In this document: positions 1 to 64,000 of the stretch, piece by piece
Position numbering within the stretch: the first letter of the stretch is position 1
Layout of the letters: the number at the start of each line of letters is the position of its first letter
NCBI GenBank assembly: GCA_036704125.1
Contig: DATNQI010000004.1
Location: forward strand, 1-64,000
From: Pantanalinema sp.
GTDB lineage: Bacteria > Cyanobacteriota > Sericytochromatia > S15B-MN24 > UBA4093
Reading direction: 5' to 3'
Length of the DNA: 64,000 nucleotides
Made by a program: the position numbers and the translations under genes
Notes under the pieces: model-generated
Databases searched by the model: none
What the model was told of the DNA's origin: nothing
Seen by the model: the letters and a program-made list of their open reading frames with translations, nothing else

Positions 1-414
1 GCAGCTCAGCCAGCCCGTCCCGTTCCACTGCAAGAGGGTGCGGAAGCGGGCCGCGCTGGAGCCCGGGGCCTGGTTGTTAAGCCCCTTCACCGCCTCGAGG
101 ATGTAGGTCGCCCCGTTGGCCGGCGCGTAGCCGCCGAGGCTCAGGCTGAAGTTGCCCGAGGCGTCCGTCTTCCCGGTCGCCACCGTCGTGTTGGCCGCGT
201 CGATGAAGGAGACCGTCGCCGCGTTCACCACGTCCGAGGGCAGGGCCTGCGCCTGCCGGGCGTCGGGCGCGCTCAGGCGCCCATGAACCGAGGCGCTCGC
301 GATCGCCGAGCCCGCCGCGGCGCGATCCCCGATCGCGGGCACGTTCGGCCGCAGCGCCTGGCAACCGAGCAAGGTCAGGGCGAGCACGATCATCGTCCAG
401 CGCGGAAGCTTCAT
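1..414 (-). CDS. Lipoprotein with shared YxLEAVKGL module (3' end outside window)
   Basis: The first 138 residues are visible and the frame is open to the window edge. It starts with a lipoprotein signal (MKLPRWTMIVLALTLLGC), so the mature protein should begin at Cys18 and be lipid-anchored in the envelope. Residues of about 60-135 hold the module shared with the proteins at 424-1401 and 2987-3985: an ATVSFID start, a TDASGNFSLSL strand pair like a carboxypeptidase regulatory domain, then YILEAVKGLNN and a RFRTLLQW segment. The ATG at 414 is preferred over the ATG six bases upstream because AGGAG lies six bases before it. The gap to the upstream gene is nine bases, so it is the last visible gene of a five-gene operon. 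The function is unknown. Confidence 0.8.
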   Translation of the reverse strand, partial: MKLPRWTMIVLALTLLGCQALRPNVPAIGDRAAAGSAIASASVHGRLSAPDARQAQALPSDVVNAATVSFIDAANTTVATGKTDASGNFSLSLGGYAPANGATYILEAVKGLNNQAPGSSAARFRTLLQWNGTGWLSC

Positions 415-423
415 GGTCATCTC

Positions 424-1401
424 CTATGGCTGCAGGCCGCCGGACACGAGCGGAACGAGGGTAAAGGAAGCCGTCGCCGACTGTCCCCCCACCGACACCC
501 GCACCTCACCCGTGGCCGCTCCTTGCGGGACGCGGACCTTGAGCGCCGTGGGGGTCGCCTGGAGGAGGTCCGCCGTCGCTGCGGGGCTGAAGACGACGCT
601 CGCGGAAGCGGTAAAGCCCGACCCTCGGACCGAGACCGTGTCGCCCGCCGTGGCCAGGGCCGGATCCAGGTCCGTCACGCTCAGGCTCGCCCCGAAGCCG
701 ATTTTCAGGTCATAGGCGCCGTTCTCGTAGCGCACCCCGTCGAAGGGATCGCGATCGTCGGCCAAGAGGGTCGCGACCAGGGCGCGCAGGCTGGCGAAGT
801 CGCCCTCCTGGACGCCCGTGACGCCGGGGTTGTTGACGAAGGTGTCCGGCGAATCGCCGGCCGGGACCCCCGGGTAGAGCCGCCCGAGCAGCGTCAGCGG
901 GTCGACGGGCGAGGTGGACTCTCGCAGGCTGACCATGAGGCAGAGGGCCGTGGTCGACTGGTTGATGAGGATGGCGAAGCCGGGGGCGGCGCTCGTGAGC
1001 GAGCGCCAGCCGCCGCCTTGGTACTGGATGAAGGTGCGGACCCGCACGGCGTCCTTGCCGACCGCGTTCGAGGAGAGGCCCTTCACCGCCTCGAGGTAAT
1101 AGACCTGGTTCGCGAGCGTCTGCTTCTTGAAGCCCATCCGGAAGCGCCCCTGGGCGTCGGTCAGGCTGGTCGCGACGGTCTCGTTCCGGACCGGGTCGAT
1201 CACCGACACCGTCGCGGCGGTCGCGACCTCCTCGATGAGGGCCTGCGCGCGATACCGCGGAAACACGACCCGGCCGAAGAGGCTTTTCTCGGGGGCCGCG
1301 TCCGGCGTGCGGGCTGCCGGGCACGCGACGAGGCACAGCGCGGCCACCAGCCACGCCGCGCCTCCAAGCACCTTGCTCACCCATCCCGTCACGTCGTGCA
1401 T
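424..1401 (-). CDS. Lipoprotein with shared module and C-terminal IPT/TIG-like domain
   Basis: About 325 residues. A lipobox (LVALCLVAC) near residues 16-24 predicts an outer envelope lipoprotein. The shared module follows: ATVSVIDPV, TDAQGRFRMGF, YYLEAVKGLSSN and RVRTFIQY, then a helical part containing STSPVDPLTLLGRL. The last 85 residues look like an IPT/TIG immunoglobulin-like fold (DLDPALATAGDTVSVRGSGF to the end). The ATG at 1401 directly abuts an AGAAGAGG Shine-Dalgarno, so the GTG nine bases downstream (1392), with normal spacing, may be the true start. It lies nine bases after the preceding gene in the same operon. The family is not recognised; an adhesive or surface-display role is only inference from the Ig-like fold. 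Confidence 0.8.
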   Translation of the reverse strand: MHDVTGWVSKVLGGAAWLVAALCLVACPAARTPDAAPEKSLFGRVVFPRYRAQALIEEVATAATVSVIDPVRNETVATSLTDAQGRFRMGFKKQTLANQVYYLEAVKGLSSNAVGKDAVRVRTFIQYQGGGWRSLTSAAPGFAILINQSTTALCLMVSLRESTSPVDPLTLLGRLYPGVPAGDSPDTFVNNPGVTGVQEGDFASLRALVATLLADDRDPFDGVRYENGAYDLKIGFGASLSVTDLDPALATAGDTVSVRGSGFTASASVVFSPAATADLLQATPTALKVRVPQGAATGEVRVSVGGQSATASFTLVPLVSGGLQP

Positions 1402-1409
1402 CCTCTTCT

Positions 1410-2420
1410 CTACGGCGTCGGTGGCGGCGGCGGGGTCCCGATGGTGTCGACCACCACCGAGGCCGTGGCCTTGCGGCCGCCGGCCGTTACCACGACGGTG
1501 GCGGACCCGGTCGCATCTTGCGCCTGGAAGAAACCGCCCACCAGGGAGAACTGCGGACCGGTCGTCCCTTCGCCGAAGACCGGCGCAGGGACGACGTCCT
1601 CCATGGACCACTCGAAGCGGACGTCGGCGATCGGCTGCAAGCCGGCCGCATCCCGGTAGGCCGTCGCGATGAAGCGCCGGGTGCCGTAGGTCGCCATGGT
1701 CGCCTCGGACGGCGTGAGCGCGAGGTGGTCGATGACCTGGGACTGGAAGGTCTTCTGCTGGCTGGAAGGGATGGCGATGCCATCCACCGCGATCGCGATC
1801 ACGGGCGCCGCCCCGGCCCAGTCGGGAAGGCCGTTGAGATAGACGATGCTGCTCCCGGGCTGCAGCATCTCCTTCGGCACGGGGCGCCCGTCCACCAGCA
1901 CCGAGTAGGTGCCGCCGGGCGGCGGGGCGAGGTTCGCGCCCCGGAGCTGGATTTGCGTGGTGGGGGGGCCGCTCGTGGGAACGATCGAATCCAGTCGCGG
2001 GGGAGCCGAGGGGACGAGAACGAGCCTCGCAGGCACGCTTCGATTGGCCAGGACGCGGACCGAGACCGCGTCGGAAGCGACCGCTCCCCCGCCGGCTCGA
2101 CGGGCGATCGCCGAGAGCGAGTAGGTGCCGGCCGGGATGCCCGGCAGGTTCGCCGTGGCCAGTGGACGCGCGATCGAGGCGGTCGCCACCAGCGCGCTCT
2201 GCGCGTCGCGCAGCTCGAGATCGAGGGTGGTCGTGCTCAGGGGAATCGCCTGCGCATCGTAGGCGGGCCAGCGAATGCTCACCGTGAGCGACCCGACCCC
2301 TTGTGAAAGGGGGGGCGAAACGGCAGCAAGCCCGGCAGCAGCCCCCGCTCGTGGCGCAGGGGACGTACACCCGAGCGCGCCGAGGGCGAGGATGAGGAGG
2401 GCAAGGGGAAACGGACGCAT
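1410..2420 (-). CDS. Lipoprotein with Ig-like (TIG and Big2-like) domains
   Basis: 336 residues. The N-terminus MRPFPLALLILALGALGC is a lipoprotein signal. Residues 55-130 resemble a carboxypeptidase-type beta fold (LDLELRDAQSALVATASI). Around residue 150 a TIG-like start is visible (IVPTSGPPTTQIQLRGANL). Residues 230-325 resemble a bacterial Ig-like group 2 domain, with a TATVVVTAGGRKATASVVV end, followed by a TPPPPPTP tail. It is the middle gene of the minus-strand lipoprotein operon, eight to nine bases from each neighbour. Unlike its two flanking paralogues it lacks the YYLEAVKGL module. The role is unknown; a surface binding or scaffolding protein is the best guess. Confidence 0.75.
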   Translation of the reverse strand: MRPFPLALLILALGALGCTSPAPRAGAAAGLAAVSPPLSQGVGSLTVSIRWPAYDAQAIPLSTTTLDLELRDAQSALVATASIARPLATANLPGIPAGTYSLSAIARRAGGGAVASDAVSVRVLANRSVPARLVLVPSAPPRLDSIVPTSGPPTTQIQLRGANLAPPPGGTYSVLVDGRPVPKEMLQPGSSIVYLNGLPDWAGAAPVIAIAVDGIAIPSSQQKTFQSQVIDHLALTPSEATMATYGTRRFIATAYRDAAGLQPIADVRFEWSMEDVVPAPVFGEGTTGPQFSLVGGFFQAQDATGSATVVVTAGGRKATASVVVDTIGTPPPPPTP

Positions 2421-2428
2421 GGGGCCTC

Positions 2429-2977
2429 CTACTCCACGGACACGGCGACGTCGCCCTCGGCGCGCACGACCACGTTGCGAACCCCGACGGCCTTGCCGTC
2501 CGCGGCGATCGCCTGGACCGTCACGTTCCAGGGGCCGGGACCCTCCCCTGTGCCGACGGCCGTCACCACCCCCATCCGATCGACGGCCGCGATGCCGGGG
2601 CTCAGCGAGACCCAGTCCACGCGCCCGTGATGGGAGCCGTCGGTCATGGTCACGGTCGCGGTGAGCTGAGCGAAGCCCGGCTGGCCCAGCGCAGCGCCCA
2701 CGGCCTCGGAGGAGCTCAGCCAGACTTCGGGGGCGAGCGGCGCGATCGCCACCGCGCTCGAGCGGGGCGGCGACGTGGGGGTCGGGGTGGGGGCGCTCGA
2801 CGCGGTGGGCGTGGCGGTCGGAGGCAGCGCCGACGAGAAGCCGTCCTCACCGTCGGCGCTCGAAGTGGGGGCCGTGCCGGCCCCGGGCAACGGGTCCTCG
2901 GTCGCCATGCACCCGACCAGCAGGAGCAAGGCGAGGCTGACGAGGAGGCGAGACGAGCGGTTCGAGCGTGGCGGCAT
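2429..2977 (-). CDS. Small lipoprotein with a Big2-type Ig-like domain
   Basis: 182 residues. It starts with a positively charged N-terminus and lipobox (LLLLVGC, Cys near residue 23). Residues 30-75 are a Pro/Thr/Ser-rich linker (TPTASSAPTPTPTSPP). Residues 85-182 form one Ig-like domain of the Big2 type: WLSSSEAVGAALGQP, VDWVSLSPGIAAVDRMGVVTAV and VQAIAADGKAVG are typical strands. The ATG at 2977 has GAGG seven bases upstream and is preferred to the GTG three bases earlier; the stop codon of the gene before overlaps this Shine-Dalgarno, indicating translational coupling. Function unknown. Confidence 0.75.
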   Translation of the reverse strand: MPPRSNRSSRLLVSLALLLLVGCMATEDPLPGAGTAPTSSADGEDGFSSALPPTATPTASSAPTPTPTSPPRSSAVAIAPLAPEVWLSSSEAVGAALGQPGFAQLTATVTMTDGSHHGRVDWVSLSPGIAAVDRMGVVTAVGTGEGPGPWNVTVQAIAADGKAVGVRNVVVRAEGDVAVSVE

Positions 2978-2986
2978 CACATGGCC

Positions 2987-3985
2987 TCAAGGGTTCACGC
3001 GACCGCCCACGTCCGTCCCTCCGGGCGTGGGGGTCGGCTCTGGAGCCGGATCCGGGAAGAGGGCGCCCTGCGCGGGCGGCACGACGGTCAGGGAGGCCGT
3101 CGCGCGGCCCGTCTCCGCCGTCACGCTCAGGACGCCGCTGGTCGCTCCCGAGGGCACCAGCACCACCAGAGACGTGCTCGCCCCCGACTCGACGCTCAGC
3201 AAGAGCCCGTTCAGGCTCACGGCGTTGCGTTCCGGCGGCAGCTGGAAGCCGTCCCCGCGAAGCGTGAGGCGCTCGTCGACGGCCACGGGGTTCGGGTGGA
3301 CCGCCGCGAGGAAGAGCGGGTGAACCCCCGCCGGCAGCTTGAGGGCATAGCGGCTCTCGTCGTAGGCCAGCGCCTCCAGGGGATCGCGATCGCCTGCCAG
3401 GGCTTCCAGCACCAGCGCCTGGACCCGATCGAACTCAGCGGGGCTGACGCCGGTGCCGTCCGCCGCGAAGACGTCCGGCGCCCCGAGGGTCAGCTTGCCG
3501 ATCAAGGCTTCCGGGGGAACCGGCGAGGCGCCCGCGCGCAGGGCGACGATGGCGGCGAGCGCGGTCGTCGAGACCCCGATGGAGGCGTCCCCCGTCGTCA
3601 AGGCCTGCCATCGGACGCCGTCCCACCGCACGAGCGTCCTGAGCCGGACCGCGTCATGGGCGGCCTGGTTGGAGCTGAGCCCCTTGATGGCCTCCAGGTA
3701 GTAGGTGCGCACCTGGGGCCGGAAGCCCGCGAGCGCGAGCGAGAAGGAGCGATCGGGCCTGGTCAGGGTGGTGGCGATGGTACGGCCAAGCGCCGGGTCG
3801 ATGAGCGAGACCGTCGCGGCGGTGCCCACCTCGGCCTCGCTCGCCTGGACCGACCAGCCCGGCAGCGCCCGCACCTCCCCGCGCAGCCCGGTCTGCGTCA
3901 CGGGAGACGCCGCCACGCAGGCCGTCAGCAAGCCACTGAGAGCCACGAGCCGCGAGATTGAAGACAGGAGCGCGCGCGTCCGCAT
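2987..3985 (-). CDS. Lipoprotein with shared module and IPT/TIG-like domain (first gene of operon)
   Basis: 332 residues. The first Met (3985) has GAGAGG six bases upstream and begins a lipoprotein signal ending in LLTAC. The module shared with its operon neighbours is complete: ATVSLIDPALG, RSFSLALAGF, YYLEAIKGLSSN, RLRTLVRW, then SPVPPEALIGKLTLG. A TIG-like domain follows (residues about 215-300, AVDERLTLRGDGF), and the protein ends in a proline-rich tail. It is the promoter-proximal gene of the minus-strand operon and is divergent from the ATPase regulator at 4143, whose product is a candidate controller. The longer frame to 4249 would add 88 residues without a signal peptide and is rejected. 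Confidence 0.8.
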   Translation of the reverse strand: MRTRALLSSISRLVALSGLLTACVAASPVTQTGLRGEVRALPGWSVQASEAEVGTAATVSLIDPALGRTIATTLTRPDRSFSLALAGFRPQVRTYYLEAIKGLSSNQAAHDAVRLRTLVRWDGVRWQALTTGDASIGVSTTALAAIVALRAGASPVPPEALIGKLTLGAPDVFAADGTGVSPAEFDRVQALVLEALAGDRDPLEALAYDESRYALKLPAGVHPLFLAAVHPNPVAVDERLTLRGDGFQLPPERNAVSLNGLLLSVESGASTSLVVLVPSGATSGVLSVTAETGRATASLTVVPPAQGALFPDPAPEPTPTPGGTDVGGRVNP

Positions 3986-4035
3986 CGGGAGCCTCTCGAG
4001 CGTCGCTCCGATCTTTTGGAGATGGAGCTTCGCTC

Positions 4036-4075
4036 TTTGGGTAAGCATTGAATGACAAGGATCACCTACCCGAAA
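4036..4075. promoter_or_regulatory. Candidate operator between divergent lipoprotein operon and regulator
   Basis: The 157-base divergent gap contains an imperfect inverted repeat, TTTGGGTA at 4036-4043 and TACCCGAAA at 4067-4075, separated by 23 bases. It could bind the regulator encoded next door. No convincing -35/-10 pair could be assigned on either strand. This is a weak call based only on symmetry and position. Confidence 0.25.
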
Positions 4076-4142
4076 CCCGCTCGTCGCGCCATATACAAAC
4101 CGTCTACAGGCCATTGCAGCACAGCGTTCGACTGGAAGAAAG

Positions 4143-6533
4143 ATGACCCCGGAACACCTCGGCAAGACCACCCTGCTCATCGCCGGCCCTCGCGCCGGCA
4201 AGACCGCCCAGCTCTTGGAGTGGCGCGAATCGTGTCGCTTGCCGACCATTTACTTTCGCCTGACGCCGGAGGATGCCGAGCCGGCCTTCGCCCTGCGGCG
4301 CATGCTCAGGGACTGGCCCAGCATCCGGACCCACTTCGAGGCGCTCCGCGCGGAGCTTCCCTCCCTCCCCTGGGGGGCCGTGCTCGCCATGGCCATCGAC
4401 GAGGTCCTCCCCGATCTGTGCCTCTTGCTCGACGACTTCCACCTCAGCGAGGAGACGCCGGAGGCCGCCAGCTGGCTTGCGCTCGTTCGCCACTTCCCCC
4501 CCACGGGCACCCTCGCCGTCGCTTCCCGCCACCGGCTGCCCGAGCTCGAGCGCACGCCGCTGATCGTGTGGGACGCCGACCACCCGGCCTTCTCGGAGGC
4601 CCCGACCCGCGAGGACCTCGAGGGCTTGCCCCGATCGCTGCTCGCCAAGGCCGTCGTCATGCACGTCGTGGGCGAGGCCTCCCCCTCCTGCGAGGGGGCG
4701 GAGCTTGTCCGCCGCAACATCGCTCTCCAGATGCCCGTCGGGACTCACCGCCTGCGAGCGGCATGGCAAGCGATCGCGGGGGTCGCGGCTTCACCCGCCA
4801 TCCCTGCGATCTGGGGCGAGGTCGAGGCCGAGCTGCGGGGCTTCGTTCGGCGTCACCTGCGCAAGGGCAAGGAGCTTTCGATCCCGGGCATCCTGGAGCG
4901 GATCCCGAGCGAGGTCCGGGCCCGCAGCCCCTTCCTGCTCGAGGTGGAAGGGGAGATCCACCTCGAGGCCCGACGCTTTCTCGAAGCCCGCGAGTGCTTC
5001 CGAAGGGCGATGGACCTCGCGCCCGACCCCCTGTCCCGGCGCGACCTCCTGATCCACCTGCTCGCGGCCGCCGTCTACCTCTCGGACGACGCCCAAGCCG
5101 CCGCGATCCTGGAGAGGCTCGTTCCCGAGGAAGGGAGCGATCCCCCTTACATGGAGGCCCACCTGCTTTACTGGCGCGGGAGGATGGCGCTGGACGCCGG
5201 GCGCGTCGACGAAGCGCTGGCGACCTTCCAGCGGGTCCTGAACGTCCCGGCTTCCGGCGATCAAAGGGTCACGCGCAGCCACGCGCGTGCCCTGATCTAC
5301 CTGGTCAGCATCAACCACAACCTGGGGCACGTCGCGGACGCCACCTCGTTCGCGGAGCGGCTGGTCAACATGTGCCTGGCCTTCGACCTGCACCGCGATC
5401 TCTTGAGCGCCTTCTCCCTGCGCTGGCGCTGCCTGGTGCTGGGCGACTCCCGGCCCGCCTCGCTCGCCAAGCTCGTGGACATCCCCGAGGAAGCTTTCCT
5501 CGCCCCGAACCCCACCGCCCTCAACCTCTACCTCACCTGCTTCGCGGTGCGCGCCGACGCGATCGCGGCGTACGACCTCGCGCTGCGCCTCTTTCCGTTC
5601 GTCCTGGCGCACGCCGTCTCACAGCAGCTGACCATGCGCGTGCCGATCCTGAAGTACTGGCTCAGCCTCACCAAGATCAGAAGGGCCTCCGACGAGATCG
5701 ACCCGGCCCTCCTGCGCGCCATGTCGGCCGACGAGCAGTACGCGACCCTCACGCCCCTGAACTGGGCCAGTCTCTTCGTCCTGAGCGGTCAGCTCGACGA
5801 GGCGGAGGCCGCCATCCTGGCGCACGACGCCTGGAGCAGCGCAGAGGAGCGTGTGCGCGCCCGGCTCTACCTCGGCTGGATCCGCCACCGGCGCGGCGAT
5901 TCCGGGGCTGCCGACGAGGTCCGGGCGCTCTTGGCGACGCCCGAAGGCACCGGCATGTGGGAGATCGAGGTCGAGATCCTCGCGGAGCTCGGGCTGCGCG
6001 AAGCCCCCGCGCTCTTCCAGATGCGCGCGTTCGGCGAAACCGCCTTCGCGAGGGCGAAGCTCGCCTTGCCCCACTGGCCCCGAAAGAAGGCGCTGTCGCT
6101 CCTCGCGATCCTGGCCCTGCACCCGCAGGGGATCGAGGCCGAGGCCCTGCGCGATGCGCTGTACCGCGACTCGGACAACTCCGACCCGGCGGGCGCCCTG
6201 CGCAACCTGGTCTACGGCCTTCGCCAGGTGCTGACCCCGCTCGGCGCCGCCGACCTCCTCGAGGTGGCCCGGGGGGTCTACCGGTTCAAGTGGGAGCAGG
6301 TGGCGCACTGCGACCTTCACGAGTTCGACACCCTCTACCGCAAGGGGCAGGACCTCGAAACGGCCGGGCGACTCGAGGCCGCCGCCCTCTTCTACCGCAT
6401 GGCGGTCCTCACGGCCGACGGAGCCCTGTTCGCCGATCTCGGCGAGGACGTCTTCGAAGGCCCGCGCCGGGAGTACGCCGCGCGCCTCGAGCACGCCCAG
6501 GCCGTGGTCCGGGCTTCGGGGGCGCCCTGGTAG
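4143..6533 (+). CDS. ATPase-TPR-winged helix/BTAD transcriptional regulator (MalT/SARP-like)
   Basis: 796 residues. The N-terminal 200 residues resemble a STAND-type NTPase: a P-loop-like GPRAGKT at 15-21 (one residue short of the classical spacing) and a Walker B-like CLLLDDFH near residue 95. The middle (about 215-600) is helical with TPR-like repeats (EARECFRRAMDLAPDP, DEALATFQRVLNVP). The last 170 residues look like the winged-helix plus bacterial transcriptional activation domain of SARP/AfsR proteins (KKALSLLAILALHP, RNLVYGLRQVL, DLHEFDTLYRKGQDLE, LEAAALFYRMAVL). In AfsR the DNA-binding part is N-terminal; here it is C-terminal, as in MalT. It is likely to sense a ligand through the TPR region. 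The divergent lipoprotein operon is the obvious target. Confidence 0.75.
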   Translation: MTPEHLGKTTLLIAGPRAGKTAQLLEWRESCRLPTIYFRLTPEDAEPAFALRRMLRDWPSIRTHFEALRAELPSLPWGAVLAMAIDEVLPDLCLLLDDFHLSEETPEAASWLALVRHFPPTGTLAVASRHRLPELERTPLIVWDADHPAFSEAPTREDLEGLPRSLLAKAVVMHVVGEASPSCEGAELVRRNIALQMPVGTHRLRAAWQAIAGVAASPAIPAIWGEVEAELRGFVRRHLRKGKELSIPGILERIPSEVRARSPFLLEVEGEIHLEARRFLEARECFRRAMDLAPDPLSRRDLLIHLLAAAVYLSDDAQAAAILERLVPEEGSDPPYMEAHLLYWRGRMALDAGRVDEALATFQRVLNVPASGDQRVTRSHARALIYLVSINHNLGHVADATSFAERLVNMCLAFDLHRDLLSAFSLRWRCLVLGDSRPASLAKLVDIPEEAFLAPNPTALNLYLTCFAVRADAIAAYDLALRLFPFVLAHAVSQQLTMRVPILKYWLSLTKIRRASDEIDPALLRAMSADEQYATLTPLNWASLFVLSGQLDEAEAAILAHDAWSSAEERVRARLYLGWIRHRRGDSGAADEVRALLATPEGTGMWEIEVEILAELGLREAPALFQMRAFGETAFARAKLALPHWPRKKALSLLAILALHPQGIEAEALRDALYRDSDNSDPAGALRNLVYGLRQVLTPLGAADLLEVARGVYRFKWEQVAHCDLHEFDTLYRKGQDLETAGRLEAAALFYRMAVLTADGALFADLGEDVFEGPRREYAARLEHAQAVVRASGAPW

Positions 6534-6540
6534 AGGGGGC

Positions 6541-7767
6541 TCAGCCCGCCAGGTAGTCCAGGACGCTCTGCACGATCACCTTGACCCCGATCGGCAGGGC
6601 GTCCTCGTCGATGTCGAAGCTGGGATGGTGGTGGGGCTTGTCGAAGCCCTTGGCGGCGTTGAAGGAGCCGATGAGGAAGTAGCAGCCCGGCACCTTCTGC
6701 AGGAAGAAGGCCATGTCCTCGGAGCCCATGGTCCGCTCGGCCTCGACCACCCGCTCGACCCCGACGGCATGCTCGGCGGCCCTGCGCACCAGCCGGGTCA
6801 TCTCCCGGTCGTTGACCGTCACCGGGTACTGGTGCTTGTACCTGAGCTCGCAGCGCGCCCCGAAGGCCGAGGCCACCCCCTGGGCGAGGGCCTCGATCCG
6901 GCGGGGCATCTCGGCGCGCAGCCGCTCGTCGAAGGTGCGCACGGTCCCGCGCATCACCGCATCCTGCGCGATGATGTTGTGGCCCGAGCCCGCGGCGATC
7001 TGGCCCACGGTCAAGACCGCCGACTCGAGCGGCGAGACCATGCGGCTCACGACGGTCTGCAGGGCCGTGACGATGTGGGCGGCGACCACCACCGCGTCCA
7101 CCGAAAGGTGAGGATCGGCCCCGTGCCCCCCCTGGCCGCGGACGTGCAGCTCGAACTCGTCGGCCGAGGCCATCAGGGCCCCCTCGCGAATCCCGAGCGT
7201 GCCCACCGGCAGCTCGTTCCAGATGTGGAAGCCGAGGGCCGCGTCCACGCGGGGGCCCTCGAGCACCCCCTCCTCGATCATCAGGTCGGCGCCGCCGGGC
7301 CCCTCCTCGGCGGGCTGGAACACGAACTTGACGTTGCCGCACAGCCTGTCGCGGTGCGCGACCAGGAAGCGGATCGCGCCCAGCAGCATGGCCATGTGGG
7401 CGTCGTGGCCGCAGGCGTGCATCACCCCGGGGTTGCGCGAGACGTAGGAGTGGGGCGCCTCCTCGTGCAGGGGCAGGGCGTCGATGTCCGCCCGCACCAG
7501 CACCGTCTTGCCCGCTCGCGCACCCCGCAAGAGGGCCACCAGGCCGGTCTTGGCGATGCCGGTCTGGACCTCGAGGCCGAGGCCGTGGAGGGCCTGGGCG
7601 ATCCGGGCCGCGGTGTGGACCTCCTGGAAGCTCAGCTCGGGCCAGCGATGGAAGTCGCGCCGGGTCTCGACCAGCTCCGCGGTCATGGCGTCCACCGCGG
7701 CGTCGAGCTTCGAGAGCAGGGCGAGGCGATCGGCGGCGCAGGGATCCAGGAGCGGGGTCGTGTCCAT
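6541..7767 (-). CDS. M20 family amidohydrolase (N-acyl amino acid / IAA-amino acid hydrolase type)
   Basis: 408 residues, the usual size of M20D peptidases, which hydrolyse N-acyl or amide bonds with two metal ions. Metal-binding segments visible are HACGHDAHMAMLLG, with RADIDALP before it and PAEEGPGGADLMIEEG after it (the Glu-Glu pair is catalytic in the family). AGSGHNIIAQDA and GSEDMAFFLQ match conserved blocks of this subfamily. The chosen ATG (7767) is preceded by GGAG at seven bases; the frame extends upstream 20 codons without a better site. No signal peptide, so cytoplasmic. It is convergent with the regulator gene, seven bases apart. The substrate cannot be fixed from sequence; N-acetyl amino acid deacylation is likely. 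Confidence 0.9.
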   Translation of the reverse strand: MDTTPLLDPCAADRLALLSKLDAAVDAMTAELVETRRDFHRWPELSFQEVHTAARIAQALHGLGLEVQTGIAKTGLVALLRGARAGKTVLVRADIDALPLHEEAPHSYVSRNPGVMHACGHDAHMAMLLGAIRFLVAHRDRLCGNVKFVFQPAEEGPGGADLMIEEGVLEGPRVDAALGFHIWNELPVGTLGIREGALMASADEFELHVRGQGGHGADPHLSVDAVVVAAHIVTALQTVVSRMVSPLESAVLTVGQIAAGSGHNIIAQDAVMRGTVRTFDERLRAEMPRRIEALAQGVASAFGARCELRYKHQYPVTVNDREMTRLVRRAAEHAVGVERVVEAERTMGSEDMAFFLQKVPGCYFLIGSFNAAKGFDKPHHHPSFDIDEDALPIGVKVIVQSVLDYLAG

Positions 7768-7939
7768 TCGGTTCTCCGGCGATAGAGAGGGGTAAAGCGG
7801 CACGGGGGCCGCCTTCCATCTTATCAAAGGGACGAAGAGCGCGCAGCCCCGCGCCCTGGAGGCGCCGAGGCCGTAACGCCCGTTTAGCCCCCCAGGAGGC
7901 AGGGTACTGGAAGATCACACAGGCACGAGGAGCGCACGG

Positions 7940-8827
7940 ATGGTCCGAAGAATCTCAAGCGAGCCCGCCATCGCCCGTCCGCTCCGCGCGCCCCAGGCCC
8001 CGGCGCCCGCGCAGGCACCGGCGGTGAAGCCCGTGCCCGCCTCTCCTCCTCGCCCGGCGAAGGGGGAGAAGGCCTGGATGAGCGAGATCCTCTTCGAGGC
8101 CCAGTTCGATCCCCGCTTCCAGAACGCGCACCCGGGAGGGGCGGGGGAAGCCGAGCGCCCCGGCGCCTCGCGCCCCGGCACTTTCACCCGCTCGGCCCTG
8201 CTCGAGGCGAGCGAGGAGGCGCCGGTCGGCGAGCTGCCCCGCAGCCGGGGCCAGTACCGCGCCCTTCTCGGCCGTCTGTTCGACGCGAAGGCCGAGGACG
8301 CCGCTGAGGCCATGCGCGACGAGCCCGTCCTCTCGAGCATGCGCGAGGTGTGGCAGCCGGGCCGCCCCGAGGTCAACCGCCGCGTGGCAAGCGAGTTCAT
8401 GCGCTACTTCCTGCCCAAGCTGGGCGAGGCCTACGGCTTCAAGCCCTGCCCGGTTCAGTTCGACGACACCCTCTCGGGCGGCTACAACGGCCTCTACGAT
8501 CTCAGGCACGACCGGATCTACCTCCCCGAGAGGACGCTCTCGGGGACCTTCGCCGACTTCATCGACGTGGTCGCCCACGAGGAGATGCACTGCATGCAGG
8601 AGCGCCTCATCGCGCGCCTGCACCTGATCAAGCACGGCACCCCGCTCACCCCCGACGAGCGCGCGATCGCGACCTACTGGCGCAACGAGCAGCCCAAGTA
8701 CCGCTCGGCCATGGCCAACGGCTCAGCGATGAGCCCCGAGACGCGCGCGCGCTACCGCGAGATCGGCCAGGAGTACCACTCCATCCGGACCGGCGCGTAC
8801 ATGAGCGCGCGCCTGAGCACCCCCTGA
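7940..8827 (+). CDS. Putative zinc metalloprotein with HEEMH motif
   Basis: 295 residues of unknown family. The first 45 residues are Pro/Ala-rich and probably disordered. Residues 140-290 contain GGYNGLYDLRHDRIYLPE and FIDVVAHEEMHCMQERL, where HEEMH (213-217) fits the HExxH zinc-binding signature of metallopeptidases; a third ligand is not obvious, although Glu and His residues follow in EIGQEYHSIRTGAY. There is no signal peptide. The gene ends five bases before the TPR gene at 8833 and the two are probably co-transcribed. Proteolytic activity is inference from a five-residue motif. Confidence 0.65.
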   Translation: MVRRISSEPAIARPLRAPQAPAPAQAPAVKPVPASPPRPAKGEKAWMSEILFEAQFDPRFQNAHPGGAGEAERPGASRPGTFTRSALLEASEEAPVGELPRSRGQYRALLGRLFDAKAEDAAEAMRDEPVLSSMREVWQPGRPEVNRRVASEFMRYFLPKLGEAYGFKPCPVQFDDTLSGGYNGLYDLRHDRIYLPERTLSGTFADFIDVVAHEEMHCMQERLIARLHLIKHGTPLTPDERAIATYWRNEQPKYRSAMANGSAMSPETRARYREIGQEYHSIRTGAYMSARLSTP

Positions 8828-8832
8828 CGGCC

Positions 8833-10005
8833 ATGAGCCAGTTCACCGAGTGGCTCGAGGCGGCGCGCACGCGCCTGGCCCAGGACGACCCGTCAGGCGC
8901 CGAGGAGGCGCTGCGCGAGGCCCTCGCCCTTTCCCCCGACGACCTGGAGGCCGGCCTCGAGCTGTGCTACCTGCTCTTCGACGCGGATCGGCACCACGAG
9001 GCCGTCCCCGTGCTGGAGGCCCTGCGCCTGCGCCACCCGCGGCACCTGGAGGCCCTCAACAACCTGGTCTACGCCTACATGGCCGTCGACGAGCTCGATC
9101 AGGCCGAATCGACGCTGGCGGCCATCTTCGCCTGCGACCCCGACGACGCCGACGCCCACAACAACCTGGGCCTCTTGCGGGAGCACCGAATGGAGCTGAC
9201 TCTCGCGGCCCCCGCCTTCGAGGCGGCCCTCGAGCGCAACCCGGAGCACCCCTTCGCCTGGGCCAATCTCGCCCGGGTCCGCGAGGCGCTCGGCGACACG
9301 CAGGGCACGATCCTCGCCCTGCGGCGCGCCCTCGAGCGGCAACCCGACGCCCTCGACCTGCGCGCCCAGCTGGCGCAGGCCCTGCTCGGTGTCGGCGAGG
9401 CGAAGCTCGCCGCCCATGAGCTGAGGCGGCTGTTGCGCGACGAGCCCGACGACGCCTTCGCCCACGGGGCGCTCGGCATGGCCTATCGCCAGCAGCGGGA
9501 ATGGGAGAAGGCCGCTTCCGCCTTCGAGGAGGCCCTCTCGCGGGACCCGGACCTGCAATCCGCCTGGTTCTACCTGGCGATGACCCTGGCGGACCACGGC
9601 CGCCACGACGCGGCGATCGCCACCTACCGCAACCTCCTGGCCCGGTGGCCTCACGACGCCGAGGCCCGCAACAACCTGGGCTTCTTGCTCAGCCGCCGGG
9701 GCGAGTTCGCCGAGGCCCTCTGGGAGATCCAGCAGGCCCTGAGGCTCGAGCCGGACCTGCCGGTGGCCTTCCTCAACCTGGGCAACGTGCTGCGCCTCAA
9801 GGGCGACCTGGAGGGCGCGATCGCCCAGCTCGAGCGGGCGGTCGAGCGCCTGCCCGACCACGGCGAGGCCCACTTCAACCTGGCCCTGCTGCTCGCCGAG
9901 ACCGGCCGCATCGCACGCGCGCGCTTCCACTGCAAGCGCTGCCTGAGCCTCAACCTGCGCGACGAGGCGGCCCTGGCCCTGATGAGAAGCCTGCGCGCGC
10001 GCTAG
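8833..10005 (+). CDS. TPR repeat protein
   Basis: 390 residues made almost entirely of tetratricopeptide repeats of 34 residues, with repeated signatures such as DPDDADAHNNLGLL, NPEHPFAWANLARV, DPDLQSAWFYLAMTL, PHDAEARNNLGFLL and EPDLPVAFLNLGNV, about ten units in all. It has no signal peptide or membrane segment, so it is a cytoplasmic protein-interaction scaffold. The ATG at 8833 follows the HEEMH gene by five bases and lacks a strong Shine-Dalgarno, which suggests translational coupling. The frame continues upstream inside the previous gene, but that part does not look like TPR. Its partner is unknown; the neighbour is the first candidate. Confidence 0.85.
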   Translation: MSQFTEWLEAARTRLAQDDPSGAEEALREALALSPDDLEAGLELCYLLFDADRHHEAVPVLEALRLRHPRHLEALNNLVYAYMAVDELDQAESTLAAIFACDPDDADAHNNLGLLREHRMELTLAAPAFEAALERNPEHPFAWANLARVREALGDTQGTILALRRALERQPDALDLRAQLAQALLGVGEAKLAAHELRRLLRDEPDDAFAHGALGMAYRQQREWEKAASAFEEALSRDPDLQSAWFYLAMTLADHGRHDAAIATYRNLLARWPHDAEARNNLGFLLSRRGEFAEALWEIQQALRLEPDLPVAFLNLGNVLRLKGDLEGAIAQLERAVERLPDHGEAHFNLALLLAETGRIARARFHCKRCLSLNLRDEAALALMRSLRAR

Positions 10006-10123
10006 TTCGCCCCGTTCCCCCGGGGGCGAGATCCATGGGCTTGCCGATCCGCCTCGGGCGATCGACAATTCAAGGAGCAGAAGTTTTCCCTCATCCATGC
10101 CGTCAACGTCGCAGGAGGGCCTC

Positions 10124-11329
10124 TTGTCCATCCGCCCCAGAACCCGGCTCACGCTCACCCTCGCCCTCGCCCTCGTGGGGATCGCTTCACTGGCGCTTCC
10201 CGCTCACGCGGCCGAGCCCTGGTACGCGCTCAAGGTCAGCGCCGAGCTGGGCAACCAGCCGCGCGCCGAGCTCGCGGGCGGGATCGATCCGCTCGCCCTC
10301 TTCGGCCTGGCCCAGACCCAGCTCAGCGGCAGCCTGCCCTTCCTCGAGCTGCGGCTCGGCCAGAGCTTCACGAGCACCATCGACGCCGAGATCTCGGCGG
10401 CCCTGCGCCAGCGCATCGACCAGCCCCTCGCCAACCCCGAGCTCTACCAGGCCTACCAGGACCGCCTGGCCTGGAGCCAGCGGGGCGGCGTCGGCCTCAA
10501 CCCGCTCTACACCGCCCAGATCGAGGACGCCTTCGTCACCGTCCACGACCCGGATCGCAGCGGCGAGCTCAAGGTCGGCCAGTTCCTCGTCCCGTTCGGC
10601 GTCACCGACTACCTGAGCGTCTCGCCGCCGGTGGCCGTCTCGAGCGCCGACACCCCCATGGCCCAGGTCCTCTCGGCCCTGGGGCAGGGCGTCTACCAGG
10701 GATCGGGCATCCGCTGGCGCGACGTGGGGGCGGTCCTCAGCAGCCGCGCGGGCGGCTTCCCCTACGCCGTGGGCGTCTTCAACGGGGCGGGGCCCAACCG
10801 CCTCGACGACAACGGCGACAAGGACTACTTCGCCCGCCTCGACTGGGCCGCGAGCGCAACCGACCTCATCGGCGTGAGCGGGGTGTGGGGCCAGGACCAG
10901 GTCTTCCCCCGGGGCTTCGCCGATCCCGGCGTCACCGTCGGGCGAAGGCGCTACGGCGTCCACTGGCAATTCAAGGCGGCCGAGGCCACGGTGCGCGGCG
11001 AGTGGACCCGCGACCAGCGCCTCAACCTCGACCCCGAGCCGCGCGACGGCTACGCCGTCGAGGCGAGCCAGGCGATGGGCGCAGGCAACGTCTTCTACAC
11101 CGGCTACAGCCAGTTCTTCGACCCTAGCGCCCGGAGCGATCGCGGCTACATGGTGCGCGAGACCGTCGTCGGCGACATCCACCCCTTGCTGCCGGGGGTC
11201 TTCCTCAGGCTCGAGGCCCTCTACCGCTGGGAGACCGCCGGCAGCCAGTCGGACCAGTACGGCCGCTACCTGGCCTCGGTCGAGGCGCAGCTGGGAGGCA
11301 AGCCCGCCCCCGAAAATAATTCACGCTGA
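10124..11329 (+). CDS. Secreted porin-like outer-membrane beta-barrel protein
   Basis: 401 residues from a TTG start. AGGAGG lies five bases before this TTG, and it would be inside the coding sequence if the ATG at 10097 were used, so TTG is preferred. A Sec signal peptide follows (LTLTLALALVGIASLALPAHAAEP). The rest shows alternating hydrophobic strands ending in aromatic residues and resembles phosphate-selective porins O/P: LKVGQFLVPFGVTDYLS, GFPYAVGVFNGAGPNRLDD, DYFARLDWA, YGVHWQFKAAEA, VFLRLEALYRWE. The protein probably forms a barrel in the outer membrane. Substrate specificity cannot be told. Confidence 0.75.
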   Translation: MSIRPRTRLTLTLALALVGIASLALPAHAAEPWYALKVSAELGNQPRAELAGGIDPLALFGLAQTQLSGSLPFLELRLGQSFTSTIDAEISAALRQRIDQPLANPELYQAYQDRLAWSQRGGVGLNPLYTAQIEDAFVTVHDPDRSGELKVGQFLVPFGVTDYLSVSPPVAVSSADTPMAQVLSALGQGVYQGSGIRWRDVGAVLSSRAGGFPYAVGVFNGAGPNRLDDNGDKDYFARLDWAASATDLIGVSGVWGQDQVFPRGFADPGVTVGRRRYGVHWQFKAAEATVRGEWTRDQRLNLDPEPRDGYAVEASQAMGAGNVFYTGYSQFFDPSARSDRGYMVRETVVGDIHPLLPGVFLRLEALYRWETAGSQSDQYGRYLASVEAQLGGKPAPENNSR

Positions 11330-11348
11330 CCTCACGCGAACGTGTAAA
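11320..11348 (+). promoter_or_regulatory. Candidate promoter for maf-radC
   Basis: TTCACG at 11320 and TGTAAA at 11343 are 17 bases apart, just upstream of maf. Each hexamer matches the sigma-70 consensus at about four of six positions, so support is modest. Confidence 0.35.
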
Positions 11349-11360
11349 CTGGGAGCCACC

Positions 11361-11981
<621 letters not shown>

Positions 11982-11984
11982 ATC

Positions 11985-12752
11985 ATGCAGTCGCAGGACA
12001 AGAGAGAGGCCTCGCGCCTCCGCCTCAAGGATCTGCCGCCCGACGCCCGTCCCCGTGAAAGGTTGCTGGAGCTGGGCCCCAAGGGGCTCGCCGACGCCGA
12101 GCTGCTCGCCATTCTCCTGGGATCGGGCTCGGCCAGCGAAACGGCGCTGGATCTGGCCTTGCGGCTGCTCGCCACTTTCGGGGCCACGGGGCCCGAGGCC
12201 CTCAGGGGCCTTTCGAGCGCGCGGCCCGAGGAGCTCGCACGGCTCCACGGCCTGGGGCCGGCCAAGGCCTCGCGCCTGGTCGCGGCTTTCGAGCTCGCCG
12301 AGCGCGCGGGGACCCTGCGCGCGACCGAGCGGCCCGCCGTCGGCGGGCCCGAGGACCTGGTGCGCCTGGTCTCGCCCCACCTGCGAGGCGAGGCCAGGGA
12401 GCATGCCCTAGTCGTCTGGCTGAACGGACGACAGCAAGTTCTGGGTTGGGAGGCGGTGTCGGTCGGAAGCCTGACCGAGGCCGTCGTCCACCCGCGAGAG
12501 GTGTATCGCGAGGCCATCCGCCGGGGGGCCTGCGCGATCGCGCTCTTGCACAACCATCCGTCCGGCGATCCGGCCCCTTCGGAGGAGGATCGCGCCCTCA
12601 CGCGGCGCCTGGTCGCGGTGGGGGGGCTGGTCGGGATTCCCCTCATCGACCACGTGATCGTGGCGGAAGGGGGCTACTACAGCCTGCGCGCCGAGCGCGG
12701 GCTGTGGGAGGGGACAGATGCCGGCGGGGCCGGTGTCGGCGCAACGTTGTAG
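11985..12752 (+). CDS. radC: RadC family JAB-domain protein
   Basis: 255 residues. The N-terminal third contains a helix-hairpin-helix-like region (RPRERLLELGPKGLADAELLAILLGSGS, LHGLGPAKASRL). The C-terminal JAB1/MPN-like metalloprotease fold carries HNHPSGDPAPSEED, which has the His-x-His and Asp zinc ligands. RadC has no agreed function; a role in repair was proposed and later doubted. The gene directly follows maf and precedes mreB, the classical maf-radC-mreB order. A very hydrophobic or catalytic anomaly is not seen. Confidence 0.93.
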   Translation: MQSQDKREASRLRLKDLPPDARPRERLLELGPKGLADAELLAILLGSGSASETALDLALRLLATFGATGPEALRGLSSARPEELARLHGLGPAKASRLVAAFELAERAGTLRATERPAVGGPEDLVRLVSPHLRGEAREHALVVWLNGRQQVLGWEAVSVGSLTEAVVHPREVYREAIRRGACAIALLHNHPSGDPAPSEEDRALTRRLVAVGGLVGIPLIDHVIVAEGGYYSLRAERGLWEGTDAGGAGVGATL

Positions 12753-12763
12753 ACTATAGCGAG

Positions 12764-13837
<1,074 letters not shown>

Positions 13838-13840
13838 GCC

Positions 13841-14653
13841 ATGGCCTTCCTCAAGCGCCTGCCCACCCGCGAGATCGGCTTCGTCGCGGCCCTCTTCGGG
13901 GCCGCGGCCTTCGTCGGCTGGGCGGCGGGCCGCACCACCGTCCTGACCGAGGTGCTTCGGCCGGGCTGGGTCCTCACCCAGTCCGTGGTCGGCTCGCTCA
14001 AGGGCGGGGCGACCTACTTCCAGGATCTCGACCGCCTGCGGCGCGAGAACGCCGAGCTGCACGAGCGCCTCTCGCGCGTCGAGGTCGAGCTCGCCGGCAA
14101 GCTCGAGATCGAGGCCGAGAACCGCCGCCTCGGCCAGCTGCTCTCGCTGTCCTCGGCGGCGCCGACCAAGGGGGTCGCCGCCCGGGTGATCGCGCGCTCG
14201 CCCAACAACTGGCAGCAGCGCCTGGTCATCGACCGGGGCAGCGCCGCCGGGATCGGGGTCGACTCGGTGGTGCTCATCCCGCGCGGGGTCATCGGGCGGG
14301 TGCTCAAGGTCAGCCCCAACAGCGCGGTCGTGCGCCTCTTGACCGACCCCGGCCAGACGGTGGGCATCCTCAACCAGCGATCGCGCACCCCCGCGGTGGT
14401 GCTCGGCGAGGGCAGCGCCAACCTGATGCTCCAGTACCTCCCGCAGCAGGCGGATTTCCGCGTGGGCGACGCGGTGCTCACCTCGGGGCTCGGCGGGGTC
14501 TACCCCAAGGGCCTGAGCGTCGGGCGCGTCACCCGCGTCGAGCAGGCCCCCAACGCCATCACCCCCAAGGTCACCATCGTCCTCAACACCGACCTGGACC
14601 GCGTCGAGGAGGTCTCGGTGCTCCCGCCCATGGCCACCGATCCGAGGCTGTAG
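13841..14653 (+). CDS. mreC: Rod shape-determining protein MreC
   Basis: 270 residues. It has an N-terminal membrane anchor (IGFVAALFGAAAFVGWAAG), a coiled-coil region (DLDRLRRENAELHERLSRVEVEL) and the beta domain typical of MreC (VIARSPNNWQQRLVIDRGSAAGI, GVIGRVLKVSPNSAVVRLLTDP, FRVGDAVLTSGLGGVYPKGLSVG). MreC is a bitopic protein of the elongasome that activates PBP2. It begins four bases after mreB stops and ends immediately before mreD. Confidence 0.96.
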   Translation: MAFLKRLPTREIGFVAALFGAAAFVGWAAGRTTVLTEVLRPGWVLTQSVVGSLKGGATYFQDLDRLRRENAELHERLSRVEVELAGKLEIEAENRRLGQLLSLSSAAPTKGVAARVIARSPNNWQQRLVIDRGSAAGIGVDSVVLIPRGVIGRVLKVSPNSAVVRLLTDPGQTVGILNQRSRTPAVVLGEGSANLMLQYLPQQADFRVGDAVLTSGLGGVYPKGLSVGRVTRVEQAPNAITPKVTIVLNTDLDRVEEVSVLPPMATDPRL

Positions 14654-15160
14654 ATGCGCATCCTGCTGGCCGTCGTCTGTCTGCTATTCAGCCTCTGGCT
14701 CCAGGCCTCCCCGCTCAACCACCTCCTGAGCGTGCGCCTGGACCCGGTGCTTCTGGTGGTGGTCGCCTGGGGCGTCAGCACGGGACCGCGGGAGGGGGCC
14801 CTGTTCGGGCTGTGCGCGGGTGCTGCCCAGGACCTGCTCATCGGTGACGGGCTGCTCTTCGCCCTGCCCAAGCTCGCGGTCGGCCTTCTTGCCGGCAGCC
14901 TCAAGCCCATCCTCTACTACCGGCAGGCCTTCATCGTGCTGCCCCTGGTCATCGCCTGCACCGTGCTCCAGGAGGCCATGGTCATGCTCGGCTTCGCCCT
15001 GACGGGCCGGGGGTGGCTGGTGCAGCACCTGGGGGCGATCCTCCTGCCCGAGTCCCTGGGCAACGTGGTCCTCGTCTGGCCCGTCTACCACGGCCTGCGG
15101 CTCGCCCTCAAGCTCACCCAGGATCGCTGGGGCATGCGCGCCGAGAGCCTGGGCGGATGA
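14654..15160 (+). CDS. mreD: Rod shape-determining protein MreD
   Basis: 168 residues, almost wholly hydrophobic with about five to six membrane segments, as expected for MreD, the poorly conserved integral membrane member of the elongasome. Segments include ILLAVVCLLFSLWLQ, LDPVLLVVVAWGVSTG, and AFIVLPLVIACTVLQEAMV. The ATG directly follows the mreC stop codon. The end overlaps the mrdA start by ATGA. Identification rests on position plus hydropathy more than on motifs. Confidence 0.88.
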   Translation: MRILLAVVCLLFSLWLQASPLNHLLSVRLDPVLLVVVAWGVSTGPREGALFGLCAGAAQDLLIGDGLLFALPKLAVGLLAGSLKPILYYRQAFIVLPLVIACTVLQEAMVMLGFALTGRGWLVQHLGAILLPESLGNVVLVWPVYHGLRLALKLTQDRWGMRAESLGG

Positions 15161-16965
15161 ACCAGCTTCACCTGCGCTTTTTCGCCTTCGCCGGGGTCAT
15201 CGCCCTGGTCTGCGCGATCCTGATGGGGCGCCTGGTCCAGCTCCAGATCGTGCGCAACGAGACCTTCTCGGAGCGCGCCGACGGCAACCGGCTGCGCATC
15301 ATCCTCGAGCCCGCCCCGCGCGGGGTGATCCGCGATCGCAACGGGGTGGTGCTCGCCACCAGCCGCCTCTCTTACGCCGTCACCCTCTACCCCCTCAAGC
15401 TGACCAAGGACCAGACCGACGAGGTCATCCTCAGGCTCGGCAAGCTCCTCGACATGCCCGCCGACGAGATCCGCGCCAAGTGGAAGCGGCCCGGCAACGT
15501 GGCCAGGCCCGTGCGCCTCATGCAGGACGTGGACCCGCAGACCATCGCCATCATCGCCGAGAACCAGCTCCAGCTGCCCGGCGTGAGCATCGAGCCGCTC
15601 ACCATCCGCTACTACCCCAAGGGCAACTTCCTGTCGCATGTCCTCGGCTACACCGGCGAGATCACCGACAAGGAAGTGGAGAATCTCAGTGATCAAGGTT
15701 ACCGAGCAGGTGATATAATCGGAAAGACCGGCGTCGAGAAGGTTTTCGACGCCGATCTCCGCGGAACGCCCGGGCGTCAGCAGATCGAAGTGGACGCCAG
15801 GGGCAAGCCGGTGCGGATCCTGGCCTCGGTGCCCCCGGTGCCGGGCAAGGATCTGACGCTGACCATCGACGCGAAGGTGCAGGAGGTGGCCGAGAAGTCC
15901 CTGGCGGGGCATCGCGGCGCGGCCGTGGCCCTCGACCCCAACACGGGCGAGGTGCTGGCGATGGCCTCGGCGCCGAGCTTCGATCCCAACCTTTTCGCGG
16001 GACGGATCTCGCCGAGCTTGTGGCGACAGTTGAGCGACGGGACCCAGCGCCCGATGATCAACCGCGCCATCAGCAGCAAGTACCCGCCCGGGTCGGTCTT
16101 CAAGATCGTCACCCACGCCGCGGCCCTGGAGGAGGGCTTCGCGAACGCCAACTCGCGATGGCGCTCGACCGGGGTGTTCTACGTCGGCTCTCGCATGTTC
16201 CGGGACTGGAAAAAGGGCGGCTTCGGCGTGGTGGACCTCAAGAAGGCGCTGGTCCAGTCGATCGACACGGTCTACTACGAGCTGGGGCTCAAGATGGGCG
16301 CCGACCGCATGGCCCGCTACGCCCGGGCGCTGGGCCTGGGACGTCAGACCGGCATCCTCTTGCCGCACGAGGTCAAGGGGCTCATCCCCGACGCCAGGTG
16401 GAAGCGCGAGGCGTACCACGAGAAGTGGTACGACGGCGAGTCGGTCAACATGTCGATCGGCCAGGGCTACGTCCAGGTCACGCCCGTCCAGGCGGCGGTG
16501 ATGATCTCGGCCGTCGCCAACAACGGCCGCGTCCTGCGCCCCAAGCTCGTCCGTCCCGCGGCCGAGCAGGAGCGCCAGGACGATCCGCCGGCCGACGAGG
16601 GGGTCCACCCGACCTCCTGGAAGCCCGAGACCTGGCGGCACCTTCACCAGTCGCTGGCCGAGACGGTCGCGGCGGGGACGGGGACGGCCGCGAAGATCCC
16701 GGGCTTCCCCGCGGCGGGCAAGAGCGGTTCGGCGCAGGCTGCAAACGGGGAGAAGCTGAAGACCCACGGCTGGTTCGTCTGCTACGCCCCGGTCGACAAG
16801 CCCCGGATCGCCTTGGCGGTGATCCTGGAGCAGGCGGGCCACGGCGGCTCCATGGCGGCCCCGGTGACGGCCAGGATGATGCGGCGCTACTTCGGGGTGC
16901 CGGATCCGACCATGGCCACCGCCTCGGCAAAGCCGGCCCTGCCTGCGGCCACCACGGCGGACTAG
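15157..16965 (+). CDS. mrdA: Penicillin-binding protein 2 (elongasome transpeptidase)
   Basis: 602 residues. It starts with an ATGA overlap with mreD. A single membrane anchor (FFAFAGVIALVCAILMGRL) is followed by the dimerisation domain with RGVIRDRNGVVLATS and a C-terminal transpeptidase. Catalytic motifs visible are SxxK in PPGSVFK, SxD in VQSID, and KSG in GKSGSAQ, as in E. coli PBP2. The periplasmic enzyme cross-links peptidoglycan during elongation with RodA as its glycosyltransferase partner, encoded at the end of the same block. Length and order are standard. Confidence 0.96.
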   Translation: MNQLHLRFFAFAGVIALVCAILMGRLVQLQIVRNETFSERADGNRLRIILEPAPRGVIRDRNGVVLATSRLSYAVTLYPLKLTKDQTDEVILRLGKLLDMPADEIRAKWKRPGNVARPVRLMQDVDPQTIAIIAENQLQLPGVSIEPLTIRYYPKGNFLSHVLGYTGEITDKEVENLSDQGYRAGDIIGKTGVEKVFDADLRGTPGRQQIEVDARGKPVRILASVPPVPGKDLTLTIDAKVQEVAEKSLAGHRGAAVALDPNTGEVLAMASAPSFDPNLFAGRISPSLWRQLSDGTQRPMINRAISSKYPPGSVFKIVTHAAALEEGFANANSRWRSTGVFYVGSRMFRDWKKGGFGVVDLKKALVQSIDTVYYELGLKMGADRMARYARALGLGRQTGILLPHEVKGLIPDARWKREAYHEKWYDGESVNMSIGQGYVQVTPVQAAVMISAVANNGRVLRPKLVRPAAEQERQDDPPADEGVHPTSWKPETWRHLHQSLAETVAAGTGTAAKIPGFPAAGKSGSAQAANGEKLKTHGWFVCYAPVDKPRIALAVILEQAGHGGSMAAPVTARMMRRYFGVPDPTMATASAKPALPAATTAD

Positions 16966-16975
16966 GGGAAACACG

Positions 16976-17689
16976 ATGCTCGGTAAGGAGAAGGGGACGT
17001 TGGACAACATCTCGGTCAAGGGCTGGAAGAACGGCGTGCTCGTCGTCGTCCCCGCCGCTGCTGCGTGGGACGAGGTCGTCACCCAGATCGAAGACAAGCT
17101 CAAGGAGGCCCAGGACTTCTGGAAGGGCGCGCAGACCACCCTCGACGTGGGTGAGCGCAAGGTGCCCCACGACGACATGGAGGGCCTGTTGGGCCTGATG
17201 CGCGGCGACTACGGCCTGGTGCCCACCGCGGTGGTGACCACCGCGGCCGAGACCCGCTCGGTCGCAGGCAAGCTCGGCCTCGAGGCCCACGAAAAGCTGC
17301 CTTCCGCCGAGAAGAAGGCAACCCCGGTAGCCGGCGAGGCGGCAGCGCCCGCCCTGCCGCTCAACAACGCCCTCTACCTCAAGCAGACCATCCGCTCGGG
17401 CCAGCGCGTCCAGCACGACGGCCACCTGGTGATCTGCGGCGACGTCAACGCCGGGGCCGAGGTGGTGGCCTCGGGCGACATCGTGGTGTTCGGCACCCTG
17501 CGCGGCGTCGCCCACGCGGGATCCGCGGGCGACGAGACGGCCCGCATCGTCGCCACCAACCTGCGCCCGACCCAGCTGCGCATCGGCAGCCGCATCGCGC
17601 GCTCGCCCGACGCCGGCTCCCCGCCCCTGAGCAAGTTCCCCGAGATCGCGCTGGTCGAGAACGGCGAGATCTGCATCAATCCCCTGTAG
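16976..17689 (+). CDS. minC: Septum site-determining protein MinC
   Basis: 237 residues. The N-terminal domain (SVKGWKNGVLVVVPAAAAWDEVVTQIEDKL) matches MinC-N, which blocks FtsZ assembly. After an Ala/Pro-rich linker, the C-terminal beta-helix domain is recognisable: QTIRSGQRVQHDGHLVICGDVNAGAEVVASGDIVVFGTLRG and the repeated glycine turns. MinC is recruited to the poles by MinD. The start has AGGGGA eight bases upstream. It is placed between mrdA and minD, coupling elongation and division genes. Confidence 0.95.
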   Translation: MLGKEKGTLDNISVKGWKNGVLVVVPAAAAWDEVVTQIEDKLKEAQDFWKGAQTTLDVGERKVPHDDMEGLLGLMRGDYGLVPTAVVTTAAETRSVAGKLGLEAHEKLPSAEKKATPVAGEAAAPALPLNNALYLKQTIRSGQRVQHDGHLVICGDVNAGAEVVASGDIVVFGTLRGVAHAGSAGDETARIVATNLRPTQLRIGSRIARSPDAGSPPLSKFPEIALVENGEICINPL

Positions 17690-17755
17690 GGCGCCTCGAC
17701 CACCCCGAACCACCAGGCCGACCACGCCTTTCTCAACCACTCTCTAGGAGGAATC

Positions 17756-18556
17756 ATGTCCAATCGGGTCATCGTCATCACCTCGGGCAAGGGGGGCGTC
17801 GGCAAGACGACCACCACCGCCAACCTCGGCATGGCGCTGGCGGCCCTGGGCGAGAAGGTCGCCCTGCTGGACGCCGACATCGGCCTGCGCAACCTGGATC
17901 TGGTGCTCGGCCTCGAGAACCGCATCGTCTACGACATCGTCGACGTGCTCGAGGGCCGCTGCAAGCTGCGCCAGGCGCTGATCAAGGACAAGCGCCAGCC
18001 CAACCTGGTCCTCTTGCCCGCGGCCCAGACCCGCGACAAGTCGGCGGTCTCCCCCGACCAGATGCGCCAGATCATCGCGGATCTGCAGGAGGAGGGCTAC
18101 ACGACCATCCTGATCGACTGCCCCGCCGGCATCGAGCAGGGCTTCAAGAACGCCACCGCCGGCGCCACCGAGGCGATCATCGTCACCAACCCCGAGGTGT
18201 CGAGCGTCCGTGACGCGGACCGCATCGTGGGCCTCTTGGAGGCCGCCGAGCTCCGCAACCCGCAGCTGATCGTCAACCGCCTGCGCCCCAGGATGGTCAA
18301 GAACCAGGAGATGATGTCGGTCGAGGACGTGCAGGAGATCCTGAGCATCAAGCTCCTGGGCATCGTGCCGGACGACGAGTCGATCATCACCACCGCGAAC
18401 CGGGGCGAGCCCGCCTCGCTGGACGAGGCCTCGCGCGCCGGCCAGGCCTATCGCAACATCGCGCGCCGCATCAAGGGCGAGGAGATCCCCCTGATGACCC
18501 TGGAGGAGGCCTCCGGCTTCTTCAGCAAGCTCAAGAAGTTGTTCGCCGCGGGCTAG
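17756..18556 (+). CDS. minD: Septum site-determining ATPase MinD
   Basis: 266 residues. The deviant Walker A motif KGGVGKTT is at residues 12-19, the Walker B-like ILIDCPAGIEQGF near 118-130, and the C-terminal amphipathic helix (FFSKLKKLFAAG) is the membrane-targeting sequence. MinD binds ATP, dimerises on the membrane, recruits MinC and is released by MinE. AGGAGG precedes the ATG at a good distance. There is a 66-base gap after minC with only the ribosome site recognisable. Confidence 0.98.
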   Translation: MSNRVIVITSGKGGVGKTTTTANLGMALAALGEKVALLDADIGLRNLDLVLGLENRIVYDIVDVLEGRCKLRQALIKDKRQPNLVLLPAAQTRDKSAVSPDQMRQIIADLQEEGYTTILIDCPAGIEQGFKNATAGATEAIIVTNPEVSSVRDADRIVGLLEAAELRNPQLIVNRLRPRMVKNQEMMSVEDVQEILSIKLLGIVPDDESIITTANRGEPASLDEASRAGQAYRNIARRIKGEEIPLMTLEEASGFFSKLKKLFAAG

Positions 18557-18581
18557 GCCCGCTCCCACGGAGGTTCATCGC

Positions 18582-18884
18582 ATGGCACTACCCACCTTCT
18601 TCGACAAGCTCTTCGGCCGGCAGGACAACTCCGCGCGCACCGCGGCCAAGGATCGCCTGCGCCTGGTGCTGATGCACGATCGGGCGGACATCCCCGCCCC
18701 GATGATGGAGCAGATGCGCGCCGAGCTGATGTCGGTCCTCTCCAAGTACGTCGAGATCGACCAGTCTGCCCTCGAGGTCAGCCTGGAGCGCTCGGAGGGC
18801 ACGGTCGCCCTTCTGGCCAACATCCCCATCCGGCGCGTCCGGCCCGAGAGCGAGTCCGCCGAGATCGCCAAGGCCGAGGCCTAG
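18582..18884 (+). CDS. minE: Cell division topological specificity factor MinE
   Basis: 100 residues, normal length. The segment ARTAAKDRLRLVLMHDRADIPAPMM is the conserved MinD-binding/anti-MinCD region, followed by the dimerisation domain (LMSVLSKYVEIDQSALEVSLER). MinE drives pole-to-pole oscillation by stimulating the MinD ATPase. GGAGG lies upstream at eight bases. It completes minCDE before rodA. Confidence 0.95.
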   Translation: MALPTFFDKLFGRQDNSARTAAKDRLRLVLMHDRADIPAPMMEQMRAELMSVLSKYVEIDQSALEVSLERSEGTVALLANIPIRRVRPESESAEIAKAEA

Positions 18885-18899
18885 CCAAAACCCCCGCTT

Positions 18900-18919
18900 C
18901 CCCGCCCCCCCGGGCGGGG
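18900..18919 (+). terminator. GC-rich hairpin between minE and rodA
   Basis: An eight-base-pair stem CCCCGCCC/GGGCGGGG with a C4 loop. It is a shorter member of the four-copy hairpin family seen at 21508, 35100 and 50858. There is no U-tract, so termination is possible but unproven; it could also attenuate rodA or protect the min transcript end. Confidence 0.5.
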
Positions 18920-18938
18920 AGCTTGCTAGGAAGCACTC

Positions 18939-20192
18939 ATGATTCCGAACCTGGGCCGTTCTTGGCGCAACTTCGACTGGACGATGCTGGCGGGCGTCGT
19001 CGGGATCCTGGCGATCGGCATCACCTCGATCTCGTCGGTGAGCCACGGCGACGCGATCCGGCAGCTCTTGAACTTGCTGCCGGCGGTGGTCGCCATGGCC
19101 TTCTTCGTCCTCTACGGCTACGACTGGCTCGACGGCAAGGCCGCCTGGGTCATCTACGCCATCACCATCGTCATGCTCATCGCCGTGGACGTCATGGGCC
19201 ACTCGGCCCTGGGGGCCCAGCGCTGGCTGACCCTCGGCCCCATCAAGATCCAGCCCTCGGAGTACGCCAAGTTCGGGCTGATCGTGAGCCTCGCCAAGGT
19301 CCTCTCCTCGAAGAACATCCACTCGCCCGAGGGCTTCCTGTCGAGCCTGGCGGTGGTGGGCTTCCCGGCGCTGCTCATCTTCAAGCAGCCCGATCTGGGC
19401 ACCAGCCTCGTGTTCGGCGCCATCACCATGGGGATGCTGTTCTGGGCGGGGCTCGGCGTCTCGACCCTCTTCAAGATGGTCTCGCCGGTGATCAGCCTGG
19501 TCGTGTGCATGCCCTTCGTGCTGTTCGACGATCCGGCCGTCCACCGGGCGTCGCTGGGGGTGGTGGCGCTCTACCTGCTGGGGCTCGGAGTCTGGCTGTA
19601 CTTCCAGCGCCGGAACCACTGGATCGTGCCGGTCGGGGTTTGGCTCGCCAACCTGGGTGCGGGCCTCGCCGTGCCCGTGGCGTGGCAGGTCCTCAAGGAG
19701 TACCAGAAGAACCGCATCCGCACCTTCATCAACCCCGAGGCCGATCCCCTGGGCTCGGGCTACCACGTCATCCAGTCCATGATCGCGGTGGGCTCGGGGG
19801 GCCTCTTCGGCAAGGGGCTCTTCCACGGCACCCAGACCCAGCTCCACTTCATCCCCGAGCAGCACACCGACTTCATCTTCTCGGTGGTCGGCGAGGAGCT
19901 GGGCTTCTTCGCGGGGGCCCTGCTGCTCTGCCTCTACGCCCTGGTGCTGGTGCGCGGCCTGATCGTCGCCAACCGGGCCAAGGACAAGTTCGGCTCGCTC
20001 CTGGCCATCGGGGTCGTCTCGATGCTGACCTTCCACCTCTTCGTGAACATGGGGATGGCCACCGGCATGATGCCCGTCGTGGGCATTCCCCTGCCCCTGA
20101 TGAGCTACGGCGGCACCGCCCTGATGACCAACCTCGCGGCCATCGGCCTGCTCCAGAGCATCAGCATGCGGCACAAGAAGCTGCTGTTCTAG
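18939..20192 (+). CDS. rodA: Rod shape-determining SEDS glycosyltransferase RodA
   Basis: 417 residues with about ten membrane segments. SEDS landmarks are GAQRWLTLGPIKIQPSEYAK, KQPDLGTSLVFGAI, FINPEADPLGSGYHVIQSMIAVGSGG, GKGLFHGTQTQLHFIPEQHTDFIFSVVGEE, and the C-terminal PVVGIPLPLMSYGGTA. RodA polymerises lipid II with PBP2 during elongation. The Asn-Pro-Glu/Asp-Pro segment carries the catalytic Asp region. RodA is favoured over FtsW because of the mre/mrdA context. The start ATG follows CTAGGAAGCACTC. Confidence 0.95.
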   Translation: MIPNLGRSWRNFDWTMLAGVVGILAIGITSISSVSHGDAIRQLLNLLPAVVAMAFFVLYGYDWLDGKAAWVIYAITIVMLIAVDVMGHSALGAQRWLTLGPIKIQPSEYAKFGLIVSLAKVLSSKNIHSPEGFLSSLAVVGFPALLIFKQPDLGTSLVFGAITMGMLFWAGLGVSTLFKMVSPVISLVVCMPFVLFDDPAVHRASLGVVALYLLGLGVWLYFQRRNHWIVPVGVWLANLGAGLAVPVAWQVLKEYQKNRIRTFINPEADPLGSGYHVIQSMIAVGSGGLFGKGLFHGTQTQLHFIPEQHTDFIFSVVGEELGFFAGALLLCLYALVLVRGLIVANRAKDKFGSLLAIGVVSMLTFHLFVNMGMATGMMPVVGIPLPLMSYGGTALMTNLAAIGLLQSISMRHKKLLF

Positions 20193-20196
20193 CGCC

Positions 20197-21474
20197 GTGC
20201 ACAGCCATCCGACCCTCGCCTTCTCAACCCTCGGCTGCCGGACCAACCAGGCCGAGACGGCCCAGCTCGCCGCCGACCTCGCGGACGTCTGCGCCATCGT
20301 GCCCTTCTCGCAGGAGGCGGACGTCTACGTCGTCAACACCTGCACCGTCACCCACGAGGCCGACCGGCAGAGCCGCCAGCTGGTGCGCCGCGCCCACCGG
20401 GCCAACCCCGAGGCGCGGATCGTGGTGACGGGCTGCGCCGTGGACTTCCACCCTGACGAGTTCGCCGAGATGCCGGGCGTGTCTTTGGTGGCGCGCAACG
20501 CCGAGAAGGATGCGATCGCCCGCGCCATCGCCGACTGGTACCAGGCCCGCGAGGGGGACTGGCGCCCGGCGACTCCCGCCGAGTCGGGGCACACCCGCGC
20601 CTGGCTCAAGGTCTCGGAAGGCTGCAACAATCGCTGTTCGTTCTGCATCGTGCCCACGGTGCGCGGGCGCGAGCGGAGCATCCCGCCGGACACCCTGGTC
20701 GAGCGCGCCCGCGCCTACGCCGCCCTGGGCTACCAGGAGCTGGTGCTGACCGGCACCCATATCGGGGGTTACGGAAAGGACCTCTCGACGGGCCTCGCTG
20801 CGCTGCTCGGCCGCCTCATCTCCGAGGTCCCCGAGATCCCGCGCTTCCGGGTGGCGAGCATCGAGCCCATCGACTTCCCGGATACCCTCATCGAGCGCTT
20901 CGCCTCGCTCGAGGTGTGCCCGAGCGTCCACCTCTGCCTCCAGAGCGGCAGCAGCCGGATCCTCGCGGCCATGCGCCGGCGGTACAACGCCGACCAGTAC
21001 CGTCGGCTGGTTTCTCGGATCAAGGAAGCCAGGCCGGACGCGGCCTTCACGACCGACGTCGTCGTGGGCTTTCCGGGCGAGACCGAGGCGGACTTCCTCG
21101 AGACCTGCCGCCTGGTCGAGGAGATCGGCTTCGCGGGGGTCCACCTCTTCCCCTTCTCGGTGCGCGAGGGCACCCACGCCGCCACCCTGGGCGACCGGGT
21201 GCCTCCCGCGGTGATCGCCGAGCGGATGGATCGGCTCGCCGCCGTCGCCGGCGCCGCCCGGCACCGGTTCCAGGAGGGCTTCATCGGGCGCGAGGTCGAG
21301 ATCCTGACCGAGCGCACCCGTTCGGAGCTGAGGCCCGGGACCACCCCGCACGGGCTCAAGGTCTGGGTGGACGCGGCCAACACCGAGCCCAACCAGCGCT
21401 GGCTCGTTCGAGTGGATCGACTGGAAGAGGAGGGCCCGGTGGCCACCCTGCTCGAGCCGATCGCGCCCCGATAA
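20197..21474 (+). CDS. mtaB: tRNA N6-threonylcarbamoyladenosine methylthiotransferase MtaB
   Basis: 425 residues from GTG, five bases after the rodA stop. MtaB is a radical-SAM enzyme that adds a methylthio group to t6A37 of tRNA. Visible are the N-terminal UPF0004 domain with STLGCRTNQAE (Cys ligand), VVNTCTVTHEAD and VVTGCAV; the radical SAM CxxxCxxC (CNNRCSFCIVP); LTGTHIGGYG, which distinguishes MtaB from MiaB; and a C-terminal TRAM-like tail. FTTDVVVGFPGET is also conserved. No strong ribosome site is visible, which fits coupling to rodA. Confidence 0.94.
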   Translation: MHSHPTLAFSTLGCRTNQAETAQLAADLADVCAIVPFSQEADVYVVNTCTVTHEADRQSRQLVRRAHRANPEARIVVTGCAVDFHPDEFAEMPGVSLVARNAEKDAIARAIADWYQAREGDWRPATPAESGHTRAWLKVSEGCNNRCSFCIVPTVRGRERSIPPDTLVERARAYAALGYQELVLTGTHIGGYGKDLSTGLAALLGRLISEVPEIPRFRVASIEPIDFPDTLIERFASLEVCPSVHLCLQSGSSRILAAMRRRYNADQYRRLVSRIKEARPDAAFTTDVVVGFPGETEADFLETCRLVEEIGFAGVHLFPFSVREGTHAATLGDRVPPAVIAERMDRLAAVAGAARHRFQEGFIGREVEILTERTRSELRPGTTPHGLKVWVDAANTEPNQRWLVRVDRLEEEGPVATLLEPIAPR

Positions 21475-21507
21475 GCACGTCAGAATGAGATTGGCCTCCA
21501 CTTGATT

Positions 21508-21530
21508 CCCCGCCCCACCGGGGGGCGGGG
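21508..21530. terminator. GC-rich hairpin at convergent gene ends (family copy 2)
   Basis: Nine-base-pair stem CCCCGCCCC/GGGGCGGGG with loop ACCGG, between convergent mtaB and the EF-hand gene. Identical to the copy at 50858, and its loop is the reverse complement of the one at 35100. Symmetry lets it act on both strands; no U-tract is present. Confidence 0.6.
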
Positions 21531-21566
21531 AGGCTTCGAGTAGGGGTTGTCCCAGCCACGAGCAGC

Positions 21567-22577
21567 TTAGGCCTCCGCTGCCTCCGAGAGGTCCGCGGCA
21601 AGACGATAATCCACCTGGGTGGGCTGCACCGCCCCTCGCAGCTCCTCGGCGCTCAGCTTGCCGTCTGCGTCCCGGTCGAGAGCCTGGAACCGGGCGCGCG
21701 CTTCGGTGAGGCGCGCAACCTCCCGCGCCGTCCGCGCCATCACGTCCGCGAACCCTTCGCCTGCCACAGCCGAGGCAGGCCCGGGCAGCTGGGCCATGAA
21801 CTCGTCGAGGCTCAGGCTGCGATCGCCGTCGCGATCCGCGCGGTCCAGCAGGTTCCGGGCCGCCACCTCCTTCCCGTCGACCATCCCGTCTCCGTTGGAA
21901 TCGAAGCGTGCGAGGTTCGTCGCGTTGAGGCGGGCGGCAACGGCCCGATCGCCCGACGAGGGCGTCTCGCCCCGGACGAGCTCGCCCGCATCCAGCTTGC
22001 CATCCCCGTTGGCATCCATGCGATCGAAGCCCGCGTCGCGCCTCGTCCGCTCCGCCCCCCGCGTGCCGCTGAGGTACTCCTTCTTGCTGATGACGCCGTT
22101 CTTGTCGGCGTCGAAGGCGTCGAGCACCTCCCGCGCCCGGACCTCCGCGCCGGTGACGCGGCCGTCCCCGTTCAGGTCGATCCTCGCGAACTCGGAAGGA
22201 TCCGGCAGGCGGCGCGACGCGGGGTCCGGCTGCGAGGAGCCGCTCAGCTCGCTGGCGCCGGGGTTCTGCTCGGCCGGCCGGCCCATCAGGTCGGCGAGAA
22301 AGGCGCTCGCCTCCGCCTGACTCACCTTCCCGTCGCGATCGGTGTCGATCGCTGCCAGCATCAGGTCCTTGAGGGAGAAGGCCGAGGACTGTGCCCCGGC
22401 AGGCTGGCTCGCCTGGCGCGAGTCCCGCGCCATGGGGGCGCCCTGGATGGCGCCGATGGACTGGGGGCTCGAGTCCGCCGGCTGCGTGGCGCTCGCCGCG
22501 CCACCCAGCGCTCGCACCGCGTGCGAGGCCCCCTGGGAGATCATGTGACCCAGCCCGCCGATCATGTCTAGCAGCAT
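21567..22577 (-). CDS. Multi-EF-hand calcium-binding protein
   Basis: 336 residues. Seven EF-hand-type loops can be read: DTDRDGKVSQAE, DLNGDGRVTGAE, DADKNGVISKKE, DANGDGKLDAGE, DSNGDGMVDGKE, DRDGDRSLSLDE and DRDADGKLSAEE. The sixth has Arg where a glycine is usual (DGDRSL). There is no signal peptide; residues 1-60 hold a hydrophobic and Ala/Ser-rich start. The ATG at 22577 has AAAGGAGG five bases upstream and is preferred to the longer frame from 22622. A calcium sensor or buffer role is likely but its partner is unknown. Confidence 0.85.
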   Translation of the reverse strand: MLLDMIGGLGHMISQGASHAVRALGGAASATQPADSSPQSIGAIQGAPMARDSRQASQPAGAQSSAFSLKDLMLAAIDTDRDGKVSQAEASAFLADLMGRPAEQNPGASELSGSSQPDPASRRLPDPSEFARIDLNGDGRVTGAEVRAREVLDAFDADKNGVISKKEYLSGTRGAERTRRDAGFDRMDANGDGKLDAGELVRGETPSSGDRAVAARLNATNLARFDSNGDGMVDGKEVAARNLLDRADRDGDRSLSLDEFMAQLPGPASAVAGEGFADVMARTAREVARLTEARARFQALDRDADGKLSAEELRGAVQPTQVDYRLAADLSEAAEA

Positions 22578-22656
22578 TCTCGCCTCCTTTGCCTCAGGAA
22601 CGATCAGTCGTTCATGAGACATCTTCCCGGAGACGCGAGATTCGAAACGATCCGTT

Positions 22657-22911
22657 TCAGGGTGAATCGCCCGGAAGCAGCGCGAGCTTGGCGGCTGGCC
22701 TCATGCGGCGGATCCGGTGCTCGGCGGACAGGGCCTCGCCCCGGCTGGGGTACTCCCAGTGGGCGACCAGCACGACGGGCAGGCGCGATCGCGTGTACTT
22801 GGCCCCCTTCCCGCTGTTGTGAACCGAGACCCGGCGGGCGACGTCGGTGGAATAGCCCGTGTAGAGCGTGCCGTCGGCGCAGCGCACGAGGTAGACGAAG
22901 TGACGCGGCAT
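22657..22911 (-). CDS. GIY-YIG domain protein (UPF0213/YhbQ type)
   Basis: 84 residues. The single GIY-YIG nuclease fold shows FVYLVRCADGTLYTGYSTDVARRV, with Tyr-Tyr elements and the catalytic Arg, then HNSGKGAKYTRSRLPVVLV and the conserved Glu in EALSAEHRIRRM. Such small stand-alone proteins (YhbQ family) have weak or unclear nuclease function in DNA metabolism. The ATG at 22911 has GGAGGA upstream; the frame from 22923 would put that site inside the gene. Confidence 0.88.
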   Translation of the reverse strand: MPRHFVYLVRCADGTLYTGYSTDVARRVSVHNSGKGAKYTRSRLPVVLVAHWEYPSRGEALSAEHRIRRMRPAAKLALLPGDSP

Positions 22912-22975
22912 TCTCTCCTCCATGGGGAAGGCCCCGGCTCACAAGGAGCCGGGGCCTTCGGGGCGGCTGTGCTGC

Positions 22976-24319
22976 TTAGCGCAGGGCCTTGACCTGGGCG
23001 GGGGTGACCGCGCTGCCCTTGTTGCCCCACGAGGTGCGCTCGTGGGTGACGACAGCGGCGATCTCCTCGTCAGTCAGCTGGGCGAACGGCGGCATGGCGC
23101 CGTTGTACTGCTTGCCGAGGACCGTCATGGGACCCGACTTGCCGTGGAGCACGATCTTGATGTGCTCGGCGGCGTCGCCGTTGGGGATCTCCGCGCCGGC
23201 CAGGGGCGGGAACACCCCGGGCATGCCGGCACCCGTGGCCTGGTGGCACGAGGCGCAGTTGGTCTCGTACACCTTCGTGCCGTCGGCCTTGGCCCCGGCG
23301 GGGGCGGCGGCAACAGCAGCGGCGGCGGGCGCGGCGGCTGCGGCCTTCTTGGCGGCCGGGATGGCCTTGGCGTTGACCTTGGCGTCGTTGGTCATCATCG
23401 ACGCGGGGACGGTCGTGGCCTTGAGGCTCAGCATGTAGGTGACCAGAGCCTCGGTGTCCTCGTCCGAGAAGCCGAAGGCAGGCATGATCGAGCCGGAGGA
23501 GACGGCCTGGGGGTTCTTGAAGTGGAACTTGTGCCAGGTCTCGATGTCGTGGTGGAGGTGCTTGGCCTCAGCCTTGGCCTCCTCGCCGAGGGTGCCCGCC
23601 TCGAGGTTCGCCTTGAGGTGCTCGAAGCCGAACTGCTCGGGGACCTTGTCACCCTCGAAGGTCAGCTCGGGGCCGATGTTGCCGCCCTCCTCGCCCAGCT
23701 TGTGGCAGCTGATGCAGTTCTTCTCGCCGAAGATCTGCTTGCCGCGAGCGAGCTTGGGGGCGCCGATGGCGGCCCACTTGGTCGAGTCGGTGTGGCACTG
23801 GGCGCACGAGGCCTGGACGTACTTGGTCATGGCCTTGCGGTCGCCGAGCATGGGGTAGTCCCACTTGTGGACGAAGCCGTGGGCGGCCTCGCTGGTGGTG
23901 CCCATGCCCTGGCCGCCGTGGCACGACGTGCAGCCGAACTTGTCGGTCGGGTGGTTGATCGCGATCATGTCCATGTCGGGGTGGGCGGCGAAGGGCTGCT
24001 TTTCGCCCTCGAACGACTTGTCGTCGATGGCGAGGTGGCAGGTGGTGCAGCGATCGACGCGCTTGAGGTCGGTCAGCATGAGCTGACGGATGGCGATCTT
24101 GTCGGTATCGCCCAGGGCCGGCACGGGCTTGCCCGCGGCCTTGGCCTCGAGAGCCGCCTTCTCGTGGCGCGCCAGCATGATGTCGGCGTAGTCGCGCTGC
24201 GTGACCATCCACTCGCGGTTGCCTTCGCGCATGCCGGCCAGGCCGAACAGGATGACCAGCACGACCGCCAGCGTCGCGAACCACGCGAGGACGCTCAGGT
24301 CCAGCTTCTTAGTGTTCAT
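22976..24319 (-). CDS. Membrane-anchored pentaheme cytochrome c of the bc complex operon
   Basis: 447 residues. One N-terminal membrane anchor (LAWFATLAVVLVILFGLAG) leaves the body outside the inner membrane. Five CxxCH heme sites: residues 91-95, 130-134, 172-176, 202-206 and 355-359. The last one opens a typical single-heme cytochrome c domain with a Met ligand in GAMPPF, and a Lys/Ala/Pro-rich linker (about 315-345) separates it from the four-heme part. It is the last gene of the operon Rieske-b6-subunit IV-cytochrome c, so it should accept electrons from the Rieske protein and pass them to an oxidase or other carrier. It replaces cytochrome f or c1, neither of which is present. Confidence 0.9.
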   Translation of the reverse strand: MNTKKLDLSVLAWFATLAVVLVILFGLAGMREGNREWMVTQRDYADIMLARHEKAALEAKAAGKPVPALGDTDKIAIRQLMLTDLKRVDRCTTCHLAIDDKSFEGEKQPFAAHPDMDMIAINHPTDKFGCTSCHGGQGMGTTSEAAHGFVHKWDYPMLGDRKAMTKYVQASCAQCHTDSTKWAAIGAPKLARGKQIFGEKNCISCHKLGEEGGNIGPELTFEGDKVPEQFGFEHLKANLEAGTLGEEAKAEAKHLHHDIETWHKFHFKNPQAVSSGSIMPAFGFSDEDTEALVTYMLSLKATTVPASMMTNDAKVNAKAIPAAKKAAAAAPAAAAVAAAPAGAKADGTKVYETNCASCHQATGAGMPGVFPPLAGAEIPNGDAAEHIKIVLHGKSGPMTVLGKQYNGAMPPFAQLTDEEIAAVVTHERTSWGNKGSAVTPAQVKALR

Positions 24320-24364
24320 ACGGGGGTGCGATCCTTTTTGAAGTGATGCGATGCGTGACGGGCG

Positions 24365-24892
24365 TTAGAAGACGGTGAACATCCCGTCCTTCCAAGGCCA
24401 GGTCCACTCCCAGCCCGGCCCGCGGAAGAAGGTGCCGATGTAGGTCAGCACGGCCACCAGCGAGACGAAGAAGTTCCAGAGCCCGACGGAGAAGGGGCGA
24501 TCGAGGATGTTCATCGAGGGGTTGCGGTCGATGTAGGGAACGGCCATCAGGCCCACGACCATCAGCCCGGGGATGAACACGCCCGCCCAGTTGGGGGGGA
24601 AGTAGTGCAGCATCTCCTGGAGGAACAGGAAGTACCAGGGGGCCTTGGCCGGGTTGGGCGTCAGGGCGGGGTTCGCCAGCTGCTCCAGAGGAGCGTTGAA
24701 GGCGAGCGCCATGAGGGTGATGCCGACGATGACCGCAAGCGCCATCACCAGCTCGCGCATGAAGACGTGGGGCCAGGTGAAGACCAGCTGCTGGCCTTCC
24801 TTCTCCTTGACGTAGCCGCGAACGCCGCGCACGACGCCGTAGAGGACGGCCTCTTCGGGGTTGGTCGTGATCTCCCGAGTGGTGTTAGTCAT
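24365..24892 (-). CDS. Cytochrome b6f subunit IV-like protein (cytochrome b C-terminal half)
   Basis: 175 residues with three to four membrane segments, matching PetD/QcrC size. It forms the C-terminal half of a split cytochrome b and part of the quinol oxidation site. The Qo loop reads NPAKAPWYF, so the classical PEWY is APWY (84-87) and the Glu is absent. The segments FLQEMLHYFPPNWAGVFIPGLMVVGLMAVPYIDRNP are typical. It lies 19 bases after the b6 gene. A long soluble N-terminus (40 residues) precedes the first helix. Confidence 0.9.
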   Translation of the reverse strand: MTNTTREITTNPEEAVLYGVVRGVRGYVKEKEGQQLVFTWPHVFMRELVMALAVIVGITLMALAFNAPLEQLANPALTPNPAKAPWYFLFLQEMLHYFPPNWAGVFIPGLMVVGLMAVPYIDRNPSMNILDRPFSVGLWNFFVSLVAVLTYIGTFFRGPGWEWTWPWKDGMFTVF

Positions 24893-24910
24893 TGTGGTGA
24901 CGCTCCCTGA

Positions 24911-25660
24911 TTACAAGCGAAGGTTGGGCGAGACGGGCTCGTTGGGGTCGCCGATGCCGCCGTCCTTGCGGACGCGCCAGAAGTGGACCGCCAGCAGCAC
25001 CAGCACCGCGAGGGGCAGCACGATGCAGTGCAGCACGTAGAAGCGAATCAGCGCGTTCTGACCGACCAGGTTGCCGCCCAGGAGGCCGAACTTGATGTCC
25101 GGGCCGACGAATGGGGCGTACTTGGCCATGTTCGAGCCGACGGTGATGGCCCACAGAGCGAGCTGGTCCCAGGGCAGCAGGTAGCCCGTGAACGACAGCA
25201 GCATGGTGCAGACCGCCAGGATGACGCCGATCACCCAGTTGAACTCGCGCGGCGCCTTGTAGGAGCCCGCGTAGAAGACGCGGCACATGTGCAGGAAGAC
25301 GAACAGAACCATCATGTGCGCCGACCAGCGGTGCATGTTGCGGATCAGCATGCCGAACGACACGGCGAACTCGAGGTCCTTCATGTTGTCGTAGGCGAGC
25401 CCGGTCGAGGGGATGTAGTAGAACATCAGGACGATGCCGGTGAGCGAGAGCAGGAAGAACAGCATCAAGGAGATGCCGCCGAGCCAGAAGGTGGTGTTCA
25501 TCCGCATGCTGCGGACCTTCGACTTCACCGAGTGAAGGTGAAGGAAGACGTTGGTGAACGTCACCATGGACTGGGTCTTGGGGTTGTTCGGCATGCCGTG
25601 GCGGAAGATCGACCTCCACAGCTTGCTCGCGAAGAATTTGTTGGCGATGTCGTTGATCAC
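24911..25660 (-). CDS. Cytochrome b6-type subunit
   Basis: 249 residues from GTG with AGGAG upstream. Four transmembrane helices carry the b-heme ligands: His110 and His124 (13 residues between) and His211 and His226 (14 between, the b6-type spacing). Residues 101-140 closely follow cyanobacterial PetB ([43 protein letters not shown]). The position of the cysteine that covalently holds heme c-n in b6f and Bacillus complexes (FYCLGG) is FWLGG here, with Trp59. It should transfer electrons across the membrane between quinone sites. Confidence 0.93.
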
Positions 25661-25679
25661 GAGGTGCTCCTACTGATGC

Positions 25680-26168
25680 CTACGCCTTGTAGAAATCGGT
25701 CAAGGTGATGACTTTGCTGAGATCCACCACCATCTGCCCGTCGCGGGAGGTCTCGATCGAGAAGTGATCGAGCGCGCGCGGGGCAGGGCCGGCGACCACC
25801 TTGCCGTCGGCCGAGTAGATCGAGCCGTGGCAGGGGCAGATGAAGTCCGTGCCCGTCCAGTTGACGGTGCAGCCCAGGTGCTGACAAACGGCCGAAATCG
25901 CCTGGAAGCCCTCGGCCACCCGGCGAATGAAGACCTTCTTCTCCGCGATGAACGTCACGGTGCCCGCGCCGAACTTGGCGGGGAGGCCGATCTTGATGCG
26001 GTTGGACGGCTCGTACAGGACGTTCGGGAAGATGTAGCGGATACCGCCGATGGCGGTGGCACCGAGGGTCGCGGCGAGGGCGCCGAACCCGACGGCGCCG
26101 AAGAACGCCCGGCGCGTCATGTCCGCCTTTTCGGCCTCGGACGCTCCCCCTTGAGGATTGGTAGCCAT
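25680..26168 (-). CDS. Rieske iron-sulfur protein of the cytochrome bc complex
   Basis: 162 residues. A twin-arginine motif (DMTRRAFFG) followed by a hydrophobic anchor ([13 protein letters not shown]) predicts Tat export with a retained membrane anchor. The 2Fe-2S site is CQHLGC and CPCHGS, with the two Cys-His pairs and the disulfide cysteines. First gene of the four-gene respiratory operon. The AGGAGG upstream is about 12 bases from the ATG, an unusually long spacing, but no better start codon exists. It oxidises quinol at the Qo site and hands the electron to the cytochrome c. Confidence 0.93.
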
Positions 26169-26331
26169 ACTGTGGTGTGTCCTCCTGCAAGCAGAATTTC
26201 AATGCGGATCGCGCCGGCCGGCCAGACGGGGAGACACGATCTCTTGAAGCTTCCCTATTAAAGCATAATCCCCGCTTGTTTGCCGCCCCTTTACGAATGT
26301 TTGTCCCTGATAGCGAGGATCGAGGGGGGGG

Positions 26332-26673
26332 TCAGGGGCGACGCGACGGAGTTCGCGGGGTGAGCAAGTACGACGTGAGCGCCTCGGCCTCCTGCTGGCT
26401 CAGGCCGAAGGTCGGCATGGCGCTTTCGGGGCGCTCGGATCGCGGATCCCGGATGAAAGCGGCAAGCTCCTTGGCGTCGCGCGAGGGCTTCGCCTTGAAG
26501 AGCTTGCTGAGGTCGGGACCGAGGGTCCCGTCCGCTCCTGCATGCCCCTTGAGGGCGTGGCAGGCGATGCACCCCTTGCGGGTGAAGAGATGCTCGCCCG
26601 ACTCCGCGGCCCAGGCGGGCACTGAGAGCGTCCAGGCGATTGCGGCGATCAGCCATCCGGAACCTCGCACCAT
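26332..26673 (-). CDS. Small secreted monoheme cytochrome c
   Basis: 113 residues. A Sec signal (WLIAAIAWTLSVPAWA) precedes a class I cytochrome c domain with GCIACHALKG (heme attachment) and a Met ligand in SAMPTFG. The ATG at 26673 follows AAGGAAGG closely; longer starts lie upstream without a ribosome site. It is separate from the bc operon by 163 bases and may be the mobile carrier between that complex and a terminal oxidase, which is not in the window. Confidence 0.85.
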   Translation of the reverse strand: MVRGSGWLIAAIAWTLSVPAWAAESGEHLFTRKGCIACHALKGHAGADGTLGPDLSKLFKAKPSRDAKELAAFIRDPRSERPESAMPTFGLSQQEAEALTSYLLTPRTPSRRP

Positions 26674-26806
26674 GCCTTCCTTTCGAGCAATCATGCCGCC
26701 CCGCAAATCGGATCCATAGTGAGCGGGGGAGCTGGGGCCGCGCAATCCGTAGTTTACCCGGATCGAGCGAGAGATAAGGAGGGGGCCCGGGCGACTGACG
26801 CCGGAT

Positions 26807-27910
26807 CTAGGAGCGATAGACCTTGGGCAGGCGCTGGCCGAGGCCGCAGATGATCTCGTAGGGGATGGTCTCGGCCGCCGAGGCCCACTCCTCGACCTGG
26901 ATCGATCCGCCGAGCTGCTCGCCGAGCAGCACCGCCGGATCGCCGAGGCGGGCGTCGATCTCGGTGACGTCCACGGTGCACTGGTCCATGGACACGTTGC
27001 CGACGATGGGGCAGCGCACCCCGCCGACCAGGACCGCCTGCCGGTTCGAGAGGGCGCGGGGCAGGCCGTCGGCGTAGCCCGCGGGCAGGACCGCGAGCCG
27101 GGTGGGGCGCGCGGTCACGAAGGTGCCGTCGTAGCCGACCGGCACGCCGGGGGGGACCTCGCGCAGCTGGGTGATCCGGGCCGTGAGGCTCATGGCGCGC
27201 TTCAGCGAGAAGGGCAGCCGCGCGTCCGGCCGCGGCGGGATGCCGTAGATCAGCAGGCCGGGCCGGACCATGCTGTAGTGGGCCTGAGGGAAGAGCAGGG
27301 TCCCCGCGCTGTTGGCCGCATGCCTGAGCACCGACGGGGGAAGGGCGAGGCGCGCCTCGAGCTCGGCGAAGCGCCCGAGCTGAAGCTCGGCGTAGGCGGG
27401 ATCGGGGGCGTCGGCGGTCGCCATGTGGCTCATCAGGCCCACCAGCTCGACGTGGGGCGAGGCGAGGGCCATGCGCGCGAGCGGCTCGGCCTGCTCCATG
27501 GCGGCCCCCACCCGGGTCATGCCGGTGTCGACCTTGAGGTGGATCTTGGCGGGGCGACCGAGCTCGGTGGCCGCCTCGGCGATGAGGCGCAGGGCCTCCT
27601 CGGAGCCCACCACCATCTGAAGATCGGAGGCGATGGCCGTGCGGTAGGCGTCCGGGACCACCAGGCCGAGCAGTAGCATGGGCTGGGTGAATCCCAGCGC
27701 GCGCAGGCGCAGGCCCTCGGCCACGGTCGCGACCCCCAGCCAGTCGGCCCCGGCCCCGAGTGCCGAACGCGCGACGGCCATGGCCCCGTGACCGTAGCCG
27801 TCGGCCTTGACCACGGCCATCAGGTGGGTATGGGGCGGCACCCACGCCTTGAGGGCTCGGACGTTGGAAGCGATCGCGCCCAGGTCCACCTCCAGCCAGG
27901 CGCCGCGCAT
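26807..27910 (-). CDS. alr: Alanine racemase
   Basis: 367 residues, standard length. It interconverts L- and D-alanine for peptidoglycan using PLP. The lysine that binds PLP is in VVKADGYGHGA near residue 38; the catalytic tyrosine lies in GYDGTFVTARPTRLAVLPAGYADGLPR, and SMDQCTVDVT is conserved. The ATG at 27910 has GGAGG eight bases upstream. A GTG at 27985 would coincide with the predicted transcription start and is rejected. Confidence 0.95.
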   Translation of the reverse strand: MRGAWLEVDLGAIASNVRALKAWVPPHTHLMAVVKADGYGHGAMAVARSALGAGADWLGVATVAEGLRLRALGFTQPMLLLGLVVPDAYRTAIASDLQMVVGSEEALRLIAEAATELGRPAKIHLKVDTGMTRVGAAMEQAEPLARMALASPHVELVGLMSHMATADAPDPAYAELQLGRFAELEARLALPPSVLRHAANSAGTLLFPQAHYSMVRPGLLIYGIPPRPDARLPFSLKRAMSLTARITQLREVPPGVPVGYDGTFVTARPTRLAVLPAGYADGLPRALSNRQAVLVGGVRCPIVGNVSMDQCTVDVTEIDARLGDPAVLLGEQLGGSIQVEEWASAAETIPYEIICGLGQRLPKVYRS

Positions 27911-27991
27911 GGCCGCCCCCTCCAGATCTCCGTCGAGGATGGGGAGGGGCGAAAGGTCTTGGTTGCTGATGGGAAGCTGGTTCACCCCCTC

Positions 27992-28021
27992 ATTATAGCC
28001 CCTGCCGCCGGGCGGCAACAA
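27992..28021 (-). promoter_or_regulatory. Sigma-70-type promoter of alr
   Basis: On the minus strand TTGTTG (28016-28021) and a perfect TATAAT (27992-27997) are 18 bases apart. Transcription would start near 27985, leaving a leader of about 75 bases before the alr ATG. The upstream spacer contains a small GCCGCC/GGCGGC dyad. Confidence 0.65.
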
Positions 28022-28152
28022 GGCTGCCGCCTTGTCGCGCTGTTCTTAATCGACGCTTTCTTCAAGCTTAGCCATGCGTTAAGAAAGCTGGCTTCCCGTG
28101 CGTCGACAACCCTAGAAAGGTCCCTGATTTCCCCGACCGGCGAGGAGCTGCC

Positions 28153-28836
28153 ATGCGAACCTGCTACCAACACGCCAAGATCGAAGCCGTGGCCCACTGC
28201 CGCCGCTGCAAGCTGCCGGTCTGCTTCCACTGCGTCGAGGACCAGTACTGTCCCGATTGCGTCAAGCTCCAGCGCTACATCCACCTGGGCCGCACCGGGG
28301 CGCGCAAGCCCCAGCTGGTCGAGACCCCGGTGGTGCGCTCGAAGACCATGGAGCTGATGATCCAGCGCCTGCAGGCCCAGGCCTTCGATCCGGACGCGGC
28401 GAGCCGCCCCGGATCCAGGCCCGCTCGCCGCGCGGCCCCCAAGCGCGCGATCAAGACGCGGACCCCCCTTCGCTACGGCATGCTGCTGCCCGGCATCTCC
28501 CCGCTCATCAAGGTCACGCGCTCGCCCCTGAGCCGCCTTGCCATGGTCGCCGTCACCGCCTTCGGCCTCGGCGCCTTCTTCGCCCACCCCCGCACCAGCT
28601 ACGCCGAGCCGGCTCCGGCGGTGGCGCAGGCCGCGCCCGCCGCGACCGCCCTTGCCCCCGAGCCCGAGGTCCGCGTGCACTACAAGCCGGTCTACATCTA
28701 CCTGGACGAGAAGGCCCCTGCCGCCGCGCGGCAGGCCGCCCGCCCCGCCGTGGCACCCGTCGCCCCGGCGATCGCGCAGGCCCGGCCGACCCAGGTCCGG
28801 GTCCACTACGCCCCTGCGATCGCCGGACTCCAGTAA
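28153..28836 (+). CDS. Membrane protein with N-terminal B-box-like zinc finger
   Basis: 227 residues. Residues 4-37 carry Cys and His in a zinc-binding pattern (CYQHAKIEAVAHCRRCKLPVC, then HCVEDQYCPDC), similar to B-box zinc fingers that occur before a membrane segment in bacterial proteins. One hydrophobic helix follows near residues 125-145 (LAMVAVTAFGLGAFFA). The tail is Ala/Pro-rich with two copies of a VRVHY-type strand (EVRVHYKPVYIYL and QVRVHYAPAIAG). GAGGAG precedes the ATG. The role is unknown. Confidence 0.75.
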   Translation: MRTCYQHAKIEAVAHCRRCKLPVCFHCVEDQYCPDCVKLQRYIHLGRTGARKPQLVETPVVRSKTMELMIQRLQAQAFDPDAASRPGSRPARRAAPKRAIKTRTPLRYGMLLPGISPLIKVTRSPLSRLAMVAVTAFGLGAFFAHPRTSYAEPAPAVAQAAPAATALAPEPEVRVHYKPVYIYLDEKAPAAARQAARPAVAPVAPAIAQARPTQVRVHYAPAIAGLQ

Positions 28837-28909
28837 CCCGCATCACCGCGAAGGCTCCTCGGCAGGGGCTAGCATGGGGCTCCCCGTCCTACTTCGAGGA
28901 GCCGCCCTG

Positions 28910-29260
28910 ATGGAAGCCCGAGAAACCCAGGCAGCCCATGCCCTGCGCCAGGTCAAGGCCCTTCAGGATCAAGGGCGATCCTTCGAGAGCATCGCCGCCG
29001 TCCTCACCGCCATCCCGCTGGAGGCCCACGACGACGAGCGGGCGCTGCTGCGCGCCGAGCTCGAGCGCGAGCGCGCGGCCCGGCATGCGACCGACAGGGT
29101 GCTCGCCGATCGGTGCAAGGAGCTGATGGCCCTGCGCGAATCTTACGACTTCGCCCGCGAGACGATCCGGGTCCTGGAGAGCCGGCTCTCGCGCCATGAA
29201 AGCGAGGCCCGCACCAAGGCGAGCCTCGCTCCCAGGTCTTCCTGGCTGAAATGGCGTTAG
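28910..29260 (+). CDS. Small coiled-coil protein
   Basis: 116 residues, highly charged and helical, with a heptad-like stretch RALLRAELERERAARHATDRVLADRCKE broken only by short turns, ending in a basic tail (SSWLKWR). The ATG at 28910 has GAGGAG eight bases upstream. A start at 28874 is possible but has a poorer ribosome site. No homologous family is recognised. The repeat copy A begins seven bases after its stop codon. Confidence 0.6.
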   Translation: MEARETQAAHALRQVKALQDQGRSFESIAAVLTAIPLEAHDDERALLRAELERERAARHATDRVLADRCKELMALRESYDFARETIRVLESRLSRHESEARTKASLAPRSSWLKWR

Positions 29261-29266
29261 AGCGCT

Positions 29267-29329
29267 CGACAAAACTGTTCCGCCAAGCCGCCCACGGCGG
29301 CCAAATAACTGGAATGCCCGGTTTTGTCG
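29267..29329 (+). repeat. Structured intergenic repeat, copy A
   Basis: Outer arms CGACAAAAC (29267-29275) and GTTTTGTCG (29321-29329) pair perfectly; an inner hairpin GCCGCC-CAC-GGCGGC lies at 29287-29301. Shares the conserved ACAAAACTGTTC and GGTTTTGT blocks with copies at 45392 and 50781, with compensating base changes in both stems. It lies between convergent genes. See findings for the attC comparison. Confidence 0.85.
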
Positions 29330-29341
29330 GGTGCGAACGAG

Positions 29342-30145
29342 CTAGCCGACCGTCACGTCGATCCCCTCGTCGAGGTCGCCTCCGCGGCGCAACGCCCAGC
29401 GGTTGGGGGTCTGGTAGCCCTCCGAGTTCTCCGAGAACTGGCCCGAGTTGGCCCCGCCCCCCTGGTGCGCCACCTCCACCTTCAGCTCCGTGGGCTTGAG
29501 GTTGTAGGAGGAAAGCACGCTCTGGATGGCGCCGAGCTGCTGCTCCAGCATGTCCTTGGCCTGCTGGTTGGCCGCCACCACCGACACGGCGACCGCTTGC
29601 TTCTGGAGGGTGAAGGTCATCTGCACCTGGCCCAGGTGCTCCGGGGCGATCTGCACCGAGAGGCGCGAGACGGGCTCCCCCTTCTGGGTCTGCTGCGAGA
29701 TCTGCGCCACGAAGAGGCTCGGGAAGTGCGCCTCGTGGATCGGAGCCCCCTCCTTGACCGCCTCGAGCACCTCGCTGGCCTGGTACAGCGGGAGGGGCTC
29801 GAAGACGCGCAGGGCGACCTGCTGGGTCGGGGGCATGGTTTCCGCGGGCTGGACCAGATCGCCCAGGGCCTTCATGAGCCATGCGGGCTTGGAGGCGGCG
29901 CTCGAAGCGATCGGTGCGGCGAAGGCCTCCGCGGCGCTGGGAGCGGCGACTTCGGGGGCCGGGGCCCAGCCGGGCGGCAGCACCCGGTTGAGGTGGGCGT
30001 CGAAGGCCTCCTTCGGCTTCTCCCTGCGCGCCTCGTCCACGCGCTTCTCGGCCGCCTCGTCCTCCTGCTTGATCTTGTCGGTGCTCGGAGGCGCCGCCAT
30101 GCGCTCGGCGGGAACGGAAATGGGAACAAACGCGTTCAGGTTCAT
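29342..30145 (-). CDS. FliK-like flagellar hook-length control domain protein
   Basis: 267 residues. The N-terminal 170 residues are Ala/Pro-rich and probably disordered. The C-terminal 75 residues match the Flg_hook domain of FliK: RLSVQIAPEHLGQVQMTFTL, VAVSVVAANQQAKDMLEQQL, then AIQSVLSSYNLKPTELKVEV. FliK sets hook length and switches export specificity of the flagellar type III apparatus. It directly follows a FliJ-like gene (16-base gap). No other flagellar genes are in the window, and the protein is shorter than typical FliK. Confidence 0.7.
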   Translation of the reverse strand: MNLNAFVPISVPAERMAAPPSTDKIKQEDEAAEKRVDEARREKPKEAFDAHLNRVLPPGWAPAPEVAAPSAAEAFAAPIASSAASKPAWLMKALGDLVQPAETMPPTQQVALRVFEPLPLYQASEVLEAVKEGAPIHEAHFPSLFVAQISQQTQKGEPVSRLSVQIAPEHLGQVQMTFTLQKQAVAVSVVAANQQAKDMLEQQLGAIQSVLSSYNLKPTELKVEVAHQGGGANSGQFSENSEGYQTPNRWALRRGGDLDEGIDVTVG

Positions 30146-30160
30146 CGTGGCCCCCCTTCT

Positions 30161-30766
30161 TTAGTTGCGTCCCCACTCGGCGTTCAGGCGCTCCGCCTCG
30201 GCCTGGGCGGTCGCCAGGAACCCCTGCATCCAGGCGGATTCGGCGAGCATGAGCTCACTTTGCTCCATGGCCGCGCGCCGCTCCTCGTACTCGGCGTCCT
30301 CTTCCTCCTGGGAGCGGCGCACCCGCTGCTTGGCCTGGTACATGTTGGCGGCCATCTCGTCGCCCCGGATGCCCTCCAGGCGCTTCTCCTCGGCGAGCCA
30401 GCGCTCGTGCAGCTTCTCCTTGTGCTTCTTGATGATCTCGCTGTCGCGCTGGGCCTTCTTGTAGGCGACCTCGCCCTGGGCGACCCTGTCCTGGGCGAGC
30501 TGAAGCTTCTTCTGCTGGGCGGCGATCTTGTCCTTGAAGGAGGCCGCGTAGTCGTTGGCCATCTGCACGTCCGCGGTGCGGCCTGCCTCGAGGTGCTGGT
30601 TCATCTGGCGCTGGGCGGTCTGCTCGCGGAGCCTGAGGTCGTCGAGCAGGTCCTGCTCGACCTGAAGCGCGCGCTTGAGCTCGGCGAGCGCGAGCTTGAG
30701 GTTGTCCTCGTTCTTGACGCGCATGTTGAGGACATTCTGCAGGCGGTACTTGAACTTGCCGGCCAT
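30161..30766 (-). CDS. FliJ-like flagellar/type III export protein
   Basis: 201 residues, nearly all coiled coil. The start MAGKFKYRLQNVLNMRVKNED is the hallmark of FliJ (YRLQxVLxxR...E). FliJ is the stalk-like component of the export ATPase FliI. The protein is longer than the usual 145-150 residues. AAGGAGG precedes the ATG. Together with the following FliK-like gene it makes a two-gene export unit next to a J-domain protein. The closest alternative is YscO of virulence type III systems. Confidence 0.7.
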   Translation of the reverse strand: MAGKFKYRLQNVLNMRVKNEDNLKLALAELKRALQVEQDLLDDLRLREQTAQRQMNQHLEAGRTADVQMANDYAASFKDKIAAQQKKLQLAQDRVAQGEVAYKKAQRDSEIIKKHKEKLHERWLAEEKRLEGIRGDEMAANMYQAKQRVRRSQEEEDAEYEERRAAMEQSELMLAESAWMQGFLATAQAEAERLNAEWGRN

Positions 30767-30851
30767 GCCGCCTCCTTAAAAAGCCGCAGGCGCTTGCGCG
30801 AACGGTTTCAACCGAGGGAAACATACCCGGAGCGCAAAGCGGGGAAACGGG

Positions 30852-31628
30852 CTACTTTCGGCCGAAGATCGCCCCCAGGAGCGTCTGCAGCAGGGAGGTG
30901 CGCTTCTTCTTGAAGCTGAGCTGCTTGGTGACCTTGGCCTTGGCGGCCGCCTTGCGCTTGGCGGCAGCCGAGACGGGCTCGGGCTCGCCCTTGCCCTTCT
31001 TTTTCTTCTTGCCCTTCTTGTCCTTGGCCGCTCGGGCTTCCTCTTCCTCCTCCTGGGCCTTCTCCTGGGCACGGATCAGGCTGCGGATCTTGAGGGCGAG
31101 CTGGTCCTTGGGCTCGAGCTTGAGGGCGGCCTGGACCTCGGTCATGGCGTAGGAGAGCCAGCCCAGGCGCTGGTAGGTCACCGCCAGCATGGTGTGGTAC
31201 TGGGCCACGTCGGGATCGATCCGGATGGCCTCCTTGAAGGCGTCCATGGCCGGCCGGAATTTCTTGTCCATCTGGTAGGCCTGGCCGATGCGGAACTTCT
31301 TGTCGGCGAGCTCGCGGCGCTCGGCCAGCTCCTCGGCGCTCAGGACGCGCGGTGCTCCCTCGAAGGCAAGATCGGGGTTGCCCGCGCCCATCTGGCGCAT
31401 GAAGTCGTACTCGTTGCGCTGCTCGGCATCCTTTAGGACGTTGTAGGCAAGGGAGACCTTGGCGAAGGCCGCCTGGGCGGCCTCGCGCTCGGCGTCGCTC
31501 TTGTCGACGTACTTGTCCGGGTGCAGCTTGACCGCAAGCTTCTTGTAGGCCTTGCGGATGGTGGCGTCATCCGCGTCGGTCTCGACGCCAAGCACCGCGT
31601 AGTGATCATCATCCTGGGCGAAGTCCAC
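30852..31628 (-). CDS. J-domain protein with TPR segment and lysine-rich tail
   Basis: 258 residues from GTG. The N-terminal J domain contains YAVLGVETDADDATIRKAYKKLAVKLHPDK, including the HPD tripeptide that stimulates DnaK ATPase. A middle segment resembles one or two TPRs (AMDAFKEAIRIDPDVAQYHTMLAV). The tail has long Lys/Glu runs (KKGKKKKKGKG) and ends basic, suggesting binding to nucleic acid or ribosomes. It lacks the Gly/Phe and zinc regions of DnaJ, so it is a specialised co-chaperone. Confidence 0.88.
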   Translation of the reverse strand: MDFAQDDDHYAVLGVETDADDATIRKAYKKLAVKLHPDKYVDKSDAEREAAQAAFAKVSLAYNVLKDAEQRNEYDFMRQMGAGNPDLAFEGAPRVLSAEELAERRELADKKFRIGQAYQMDKKFRPAMDAFKEAIRIDPDVAQYHTMLAVTYQRLGWLSYAMTEVQAALKLEPKDQLALKIRSLIRAQEKAQEEEEEARAAKDKKGKKKKKGKGEPEPVSAAAKRKAAAKAKVTKQLSFKKKRTSLLQTLLGAIFGRK

Positions 31629-31659
31629 GGGGTCGTTCCTTCTCTTTACGCGAGAGTGT

Positions 31660-32385
31660 CTAGCGCAACAGGCTCATGGCGGTGTCGAGCCGGGTCTGGT
31701 AGTCACTGGTCAGCAGGTGCTCCAGGCACTCGTCGTCGAGCGAACGGCGCTCGACGGCAGGCGAGAGGCAGTTGATGACGGTTCGCGTGACCGGGTGGTG
31801 GGTCCACTGCGAGATCGCCTCGGGACGCAGGCGCAGGGCCCGGCTCCAGAAACGCTCGGCAGCCTGATAATACTCCAGCCCGCTCGTGTCGTCGAGGGCC
31901 ACGCAGCAGTGGCCGGCCAGCTCGAAGGCCAGCCCCACCCCCCACATCTCGGCGTTGCTGTCGCTGGAGTAGCCCGGCAAGCTGCGCAGGGCCTCCTCGA
32001 CGAAGATCAAGGCGCGCCGGTAGGCGGCGTCCGCGGTCCGCGGGCGCCTGGATCGGTCGTAGAGGGTGCCGGCGCGCAGCATGTCGCGGATCAGGTTGTG
32101 GAAGAGGCCGAAGCCGGGCCTGCCCTGGTCGATCAGCTGGTGGCCCGAGACGTCGAGGCCGAGCTGCTGCTGGGCCACGATCTCGAGGCAGCGCGCCGCC
32201 TGGTAGGGCTGGCCGATGGCCACCAGGTGATCCACCACGCGGGTGACCTCGGCCTCCGAGAGGCCGGCCACGTTGAGGATGGCGAAGGAGAGCTGGCTCG
32301 GGTTGTCGAGGTCGAGCTCCAGGGCCTCGCCGGGCGCCGGGCGCCACAGGTCGGGTCGATCCTCGAAATGGTCTTCCGGATGCAT
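31660..32385 (-). CDS. Hypothetical helical protein
   Basis: 241 residues without a recognised family. No signal peptide or membrane segment. The helices (AAYRRALIFVEEALRSLPG, LEYYQAAERFWSRALRLRPEA) look like degenerate TPRs. GGGGGG lies about six bases before the ATG. It is 31 bases upstream of the J-domain gene and may be co-transcribed with it, which hints at a chaperone-linked role, but that is speculation. Confidence 0.65.
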   Translation of the reverse strand: MHPEDHFEDRPDLWRPAPGEALELDLDNPSQLSFAILNVAGLSEAEVTRVVDHLVAIGQPYQAARCLEIVAQQQLGLDVSGHQLIDQGRPGFGLFHNLIRDMLRAGTLYDRSRRPRTADAAYRRALIFVEEALRSLPGYSSDSNAEMWGVGLAFELAGHCCVALDDTSGLEYYQAAERFWSRALRLRPEAISQWTHHPVTRTVINCLSPAVERRSLDDECLEHLLTSDYQTRLDTAMSLLR

Positions 32386-32492
32386 GGCTTGCCCCCCGTG
32401 ATCGAGTCCCCCCCTCTGGCGCGGGGTCCTACGGGTATTCTACCCAGGAGAGGCGCTCGATTGCAGGGCAGACGCGATGATAGAATAGGGCC

Positions 32493-34316
32493 ATGTCGAA
32501 GATTCAGCGCCTTCCTCTCCACATCGCCAACCAGATCGCCGCGGGCGAGGTCGTCGAGCGACCGAGCTCCGTGGTCAAGGAGCTCGTCGAGAACGCCATC
32601 GACGCGGGCGCGACGCGGATCCAGGTGATCGCCTCGGACGGCGGGCGAACGCTCACCATCGTGGACGACGGCCTGGGAATGCCCCCCGACGAGGCGCCCA
32701 TCGCCTTCGAGCGCTTCGCCACCAGCAAGATCCAGGACGCCGAGGACCTCTGGAAGCTCACGACCATGGGCTTTCGCGGCGAGGCCTTGCCCTCGATCGC
32801 CTCGATCGCGAAGGTCACCTGCACCACCCGCCGGCGCGGCGCCGACTCCGGCGTGAGGGTCTACCTCGAGGGGGGCGCCGAGCCCGTGGTCACCCCGGTG
32901 GGCTGCCCCGAGGGCACGACCATGCGCGTGGAGGACCTGTTCTTCAACACGCCCGCCCGGCGCAAGTTCCTGCGCGCCGACTCGACCGAGCTTTCTCACG
33001 TGAGCGAGACCGTCACCGCCCTCGCCCTGGCGCACCCAGGGATCCACGTCAGCCTCAGGGTCAACGAGCGCAACGTCTTCGACACCGCGGGCGCCTTCGA
33101 CCTGGAGACCACCGCGCGCCTGGTGCTCGGCGGCGAGATCGCAGGCCAGCTGTTGCCGGTCTCGGGCGAGAGCCCCCACGGCACCGTCCAGGGCCTGGTG
33201 AGCCCGCCGGAGCTGATCCGCAGCGATCGCTCCAAGCAGTGGTTCTTCCTCAACGGCCGCGCCGTGCGCCACCCGATGCTCGCCAGGGCCGTCGAGGAGG
33301 CCCTGATGGGCCACATCCCCCACGGTCGTCACCCCCTCTACATCCTCTCCTTGACGGTCGATCCGGCTCGGGTGGACGTGAACGTCCACCCCACCAAGAA
33401 GGAGATCCGCCTGGCGGATTCCCAGAGCTTCTTCATCCTGGTGCGCGAGGCGGTCGCTCGCGCCCTGCTCAAGAGCCCGCAGCCCATGCCCGCGTTCGGG
33501 GCGGCGCCGGCCTTCGCCCCGTCGATCCCGGCGCCCGGCGCCTCGACTGGGGCCGGCTTCTCGGGCTCTCCTGCCTTCAGGGGTCAGGCCGAGCGCCCCA
33601 CCGTCGAGCAGAACCGGGCGGCCTTCGACGCCTACCGCCCGGCCTTCGCGCCCAGCGCCCCCACGGCCGCCGAGCCCCGCCCGGTCTACCAGGTGCCCCT
33701 GCCGGCAGGGGCCGCGCCGGTGGTGGCCACCGGCCGCGAGGACACCTTCCCCTGGGACAAGGTCAAGATCATCGGGCAGCTGCACGACACCTTCATCATG
33801 CTGGAGCACCCGGACGGGCTTTACCTCCTGGACCAGCACAACTCGCATGAGCGCTACCTCTACGAGCACATGACCCCCGCCGAGGTCACGAGCCAGGAGC
33901 TGCTCTTGCCTCTGACCCTCGCGCTCGGCCCCGCCGAGCAGGAGGCGCTCGCCGATCACCTCGCCCCTCTGGGCGAACTGGGCTTCGTCATCGAGCCCTT
34001 CGGAGAGGGAACCTGGGCGATCCGGGCGGTTCCCGGCTTCTTGCCCATGGCCGAGGCCGAGCAGACGGTTCGGGACCTGCTGGGCAAGGCGGCCGAGGCG
34101 CGCTTCGTCTCGCCCGCGAACAAGGAGGACAAGTGGCGGGTCACCATCGCCTGTCACTCGGCCACCCGCGCGGGCGATCGCCTCACCATGGAGCAGATGC
34201 AGCGGATCGTCGAGCTGTGGCGCAAGTGCGACCAGCCCTTCACCTGCCCCCACGGCCGCCCCACGGGCTTTTTGCTCGGCATGAACGAGCTGCAGCGCCG
34301 CTGCCTGCGGAGCTAG
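32493..34316 (+). CDS. mutL: DNA mismatch repair protein MutL (endonuclease type)
   Basis: 607 residues. The GHKL ATPase N-terminus shows IAAGEVVERPSSVVKELVENAIDAG, DDGLGM, and GFRGEALPSIASI. A Pro/Ala-rich linker spans about 330-425. The C-terminal dimerisation domain has DQHNSHERYLYE, which fits the metal-binding endonuclease motif DQHA(x2)E(x4)E with Asn for Ala, plus ACHSATR and CPHGRPT, both parts of the same active site. So this is a nicking MutL as in MutH-less bacteria. mutS is not in the window. Confidence 0.96.
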   Translation: MSKIQRLPLHIANQIAAGEVVERPSSVVKELVENAIDAGATRIQVIASDGGRTLTIVDDGLGMPPDEAPIAFERFATSKIQDAEDLWKLTTMGFRGEALPSIASIAKVTCTTRRRGADSGVRVYLEGGAEPVVTPVGCPEGTTMRVEDLFFNTPARRKFLRADSTELSHVSETVTALALAHPGIHVSLRVNERNVFDTAGAFDLETTARLVLGGEIAGQLLPVSGESPHGTVQGLVSPPELIRSDRSKQWFFLNGRAVRHPMLARAVEEALMGHIPHGRHPLYILSLTVDPARVDVNVHPTKKEIRLADSQSFFILVREAVARALLKSPQPMPAFGAAPAFAPSIPAPGASTGAGFSGSPAFRGQAERPTVEQNRAAFDAYRPAFAPSAPTAAEPRPVYQVPLPAGAAPVVATGREDTFPWDKVKIIGQLHDTFIMLEHPDGLYLLDQHNSHERYLYEHMTPAEVTSQELLLPLTLALGPAEQEALADHLAPLGELGFVIEPFGEGTWAIRAVPGFLPMAEAEQTVRDLLGKAAEARFVSPANKEDKWRVTIACHSATRAGDRLTMEQMQRIVELWRKCDQPFTCPHGRPTGFLLGMNELQRRCLRS

Positions 34317-34413
34317 CGCTTTCTCGGAACGAGAATCGCGGCATGTGAGCGATCATGTGATCGCGGAGCGCTAGATTGCTCCTGGCATCGTTCGAAGGAA
34401 AGGAGCACCCCCC

Positions 34414-35076
34414 ATGCGTCGACGTGACTGGATGACCGCCCTGCTCGCCGCAGTACTCGGCGCCTGCGCAGCCTCTCCCGCCTTGGCGGGCACCGGCCCG
34501 CGCAGCGACATCACCGGGGGCCACTGGGCCGTCGGCGTCGACAAGGGCGCCTTCTCGCTGGATCTCGGCCTGAGCGATCACCTGACCGTCGGAGTCGATG
34601 CCCGCTCGGAGGACGTGGGGACCGCCTGGAGCGGGGTCGGCGCTCATGCGACCTACCGCCTCATCGGCAAGAACGACGGCTGGAACCTGGCCCTCGGCGG
34701 CCGCATGAGCGTTCCGGCGGACCAGGTCGCGGCGCTCGCGGACTCAAGGGTCCGCGACGTGACGGGGGCCGTGGGATACATGGGGGCCGCGAGCGGCTAC
34801 GTGCTGCTTTCGCTCCCCCTGACCGGCTGGTTCGTGCTGCGCTACCCCGTCGGGCTCACCTACTACCTGGGGGCCGGGCAGAACGGCGGGACGCCCTGGG
34901 CCTTCGGCAGCGACGCGTGGCGGCCCGGCGATGGACGCACCGCCTCGGTCACGACCCCCAGCAGCACCGTCTACTTCCCTGCCCTCCAGTTCCTGCCGGA
35001 AGCCGCCTTCAAGCTCTGGGGCTTCGAGGCGACCCTGTTCGGGAGCAGCATCGCCGGCATTCGCCTGACGTTCTAG
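34414..35076 (+). CDS. Secreted hypothetical protein, possible outer-membrane barrel
   Basis: 220 residues. A signal peptide (MTALLAAVLGACAASPALAG) ends near residue 26; a Cys within it could also mark a lipobox, but the Ala-x-Ala site is a better fit. The mature part alternates short strands (AVGVDKGAFSLDLGLSDHLTVGVDA, GAHATYRLIGKNDGWNLALGGRM) and ends with a phenylalanine (GIRLTF), as barrel proteins do. AAAGGAG precedes the ATG. No family recognised. Confidence 0.7.
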   Translation: MRRRDWMTALLAAVLGACAASPALAGTGPRSDITGGHWAVGVDKGAFSLDLGLSDHLTVGVDARSEDVGTAWSGVGAHATYRLIGKNDGWNLALGGRMSVPADQVAALADSRVRDVTGAVGYMGAASGYVLLSLPLTGWFVLRYPVGLTYYLGAGQNGGTPWAFGSDAWRPGDGRTASVTTPSSTVYFPALQFLPEAAFKLWGFEATLFGSSIAGIRLTF

Positions 35077-35099
35077 CGAGAATCCACCAAGGGCGATTC

Positions 35100-35122
35100 C
35101 CCCGCCCCCCGGTGGGGCGGGG
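35100..35122. terminator. GC-rich hairpin at convergent gene ends (family copy 3)
   Basis: Nine-base-pair stem CCCCGCCCC/GGGGCGGGG with loop CCGGT, the reverse complement of the loop in copies 2 and 4. It lies between the convergent secreted-protein gene and clpB. Confidence 0.6.
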
Positions 35123-35128
35123 AGGAAG

Positions 35129-37732
<2,604 letters not shown>

Positions 37733-37791
37733 CTGAGCCTCCTTTTGTTGCATGGGCGCGTCAGGGCGGGGGGCGATCGCGAGATTTCAAA

Positions 37792-37821
37792 GTCATATAA
37801 CTTGAGTGGCCGGATGTCAAG
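37792..37821 (-). promoter_or_regulatory. clpB promoter with HAIR-like HspR operator
   Basis: On the minus strand TTGACA (37815-37820) and TATGAC (37792-37797) are 17 bases apart. Overlapping the -35 is CTTGAGT-N7-TGTCAAG (37801-37821, plus-strand reading), which differs from the HAIR consensus CTTGAGT-N7-ACTCAAG at two positions. HAIR is the site of the heat-shock repressor HspR, which controls dnaK and clpB in actinobacteria, Deinococcus and others. hspR itself is not in this window. Confidence 0.6.
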
Positions 37822-37902
37822 TGGATCCTCCCCGAGCGGGGAGAAGTGAAGCCCCGGGCGGGATCCGGGCGAGTTGCGCGATCCTCGCTTGCCTAAGCTG
37901 TT

Positions 37903-37917
37903 AACTTATGTTAAGTT
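37903..37917. promoter_or_regulatory. Palindrome upstream of the PucR-type regulator
   Basis: AACTTA-TGT-TAAGTT (37903-37917) is an AT-rich perfect inverted repeat in a very GC-rich region, 110 bases before the gene start. It is a candidate operator or a promoter -10 region, possibly for autoregulation. Confidence 0.4.
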
Positions 37918-38027
37918 GTAACAACACTTTACAAATCGATACTCGGCGGCCCGTGAGGACCCCGATCCCCATGGGCTCCAGGCGCTTCTTCCGCACCGTC
38001 GGGCCGCTTTCGAGGGAGGGATTCAGG

Positions 38028-39377
38028 ATGCACGTGAGTTTCTACGTTCCGGGGACCAGCGACCCGCACGCCAACGGGGCCACGGCAGGCCAGCAAAGCG
38101 CCTTCTCCCCGGCCGCCCTCGCGCTCTCGATCAACCTCACCCAGCTCGCGCTCGACGGGGCCGGCCTCGAGGCCGTCGCCAAGGCGATCGCCCACGACCT
38201 GGACGCCCCCGTCCTGATCGAGGACCGGCAGTTCAACCTCCTTGGGCACGGCGCACCGGCGAACGTCGCCTCGCCCACCTACGACGAGATCGTCGCCTCC
38301 AGCGGCACCCCGGTCGCCATCCTCAAGGAGCTCGAGGACGCGGGCACCCTGCGCCAGATGCGCACCGAGAAGGGGCTCTTGACCATCCCCGGCGGCGAGG
38401 GCAGCAAGGAGCCCCGCCACCTCTGCCCGATCGTCGTCGGCGGCGAGATCATGGGCTACCTCTCGTGCGTGGACACCGACGGCAAGGCGGGGGCTCTCGC
38501 GCCCGAGTTCCTCATGGCGGGCGTCCATGCGGTCGCCATCGAGCTCCTCAAGCAGAAGGGCATCGCGGAGAACGAGCAAAAGCTCAGGCGCGACTTCTTC
38601 CGCGATCTGCTCTTCTCCAACGGCAACATCTCGCCCGAGACCCTCCACCGCCGCGCCACCTACCTGGGCTACCAGCTGTCCAGCGCCTACTGGGCGCTGA
38701 CCGTCGAGTTCGACCAGGTCCCCAACGAGGAGCTCCTGCCCGACGAGGTCAAGAAGCTCGCGAACAACCTCAACTCCCTGCTCTCCTTCAGGCAGGCCCT
38801 GGTCATCACCCAGACCCAGGGCGCCACCATCCTCTACCCCATCAAGGAGGGCCAGCCCACCCTCGACAAGATCAAGCACCTGGCCGAGACCATCCGCCAG
38901 AAGGTCCTCGCGGGATCCGCCGGCTGGGGGGCCTCGATCGGGGTCGGCCAGCTGTACAACGACCTGCTCTCGATCCCCCGCGCCTACCGCGAGGCGCAGC
39001 ACGCCGTCAAGATCGGCCGCGCCCTCAACGGCACCAACACCATCGCCTGCTTCGCCGAGCTCGGCATCTACCGCATGCTCTTGCAGTTCGCCCAGACCCA
39101 GAACCCCAACGAGTTCTTCTGCGAGGCCCTCCAGCGCCTGCTCGAGTACGACCAGCAGGCCGACAAGGAGCTGGTCAAGACGCTCACGGCCTTCCTCGAG
39201 TGCAACGGCAACCTCACCGAGACCTCGGACCGGCTCTTCATCCACCGCAACACCCTCAAGTACCGCCTCGAGCGCATCCGGGACATCACCCAGATCGACC
39301 TGGACGACTCGGAGAACCGCCTGATGCTCCATTTGGGCCTCAAGATGAACCAGATCGTCTCGACCATCAAGCGATAG
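38028..39377 (+). CDS. PucR/CdaR family transcriptional regulator
   Basis: 449 residues from ATG at 38028 (GGAGG at eight bases). The longer frame from 37908 would run through the palindrome and is rejected. The N-terminal half resembles a sensory PAS/GAF-like domain (APVLIEDRQFNLLGHG, LCPIVVGGEIMGYLS). The middle resembles the GGDEF-like domain of CdaR proteins (YWALTVEFDQVPNEEL, GASIGVGQLYNDLLSIPRAYREAQHAVKIG). The C-terminus is the PucR helix-turn-helix: TLTAFLECNGNLTETSDRLFIHRNTLKYRLERIRDIT. Members control purine, sugar-acid or amino-acid catabolism; the target here is unknown as no catabolic operon adjoins. Confidence 0.9.
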   Translation: MHVSFYVPGTSDPHANGATAGQQSAFSPAALALSINLTQLALDGAGLEAVAKAIAHDLDAPVLIEDRQFNLLGHGAPANVASPTYDEIVASSGTPVAILKELEDAGTLRQMRTEKGLLTIPGGEGSKEPRHLCPIVVGGEIMGYLSCVDTDGKAGALAPEFLMAGVHAVAIELLKQKGIAENEQKLRRDFFRDLLFSNGNISPETLHRRATYLGYQLSSAYWALTVEFDQVPNEELLPDEVKKLANNLNSLLSFRQALVITQTQGATILYPIKEGQPTLDKIKHLAETIRQKVLAGSAGWGASIGVGQLYNDLLSIPRAYREAQHAVKIGRALNGTNTIACFAELGIYRMLLQFAQTQNPNEFFCEALQRLLEYDQQADKELVKTLTAFLECNGNLTETSDRLFIHRNTLKYRLERIRDITQIDLDDSENRLMLHLGLKMNQIVSTIKR

Positions 39378-39401
39378 TCGCCCCAGCCCTTCCTCAAACT
39401 A

Positions 39402-39430
39402 CGAGGGACCGCCGTCTTGGTGGTCCCTCG
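39402..39430 (+). terminator. Hairpin terminator after the PucR gene
   Basis: A 12-base-pair stem CGAGGGACCGCC/GGTGGTCCCTCG (one G-T pair) with loop GTCTT, 25 bases after the stop codon. No clear U-tract. Confidence 0.55.
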
Positions 39431-39567
39431 CGGCGTTCCGGGGATGGCCTGCTGGCATCTTGTCTCTTACCGGGGGGGCATGGTAGCGTCGCGCCTAAAT
39501 CTCGAAGCGTCTCTCTGGCAAAGGACGGTATCGGGAGGACCTCACAGCGATTGAAAGGAGGCGGGTG

Positions 39568-40431
39568 ATGGCGACTCTGGCGACGAAAGCCTTGACGGCG
39601 ACGTTGTCTCTCGGGATTGGAATCATCTGGGCCCTGCCGAGCCAGGCGCAGATGCGAACCTCGCAGCCCTCGGGCGGGTACAGCGTCTCGGCCCCCATGG
39701 CGTCCGAATCGCGCCTGCCCCCCATGAACTTCATCGCCGTGCCGCGCGGCGACGTGATCCCCGAGGGGCGCGCGATCACCTCGGCGACCCTTCAGCTCAA
39801 CCCCGGCGGCGCCGCCGCCCTGGGCATGCCGGCGGCCGGCGCGGGGCTCGGCTTCGGCTACACGGGCAACGCCCTCTCCCTGAGCAGCCAGTCCTCCCTG
39901 GGCGGCGCCGCCCAGCTCAACACGGGCATCACCGGCTACGCCACCACGCCGTGGGCGGGCCGCATAGACGTGGCGGGGAAGTTCGGCCTCCTGCAGGAGC
40001 GCTCGGGCGGGCTGTTCGACCTGGCGGGCCAGGCCGGAGCGGCCCTCAACGTGGACGCCAACGGCGCGCCCAGCCTGGGCTTCGCCGTCGGCGTGCCCAT
40101 CTCCAAGATGTTCGGCCTGACGTCGACCAGCCGGCTCGCGCTCGGCCTCTACCCCAACTGGGGCAGCGCCATGATGGCGCCGGGGGCGATCGCCAACCAG
40201 CTGGCGCCCACGACCCGCTTCGCGCTGGGGGTGGGGGGCTACCTCAACCTCACCGACTCCATCGGCCTGATCGCCGACACGAGCTTCGGAACCAACGGGG
40301 CCGTCGAGGGCAGCAACGTGGGCCTCGATCTCGGGCTCTCGCCCTCGGTGACGCTGCGCATCGGCGCAGGGCTGCCGGGCAGCCTCGGCGGCGCGACCAG
40401 CGTCGGCGCGGGCCTGCACTGGAGCTACTGA
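39568..40431 (+). CDS. Secreted hypothetical beta-barrel-like protein
   Basis: 287 residues. A signal peptide (TATLSLGIGIIWALPSQAQ) is followed by glycine- and serine-rich amphipathic strands: GFGYTGNALSLSSQSSLGG, RIDVAGKFGLLQERSGGLFDLAGQAGAALNV, RFALGVGGYLNLTDSIGLIADTSFGTNG, and an aromatic C-terminus (HWSY). This is the pattern of an outer-membrane barrel. AAAGGAGG precedes ATG 39568; a GTG three bases earlier is also possible. No family recognised. Confidence 0.7.
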   Translation: MATLATKALTATLSLGIGIIWALPSQAQMRTSQPSGGYSVSAPMASESRLPPMNFIAVPRGDVIPEGRAITSATLQLNPGGAAALGMPAAGAGLGFGYTGNALSLSSQSSLGGAAQLNTGITGYATTPWAGRIDVAGKFGLLQERSGGLFDLAGQAGAALNVDANGAPSLGFAVGVPISKMFGLTSTSRLALGLYPNWGSAMMAPGAIANQLAPTTRFALGVGGYLNLTDSIGLIADTSFGTNGAVEGSNVGLDLGLSPSVTLRIGAGLPGSLGGATSVGAGLHWSY

Positions 40432-40441
40432 TCCGTCCCCC

Positions 40442-40470
40442 CCAGCCCCCCGTCAGGGGGGCTGGTTTTT
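40442..40470. terminator. Strong intrinsic terminator
   Basis: A ten-base-pair stem CCAGCCCCCC/GGGGGGCTGG with loop GTCA, followed by TTTTT. It ends the plus-strand gene at 40431 and, by symmetry, may also serve the convergent RNase Z gene. Confidence 0.85.
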
Positions 40471-40476
40471 CGGGCG

Positions 40477-41424
40477 CTAGGAGACCAGCTCCGACTTGAC
40501 CATGTAGGCCTCGCCCTTCTCGGGCAGGGGGATGACCAGGCGGTCGAAGTCGCTGGGCATCACGATCCGGTCGAAGACCCCGCGTGCCTCCTGGATGATG
40601 TGGCGCGGCAGGTAGCGAAAGCTCATGTGGGTCAGGGCGAGGAGCTTCACTTCCGCGTCCTTGCCGACCTGGGCCGCCTCGGCGGCCGTGGAGTGCATGG
40701 TGTTGCGGGCGCGCTCGGCCTCCTCGACGGTGAAGGTCGAGTCGTGGACCAGCAGATCCGCGCCGCGTGCGGCCTCGACCACGCTGCGGCAGGGGCGGGT
40801 GTCCCCCGTCAGGACGACCTTGCGCCCCGGCCGGGCCTCGCCCATCACCTGCTCGGGCAAAACCGGCCCGTTCGAACCCGTGACCGTCTCGCCGCGCTGG
40901 AGGCGGCCGAAGTCGGGGCCGGGCGTCACGCCCAGCGATCGGGCGCACTCGGCGTCGAAGCGGCCGGGACGCGGGTCCTCGACCAGGGAGTAGCCGATGC
41001 TGCTGATCTTGTGGTCGGTCGCGATCCCCTCGATCCGGTAGTCCTCGAAGGGGATGTCGCCCCCCGGCGCCATCTCGTGGTAGGTCACCGCAAAGTCGGT
41101 CTTGCCGATGAGGCGCTTCAGGACGTCCTGGAAGTCCAGCAGGCCCCGCGGGCCGTAGACGGCAACCGGGTCGGTGCGGCCCCAGAGCTGCCAGGTCTTC
41201 ACCAGGCCGGGCAGGCCGAGGTAGTGGTCGGCGTGCAGGTGGGTGATGAGCACGTGCGAGATGTCGTTGATGCCGATCCCGATGCGGATCAGCTGGCGCT
41301 GGGTGCCCTCCCCGCAGTCAACCAGGAAGCGCTCGCTCCCGCGCTGGATGAGGGTGGCGGAGAGGCCTCGCTGCGGGGTCGGGACCGAGCCTGCGGTCCC
41401 CAGAAATAGCACGCTTAGTTCCAT
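40477..41424 (-). CDS. rnz: Ribonuclease Z
   Basis: 315 residues. A metallo-beta-lactamase fold nuclease that matures tRNA 3' ends. Motifs: FLGTAGSVPTPQRG at the N-terminus, FLVDCGEGTQRQL, the zinc motif THLHADHYLGLPGL, VVLTGDTRPC, LLVHDSTF, and the C-terminal LTHMSFRY. All metal ligands are present. Length is typical of the short form (ElaC-like). Confidence 0.95.
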   Translation of the reverse strand: MELSVLFLGTAGSVPTPQRGLSATLIQRGSERFLVDCGEGTQRQLIRIGIGINDISHVLITHLHADHYLGLPGLVKTWQLWGRTDPVAVYGPRGLLDFQDVLKRLIGKTDFAVTYHEMAPGGDIPFEDYRIEGIATDHKISSIGYSLVEDPRPGRFDAECARSLGVTPGPDFGRLQRGETVTGSNGPVLPEQVMGEARPGRKVVLTGDTRPCRSVVEAARGADLLVHDSTFTVEEAERARNTMHSTAAEAAQVGKDAEVKLLALTHMSFRYLPRHIIQEARGVFDRIVMPSDFDRLVIPLPEKGEAYMVKSELVS

Positions 41425-41446
41425 ACCCCCAGTCTAGCACAGCCAA

Positions 41447-41472
41447 GAGGCGCCCCCGAGCGGGGGCGCCTC
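41447..41472 (-). terminator. Hairpin terminator of the acyl-CoA synthetase gene
   Basis: An 11-base-pair stem GAGGCGCCCCC/GGGGGCGCCTC with a four-base loop, 26 bases beyond the stop codon at 41499. U-tract weak. Confidence 0.6.
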
Positions 41473-41498
41473 CTGGTCGAGCGGGATGGCGAGCGGGG

Positions 41499-43310
41499 TC
41501 AGTGCGCGCTGATCGGGGCCTTGCCGTACAGGGCGTCGATCGCCTCGTGGCGGCGCTTCAGGATGACGCGGCGCTTGAGCGAGAGCTTCGGGCTCAGCTC
41601 GTCGGTCGCCTGGCTGAACTCCTCGGCGAGGATCGCGAACTCCTTGATCTGCTCGTAGCGGGCGAAGTCCTTGGTCTGCAGGTCGATCTCGCGCCGCAAG
41701 AGGGCCTTGACCTCGGGCTTGGCGACGAGCGCCTCGGGGGTCGTCTCGGGCCAGCCCCGGTCCTTGGCCTCCTTGGCGAGGTTCTCGAAGTTGGGCACGA
41801 TGAGCGCCGTCACGTAGTTGCGGCCGTCGCCCACCACCATCGCCTGGGCGATGAACGGGCTCAGGGCCAGGGCCCCCTCGATGGGCTGGGGCGCGACGTT
41901 CTTGCCGTTCGACATCACCAGGATCTCCTTCTTGCGATCGGTGATGGTCAGGTAGCCGTCGGCGCTCAGGACGCCCACGTCGCCGGTGTGCAGCCAGCCG
42001 TCGGGGGTGATGGCCTCGCGCGTCGCCTCCTCGTTGTTGAAGTAGCCGAGCATGATGTTGGGGCCCCGGGCCAGGATCTCGCCGTCCTCGGCGATCGTGA
42101 TCTCGACGTCGGTGAAGGCCTGGCCCACGGTGCCCATCCGGACGCGGCCCGGACGGTTGACGGCGATGACCGGCGAGGACTCGGTGAGGCCGTAGCCCTC
42201 GAGCACGGTGATGCCGAGGACCTGGAAGAAGATCCCCACCTCGCGCGGCAGCGCCGCCCCGCCCGAGATGCAGCAGCGCAGGCGGCCTCCGGTGCGCTCG
42301 CGGACCTTGGAGAAGACCAGCTGGTCGGCGAGCTTGAGCTCCATGGCGGTCCAGGGACCGGGCTCCTGACCCTGCTCGCGGGCCAGGAAGACGCGCCGGC
42401 CGAGATCGAGGGCCCAGGTGAACAGGGCGCGCTTGACGAGGGAGCCCTCGTTGACCGAGCCGAGCACGCGGGCGCGGATCTTCTCGTACACCCGCGGCAC
42501 GCTGATGATGAAGGTCGGCTTGACCTCGACCAGGTTGGCGGCGATCGTGTCCATGGACTCGGCGTAGGCGGTGCATGCCCCCTTCATGAGGAAGGCGTAG
42601 TAGGCGACGCGCTCGAAGACGTGGCAGAGGGGCAGGAAGCTCAGCGCGCTGTCATCGGAGCGCAGGTCGATCAGGTCCAACACCGAGCTCGCGTTGGTCG
42701 CGTGGTTCCGGTGGCTGAGCATGACGCCCTTGGGGTTGCCGGTGGTCCCGGAGGTGTAGATGATCGAGGCGACGCTCTGGGGCTCGACGGCCTCCTCGCG
42801 CAGCGAAATCTCCTGGGCGTGCTTGTCGCCGAGGGCCTCGCCCCCGGCGACGAAGTCGGCGAACCTCACGACCGAAAGCCCCGCGTCCTCGGCCGGCCGG
42901 GCGTCCATGGCCACCACCAGCCGGAGGGAATCGGTTTCCTTGGCCGCTTCGAGGACCTTGTCGAGCTGGTCGCTGCTGGAGCAGACCATGACCTGCGGCC
43001 GCGCGTCGTCGATGATGTAGGCCAGCTGCTTGGGCGAGAGGGTCATGTAGATCGGCACGTTGATGGCGCCGATGCGCTGGATGGCCAGGTCCGTCTGGAC
43101 CCACTCGGGCCGGTTCTCGCTCAGCAGGCCGACGCGATCGCCCGGGCGCACGCCCGCCTCGATCAAGGAGGCCGCGAGCGCGCTCACCCGCCGGTCCATC
43201 TCGCCGAAGGTGATGTCGTGCCATCTCCCATCCTGCTTGTACCTGAAGCCCACCCGATCCCGGTTGCGCTCCATGGTGTGGTGGTAGATGGCGACGAGGG
43301 TTTCCAGCAT
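41499..43310 (-). CDS. Long-chain acyl-CoA synthetase (AMP-forming)
   Basis: 603 residues. It activates fatty acids as acyl-adenylate and then acyl-CoA. The AMP-binding P-loop YTSGTTGNPKGVMLSHRN is intact; the A5 motif GYGLTESSPVIAVN and A7/A8 region WLHTGDVGVLSADGYLTITDRKKE are typical of the FAA1/LACS class, as is the very large insertion and C-terminus with SLKRRVILKRR. AAGGAGG lies seven bases before the ATG at 43310. No fatty-acid beta-oxidation genes adjoin. Confidence 0.93.
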   Translation of the reverse strand: MLETLVAIYHHTMERNRDRVGFRYKQDGRWHDITFGEMDRRVSALAASLIEAGVRPGDRVGLLSENRPEWVQTDLAIQRIGAINVPIYMTLSPKQLAYIIDDARPQVMVCSSSDQLDKVLEAAKETDSLRLVVAMDARPAEDAGLSVVRFADFVAGGEALGDKHAQEISLREEAVEPQSVASIIYTSGTTGNPKGVMLSHRNHATNASSVLDLIDLRSDDSALSFLPLCHVFERVAYYAFLMKGACTAYAESMDTIAANLVEVKPTFIISVPRVYEKIRARVLGSVNEGSLVKRALFTWALDLGRRVFLAREQGQEPGPWTAMELKLADQLVFSKVRERTGGRLRCCISGGAALPREVGIFFQVLGITVLEGYGLTESSPVIAVNRPGRVRMGTVGQAFTDVEITIAEDGEILARGPNIMLGYFNNEEATREAITPDGWLHTGDVGVLSADGYLTITDRKKEILVMSNGKNVAPQPIEGALALSPFIAQAMVVGDGRNYVTALIVPNFENLAKEAKDRGWPETTPEALVAKPEVKALLRREIDLQTKDFARYEQIKEFAILAEEFSQATDELSPKLSLKRRVILKRRHEAIDALYGKAPISAH

Positions 43311-43353
43311 CGGTTGTCCTCCTTCAGGTGCGTCGGCGCACCCTATAACCATA

Positions 43354-43392
43354 CCACGAGGGCGGGAAGCTTATTGCTTCCCGCCCTCGTGG
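43354..43392 (-). terminator. Long-stem terminator after khpA
   Basis: A perfect 17-base-pair stem (CCACGAGGGCGGGAAGC and its complement) with loop TTATT, 12 bases past the khpA stop codon. Reading from khpA, it is followed by TATGGTTATAG, a weak U-tract. It closes the ffh-rpsP-khpA operon. Confidence 0.8.
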
Positions 43393-43403
43393 CCGAATAT
43401 CAC

Positions 43404-43643
43404 CTACTCGTTGAGCAGATCCAGGTAGATCGGCTCTTGCTGCTTGGCCCCGGCGGCCCTCAGGACGGTCCGGATCGCGTTGATCGTCCGGCCCTGCTTC
43501 CCGATGACCTTCCCGACGTCGTCGGGATCGACCTGGACGCCGAGGCGGATCGCGTCCGGATCATCCCTGCGCTCGATGCGCAGCGCCTCGGGGTTCGAGA
43601 CGATGCCCTGCAGGATGATGTCGGCAACGGCAACGGGGTCCAT
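43404..43643 (-). CDS. khpA: KH-domain RNA-binding protein KhpA
   Basis: 79 residues, one KH domain with the GxxG loop in GKVIGKQGRTINAIRTVLRA. KhpA binds RNA, often with KhpB, and influences division and translation. AAGGAGG precedes the ATG. It directly follows rpsP (nine-base gap), the standard order, but rimM and trmD, which usually come next, are missing. Confidence 0.94.
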   Translation of the reverse strand: MDPVAVADIILQGIVSNPEALRIERRDDPDAIRLGVQVDPDDVGKVIGKQGRTINAIRTVLRAAGAKQQEPIYLDLLNE

Positions 43644-43652
43644 GAGGCCTCC

Positions 43653-43916
43653 TTAGACGGTCGGGTTCGAGAGCTTCTCGAACGCGCCGATCTTCTTGAG
43701 CAGCTCGCGCGCGGTGTCGGAGGGCTGAGCGCCGGTCCGGAGCCACTTGAGAGCGGCTTCCTCGTTGATGCGAACCTCAGCGGGCTCCTTCTGGGGATCG
43801 TAGAAACCGATCTCCTCGATCACCCGGCCATCGCGACGGGAACGGCCATCAGCCACGACCATACGGTACTTGGGCTTCTTGGTCGCGCCGATGCGCTTGA
43901 GACGGATCTTCACCAT
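43653..43916 (-). CDS. rpsP: 30S ribosomal protein S16
   Basis: 87 residues. The start [29 protein letters not shown] is the classical S16 N-terminus. The Shine-Dalgarno AAGGAGGTGAT is a near-perfect complement of the 16S rRNA end, fitting a highly translated gene, though it lies some eight bases before the ATG. It lies between ffh and khpA. Confidence 0.98.
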
Positions 43917-43952
43917 GTCTGTATCACCTCCTTGTCGCTTGATAAAGTCGAC

Positions 43953-45341
<1,389 letters not shown>

Positions 45342-45391
45342 GGTGCTCCGATCGGATCCGGAAACGGTCTCGGCCAAGCGATGCTGAGGGT

Positions 45392-45456
45392 CAAACAAAA
45401 CTGTTCCGCCTAGCCGCTCACGGCGGCCAAAATCGACCGAAGCCTGGTTTTGTTTG
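45392..45456 (+). repeat. Structured intergenic repeat, copy B
   Basis: Outer arms CAAACAAAAC (45392-45401) and GTTTTGTTTG (45447-45456), perfectly paired; inner hairpin GCCGCT-CAC-GGCGGC at 45413-45427 with one T-G pair. It lies in the leader of ffh, 51 bases before its start codon, and 70 bases after the end of the upstream gene. Confidence 0.85.
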
Positions 45457-45525
45457 GCACTCTTAGCCAAGATTTAACATTATAGGCGATCGCCACGCCA
45501 ACCGTCAATTCGCCGGGCGCTCGCT

Positions 45526-46527
45526 CTAGTCGAGGTCCTCTTCCGGGCGCGGGGCGAGCAGGTCGCGCTTGGCGAGGGCCATCAGGCCCCGCACCATCTT
45601 GCTGGTGACGTGCAGATCGAGGGTGGTGATCTCGTCGATGGTCCCGAAGGAGGGCGGCGGCTCGGCGGGCTCGAGGTCCGAAACCCGGATGGGCTGCACG
45701 GCCTTGGTGCTCTTGACCCGCTTGGGCCAGAAGCGATCGAGGGCATCCAGCAGCTCGGGGGCGCGCGCGTTGGAGAAGTCCGCCAGCGCCACGGCCGCCG
45801 CCTCGGCGTCGAAGACGTCCGCGGGCTTCGCGTCCTGGATGGCCCCGATCCACTTGCCACGGCCCTTTGCCGCCTGCTTGCGCAGGTGGTGGCTCACGTA
45901 GGCCTCGTAGTAGGCGTTGAGGTTGGTCGAAAGCGTCGAGAGGCGCTTGGCGTCGAGCTTGGCGTCCAGGAGCTGGCGCCACAGGATCGGCTTGGTGTGG
46001 TAGGGCTGGCCCATGTCCTCGAGGTAGTGGACCGATCGCGCCAGGAAGCGGAAGCCCCAGTAGGTGTCCTTCTTGTTGAAGGCGACGCGGGCGAGGTCGT
46101 AGTAGGCCCTGGAGCGCGCGGGTCCCTCGCCGAGCTTCACGACCCCGTTGGCCAGGTGGTAGCTCCGGTGGCGGTAGCCGCGGGATCCGCCGGCCAGGGC
46201 CTGGGCGGGCGAGGCCGAGAGGCCGTCGTCGAGGCCCCAGTCCGGTTCGTCCGCGTACCGGATCATGACCTCGCGGGCGTTGGTCGTCTCGCCCACCAGC
46301 TTGTCGAGGTAGACGGGCTTGTAGTCGGGGTTGATCCCCTTCTCCTGCGCGGCGTAGGTGTAGGGGGTCACCTTGATCGCTCGGTACTGGTTGAGCCACG
46401 AGACCTCGCGCAGGATCTCGCGGGTCAACAGGTCGTGATCGGCCCAGGCCATGGCGCTCGCCGGGAAGAGGGCGCAGGCGGCCACGAGGGCGCAGAGGGC
46501 TGAGGCGACGGGACGCTTGGGAATCAT
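45526..46527 (-). CDS. Secreted phospholipase C / P1 nuclease-like protein
   Basis: 333 residues. A signal peptide (ASALCALVAACALFPASAMA) is followed immediately by WADHDLLTREIL, as in zinc-dependent phospholipase C where the mature N-terminal Trp binds zinc. Further possible ligands are in RHRSYHLANG and HYLEDMGQPYHT, the latter being the hallmark helix of this fold. So it is a probable extracytoplasmic trinuclear-zinc enzyme. The substrate could be phospholipid or nucleic acid. The last 90 residues are outside the known fold. Confidence 0.8.
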   Translation of the reverse strand: MIPKRPVASALCALVAACALFPASAMAWADHDLLTREILREVSWLNQYRAIKVTPYTYAAQEKGINPDYKPVYLDKLVGETTNAREVMIRYADEPDWGLDDGLSASPAQALAGGSRGYRHRSYHLANGVVKLGEGPARSRAYYDLARVAFNKKDTYWGFRFLARSVHYLEDMGQPYHTKPILWRQLLDAKLDAKRLSTLSTNLNAYYEAYVSHHLRKQAAKGRGKWIGAIQDAKPADVFDAEAAAVALADFSNARAPELLDALDRFWPKRVKSTKAVQPIRVSDLEPAEPPPSFGTIDEITTLDLHVTSKMVRGLMALAKRDLLAPRPEEDLD

Positions 46528-46606
46528 GGGACCTCGAAGGCGTGAAGGACGAACGCTTCCAACTTATGCCCGAAAGCATTCGCCTGAAACGAAGGGGGAC
46601 CCGACG

Positions 46607-46635
46607 GGAACCTAATCGGGGCTGAGCGAGTCTCG
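46607..46635 (+). promoter_or_regulatory. ECF-type promoter of the sigma factor operon
   Basis: GGAACCT (46607-46613), 16 bases, then GTCTCG (46630-46635), 18 bases before the sigma factor ATG. The form GGAACYT-N16-GTCT fits RpoE/ECF promoters and recurs before the htrA gene. Autoregulation is the usual case in this family. Confidence 0.55.
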
Positions 46636-46652
46636 TGGTATAAGGGTGGAGC

Positions 46653-47240
46653 ATGAACCCCAACGCGGCAGACGAAACAGCACTCATCAAGGCCTACCAA
46701 CAAGGCGACAAGCGCGCCGCGGAGGCGATCTTTCGACGCTACCACCCCATGGTCCACGCCCTGGCGACGCGGATGCTCGGGAACGCGGCCGAGGTCGACG
46801 ACGCGGTGCAGGAGGCGTTCATCCGCGCCTTTCGCGGCCTGAAGACCTTCCGCGGCGACTCCTCGCTCAAGACCTGGATCTACCGGGTCGCCACCAACGT
46901 CTGCCTGACCCAGGCGGACAAGATCAAGCGGACGCAGCCCTACGACAGCCTCGACGATCCGCTCGGCGAGGAGGGGGGCGAGACCCGCGGCAGCCAGATC
47001 CCCTCCGGGGAGCGGCCTCCGGACGAGGTCCTGCTGGGAGAGGAGCTGGGCGACAAGATCCAGGCGGCGCTGGCCAAGCTGAGTCCCGAGTTCCGGGCGG
47101 TGCTGATCCTGCGCGACGTGGAGGGGCTCTCGTACGAGGAGGTGGCGGCCACGACCGGCGCCAACCTCGGGACCGTCAAGTCGAGGCTGGCGCGGGCGCG
47201 GACCCAGGCCATGCGCTGGCTCAAGGAGTATCTGGGATGA
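46653..47240 (+). CDS. ECF sigma factor (RpoE-like)
   Basis: 195 residues, two-domain ECF architecture. Region 2 reads AIFRRYHPMVHALATRMLGNAAEVDDAVQEAFIRAFRG and FRGDSSLKTWIYRVATNVCL. Region 4 reads LSPEFRAVLILRDVEGLSYEEVAATTGANLGTVKSRLARAR. The linker of about 45 residues is Gly/Glu-rich. It overlaps or nearly overlaps the downstream anti-sigma gene, which carries a zinc-binding motif, and an RseB-like gene follows, the layout of an envelope-stress sigma system. Confidence 0.95.
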   Translation: MNPNAADETALIKAYQQGDKRAAEAIFRRYHPMVHALATRMLGNAAEVDDAVQEAFIRAFRGLKTFRGDSSLKTWIYRVATNVCLTQADKIKRTQPYDSLDDPLGEEGGETRGSQIPSGERPPDEVLLGEELGDKIQAALAKLSPEFRAVLILRDVEGLSYEEVAATTGANLGTVKSRLARARTQAMRWLKEYLG

Positions 47241-47257
47241 GAACGGAGGATCCGGTG

Positions 47258-47707
47258 ATGGATTGCGACCATGCGAAGCTGCAGCTCTCGAGCTACATCG
47301 ACGACTGCGTCTCGCCGGACGAGGCCCACTGGCTCCACGCCCACCTCTCGGGCTGTCCGGCGTGCACCCGGCACCTGGCGGAGCTGCTCGCCACCCTCCA
47401 GGCCCTGCGCGCCCTGCCGCGCCTCCTGCCGGGCACCGACTGCTGGGAGGCCGTCGCCTTCACCCTGCGGCGCGAGGGCCTGATCCGCGCCTGGTGGGCG
47501 CGCCCGCTGCCCTGGGGGGTGGCCACGGCCGGCGCGGTCGCCGTGGTGGTCGCCTACACCGCGCTGAGGCCCGCCCCGCCTCCCGCGAGCCTCGACGCCT
47601 ACTGGCGCGAGCACGCCATCTTCACCGCCCAGGAGGAGCCCGCGCCCTTCAGCGGTGGCCCCTCCATCGACGCCATCGAGGCCACCTTCCAGCTCCAGGG
47701 GGAATGA
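47258..47707 (+). CDS. Zinc-finger anti-sigma factor (membrane-bound)
   Basis: 149 residues from the ATG at 47258, which has GGAGGA seven bases upstream. An alternative ATG at 47237 overlaps the sigma factor stop by ATGA. The N-terminal HAHLSGCPACTRHL is the HxxxCxxC zinc motif of ZAS anti-sigma domains. One transmembrane segment (GVATAGAVAVVVAYTAL) near residues 85-102 places the C-terminus outside the inner membrane. It should hold the sigma factor inactive until envelope stress. Its end overlaps the next gene by ATGA. Confidence 0.85.
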   Translation: MDCDHAKLQLSSYIDDCVSPDEAHWLHAHLSGCPACTRHLAELLATLQALRALPRLLPGTDCWEAVAFTLRREGLIRAWWARPLPWGVATAGAVAVVVAYTALRPAPPPASLDAYWREHAIFTAQEEPAPFSGGPSIDAIEATFQLQGE

Positions 47708-48693
47708 TGCGCAAATTCGCCCTCGGTATCGCCTCGCTCTCGGTCCTGGCCCTCCTCTCTCCTTCGGCCCAGGCCACCGCCGAGCCTTCGTTCGCGCGCC
47801 TGGTCCAGGCCGGCCAGGTCCCCTACGTGGGCGAGCTGGTGGTCAACGGCCGCACCGTCCTCAGGGTGACCCACGGCGCGGGCGATCGCCGCAGGCAGGA
47901 GGTCGTCTCGCCCGCGCGCATGGCCGGCGAGCTGGTGGTGGACAACGGCAAGACGCGCTGGCACTACTCGCCGAGGACCCAGCGGGTCGACATCACCCCC
48001 TCGACGCTGGGCCTGCGCCGCCCGATGGTCAGCGAGCGCCTGCTGTCTCGCAACTTCCGGCTCGAGGTGGGTTCGCGCGCGACGGTCCTCGGGCGTCCGA
48101 CCCGCATCGTCGAGATCGTTCCTCTGCACCCGGGCCGCTCGCGCCAGCGCCTCTGGATGGACGTGGCGACGGGCCTGGCGCTCAGGACCGAGCACCTGAG
48201 CCCCTCGGGCCTCGTCCTCGATCGCAGCGAGTTCCGCTCCATCCAGGTCCAGACCGCGCTGAAGCCCGACGCCTTCGAGTTCACCCTTCCCCCTCGCGCG
48301 AAGGTGGGCAGCTCGGTGCAGGTGCTGGCCTCGGGCCAGACCCTCGATGAAATCGACGTGGAGCTGCCGTTCACACCCAGGCTGCCGAGCTACCTGCCCG
48401 CCGGCTTCGAGGTGCTCGACGTCCAGGTCTTCGAGAGCAAGGGCGTCCGCAACGTCCACTGGCGCCTCAGCGACGGGCTCGGTATGCTCTCGCTGTTCCA
48501 GGCGACCCGCGAGAGCATGCCCCCCATGCCCGAAGACGCTCGGGAGGTCACCTTCGAGGGCGGCCGCGGCCACGTGTTGGGCCACGGCTCCCACCGGATG
48601 CTCTGCTGGGAGATGCCGAACGGCTCCTACTCGCTGGTGGGCGACCTCGCCCAGAGCGAGCTGACCAAGATCGCGGCCTCCACGGCCCCCTGA
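47704..48693 (+). CDS. RseB/MucB-like periplasmic sigma regulatory protein
   Basis: 329 residues. A signal peptide (ALGIASLSVLALLSPSAQA) is followed by a LolA-like fold (FARLVQAGQVPYVGELVVNGR, RLEVGSRATVLGRPTRIVEIVP, RQRLWMDVATGLALRTEHL) and a smaller C-terminal domain (PSYLPAGFEVLDVQVFESKG, LGMLSLFQAT), the arrangement of RseB/MucB and of the related outer-membrane lipoprotein sorting-like proteins. RseB protects the anti-sigma factor from proteolysis. It starts with the double ATGATG that overlaps the anti-sigma stop. Confidence 0.85.
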   Translation: MMRKFALGIASLSVLALLSPSAQATAEPSFARLVQAGQVPYVGELVVNGRTVLRVTHGAGDRRRQEVVSPARMAGELVVDNGKTRWHYSPRTQRVDITPSTLGLRRPMVSERLLSRNFRLEVGSRATVLGRPTRIVEIVPLHPGRSRQRLWMDVATGLALRTEHLSPSGLVLDRSEFRSIQVQTALKPDAFEFTLPPRAKVGSSVQVLASGQTLDEIDVELPFTPRLPSYLPAGFEVLDVQVFESKGVRNVHWRLSDGLGMLSLFQATRESMPPMPEDAREVTFEGGRGHVLGHGSHRMLCWEMPNGSYSLVGDLAQSELTKIAASTAP

Positions 48694-48711
48694 GCGATCG
48701 CTCGCTTGCGG

Positions 48712-48740
48712 GGAACTTTTTCGATCCCTCGTTGGTCTAT
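48712..48740 (+). promoter_or_regulatory. ECF-type promoter of the htrA gene
   Basis: GGAACTT (48712-48718), 16 bases, GTCTAT (48735-48740). The -35 is the exact RpoE-type consensus and the spacing equals that of the sigma operon promoter at 46607. It lies 19 bases after the stop of the RseB-like gene and 66 bases before the htrA ATG. Confidence 0.65.
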
Positions 48741-48764
48741 TGAGAGCGATCGCGTCACACGTCC

Positions 48765-48790
48765 ACGTTACGTCCGAACGTTACGCCCGA
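48765..48790 (+). repeat. 13-bp tandem repeat in the htrA leader
   Basis: ACGTTACGTCCGA (48765-48777) followed by ACGTTACGCCCGA (48778-48790), one mismatch, ending directly at the Shine-Dalgarno AAGGAG. It is similar in position to the 16-bp duplication before mreB. Confidence 0.8.
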
Positions 48791-48806
48791 AAGGAGTCCA
48801 ACGCCC

Positions 48807-49997
48807 ATGCGCATGCGCGTGATACCCGCTGCCCTCACCCTGGTGATCGGCGCCGGCGGGGGCGCCATCGGAGCCGCGGCGGTGCTCGCCGCCAAGCCCG
48901 CCGTCGAAGCCCAGCCCGCCTTCGCGACGCCCACCACCGCTCCCATGCCGGTCGTCGCCAGCGGCACCGAGGTCATCGCGGACCTGGTCGACAGGGTGGG
49001 GCCGGCGGTGGTGAACATCGACACGGTCAGCGAGCGGCGGGTTCCCGCCTACTCGTTCAATCCCTTTTCCTTGGATGACTTCTTCAACGGCCAGCCCATG
49101 CAGCAGCGCCAGCGGATCGTCCAGCAGAAGGGGGTCGGCTCGGGCTTCGTCGTGCGCCCCGACGGCCTGATCGTCACCAACAACCACGTGGTCGCGGGCG
49201 CCACCGAGCTGAGCGTGACCCTGCCGGACGGCCGCAAGTTCAAGGGCAAGCTGATCGGCACCGACCCCGGCAGCGACCTCGCGCTGGTCAAGGTGGAGGC
49301 CAAGGACCTGCCCGCCCTCAAGCTCGCCGACCCCAAGAGCCTGCGCGTGGGCCAGTGGACGGTCGCCATCGGCAGCCCGCTGGGCCTGAGCCACTCGGTC
49401 ACCGCCGGCATCCTGAGCGCCATGGACCGCGAGGTCTCGCTCAACAACCGGGTCGGCTTCCTGCAGACGAGCACGCCCATCAACCCGGGCAACTCGGGAG
49501 GGCCCTTGCTCAACATGAAGGGCGAGGTGATCGGGGTCAACACGGCGGTGGCGGCCCACGCCCAGGGGATCGGCTTCGCGGTGCCGGTGGACACCGTCTC
49601 GCGCATCATTCCCCAGCTCGAGGCCAAGGGCAAGGTCGAGCGCGCCTGGCTGGGGGTGGGCCTCAAGGACCTGCCCGACAACCGCCAGGCCATGTTCTAC
49701 CCGGTGGATGCCGGGGTGATCGTCGCCCAGGTGGACCCCAGGGGCCCGGCCGCCAAGGCGGGCCTCACGACCGGCGACGTGGTGCAGGCGCTCAACGGCA
49801 AGCCCGTCAAGAACGCGCACGACCTGATCGTCGCGGTGGGTACCCTCAAGGTCGGCGAGAAGGTCTCCTTGCTGGTCAACCGCGAGGGCCAGAAGAAGAC
49901 CCTCGACGTCACCCTCGGCCAGATGCCGCAGCGGGTCGCCAACGCTGCGCAAGAGCAGCAGCAGCCCATGGAGGCGCAGCCGGACGACGGCGAATAG
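48807..49997 (+). CDS. HtrA/Deg family serine protease with one PDZ domain
   Basis: 396 residues. A signal anchor (ALTLVIGAGGGAIGAAAVLAA) leads to a trypsin-like domain with the triad His in TNNHVV, Asp in SDLALVK and Ser in GNSGGPL. One PDZ domain follows (GVIVAQVDPRGPAAKAGLTTGDVVQALNGKPV), so it resembles DegS/HhoA rather than DegP with two PDZ domains. Such periplasmic proteases degrade misfolded proteins or trigger sigma-E release. The ECF-type promoter upstream fits a stress role in the adjacent sigma system. Confidence 0.95.
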   Translation: MRMRVIPAALTLVIGAGGGAIGAAAVLAAKPAVEAQPAFATPTTAPMPVVASGTEVIADLVDRVGPAVVNIDTVSERRVPAYSFNPFSLDDFFNGQPMQQRQRIVQQKGVGSGFVVRPDGLIVTNNHVVAGATELSVTLPDGRKFKGKLIGTDPGSDLALVKVEAKDLPALKLADPKSLRVGQWTVAIGSPLGLSHSVTAGILSAMDREVSLNNRVGFLQTSTPINPGNSGGPLLNMKGEVIGVNTAVAAHAQGIGFAVPVDTVSRIIPQLEAKGKVERAWLGVGLKDLPDNRQAMFYPVDAGVIVAQVDPRGPAAKAGLTTGDVVQALNGKPVKNAHDLIVAVGTLKVGEKVSLLVNREGQKKTLDVTLGQMPQRVANAAQEQQQPMEAQPDDGE

Positions 49998-50007
49998 CCC
50001 TCTCTTC

Positions 50008-50053
50008 ACAGGCGCCCATTGTCGCGGGTTCTTCTGCGATAATGGGCGCCTGT
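50008..50053 (+). terminator. Long imperfect hairpin between htrA and PAP2 genes
   Basis: Arms ACAGGCGCCCATT (50008-50020) and AATGGGCGCCTGT (50041-50053) pair perfectly, extended inward by TCGC/GCGA with a G-T pair, around a ten-base loop. It probably terminates htrA, but lacks a U-tract. Confidence 0.6.
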
Positions 50054-50074
50054 GCCGTTGAGGGAGGAAAAATC

Positions 50075-50737
50075 ATGAAAGCATTCGCAAGCATCTGCCT
50101 CGCTACGGCGATCGTCGCGTTGCCGCAAAACGCCCTGGCCGAGCCCGAAGCGCCCTCGCTCGATCTCTCGATCGTGCGCGGGGTCAACACCCTCGGGTCG
50201 CCGGCGCTGGATGCGCCCATGGGCCTGCTGTCCAACAACGTCTTCCTGCTGGGCGCTCCGCTCGCCCTCGCGGTGGCGGCCGACCACACCACCTTCAAGG
50301 CCCCCGCCGCGGCCTTCGTCGCCGAGGGGCTCGCCGGCATGAGCGTCATGCTGATCAAGCCGCTCTTCGAGCGGCCGCGGCCCTTCGCGGCGGACCCCTC
50401 GCTGCGCACGCCGAGCGGAAAGTGGGAGACGGATCCCAACAGCTTCCCCTCGGGCCATGCGGCCGTGTCCTTCGCGGCGGCCACGGCGATCGCCGACGCG
50501 CGGCCGGATTACGCCTGGCCGGCCTACGGCCTGGCTGCCCTCATCAGCTACTCGCGGATGTACAACGGGGTCCACTACCCCACCGACCTGCTGGCGGGGG
50601 CGCTTCTGGGCTACGGGGCGGGCAAGGTCACGACCTGGGGGATGAGCCAGGTGACGGATCGCCTCGGCTGGCCTATCTCGGGGAAAGTGGTCCCTGGAAG
50701 CGACGCGCTCACCTTCGGCTTCGCTAGGCAGTTCTGA
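50075..50737 (+). CDS. Secreted PAP2 family phosphatase
   Basis: 220 residues. A signal peptide (ICLATAIVALPQNALAE) precedes the acid phosphatase PAP2 core: KPLFERPRP (KX6RP, motif 1), PSGHA (motif 2) and SRMYNGVHYPTD (SRX5HX3D, motif 3). All catalytic residues are present. Likely substrates are lipid phosphates such as undecaprenyl pyrophosphate or phosphatidic acid. GAGGGAGGA precedes the ATG. Confidence 0.92.
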   Translation: MKAFASICLATAIVALPQNALAEPEAPSLDLSIVRGVNTLGSPALDAPMGLLSNNVFLLGAPLALAVAADHTTFKAPAAAFVAEGLAGMSVMLIKPLFERPRPFAADPSLRTPSGKWETDPNSFPSGHAAVSFAAATAIADARPDYAWPAYGLAALISYSRMYNGVHYPTDLLAGALLGYGAGKVTTWGMSQVTDRLGWPISGKVVPGSDALTFGFARQF

Positions 50738-50780
50738 TCCCCCGGGCCTCGGAACGATGAGATCCCCCCACCCCTCCCAT

Positions 50781-50844
50781 CTAACAAAACCAGGCATGTG
50801 TTGTGGTGGCCGCTGTAAGCGGCTTGATTGAACAGTTTCGTTAG
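50781..50844 (-). repeat. Structured intergenic repeat, copy C (attC-like ends)
   Basis: Arms CTAACAAAAC (50781-50790) and GTTTCGTTAG (50835-50844), one wobble; inner hairpin GCCGCT-GTA-AGCGGC at 50809-50823. Read on the minus strand it begins GTCTAAC and ends GTTAGAT, matching the integron attC core sites RYYYAAC and GTTRRRY exactly. It lies between the convergent PAP2 and glpD genes, 14 bases from the GC-rich hairpin. Confidence 0.8.
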
Positions 50845-50857
50845 ACGTTCACCCTAA

Positions 50858-50880
50858 CCCCGCCCCACCGGGGGGCGGGG
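50858..50880. terminator. GC-rich hairpin at convergent gene ends (family copy 4)
   Basis: Nine-base-pair stem CCCCGCCCC/GGGGCGGGG with loop ACCGG, identical to the copy at 21508, at the 3' end of glpD. Confidence 0.6.
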
Positions 50881-50890
50881 AAGCCGGACG

Positions 50891-52648
50891 CTAAGCGTGC
50901 ACGCCCTTCGTCGTCGCGCGCGCGCGCTCGATCTCGGCGCGGTACGCCGCCACCTCTTTTTCGACCCAGGCGGCGCGGGCCTCCTCGGTCCAGCCCTCGA
51001 GGGCCTGCAGGCTGCCGCTCATCACCGCGGCGATCTCGTCGACGGCGCCCAGGCCCTGGTCGGCATCGAGCAGGTTCAGGCGCGTCCGGCGCATCATGAC
51101 GTCCTGGAGGGTCATGGCCAGCTCGAAGCGCACGAAGTAAGCGACCTCCGAGCGCAACAGCGGCGTCTCGGGGCTCAGGCCCGAGATCCTGCGGTCCAGG
51201 CCGCGATCCGCGTCCATCAGGGACAGCACCACCAGGTAGTTGGTGCCGTAGCGCCCGATGAGGGTGCGGATGAGAGAAGGCTCCACCCGGGGATGGGTCG
51301 CGAGCGCGTACTGCATGTACGCCTCGAAGCTGCCGCCCGGGACGTCGCCGCCCGAGAGGGGCACGTCGTCGCAGTGCCGGTCCGTCAAGGGCGCGAGCCA
51401 GGCCTCCGCGCGCAGGCTCTTGATGGCGACCTCCACGACCTGGCGCGCCATGGCCCGGAAGGTCGTGTACTTGCCCCCTGCCACGCAGATGAGGCCCGAG
51501 GGGGTGGTGAAGATCTCGTGCTCGCGCGAGATGTCCGACTCGCTGACGCCCTCGCCCTCGGGCGCGATCAGGGGCCGCCAGCCGCCGAAGGTCGCGATCA
51601 CGTCGTCGGGCGTCAGGTGCGCCCCCGGGCAGGCGGCGTTCGCCGCCTCCAGCACGTAGCGGATCTCGTCGGGGCTCGCGTAGATGTCGTCGTCCAGGTA
51701 CGAATCGCCCTCGCCCTTTTCCGGGTGGGCGGTGTCCGTCGTCCCGATGATCGTGCGATCGCCGTAGGGGATGACGAACATCAGGCGCTTCTTCTTGGGG
51801 TCGGACGTGTCCGCGCTCTTGATCACGATCGCCGCGTCGGTGATCTTGCGGGTGACGACGTGGATGCCCTTGGTCGGCTTCAGGCGCGGCCTGGCCTCGG
51901 GGTCGTCCAGGCGGTTGAGGCGATCCACCCAGGGGCCGGTCGCGTTGATCACCCGGCGGGCATGGACCCTCAGGCGCTGGCCCCCCAGGCGATCGTGCAC
52001 CACCACGCCCGAAAGCTTGCCGTCGGGGCCCTTCGCGAAGGACTCGACCTCGGCGTGGTTCGCGATCGCCGCCCCCCAGAGCGCCGCCGACTTGATCGTC
52101 TCGAGGTTCATGCGGGCATCCTCGGTCAGGCCGTCGACGTACGACAGGGCGCCGCGCATGCCCTCCACGCGCAGGACGGGCTCCTTGCCCACCGCCTCCC
52201 TGGGCTTCAGCTTGTGGTGCAGGCGCCCCAGCCGGAACTCCGAGGCGCTCGCGAGGCCGTCGTAGAGCCACAGCCCCAGGTCCATGGTCGAGAGGCCGAA
52301 GCCGCCGTACTCGGCGTAGATCGGGTAGAGGAACTGCAGCTCCTTGGCCAGGTGCGGCGCGTGGCGGAAGAGCTTGTTGCGCTGGCTCAGGGCCTCGTGG
52401 ACCAGGCCCAGCTCGGCGTGCTCGAGGTAGCGCAGGCCCCCGTGCAGGAGCTTGGAGCTCTTGCTGCTGGTGCCGCCCGCGAAGTCGCCGCGCTCGATGA
52501 GGGCCACCTTCAGGCCGCGCAGGGCGCCCTCGAGGGCGACCCCCGCCCCGGTGATGCCCCCGCCGACGACCAGCAGGTCCCAGCTCTCCTTGGAAAGGCG
52601 CTCGAGAGTCACTCGGCGCGAGGTGGCGGACAGTTCACGGCTCAGCAT
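50891..52648 (-). CDS. glpD: Aerobic glycerol-3-phosphate dehydrogenase
   Basis: 585 residues. It oxidises glycerol-3-phosphate to dihydroxyacetone phosphate and feeds electrons to quinone at the membrane. The FAD-binding site is VVGGGITGAGVALEG; further family blocks are GTSSKSSKLLHGGLRYLE, INATGPWVD, KGIHVV, PYGDRTIIGTTDT and GGKYTTFRAMA. The gap to glpK is 21 bases, so glpK-glpD form an operon. The ribosome site is poor (AGGGG about 14 bases upstream). Confidence 0.96.
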   Translation of the reverse strand: MLSRELSATSRRVTLERLSKESWDLLVVGGGITGAGVALEGALRGLKVALIERGDFAGGTSSKSSKLLHGGLRYLEHAELGLVHEALSQRNKLFRHAPHLAKELQFLYPIYAEYGGFGLSTMDLGLWLYDGLASASEFRLGRLHHKLKPREAVGKEPVLRVEGMRGALSYVDGLTEDARMNLETIKSAALWGAAIANHAEVESFAKGPDGKLSGVVVHDRLGGQRLRVHARRVINATGPWVDRLNRLDDPEARPRLKPTKGIHVVTRKITDAAIVIKSADTSDPKKKRLMFVIPYGDRTIIGTTDTAHPEKGEGDSYLDDDIYASPDEIRYVLEAANAACPGAHLTPDDVIATFGGWRPLIAPEGEGVSESDISREHEIFTTPSGLICVAGGKYTTFRAMARQVVEVAIKSLRAEAWLAPLTDRHCDDVPLSGGDVPGGSFEAYMQYALATHPRVEPSLIRTLIGRYGTNYLVVLSLMDADRGLDRRISGLSPETPLLRSEVAYFVRFELAMTLQDVMMRRTRLNLLDADQGLGAVDEIAAVMSGSLQALEGWTEEARAAWVEKEVAAYRAEIERARATTKGVHA

Positions 52649-52669
52649 TGAAGCACTATTCCCCTAAAA

Positions 52670-54196
52670 TTACGCGATGGGCTCGCGGACGCCGTCCTCC
52701 TCATGGAGGACCCAGTCGCGCGAGCGCGAAACGGCGCGCTTCCAGGCCGCGCGCAAAGGAGCGCGCGACGCTTCGGCCATGGCGCTCTCGAAGGTCATGA
52801 GGCCCGCAGGCGCCGGGATGGCCTCCGGGCTTTGCCAGAAGCCGACGCCAAGGCCCGCGAGCATCGCCGCCCCCCAGGCCGTGCTCTCGACGACGGCCGC
52901 CCGGCGAACGGGCAGGCCCAGCACGTCCGCCTGGAACTGCATCAGGAAGTCGTTGGCGCTGGCCCCCCCGTCCACCCGCAGCTCGCGGATGGCGCGGCCC
53001 GTGTCCGCCTGCATCCCCTCGATGAGATCGGCGCTCTGGAAGGCGATGGACTCGAGGGCCGAGCGCACCAGGTGCGCCCGGGTGGTGCCGCGGGTGATCC
53101 CCACGATGGTGCCGCGCGCGTACGGGTCCCAGTGGGGAGCACCCAGGCCGACGAACGCCGGCACCAGGTAGACCCCGCCCGTGTCCGGCACCGAGCGCGC
53201 CAGGGCCTCGGTCTGCGAGGCGCTCGAGATGAGGCCCAGCCCGTCGCGCAGCCACTGGATGGTGGCTCCTGCCGAGAAGACGCTGCCCTCCAGGGCGTAG
53301 ACCGTCTTGCCGCCGATCTGCCAGGCGATGGTCGTCAGGAGGCGATTGCGGCTGAAGATGGGGCGATCGCCCGTGTTGACCAGCAGGAAGCAGCCGGTGC
53401 CATAGGTGTTCTTGCCCATCCCCTCCTCCCAGCAGCGCTGCCCGAAGAGGGCCGCCTGCTGGTCGCCCGCCATCCCCGAAACGGGGATTCCGGCTCCCAG
53501 GCGGCCGTGGGCCACGGTGCGGGCGAACTCGCCGCTGTTGGGCAGGACCTCGGGCAGCATGGCCCGGGGGATGACGAGGCGCTCCAGGATCTCGGGATCC
53601 CAGTCGAGGGTCGAGAGGTTGAAGAGCATGGTGCGGCTGGCGTTGGAGAAGTCCGTCGCGTGGCGCGCGCCGCCCGAGAGGCGCCAGAGCAGGTAGGAGT
53701 CGATGGTCCCGAAGAGGACCTCGCCGCGCTCGGCGCGTTCGCGCAGCCCCGGCATCCGGTCGAGCAGCCAAGCAAGCTTGGTGCCCGAGAAGTAGGCGTC
53801 CAGCACCAGGCCGGTCTTGGAGGCGAAGAAGTCGACCAGCCCCTCCTGGCGCAGGGCGTCGCACATTCCCGCGGTGCGGCGGCACTGCCAGACGATCGCC
53901 CGGTGCACCGGCTCGCCCGTTTCGCGGTCCCAGACCACCACCGTCTCGCGCTGGTTGGTGATGCCGATGCCGGCGATCGCATCGCTCGTGGCGCCCGCGG
54001 CCTGGAGGCAGGTGTCGATGGCCTCCTGCACCCCCCGCCAGATCTCGGAGGCGTCGTGCTCGACCCAGCCGGGCTGGGGGTAGTGCTGGGTCACCTCGCG
54101 ATAGGCGCGGCCCGCCACGCGGCCGTCGCGGTCGAAGAGCAGGACGGTGGAGCCGGTGGTGCCTTGATCGATGGCCAGGACGTAGCGCGCGGTCAT
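52670..54196 (-). CDS. glpK: Glycerol kinase
   Basis: 508 residues. It phosphorylates glycerol to glycerol-3-phosphate, the GlpD substrate. FGGY-type kinase motifs: [20 protein letters not shown] (ATP), [36 protein letters not shown] and YFVPAF-like [21 protein letters not shown]. The second FGGY signature ([15 protein letters not shown]-like [14 protein letters not shown]) is near residue 400. No glycerol facilitator gene adjoins. GGAGG precedes the ATG. Confidence 0.97.
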
Positions 54197-54278
54197 GAGG
54201 CCTCCTCTTGGGCGATGGCGTGGCGGGCCCTTTCATTTTAGAGCAAATCGTCGCGGGGTATGGTCCCTTTGGGCCAGC

Positions 54279-54309
54279 TTGGCCCTAATTTCCGCATCCT
54301 TGTTATAAT
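54279..54309 (+). promoter_or_regulatory. Promoter of the cyanophycinase-like gene
   Basis: A perfect TATAAT at 54304-54309 with TTGGCC at 54279-54284, 19 bases apart (long spacing). The -35 overlaps a GGGCCA-GCT-TGGCCC dyad (54271-54285) that could be an operator. Confidence 0.5.
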
Positions 54310-54341
54310 CGAGCCATCGGGACAGCCACAAAGGAGACGGT

Positions 54342-56051
54342 TTGAGCACATCCGGGTTTCAACCGAGGGGGCCTCGCGCGGGCCGCGCCTGCGCGCTCGT
54401 CGCGCTGGCGTCTCTTTCGCTCACGGCCGTCGCGCCGGCTGCCGCGCAGGTCAAGAGCGGCGTGTTCGTCGCCATCGGCGGCGGCCCCGAGCGCGCCGAG
54501 ATCGTCTCGACCGTGCTGCAGCTCGCGGGCGGCAAGGACAAGCACGTGGTGGTGATGCCCACCGCCTCGGGCGCCCCTTCCGAGAGCGGGCTCGCCTACA
54601 AGCAATACTTCCTGGGGGCGGGGGTGCAGGACGTGGACAGCCTGCCCATCCCCGACCGGGACGGCGCCAACGAGCTGGAGCCGGTCAAGGTCATCGGCCG
54701 GGCCGATCTGCTCTACTTCACCGGCGGCGACCAGAACCGCCTGGTCAACACCCTCACCAACACCGCGGTCCACGGCTCCATCCAGACCGCCTGGCAGCGC
54801 GCCGCGCTCATCGCGGGCACCAGCGCGGGCGCCATGGTCTGGGGCCCCGAGTTCATCGCCAACGGCAGCAGCCGCGGCGCGCTGCTCAACGGCTTCAGCC
54901 GCGACAGCCAGGGGATGCCCGGCCTGGAGCTGCGCCCCGGGCTCAACCTGTGGGACAACCTGATCGTCGACACCCACTTCACCGAGCAGCAGCGCCTCGG
55001 GCGCCTGGTGCTCGCGATCGCGAGCAACCAGGGTTACACCGGCCTCGGCATCGACGAGGGGACGGCTGCGATCGTCACCAACGACACCATCCAGGCGATC
55101 GGGACAGGCGCGGTCACCGTCCTCGAGACCGACAAGGTGAGCGCGAGCAACGCCGAGACGGTGGGCCCCGGCAACCCGCTGGCCATCGGCAGGGTCTCGT
55201 ACCACCGCCTGATCCCAGGCAAGACCTACCTGCGCAAGTGGAAGACGATCCAGGAAGAGGAACCGCTCGCTCAAGCCCAGGGGCAGCCCCCGCGCACGCC
55301 CTACATCGCGCTGGCGGGCAGCGACACCCCCCCCAAGCAATCGCCGCCCATCTCGGACTTCGTGCGCGCCAGCGGCGGAAGCCAGGCCCGCATCCTGCTC
55401 CTCACCGGCGAGGGCGCCACCCAGGGCGCGCGCATGTGGAAGACCCACCTGATGCGCCTGGGCGCGGCCCAGGTGGTCAACTACCAGTCCATCGAGCTCT
55501 CGGAGCAGGGCCTCGCCCTGGCCCTCCAGCAGGCCACGGGCATCTTCATGCTCGAGGACGGCCGCGCGAGCCTCTTGAAGGCCCTGCTCGCCAACCAGGG
55601 GCGTCTCGCCCAGGTCGTGATCGACGCGGGCAACCGCATGCCCATGGGGGCCGCGGGCAACGGCGTGCGCCTCTTCGGCACCCATGCGATCTTCGGGGCG
55701 CCCGGCTCCAACGACTACCTCTCGCTGCCGGGGCTCGGCATCCTGCCGTCCGCCGTGGTGGACAAGGCGTTCTGGACCACGGACGCGGTCGAGCGACTCG
55801 TGCGCTCGTCGATCCGGGGCAGCCGCTCGCTGGCCGTCGGCCTCTCGCCCGACAACGCCCTCACCATATCGGGCGGCCAGGCCACCGTCTTCGGCACCAG
55901 CCAGGTCATGTTCCTCGAAGCCAAGGACGCCACGGGCTTCAAGCTCGCCCCCGAGGATTCGCCGGGCCCCTCCGGCATCACGGGAATGTCGCTCTCGGTG
56001 GTGCCGGCCAACGGCTCGTACGACCTCATCCGGCGCGAGGCGCGATTCTAA
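54342..56051 (+). CDS. Secreted two-domain cyanophycinase-like (S51) protein
   Basis: 569 residues from TTG with AAGGAG five bases upstream. A signal peptide (RACALVALASLSLTAVAPAAAQ) makes it extracytoplasmic. Domain 1 (about 38-290) is a peptidase S51/cyanophycinase: VAIGGG, FTGGDQNRL, nucleophile Ser161 in GTSAGAMVW, DTHF, and GIDEGTAAIV. Domain 2 (about 320-470) repeats the same order (YIALAGS, ILLLTGEGA, IFMLEDGRASLL, VVIDAGNRMPMG), but the segment equivalent to the Ser has no Ser-x-Gly, so it looks catalytically dead. Cyanophycinase splits the Asp-Arg polymer cyanophycin; a broader exopeptidase role is possible. Confidence 0.85.
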   Translation: MSTSGFQPRGPRAGRACALVALASLSLTAVAPAAAQVKSGVFVAIGGGPERAEIVSTVLQLAGGKDKHVVVMPTASGAPSESGLAYKQYFLGAGVQDVDSLPIPDRDGANELEPVKVIGRADLLYFTGGDQNRLVNTLTNTAVHGSIQTAWQRAALIAGTSAGAMVWGPEFIANGSSRGALLNGFSRDSQGMPGLELRPGLNLWDNLIVDTHFTEQQRLGRLVLAIASNQGYTGLGIDEGTAAIVTNDTIQAIGTGAVTVLETDKVSASNAETVGPGNPLAIGRVSYHRLIPGKTYLRKWKTIQEEEPLAQAQGQPPRTPYIALAGSDTPPKQSPPISDFVRASGGSQARILLLTGEGATQGARMWKTHLMRLGAAQVVNYQSIELSEQGLALALQQATGIFMLEDGRASLLKALLANQGRLAQVVIDAGNRMPMGAAGNGVRLFGTHAIFGAPGSNDYLSLPGLGILPSAVVDKAFWTTDAVERLVRSSIRGSRSLAVGLSPDNALTISGGQATVFGTSQVMFLEAKDATGFKLAPEDSPGPSGITGMSLSVVPANGSYDLIRREARF

Positions 56052-56081
56052 CCCCCCTTCCGACGTCGTAAGGAACGCGAA

Positions 56082-56960
56082 ATGAAGACAGGCGAGACCC
56101 CGCGCATGCCGACCGAAAGCGGCATTATCGAGTCCGGCGGCTTCCAGCTGCGCTACGTCATCGAAGGAGAGGGCCGCCCCGCCATCGTGATCGGCAGCGC
56201 GATCTACTACCCTCGAACCTTCTCGCAGCGCCTGCGCGAACACCTGCGACTGGTGTTCATGGACCACCGGGGCTTCGCGCCGGAAGCGAGGACGACCGAC
56301 ACCGCCGCCTTCGAGCTGGACCTGCTGCTCGACGACGTCGAACGGGTCAGGCAGGAGCTCGGCCTCGGGCGCATCGTGGTCATCGGTCATTCCGGCCACG
56401 CCTTCATGGCGCTCGAGTACGCCAAGAAATATCCGCAGCACGTCTCCCACGTCGTCCTGATCGGGGCTGGGCCCGACTACGGCGAGGCCAGCTCGCGGGC
56501 CGCGGATCGGTACTTCGAGGACCTGGTCGCCCCGGAGCGCAAAGCGACGCTCGAGCGGGATCTTCGCCTCCTGCCCGCCGAGATCGAGGCGGCTCCGGAG
56601 AAGCGCTTCATCACCTTCTGCGTCAGATTGGGGGCGCGAAGCTGGTTCGATCACGACTTCGACGCGGCCCCGCTGTGGGAAGGGGTCGACGTCAACATGG
56701 CCATGTTCGACCACGTGTGGGGCACGGTCTTCCGGGACATCGACATCGCGCGCGGCCTGGACGCGTTCGACAAGCCGGTGTTTCTCGGTCTCGGCCTCTA
56801 CGACTTCCTCGTGCCGCCGCACTTCACCTGGAACCCGCTCCGCTCGAAGTTCAAGGACCTCACGCTGCGCCTCTTCCAGCGCAGCGGCCACACGCCGCAG
56901 TACGAAGAGCCGGAGGCCTTCGATGGGGAGCTCCTGGGATGGCTGTCCCGGCAGGGGTGA
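56082..56960 (+). CDS. Alpha/beta hydrolase
   Basis: 292 residues. The fold is seen in IVIGSAIYYPRTFSQRLREH, LVFMDHRGFAPE, and the nucleophile elbow VVIGHSGHAFMALEYAKKYP (Ser in GHSGH). The Asp is probably in GLYDFLVPPHF, and the His in RSGHTPQYEEPEAF. Such enzymes include proline iminopeptidases and esterases; the substrate is unknown. AAGGA lies seven bases before the ATG. No signal peptide. Confidence 0.9.
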   Translation: MKTGETPRMPTESGIIESGGFQLRYVIEGEGRPAIVIGSAIYYPRTFSQRLREHLRLVFMDHRGFAPEARTTDTAAFELDLLLDDVERVRQELGLGRIVVIGHSGHAFMALEYAKKYPQHVSHVVLIGAGPDYGEASSRAADRYFEDLVAPERKATLERDLRLLPAEIEAAPEKRFITFCVRLGARSWFDHDFDAAPLWEGVDVNMAMFDHVWGTVFRDIDIARGLDAFDKPVFLGLGLYDFLVPPHFTWNPLRSKFKDLTLRLFQRSGHTPQYEEPEAFDGELLGWLSRQG

Positions 56961-57059
56961 GCGAGGCTTTGATTTAAGGCTTTCATTACCGCATCTTTAT
57001 CGAATTTCGGGGGGGATCCCGGACAACCATCAAGGTACCTGTTCGCGCGAGGTCTCCTG

Positions 57060-58259
57060 ATGACGACGATCAAATCCAGCCCGACTCCCGCCACCGCCGA
57101 AGGCTATCGCCAGCTGCTGAACCAGCTCGACGTCCTGACCGCCGCGCAGCCGCAGGCCCCCGCGCCCGGCCTCGGCCAGGACACCTACGTTCCGAGCGTC
57201 CAGCCCGCCCAGCCGGCGCCGGCCGTCGTGCCGCCCGAGGCCCAGAACCTCTTCAAGGACGTCGTCAGCCACTTCCACGCGCTGATGGAAAAGCTCTTCG
57301 GCAAGAAGCCCGAGCCCGCCGCGCCCGCTCAGCCTGCGCCCCAGCCCGCTCCCGCACCGCAGCCCGCTCCTGCGGCCAAGACCCACACGGTGGTGGAGGG
57401 CGACACCCTCTCGGCGATCGCCAGGCGCACCCTGGGCGACGGCAACCGCTGGCCCGAGATCTTCGAGCTCAACAAGGACCAGCTTTCGAACCCCGACGTC
57501 ATCCACCCCGGCCAGGTCCTGAAGCTGCCCGGCGGCGCGAACACGAGCGCCCCTGCCCCGAGCGCCCCGGCTCCGAAGCCCCCCGCGGCCTCCGGCGGGA
57601 CCTACACCGTCGGCAGCGGCGACACCCTCTCGGGGATCGCCCAGCGCGCCCTGGGCGACGGCAACCGCTGGCCCGAGATCTACGAGCTCAACAAGGACCA
57701 GATCGCGAACCCCAACGTCATCCGCGAGGGGCAGGTCCTCAAGCTGCCCCAGGGCGCGAGGAGCGCGGCCCCTTCCGCCCCCTCGGCGAGCACGCCGAGC
57801 GGCTTCGGCGGCAAGGTCGCCTCGCAGGCGGATGCCCTCATCGACAGCGGCTACAAGTACCCGCCCAACCTCACGGACAGGTACTATCACTCGCCCGACA
57901 AGGTGGGCTGCTGCGCCGACTTCGTCTGCGATGCCAACCGCCGCGCCGGCTTCGACCTCAACGGCGTCATGAAGCGGCTGGGGATGAACCCCCACTACTG
58001 CCCCTCGATGATCCAGTACTTCCGCGAGCACCAGACCTACGTCAAGGGCAACTCCGGCGCCAGGGTCGGCGACACCGTGTTCTTCAGCTGGGACGGCGGG
58101 CCGGGGCCCGACCACGTGGCCGTGGTGACCGAGGTCGACGGCCAGGGCCGCCCGACCCGCATCAGGGAGTCGTACGACTTCAACCTGCCCGCCCGCGAGC
58201 GCGCCATCGGCAACTCGCTGGACAACGTCCTCGGCTTCGGCCGGATCAGCAACGCCTAG
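57060..58259 (+). CDS. LysM protein with C-terminal CHAP-like domain
   Basis: 399 residues. Two LysM domains (about 108-155 and 182-228) are nearly identical: THTVVEGDTLSAIARRTLGDGNRWPEI and GTYTVGSGDTLSGIAQRALGDGNRWPEI, each ending GQVLKLP. Pro/Ala-rich linkers join them to a C-terminal domain with GCCADFVCDANRRAG (candidate catalytic Cys) and GDTVFFSWDGGPGPDHVAVVTEV (candidate His), as in CHAP/NlpC-type amidases. It should bind and cut peptidoglycan. There is no signal peptide, which is odd for that role. Confidence 0.85.
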   Translation: MTTIKSSPTPATAEGYRQLLNQLDVLTAAQPQAPAPGLGQDTYVPSVQPAQPAPAVVPPEAQNLFKDVVSHFHALMEKLFGKKPEPAAPAQPAPQPAPAPQPAPAAKTHTVVEGDTLSAIARRTLGDGNRWPEIFELNKDQLSNPDVIHPGQVLKLPGGANTSAPAPSAPAPKPPAASGGTYTVGSGDTLSGIAQRALGDGNRWPEIYELNKDQIANPNVIREGQVLKLPQGARSAAPSAPSASTPSGFGGKVASQADALIDSGYKYPPNLTDRYYHSPDKVGCCADFVCDANRRAGFDLNGVMKRLGMNPHYCPSMIQYFREHQTYVKGNSGARVGDTVFFSWDGGPGPDHVAVVTEVDGQGRPTRIRESYDFNLPARERAIGNSLDNVLGFGRISNA

Positions 58260-58265
58260 CCGGGG

Positions 58266-58646
58266 TCAGACCCCCCAGCCCAGAGCCTCCTCCACCGAGG
58301 CCACCAGGCGCAGCGGGTCGAACGGCTTGACGATGGCCCCCTGGACCCCCATGGCCTGCAGGTCGTACCGGTCCTGGGGCAGCGCCTTGGCCGTCAGCAG
58401 CACCACCGGGATCCGCGCGGTCGCCGTGTCGGCTCGGAGGTGACGCACGAGCGTGGGGCCGTCCATCTCGGGCATCATGACGTCCATGAGGACGGCCTCC
58501 GGCTGCTCCGCTCGCGCCACGGCGATGGCCTCCTGGCCCGAGCGCGCGCTCAGCACCCGGTAGCCCCCGGCGAGCTCGAAGCAGAGGGCGGCAATCTCCC
58601 GGATGTCGGGCTCGTCGTCCACGATGAGGACCGTTCGGTCGCTCAC
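58266..58646 (-). CDS. CheY-like response regulator (receiver only)
   Basis: 126 residues, one receiver domain: acidic pair in VLIVDDEPDIRE, phospho-acceptor Asp in AVLMDVMMPEMDGP, Thr/Ser switch in VVLLTAKAL and Lys in IVKPFDPLRL. No output domain. Its ATG overlaps the histidine kinase stop (ATGA), so kinase and regulator are one transcription unit. It probably signals through protein contact. Confidence 0.94.
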   Translation of the reverse strand: MSDRTVLIVDDEPDIREIAALCFELAGGYRVLSARSGQEAIAVARAEQPEAVLMDVMMPEMDGPTLVRHLRADTATARIPVVLLTAKALPQDRYDLQAMGVQGAIVKPFDPLRLVASVEEALGWGV

Positions 58647-60220
58647 GGCTGGTTTTCTCCTCGAGCCACCCGGGGCAGGGTGAAGTGGAAGGTGCTGCCC
58701 GCCCCGACGCGGCTCGCGGCCCAGATCCGGCCGCCGTGCTGCTCGACGATGCTGCGGCAGATGGGAAGCCCGAGGCCGGTCCCCCCCTTCTCGCGCGAAT
58801 CCGAGGCGTCCACCTGCCGGAAGCGCTCGAAGACGGCCTCCTGCATCTCGAAGGGGATGCCGCGCCCCTCGTCGGCGATCGAGAAGCGAAGCAGGTCGCC
58901 CTGGGGCTCCGCGCCCAGGGTCACGATGCCCCCCGGCGGCGAGAACTTGATGGCGTTGGAGAGCAGGTTGGTGAGGGCCTGCATGATGCGATCCTCGTCG
59001 GCTCTCACCCCGTGTGCCACGGGGCGCACCTCGAGCGTGACCTCGGCCTCCAGCGCCAGCGCCCGCATGGCCTCCGCCGCCCGGATGAGGAGGGCCCCCG
59101 CGTCCACTTCTGCGAACGCGAGCGCCAAGTGGCCCGTGGCCATTCGCTCCACGTCCAGGATGTCGTTGACCAGCCGCATCAGGCGCTCCGCGTTGCCGAG
59201 GGCGATCGCGAGCATGCGATCGCCCTGCGCCGACAAGGAACCGAGCCGGTCGCCGCTCAGCAGGCCCAGAGCCCCGCGCAGCGCGGTCAAAGGGGTCCGC
59301 AGCTCGTGGCTGACCACCGAGATGAACTCGTCCTTCATGCGCTCGACCATGCGGCGCTCGGTGATGTCGCGGATGATCATGCCGCTGGTGAGGCGCCCGT
59401 CCTGGTCCTCGAAGCTCGCCGAGGCGACCTCCGCCGGAAAGCGCTCACCGCCCTTGCGGATGAGCGTCAGCTCGCCTCGGAACTGGCCGGTCAGCTCGCG
59501 CGCGACGGCCGCGTCGGTGAAGCGCGGATCGCTCGCGTCCACCAGCTGAGCGCGGCGCAGGCGGCGGAACTCTTCGACCGTGTAGCCGAAGACCTTGCAG
59601 GCGGCGGGGTTGGCGGTCAGGACCCCCTCCTCGGGAGAGGCGATCAGCACCGCATCGCTGCTGTGCTCGAAGAGCAGGCGATAGCGCGCCTCGCTCTCGC
59701 GCAGGCGCTCACTGGCCCGCTTCTTCTCGGTGATCTCGCGGATGATGGTGAAATGCAGCGCGTACGGACCCGCCTGCGTCCCCCGGACGACGACCTCGAC
59801 CTCGACGGGGGTGCCGTCCTTGCGCGCAAGCAGGGTCTCGTAGCGGTCCTTGATCGGCGCTTCGGGATCCCGGCACGAGACATGCGCCTGGTAGGAGTCC
59901 CGGACGCTCGAATGAAGCAGATCGCCCACGTCGGGAAGCGCGAGCAGCTCCTCGGAAGAGAAGCCCGTCAGCGCGCAGTAGGCCTCGTTGGCGTAGATGA
60001 TCCGCGAATCACGGACGATGGCGAAGCACTCGCCGACCTCGCTCTGAGCCCGCAGCAGCGCCTCGTAGCGATCGTGCAGATCCTGGAGGGCGGACAGGGC
60101 CTGGTCCCGCTCGAGAAGCGCCTGTTCGAGCGATTCGAGCTCGGCATCGGCCCGGATGTCCCTCGCCTTCAAGACGGCTTCGAGCTCGGCCGCATGAGCG
60201 GGGTGGCTTCGCATCGTCAT
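58643..60220 (-). CDS. PAS-PAS sensor histidine kinase
   Basis: 525 residues, no membrane segment, so cytoplasmic. An N-terminal coiled coil is followed by two PAS domains (about 50-170 with IIYANEAYCALTGFSSEELL, and 180-290 with VLTANPAACKVFGYTVEEF). The HisKA box is VSHELRTPLTALRGALG, then the ATPase domain has NLLSNAIKFSPPGG, DEGRGIPFEM, FRQVDASDSREKGGTGLGLPI. AAGGAGG precedes ATG 60220; the longer frame from 60277 is rejected. Signal unknown; PAS domains often bind oxygen, heme or FAD. Confidence 0.94.
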   Translation of the reverse strand: MTMRSHPAHAAELEAVLKARDIRADAELESLEQALLERDQALSALQDLHDRYEALLRAQSEVGECFAIVRDSRIIYANEAYCALTGFSSEELLALPDVGDLLHSSVRDSYQAHVSCRDPEAPIKDRYETLLARKDGTPVEVEVVVRGTQAGPYALHFTIIREITEKKRASERLRESEARYRLLFEHSSDAVLIASPEEGVLTANPAACKVFGYTVEEFRRLRRAQLVDASDPRFTDAAVARELTGQFRGELTLIRKGGERFPAEVASASFEDQDGRLTSGMIIRDITERRMVERMKDEFISVVSHELRTPLTALRGALGLLSGDRLGSLSAQGDRMLAIALGNAERLMRLVNDILDVERMATGHLALAFAEVDAGALLIRAAEAMRALALEAEVTLEVRPVAHGVRADEDRIMQALTNLLSNAIKFSPPGGIVTLGAEPQGDLLRFSIADEGRGIPFEMQEAVFERFRQVDASDSREKGGTGLGLPICRSIVEQHGGRIWAASRVGAGSTFHFTLPRVARGENQP

Positions 60221-60396
60221 CGCGCTCCTCCTTGGGCCCATTGGCGCCGGCCCATCGCCCCGCCGGGCCGGAAACAACCGGATACGATCCCATGCCGTGG
60301 CGGTGCGGTCAAGTCAGCGTGTGCCTCCCCCGGACCGGGCAGAGCCCTCGGCGTATGTTAAAATTGAACGCTCGCCCTAACGGAGGATTAACCCAA

Positions 60397-61869
60397 GTGA
60401 ACATCCAGCTTAACGCCGGCCCCGTGGCCGCCTTGCCCGTCGACACCCTCATCCTCGGTCTCCACGAGGACGACAAGGCCCTCTCGACCGCCGCCAAGGC
60501 GATCGACGCGGCCTTCGGCGGCGCGGTCTCGAATCTGCTGGCGCTCGGCGACTTCAAGCCGGAGCTCAACGAGACCTTCCCCCTTTATCTCCAGGGCGAC
60601 ATCAAGCGCCTCGTGCTGCTCGGCCTCGGCAAGCGCTCGGAGCTGACCCTCGAGAAGATCCGCCAGGCGGCGGGCAGCGGCGTCAAGGCCGCCAATGACC
60701 TCAAGGCCTCGCGTGCCGCCCTCGCGGGGCTCGAATGGGCCGACACGAGGGCCCTGGTGCAGACCGTGGCGGAGGGCGCCGAGCTCGCCCTCTACGCCTT
60801 CGACGAGTGCCGCAGCGCCGCTGACAAGGCGAGCCTCTCGCACCTGACCCTTTCGCTTGTTGCCGTGACGCCCGAGGCCGAGGCGGCGCTTCGCAAGGGC
60901 CGGCTCCTGAGCGAGGCGGTCAATTGGGCGCGCACCCTCGTCAACCGTCCCGGCAACAAGCTGACGGCCACGAACCTCGCGACCGAGGCCACCGCCATGG
61001 CGGTCTCGCGCGGCCTCTCGAGCCGGGTGTTCGGCAAGAAGGAGCTCCAGGCCATGGGCTTCGGCTGCCTGCTCGGCGTCAACGCCGGCTCCACCGAGCC
61101 CCCCGCCTTCATCGTGGTCGAGTACATGGGCGGCAAGCCAGGCGACAAGCCCTACGCGCTGGTCGGCAAGGGCCTGACCTTCGACGCGGGCGGCCTGTGC
61201 ATCAAGCCCGCCGGCGGCATGGAGGAGATGAAGTCCGACATGGCCGGCGCCGCCGCGGTGCTCGGCACCATCCGCGCGCTCAGCGACCTCTCGGTCCCCG
61301 TCAACGTGGTGGCCCTCATCGCGAGCACCGACAACATGCCCGGAGCCAGCGCCTACCGCCCGGGCGACATCCTCACGAGCTACAAGGGCCTGACGGTCGA
61401 GGTCATCGACACCGACGCCGAGGGCCGCATCGTCCTCTCGGACGCCCTGGCCTACGCCGACAAGCACTACGACCCCAAGGCCACCATCGACCTGGCGACG
61501 CTCACCGGCTCGATCATCGTGGCGCTCGGCGGCCACGTCACGGGCCTCTTCAGCAACGACCAGGCGCTCAGCGACGGCCTCTACCAGTCGGGCCAGGCGA
61601 CGGGCGAGCGGGTGTGGCCCATGCCCACCTGGGAGGCTTACGCCGATCGCGCCGAGAGCGACATCGCCGATCTCAAGAACGCGGATCCCCGGCGCGGAGA
61701 CGCGATCAACGCGGCGAAGTTCCTGGAGAAGTTCGCGGGCGAGCGCCCCTGGGCGCACCTGGACATCGCCGGGCCCTCCTGGCTCGACGCGCCTCGCCCC
61801 TACGAGCCCAAGGGCGGCACCGGCCACGGTGTCCGCCTGTTGGTGGATTTCCTGAGCGCGCGGGCGTAG
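60397..61869 (+). CDS. pepA: Leucyl aminopeptidase (M17)
   Basis: 490 residues from GTG at 60397, with GGAGG ten bases upstream; the frame from 60232 would place that site inside the gene. The metal-binding catalytic core is intact: VGKGLTFDAGGLCIKP, MKSDMAGAAAVLGTI, DTDAEGRIVLSDALAYA (family signature, with Asp and Glu ligands) and LTGSIIVALG. M17 enzymes release N-terminal residues and recycle peptides in the cytoplasm. Length fits the family. Confidence 0.96.
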   Translation: MNIQLNAGPVAALPVDTLILGLHEDDKALSTAAKAIDAAFGGAVSNLLALGDFKPELNETFPLYLQGDIKRLVLLGLGKRSELTLEKIRQAAGSGVKAANDLKASRAALAGLEWADTRALVQTVAEGAELALYAFDECRSAADKASLSHLTLSLVAVTPEAEAALRKGRLLSEAVNWARTLVNRPGNKLTATNLATEATAMAVSRGLSSRVFGKKELQAMGFGCLLGVNAGSTEPPAFIVVEYMGGKPGDKPYALVGKGLTFDAGGLCIKPAGGMEEMKSDMAGAAAVLGTIRALSDLSVPVNVVALIASTDNMPGASAYRPGDILTSYKGLTVEVIDTDAEGRIVLSDALAYADKHYDPKATIDLATLTGSIIVALGGHVTGLFSNDQALSDGLYQSGQATGERVWPMPTWEAYADRAESDIADLKNADPRRGDAINAAKFLEKFAGERPWAHLDIAGPSWLDAPRPYEPKGGTGHGVRLLVDFLSARA

Positions 61870-61877
61870 GTTACCCG

Positions 61878-61912
61878 CAAGACGGCCCCCGCGATCCGCG
61901 GGGGCCGTCTTG
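61878..61912. terminator. Bidirectional terminator between pepA and thioesterase genes
   Basis: A 16-base-pair perfect stem (CAAGACGGCCCCCGCG and its complement) with loop ATC, between convergent genes. The U-tract is weak on both sides. Confidence 0.75.
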
Positions 61913-61932
61913 CTGAAAGTCTCGGCGGCCGC

Positions 61933-62301
61933 CTAGGCGATGGCCGTCTTCTTGCCCTCGTCGTCGATGGCCACGAAGACCGTCTCGGCCTCGGTGACCT
62001 TCACCGTGACGCTGGGGTCCGAGACGCGCTGGGCCTCGACCGTGACCTTGACGGTGATCGAGGTCTTGCCGGTCTTGACCAGCGAGGTGTAGAAGCTCAC
62101 GTTGTCGCCCACGTAGACGGGCTGGTGGAAGACCACCTCGCGCATGGCGACGGTGACGACGCGGTGGCGGGTGTGACGGCGGGCCTCGATGGCGCCTGCG
62201 ATGTCGATATAGCTGAGGATCACCCCGCCGAAGATGGTGCCGAAGGCGTTGGTGTCCTTGGGCATCAACATGACGCGGATGGCGGGCTGCTGGTTGCTCA
62301 T
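61933..62301 (-). CDS. Acyl-CoA thioesterase, hotdog fold (YciA type)
   Basis: 122 residues. The hotdog signature is in [28 protein letters not shown], with the Asp that is catalytic in YciA, and the strand [35 protein letters not shown]. It hydrolyses acyl-CoA to free acid and CoA. AGGAG lies eight bases before the ATG. The larger frame to 62919 covers the opposite-strand hydrolase gene and is rejected. Confidence 0.92.
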
Positions 62302-62335
62302 GGGGAAGTCTCCTGAATGGGGTTGTCCGCCTGCT

Positions 62336-62370
62336 ATCATAGAGCATCCCCGATGGGATTCGATAGAATC
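62336..62370. promoter_or_regulatory. Divergent promoter region with GATTC dyad
   Basis: On the minus strand TATGAT (62336-62341) may be the -10 for the thioesterase gene. On the plus strand TAGAAT (62364-62369) may be the -10 for the hydrolase gene and lies inside a GATTC-GATA-GAATC palindrome (62357-62370). No good -35 boxes were found. Confidence 0.35.
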
Positions 62371-62407
62371 GAGACGTGACGCGTTTTTCCCCCGAAAGGC
62401 CCTTCCC

Positions 62408-63037
62408 ATGATCGTCGAGACCTTCCCCGTCGGCCCCCTGGGCTGCAACTGCACCGTCATTGGCTGCCCCGAGACAAGAGAGGCCGTGGTGGTCGACCCG
62501 GGCGGGGACCTCGAACTCATCCAGGAGGTCCTGGACCGGCACGGGCTGAAGGTCACGCGCATCCTGCACACCCACGCCCACTTCGACCACCTGCTCGCCA
62601 CCGGCGCGCTCAAGGAGGCGCGCGGCGGCGAAATTTCGCTGCACGAGGGCGACCTGGAGCTGTACCGGAGCGTCCCCATGCAGGGGCGCCTCTTCGGGAT
62701 GACCCTCGCGTCGCCCCCCGAGCCGGACCGGCTGGTCAAGGACGGCGAGCGCCTCGAATGGGGGCAGGGCACGGGCGAGGTCATGCACACCCCCGGCCAC
62801 ACCCCGGGCAGCATCTGCCTGCACGTGGGCGATCGCAAGCTGGTCCTGACCGGCGACACCCTGTTCGCGGGGGGCATCGGCCGCACCGACCTGTGGGGCG
62901 GCGACTTCCCCACGATCATGCGCTCGATTCACGAGCGCCTGCTTTCGCTCGACGACGACACGGTCGTGATCCCGGGCCACGGCCCGGCCACCACCATCGG
63001 CGAGGAGCGCAAATCGAACCCGTTCCTCCAGGGCTAA
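62408..63037 (+). CDS. Metallo-beta-lactamase fold hydrolase (glyoxalase II-like)
   Basis: 209 residues. The zinc site [10 protein letters not shown] fits HxHxDH; further ligands are in [19 protein letters not shown] and PGHGPAT. The family (YcbL/glyoxalase II-like) hydrolyses thioesters. It lacks the C-terminal substrate domain of glyoxalase II, so the substrate is uncertain. Starts divergently from the thioesterase gene. GAAAGG precedes the ATG. Confidence 0.92.
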
Positions 63038-63154
63038 GCGGAACGTGCTTTCGCTTCACCACTATCTGCTTGGACGGCCGTCGGTCGTTCGATCGTCATG
63101 AGGCCGGGGGCGTAGGCTTCCACGAAGGCGCGCGCGACGATCAGTCCTCACCCC

Positions 63155-63199
63155 GCGTGAACGGGGACCCGGCCAATTCGGCCGGGTCCCCGTTCACGC
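63155..63199. terminator. Very long perfect hairpin terminator
   Basis: A perfect 20-base-pair stem (63155-63174 with 63180-63199) around loop AATTC, between the convergent hydrolase and lipoprotein genes. Symmetric enough to act on both. The stretch 63038-63154 before it shows no gene. Confidence 0.8.
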
Positions 63200-63212
63200 T
63201 TCGGCGCGATCG

Positions 63213-63662
63213 CTACTCGTACTTCTTGCCGTCGGGAGTCTGAATGTAACCCGCATCTCCAGCCTTGGTGGCCTTGTGGGTCCAGTGGATGCCGTCCTTG
63301 TCCCGCTTGTCGTCGTGGTAGCGCACGCCCTTGATCACGAGCTTCATGCCGACCTTCAGGCCCTTGACCTCGGAGCCGTACTTGGTGTCGTTGTTGACCT
63401 CGACCTTGAGGCCCTGGCGGGGGCTGATCTCGGAGACGATGAAGTTCTGGTGGGGCAGGCCGTGGCTGTCCGCGGGGAGGATCTCCGTGACCGTGGCGGT
63501 GATCGTGTCGAAGGCCGACGCGACGGGGACCGCCTTGGCCTCGACGATCGAGGACGTCTGGGCCGTCGAGAACGTCGCGGTGGTCGCGGGCGATCCGCAA
63601 CCGGCGAGCGCCACGATGGCGGCCAGGACTGACGCGGAGCGCCAAACGCGATGAAGACCCAT
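63213..63662 (-). CDS. DUF3465-like lipoprotein
   Basis: 149 residues. The signal SASVLAAIVALAGC predicts a lipoprotein with Cys22. The core ATVTEILPADSHGLPHQNFIVSE, GLKVGMKLVIKGVRY, GIHWTHKATKAG and YIQTPDGKKYE matches the plan of DUF3465 proteins, an OB-like fold of unknown function (HGxxHQxFIV and HWTH are the recognisable motifs). The ATG has AAGGGGG about nine bases upstream (on the minus strand). The gene is alone between two gaps. Confidence 0.8.
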   Translation of the reverse strand: MGLHRVWRSASVLAAIVALAGCGSPATTATFSTAQTSSIVEAKAVPVASAFDTITATVTEILPADSHGLPHQNFIVSEISPRQGLKVEVNNDTKYGSEVKGLKVGMKLVIKGVRYHDDKRDKDGIHWTHKATKAGDAGYIQTPDGKKYE

Positions 63663-63939
63663 GAGAACCCCCTTCTGGTGAGTGAAAAACTTGCGCTGTT
63701 GGGGGATCTATCGCCTGCCCATGCGGCATCCTTGCGCCCGCTTGGATAACGGCTGATTAACAATTGGCCATGATTTGTTCAAGGACGAAGAGCGAGATCC
63801 GGCTCGGCGTCGGGGTCAGGACCGCGAGCGCCATCGTCTCTCTGCTCGGGGGTTTTTGGACCGCCAAGCAGCGGGTACAATGGCCTGTCATTGAGAGACG
63901 ACTCCGAGCGGCAGCACCTGCCCTAGCAAGGAATGACGG
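63663..63939. other. Intergenic region without recognised gene
   Basis: 277 bases between the lipoprotein gene start and the last gene. It contains TTGTTC and TACAAT-like sequences (TACAAT near 63876), possibly a promoter for the last gene, but no -35 at a proper distance. No ORF or strong structure seen. Confidence 0.5.
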
Positions 63940-64000
63940 CGTGCGACGACAACTGCGCCGGATCGCCGGTCTGGCCTGGCCCCACCGGGGCCGCTACGCC
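63940..64000 (+). CDS. Start of a possible ABC transporter (truncated by window)
   Basis: Only 20 codons are visible. GTG at 63940, with AAGGA eight bases upstream, reads VRRQLRRIAGLAWPHRGRYA, which looks like the N-terminus of MsbA-type ABC exporters (LLRLLRPHRGR pattern before the first helix). The overlapping ATG at 63932 would give a frame rich in Cys and Gly that looks unlikely. This identification is tentative. Confidence 0.35.

What the first reader, a model, noticed from the sequence alone, without database searches (positions are those of the whole stretch)
46607..48740. ECF sigma operon and htrA share GGAACYT-N16-GTCT promoters
The sigma factor gene is preceded by GGAACCT-N16-GTCTCG and htrA by GGAACTT-N16-GTCTAT, with identical spacing, and both fit the sigma-E promoter form. 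With the anti-sigma, RseB-like and HtrA genes in between, the four-gene block looks like a self-contained envelope-stress regulon.
Basis: partly seen in the sequence, partly recalled or inferred. Interest (0 to 1): 0.65.

Follow-up and report, generated by a model that had tools for sequence, protein, structure and literature searches.

The report
Envelope-stress sigma regulon in non-photosynthetic cyanobacteria

Summary
GGAACCT-N16-GTC lies 20 nt before the ECF sigma gene and GGAACTT-N16-GTC 69 nt before htrA; each is about a 1% chance event. A GGAAC-N17/18-GTC site precedes the sigma gene in four of five related genomes, and precedes htrA as first gene of the operon in the fifth. The unlinked htrA of G003 carries a near-copy of the window's htrA site. 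The third gene is a real RseB homologue: its predicted two-domain fold matches RseB/MucB as the top 15 PDB hits. The anti-sigma differs from RseA: it is zinc-type (Hx3Cx2C). The block is not self-contained. In the own genome the motif also precedes bamA (heading bamA-skp-lpx) and an M48 lipoprotease; in relatives it precedes skp, lpxC, lptC and bamA. These resemble the E. coli sigma-E regulon. Limits: raw motif counts are not enriched genome-wide (only placement before genes is, 7/26 versus 0/18 at wrong spacing), the sister genome lacks the htrA site, and nothing was measured. The phylum holds psbA-bearing genomes and the window's class none, so the host is very probably a non-photosynthetic cyanobacterial lineage. 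Verdict: new variant of the sigma-E/RseB kind.

The parts
46607..46635 (+). Candidate autoregulatory promoter GGAACCT-N16-GTCTCG of the sigma operon
   Evidence: GGAAC-N17/18-GTC conserved before the orthologous sigma gene in G001, G003, G005, G010 and before the operon's first gene in G002; 0.9% of shuffles
46653..47240 (+). ECF sigma factor, 195 aa; its stop overlaps the anti-sigma ATG (ATGA)
   Evidence: Sigma70_r2 3e-20, Sigma70_r4_2 9e-17; 36% identity to E. coli RpoE; below the RpoE equivalog cut-off
47237..47707 (+). Zinc-type anti-sigma factor: N-terminal Hx3Cx2C domain, one probable transmembrane helix, short tail with invariant W..H..F (YWREHAIF)
   Evidence: zf-HC2 1.7e-8; H, C, C and W, H, F invariant in six genomes; weak fold matches to RslA, RsiW, MucA-cyto; the transmembrane helix is read from the sequence
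47707..48693 (+). RseB homologue, probably exported, two-domain (LolA-like plus C-terminal domain)
   Evidence: MucB_RseB 7.5e-11; pLDDT 84.5, top 15 PDB hits RseB/MucB over 308-324 columns; hhalign to E. coli RseB 97.3%, 2.4e-11
48712..48740 (+). Candidate htrA promoter GGAACTT-N16-GTCTAT
   Evidence: near-copy before the unlinked htrA of G003 and related site before htrA of G002; absent in G001
48807..49997 (+). HtrA/DegP-family protease with one PDZ domain and an N-terminal signal or anchor
   Evidence: Trypsin_2 1.9e-37, PDZ_2 7.6e-17; degP_htrA_DO 3.8e-111 (372 bits, cut-off 416)

Best explanation
This is a sigma-E-type envelope-stress switch. The ECF sigma factor transcribes its own operon from the 46607 promoter and htrA from the 48712 promoter (inferred from motif and conservation). 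At rest it is held at the membrane by the zinc-type anti-sigma, whose extracytoplasmic tail is probably bound and protected by the RseB homologue (inferred from fold, gene overlap and co-occurrence). Envelope damage, such as unfolded outer-membrane proteins, mislocalised lipoproteins or off-pathway LPS, would dislodge RseB and allow stepwise proteolysis of the anti-sigma (by analogy with E. coli; the proteases were not searched for). The freed sigma factor then raises HtrA and, outside the window, outer-membrane assembly genes such as the bamA-skp-lpx operon and an M48 lipoprotease. Shown here: the sequences, gene families, predicted RseB fold, conserved promoter motif and its position before these genes. 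Inferred: promoter activity, signal, RseB-tail binding and proteolysis.
For: Promoter boxes present and near 1% by chance each; conserved before sigma in G001, G003, G005, G010 and before the operon in G002; htrA site in own, G002 and unlinked G003. RseB fold. The sigma orthologue (46-63% identity) and RseB occur in exactly the same 6 of 18 genomes of the class. Own-genome sites lie upstream of genes in 7/26 versus 0/18 at wrong spacing (Fisher p = 0.017), six of the seven at exactly N16. Targets are largely envelope genes: bamA and an M48 lipoprotease, and in relatives skp, lpxC, lptC-A-B, bamA and an SLH protein. E. coli sigma-E regulates yaeT (bamA), lptA, lptB, lpxA, lpxB, lpxD and degP (PMC2215328). 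E. coli rpoE itself carries GGAACTT-N16-TCTAA upstream. No sigma-70 consensus promoter was found in the block.
Against: Raw motif counts in the genome are not above the reversed-pattern control. Without the two seed sites the placement test falls to 5/24 versus 0/18 (about p = 0.05, worked out by hand). The sister genome G001 has no site before htrA, and the htrA genes found in G005 and G010 have none either. Relatives use N15 or N16, and GGAACAA or GGAACCA as well as GGAACYT, so the shared element was defined partly after looking. No DegS or RseP search was made. Some relatives are bins with 7-9% contamination. The sigma leader is short (20 nt from GTC to ATG).
Confidence: 0.85

Rival explanations
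1. The sigma factor autoregulates its operon, but the motif before htrA (and before distant genes such as bamA) is used by another ECF sigma factor with overlapping -35 preference, or not at all; htrA is expressed by read-through from the sigma promoter.
For: Some class genomes hold other ECF factors related to this one; the GGAAC core is common to several ECF groups (established knowledge); the sister genome keeps the gene order without an htrA site; no consensus terminator was found between rseB and htrA on the + strand.
Against: htrA sites recur in G002 as operon-first gene and in G003 unlinked, with a near-identical sequence in G003; both window sites have the same N16 spacing.
Confidence: 0.1
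2. The motif matches are chance or compositional; the operon is transcribed by the housekeeping sigma factor.
For: Whole-genome motif counts do not exceed the reversed control.
Against: About 1% per upstream region by shuffle, yet found at the operon start in all six genomes; placement before genes is spacing-specific; no sigma-70 consensus promoter in the region.
Confidence: 0.03
3. The RseB-fold protein is a lipoprotein carrier or other LolA-fold protein that merely shares the operon and does not regulate the anti-sigma.
For: LolA structures also match the N-terminal domain, and NCBIfam gives a weak lolA hit.
Against: RseB/MucB outrank LolA (best E 2e-17 versus 2e-7) and align over both domains, while LolA covers about 190 columns; gene overlap with the anti-sigma and co-occurrence with the sigma orthologue.
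Confidence: 0.1

Closest known systems
E. coli rpoE-rseA-rseB-rseC and the sigma-E regulon
   Same: ECF sigma (36% identity), anti-sigma gene next to it, RseB fold, GGAACTT -35, promoter before its own operon, targets among degP/htrA, bamA, lpt and lpx genes (PMC2215328)
   Different: Anti-sigma is zinc-type and shows no profile similarity to RseA; no rseC in the block; htrA lies in the block; the -10 begins GTC rather than TCTAA; host outside the Proteobacteria
Pseudomonas algU-mucA-mucB-mucC-mucD
   Same: Sigma, anti-sigma, MucB/RseB and an HtrA-type protease (MucD) in one block (gene order from general knowledge; MucB fold tested)
   Different: No mucC; anti-sigma carries Hx3Cx2C; the htrA position is not conserved in relatives
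Fusobacterium nucleatum sigma-E
   Same: A sigma-E response outside Proteobacteria with its own -35 and -10 motifs and an envelope role (PMC11005410)
   Different: That paper does not mention RseB (0 occurrences); its noncoding RNA arm was not looked for here
Mycobacterium sigE-rseA-htrA
   Same: ECF sigma, anti-sigma and HtrA together (general knowledge, not tested)
   Different: No RseB and no Gram-negative outer-membrane target set (general knowledge, not tested)

Membership tests
ECF sigma factors | Sigma-70 regions 2 and 4 without region 3 | tested here: met
   Sigma70_r2 and Sigma70_r4_2, no region 3 hit; 195 aa
RpoE (NCBIfam equivalog TIGR02939) | Score at or above the curated cut-off | tested here: not met
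   127.6 bits, cut-off 236.15; the SigW and PRK11922 models score slightly higher and also fail their cut-offs
Sigma-E-type promoter | GGAACTT-like -35, about 16 nt, then a TC-containing -10 | tested here: met
   direct comparison with the E. coli rpoE upstream site
RseA anti-sigma family | Sequence similarity to RseA | tested here: not met
   hhalign probability 2%, 16 columns
Zinc-type class I anti-sigma (ASDI/ZAS) | Hx3Cx2C in a helical N-terminal domain | tested here: met
   fold matches to RslA and RsiW only at E about 0.8-0.9
RseB/MucB | Two-domain fold: LolA-like N-domain plus RseB C-domain | tested here: met
   by sequence alone only the N-domain passes Pfam, and the NCBIfam RseB cut-off is not reached
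RseB/MucB | Binds the anti-sigma tail and blocks its cleavage | not testable with these tools
   The invariant W..H..F tail motif is a candidate contact
Sigma-E pathway | DegS-like site-1 and RseP site-2 proteases | not tested
Sigma-E regulon | Outer-membrane protein and LPS biogenesis genes under the same promoter form | tested here: met
   Computational only: bamA operon and M48 (own); skp, lpxC, lptC-A-B, bamA (relatives)

The most novel reading that the evidence does not exclude
A sigma-E/RseB envelope-stress regulon covering BAM, Lpx and Lpt genes arose before, or independently of, the proteobacterial one, with RseB working on a zinc-type anti-sigma through a W..H..F tail motif, in a non-photosynthetic class of Cyanobacteriota.
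Probability: 0.3. Interest if true: 0.7.

Novelty: new variant of a known kind. Interest (0 to 1): 0.5.

Why it matters
RseB and the sigma-E regulon are known mainly from Proteobacteria (general knowledge). RseB joined to a different kind of anti-sigma, with outer-membrane assembly genes behind the same promoter form, in a psbA-less cyanobacterial class would be an independent case for asking which parts of outer-membrane stress sensing are essential and how old they are. RseB passes the family search in only 5 of 194 phylum genomes (a sixth, G010, by protein search), so its gain or loss could be traced.

Tried and rejected
Counting the motif genome-wide was uninformative: the reversed control is usually as frequent or more. 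A named-genome scan with the sigma protein returned only distant ECF factors at 40% identity or less; several top hits (Bryobacterales, Deltaproteobacteria, Acidobacteriota) have a GGAAC-N18-GTC site before their sigma gene but no RseB in the fetched stretch, so the promoter form alone is not specific to this system. I looked for a weaker site before htrA in G001: the best candidate has 4 mismatches, rejected. RseA membership of the anti-sigma was considered and rejected. Literature: no paper found that describes RseB or this regulon in non-photosynthetic Cyanobacteriota (open-access library only); a 2024 survey of cyanobacterial sigma factors mentions neither Sericytochromatia nor RseB (PMC11119718).

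Full report
Observation. Both elements exist as described: GGAACCT-N16-GTCTCG at 46607 and GGAACTT-N16-GTCTAT at 48712. GGAACYT-N15-17-GTC occurs four times in the window against 0.42 expected; the other two lie in coding sequence. In each upstream region the core GGAAC-N17/18-GTC arises in about 1% of dinucleotide shuffles.

Genes. The block is ECF sigma (46653-47240), anti-sigma (47237-47707), RseB homologue (47707-48693) and HtrA (48807-49997). The first three genes overlap by ATGA and TGATG, which suggests translational coupling (sequence). The sigma factor is 36% identical to E. coli RpoE but falls well below the RpoE equivalog cut-off, so it is RpoE-like, not a member of that curated family.

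RseB. Pfam gives MucB_RseB at 7.5e-11 for the N-terminal part only. An AlphaFold model from six homologues (pLDDT 84.5) retrieves RseB and MucB as the 15 best PDB matches, E 2e-17 to 2e-13, over both domains; LolA follows at 2e-7 over about 190 columns. hhalign to E. coli RseB spans 269 columns. By predicted fold this is an RseB homologue.

Anti-sigma. It carries Hx3Cx2C, invariant in six genomes, and shows no profile similarity to RseA. Its model is confident only in the N-terminal domain and matches the anti-sigmas RslA and RsiW, then MucA-cyto, all weakly. The tail after the probable transmembrane helix has an invariant W..H..F (YWREHAIF), which I suggest as the RseB contact (inference). 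A published survey finds the zinc motif in about half of membrane-bound class I anti-sigmas (PMC7406223), so the type is not rare in itself.

Conservation. The sigma orthologue (46-63% identity) and RseB co-occur in the same 6 of 18 genomes of the class. A GGAAC-N17/18-GTC site precedes sigma in own, G001, G003, G005 and G010; in G002 the order is htrA-sigma-anti-rseB and the site precedes htrA. G003 has htrA elsewhere, behind GGAACTTTTTCGATGCTGGATGGTC, close to the window's GGAACTTTTTCGATCCCTCGTTGGTC. G001 keeps the window's order but has no htrA site, so htrA's own promoter is not universal.

Regulon. In the own genome GGAACYT-N15/16-GTC gives 27 hits; 26 could be classified, and 7 lie 20-107 nt before a same-strand gene: sigma, htrA, bamA, an M48 lipoprotease, a DUF4139-like secreted protein (below Pfam's cut-off), a secreted TPR protein and an ABC ATPase. 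With the boxes at N19/20, 0 of 18 do so (Fisher p = 0.017; about 0.05 without the two seed sites). The bamA gene heads a run that reads bamA-skp-lpxD-lpxC-fabZ-lpxA-lpxB (bamA, skp and lpxC by Pfam; the others by reading the sequence). The same run has a site between bamA and skp in G001, before lpxC in G002 and before bamA in G005; G001 also has a site before lptC-lptA-lptB. E. coli sigma-E controls yaeT (bamA), lptA, lptB, lpxA, lpxB and lpxD (PMC2215328). The gene content matches, though the position of the site within the run shifts between genomes.

Caution. Gene calls around the sites come from a home-made codon score, the numbers are small, and the relaxed element used for relatives was settled after seeing them. 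Raw counts are not enriched over a reversed pattern. The wrong-spacing control was run only in the own genome.

Host. Twenty of 59 relatives carry psbA-family genes and none of the 18 genomes of the window's class does; the window is rich in the HIP1 octamer known from cyanobacteria (46 versus 6.7 expected). The class is therefore very probably a non-photosynthetic one within Cyanobacteriota; Sericytochromatia is my inference, not a test.

Verdict. Observation confirmed; the regulatory reading is well supported by sequence, but the regulon is not self-contained. New variant of the sigma-E/RseB kind.

Noticed in passing
window, 46 sites; 48694 and 48746 flank the htrA promoter: HIP1 octamer GCGATCGC is strongly enriched (46 versus 6.7 expected), a feature known from cyanobacteria, in a genome without psbA.
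   Followed up: partly
window 45526-46527 (-): Divergent, probably exported protein with no Pfam or NCBIfam match, conserved next to the sigma operon in G001 at 50% identity.
   Followed up: no
window 50075-50737 (+): PAP2-family gene follows htrA here and in G001; an inverted repeat without a T-run lies between htrA and it.
   Followed up: partly
L094 5069-5093 and 5965-5989 (G002): Two near-identical prepilin-like genes after rseB, each preceded by GGAACTTTTTTTC...GGTCAA, apparently a duplicated gene with its promoter-like element.
   Followed up: partly
L008, L009, L010, L011: Bryobacterales, Acidobacteriota and Deltaproteobacteria ECF genes related to this sigma also have GGAAC-N18-GTC just upstream, without RseB in the fetched stretch.
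   Followed up: partly

Follow-up and report, generated by a model that had tools for sequence, protein, structure and literature searches.

The gene at 54342..56051 of the window, i.e. the whole 64,000-nucleotide stretch of DNA analysed here, encodes a 569-residue protein in which two S51 peptidase domains follow one another in a single chain. The first (D1) has intact catalytic residues and the second (D2) is catalytically dead, an architecture that we hold with high confidence. The gene lies on the plus strand, as do all protein features given below; its frame is open throughout these coordinates, and orthologues are found in nine other genomes of the order. The presence of the tandem in 10 genomes rules out a frame or assembly artefact. 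The window itself comes from a 3.5-Mb genome of Candidatus Sericytochromatia (G000) that is 96 percent complete. The original prediction had the gene begin with TTG, and this is upheld, as the next in-frame start (GTG, 54462) falls within D1 and TTG 54342 is thus the only usable start. A putative ribosome-binding site, AAAGGAG (54330..54336, plus strand), is positioned 5 nt before the TTG, and a TATAAT is present at 54304-54309, between the divergent glycerol kinase gene and the tandem gene. A secretion signal had likewise been predicted, and hydropathy agrees with a Sec-type signal peptide over approximately residues 1-36 (54342..54449), with a charged start, a hydrophobic segment at 16-27, and APAAA preceding Q36. 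The call was made from the hydropathy pattern; the same Sec-like hydrophobic N-terminal pattern is recovered by the hydropathy script in 10/10 orthologues, and the tandem protein is predicted to be exported.

D1 (residues ~39-304; 54456..55253) on its own scores 187.7 bits against the cyanophycinase profile TIGR02069 (cut-off 126.6) and 82.3 bits against Peptidase_S51 PF03575 (cut-off 23.9), and its model superposes on intracellular CphB (7uqw, 3en0, 7uqv) with Z ~35 over 255-256 residues at 30-33 percent identity. The S51 fold is shared with the PepE dipeptidases (1fy2, 6a4r, 7c9b; Z ~20 with D1 and 11.5-11.9 with D2), and by sequence their likeness is weak (22.8 bits against NF003642, cut-off 156). 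The joint alignment equates Ser161, the nucleophile within GTSAGAM (54822..54824), with CphB Ser132, and Gln131 (54732..54734) with CphB Gln101. Ser161 sits in a GxSxG motif and the catalytic His212 is present, the features by which an S51 peptidase is recognized. The His block reads IVDTHFT and contains Asp210-Thr211-His212 (54969..54977), a DTH of the CphE type by comparison with PMC3235067. The site Ser, His, Gln and Asp of CphB are all found in the window D1, and its pocket residues Gln131, Asp210, Arg218 and Arg221 match Gln101, Asp172, Arg180 and Arg183 of CphB, which the same source gives as pocket residues. Across the tandem proteins 9/10 D1s retain the full catalytic set of Ser, His and Gln, at least 9/10 retain each of the four pocket residues, and Thr211 is Thr in 10/10; the conservation of the pocket columns in D1 is 0.660 as against 0.391 elsewhere in the domain.

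The second half, D2 (residues ~320-569; 55299..56048), is an S51 homologue by profile, profile-profile and fold comparison, as the original prediction of a tandem S51 protein had proposed. Searched alone, D2 matches TIGR02069 with 47.4 bits (E 1.6e-12) and the solved CphB sequences at E ~1e-8; Pfam PF03575 does not match it at E 1. The D1 and D2 profiles align with one another over 232 columns with a probability of 97.9 and E 3.6e-13. An HMM of 25 single-domain relatives detects all ten D2s at 16.9-56.9 bits (best of 2000 shuffles, 4.2), and a D1 HMM detects them at 15.0-26.0 bits (best of 2000 shuffles, 7.9); a chance repeat is ruled out by these shuffles. Three of four D2s taken from other genomes also match TIGR02069 in NCBIfam (32.3, 31.6 and 21.9 bits), and the fourth, from L007, gives no match at E 0.01. 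With respect to fold, modelling D2 by itself from only 4 rows gave a model of low confidence, with a pLDDT of 57; the best 11 PDB entries that it retrieves are all S51 (Z 10.7-14.6; next row 8.2), with CphB at Z 14.6 and an rmsd of 3.4 over 210 residues, and Foldseek agrees on the S51 fold, so that the unrelated fold that would have spoken against the repeat is not what is seen. A full-length AlphaFold2 model from 9 rows reaches a pLDDT of 82 with both domains mostly confident, whereas the D1-D2 orientation carries no confidence (pTM 0.52). The fold search with this model returned no S51 row for D2 because each entry yields one alignment, which D1 fills.

D2 has lost the Ser, His and Gln of the S51 active site. 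The original prediction of a second half lacking a nucleophile is correct, although not at the site that it had named. Of the four sequence blocks then paired between the halves, the initial two stand and block 3 holds to within one residue, whereas the fourth was misplaced: VVIDAGNRMPMG had been taken as the counterpart of GTSAGAM, and is rejected by both the profile-profile and the joint alignments, which give AAGNGVR (437-443; 55650..55670) instead. With this pairing the nucleophile is replaced by Gly439. The Gln is lost in LEDGRASL (404-411; 55551..55574), the counterpart of TGGDQNRL, and the His in VVDKAFW (472-478; 55755..55775), which the joint alignment pairs with IVDTHFT; the three replacements are therefore Gln131 to Arg408, Ser161 to Gly439, and His212 to Ala476. 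The columns of Asp210, Arg218 and Arg221 hold Asp474, Ala482 and Arg485. None of the 10 D2s in the joint alignment has a Ser in the nucleophile column, a His in the His column or a Gln in the Gln column; at the nucleophile all 10 have Gly. D2 has conserved residues of its own, i.e. Asp406 (10/10), Gly439 (10/10), Trp478 (9/10) and Arg443 (8/10). Proteins from families f1-f3 end in a conserved PRF-like tail (56031-56048 in the window; Arg second to last in 8/8, Phe or Tyr last in 7/8) that the f4 proteins do not have. Four f2 proteins (L006, L009, L010 and L011) have a longer D1-D2 linker with a short aromatic/hydrophobic segment, e.g. GGFFGWF, which is absent from the linker of the window protein.

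S51 matches occur in 132 of the 386 genomes of the phylum that were searched, and among the matches listed those extending past query residue 320 are confined to genomes of the window's order. The tandem is present in 10/10 examined genomes of this order and in 0/8 other genomes of the class (18 class genomes examined), one of which (G050) gives a weak single-domain match. In the tree the D1s form one clade (99/98) and the D2s another (100/100), most simply explained by a single origin. Purifying selection acts on both halves in L010/L011, the two closest sequences, with a dN/dS of 0.18-0.21 for D1 and 0.07-0.11 for D2; two more distant pairs give NG86 values of 0.33-0.44 with dS near 1. The tandem architecture, the catalytic loss in D2, the single origin, the conservation, and the selection in the closest pair are calculated from these comparisons. 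Beyond the phylum, the search for tandem S51 proteins covered plasmid and phage records, together with D2 scans of genome_contigs and viral_contigs. The phages gave no match and viral_contigs no D2 relative, and a phage origin is ruled out. Tandem S51 proteins are not unique to this order, as a plasmid of Cytobacillus spongiae encodes WP_233812150.1 (L093, 306-2372), in which two S51 units likewise share one chain. Unlike in the window D2, GTSAGA and DQHF occur in both of its halves, and a shared D2 lineage is not implied; the CDS as annotated lacks the N-terminal part of its first S51 unit. Among the plasmid records one place alone spans the greater part of the query; it lies in Kovacikia, and both halves there match a single 816-nt unit. 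A pair of one live and one dead S51 unit was absent from the plasmid and phage records searched, and a dead S51 repeat was not found in the published literature (titles and abstract openings; openly licensed texts).

Among the closest known enzymes is CphE, the extracellular cyanophycinase of Pseudomonas anguilliseptica and P. alcaligenes, with which the window protein has a Sec signal and the S51 type in common. Next to its catalytic His, CphE has a Thr where CphB has Gln173 (PMC3235067), and the window protein likewise has Thr211. The two differ in that the mature CphE of 43.6 kDa has no second S51 domain, and in that CphE retains Arg228, the equivalent of CphB Arg178, whereas the window protein has Gln216 (54987..54989) at this position. 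CphB, for its part, has Gln173 and Arg178 in a single domain and is a homodimer (PMC12661447), whereas the window protein carries a second domain. Arg178 of CphB (Arg228 of CphE) is listed as a critical pocket residue in PMC3235067. The residues found there in the 10 tandem D1s are Q,Q,K,R,D,D,K,E,E,E, i.e. Arg in 1/10, whereas the position is Arg in 25/25 single-domain proteins in the joint alignment and in 10/11 units from plasmid-borne relatives of other phyla. The sole exception among these 11 is a Lys in the second half of the Cytobacillus tandem, so that the Arg178 equivalent is kept in 35/36 compared relatives outside the tandem D1s. As the tandem D1s form one clade, the loss represents one or few events and not ten. 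Two f4 D1s have an Arg one residue earlier (HFGREGR), which may replace Arg178. Given the absence of the Arg178 equivalent we call D1 cyanophycinase-like and not a cyanophycinase, and with the position missing in 9/10 tandem D1s we treat the cyanophycin substrate assumed in the original prediction as putative. Cyanophycin or a cyanophycin-like substrate is a somewhat favoured candidate for what the enzyme would cut.

The reading that we prefer is that of a secreted S51 exopeptidase of the CphE branch (D1) fused to a dead S51 repeat (D2) that acts as its non-catalytic partner; taken as a whole, we put this statement forward tentatively, at slightly short of an even chance. D1 would be exported by Sec as a serine exopeptidase of the CphE/cyanophycinase branch, close to CphE, and its most likely activity is the extracytoplasmic cleavage of cyanophycin or of a related beta-aspartyl-linked peptide. 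Ser161 and His212 would carry out catalysis with Gln131 and Asp210 as pocket residues, and the dipeptides would be released for uptake. As CphB is homodimeric, a second copy that is conserved and of full length but dead would most simply serve to replace the second protomer. D2 would most likely stand in for that protomer, so that a single chain forms a pseudo-heterodimer with just one active site, a role that we regard as plausible but less than evenly probable. Such a protein would offer a clean case in which to study how duplication turns a homodimeric enzyme into a live and a dead half, retained in all genomes of the order that were examined.

The main rival to protomer replacement is a possible role of D2 as a substrate-binding module, in which the rebuilt former cleft would hold the polymer and keep D1 on it; the original prediction had raised polymer binding, or the setting of chain length, for a dead half. 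The old-pocket columns of D2 are more conserved than the rest of the domain (0.473 vs 0.367, P 0.012) and include the D2-specific Asp406, Gly439, Trp478 and Arg443; yet Gly, Ala or Leu account for much of this conservation, which may be structural, and the excess is far weaker than that of the D1 pocket. We consider a binding role rather unlikely. Its further support comes from UBA8530 (G013), where D1 reads GSGAGAV, SGNP and DTSF and has lost Ser, Gln and His alike, while D2 keeps its D2-type conserved residues, as a binding protein would. The UBA8530 protein is possibly non-catalytic, and its genome holds no other S51 match at E 1e-10. Another reading of this case is that the tandem protein is moving to a purely non-catalytic role, with D2 simply the half that died first; D1_L009 also forms a long branch. 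This last reading is very improbable, given that 9/10 D1s keep their catalytic residues and that selection acts on both halves in the closest pair. Moreover, the UBA8530 gene (L012 1423-3116 / L060 5012-6705) is interrupted by an NN in the assembly, with one half on either side of it and the two in different frames, and it could be decaying. The UBA8530 D1 still passes the TIGR02069 cut-off with 151.7 bits and is likely a misannotation as a cyanophycinase. The profile thus labels as cyanophycinases proteins that have no catalytic residues, as in this D1, or no Arg178, a misnaming that concerns a non-photosynthetic group related to cyanobacteria.

A different challenge concerns the substrate, namely that the secreted D1 is active as an S51 peptidase but that its specificity was changed by the loss of Arg178, e.g. 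towards other aspartyl or isoaspartyl peptides. The varied Arg178 position of the tandem D1s, set against the Arg of the single-domain and plasmid-borne units, speaks for this, as do the five tandem genomes with no cyanophycin synthetase gene (cphA) above cut-off and the occurrence within S51 of PepE, an aspartyl dipeptidase by its structure entry titles. The retention of Gln131, Asp210, Arg218 and Arg221, a TIGR02069 score for the window D1 far above the cut-off, and the displaced Arg of the f4 proteins argue against it, and we judge a non-cyanophycin substrate to be on the unlikely side. More far-reaching is the proposal of a new class of secreted S51 proteins, in which the pseudo-peptidase half would be an obligate subunit that takes over from the dimer partner and remodels the pocket of D1, leaving Arg178 free to vary, with a substrate other than plain cyanophycin and with the UBA8530 protein as a catalysis-free binding protein; the combination is improbable. 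Several observations speak against the preferred reading: Gln216 at the Arg178 position, a window genome with neither cphA nor IadA above cut-off and no PF01112 match, a gene located outside any cyanophycin cluster, the low confidence of the D1-D2 orientation, and the dead D1 of UBA8530.

cphA is found above cut-off in 5/10 genomes of the order (G038, G001, G016, G023 and G041) and not in the window genome; two of the five genomes with none above cut-off have a completeness of only 86 percent (G026) and 64 percent (G047). As the tandem occurs in five genomes with cphA above cut-off and five without, a link to cyanophycin synthesis was rejected. In G038, G001, G016 and G041 the cyanophycinase that adjoins cphA is a different, single-domain gene, from which the tandem gene is thus separate. 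The cyanophycin-scavenging clusters described in PMC10206079 differ from the window genome, which has no match to the isoaspartyl peptidase PF01112 (present in 8/13 examined genomes) and no IadA (TIGR01975) above cut-off, the latter being above cut-off in 0/13. A further S51 gene of the window genome, L002 (G000:C36:50236-50949, minus strand), encodes a single domain with a signal-like N-terminus of its own, GTSAGA, DTHF and Arg178; where CphE has its proposed Glu, this protein has Pro. By eye, the neighbours of this paralogue (L077) form no recognizable cyanophycin locus; the one neighbour scanned with Pfam is a TPR protein.

The divergent neighbour of the tandem gene in the window is the glycerol kinase gene glpK (52670..54196, minus strand; Pfam FGGY_N and FGGY_C), ~145 bp away and given here as context; nothing apparent ties glycerol use functionally to the peptidase. 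glpK is also divergent upstream in 5/9 other tandem loci (G038, G026, G007, G016 and G001), and was not found at G041, G023 and G013, nor in the 2 kb upstream present at G047. In the two genomes of family f4 an SBP_bac_5 solute-binding lipoprotein gene stands immediately before the tandem gene or overlaps with it, according to which start codon is taken (L072, 4579-6171, with the tandem gene at ~6150-7808; L073, 11151-9481, with the tandem as the next gene). A family-5, peptide-type, solute-binding neighbour fits with peptide uptake; in the window genome the nearest homologue of this gene is on another contig. The L072 pair is itself located downstream of a Clp_N protein and an apparent kinase and response regulator.
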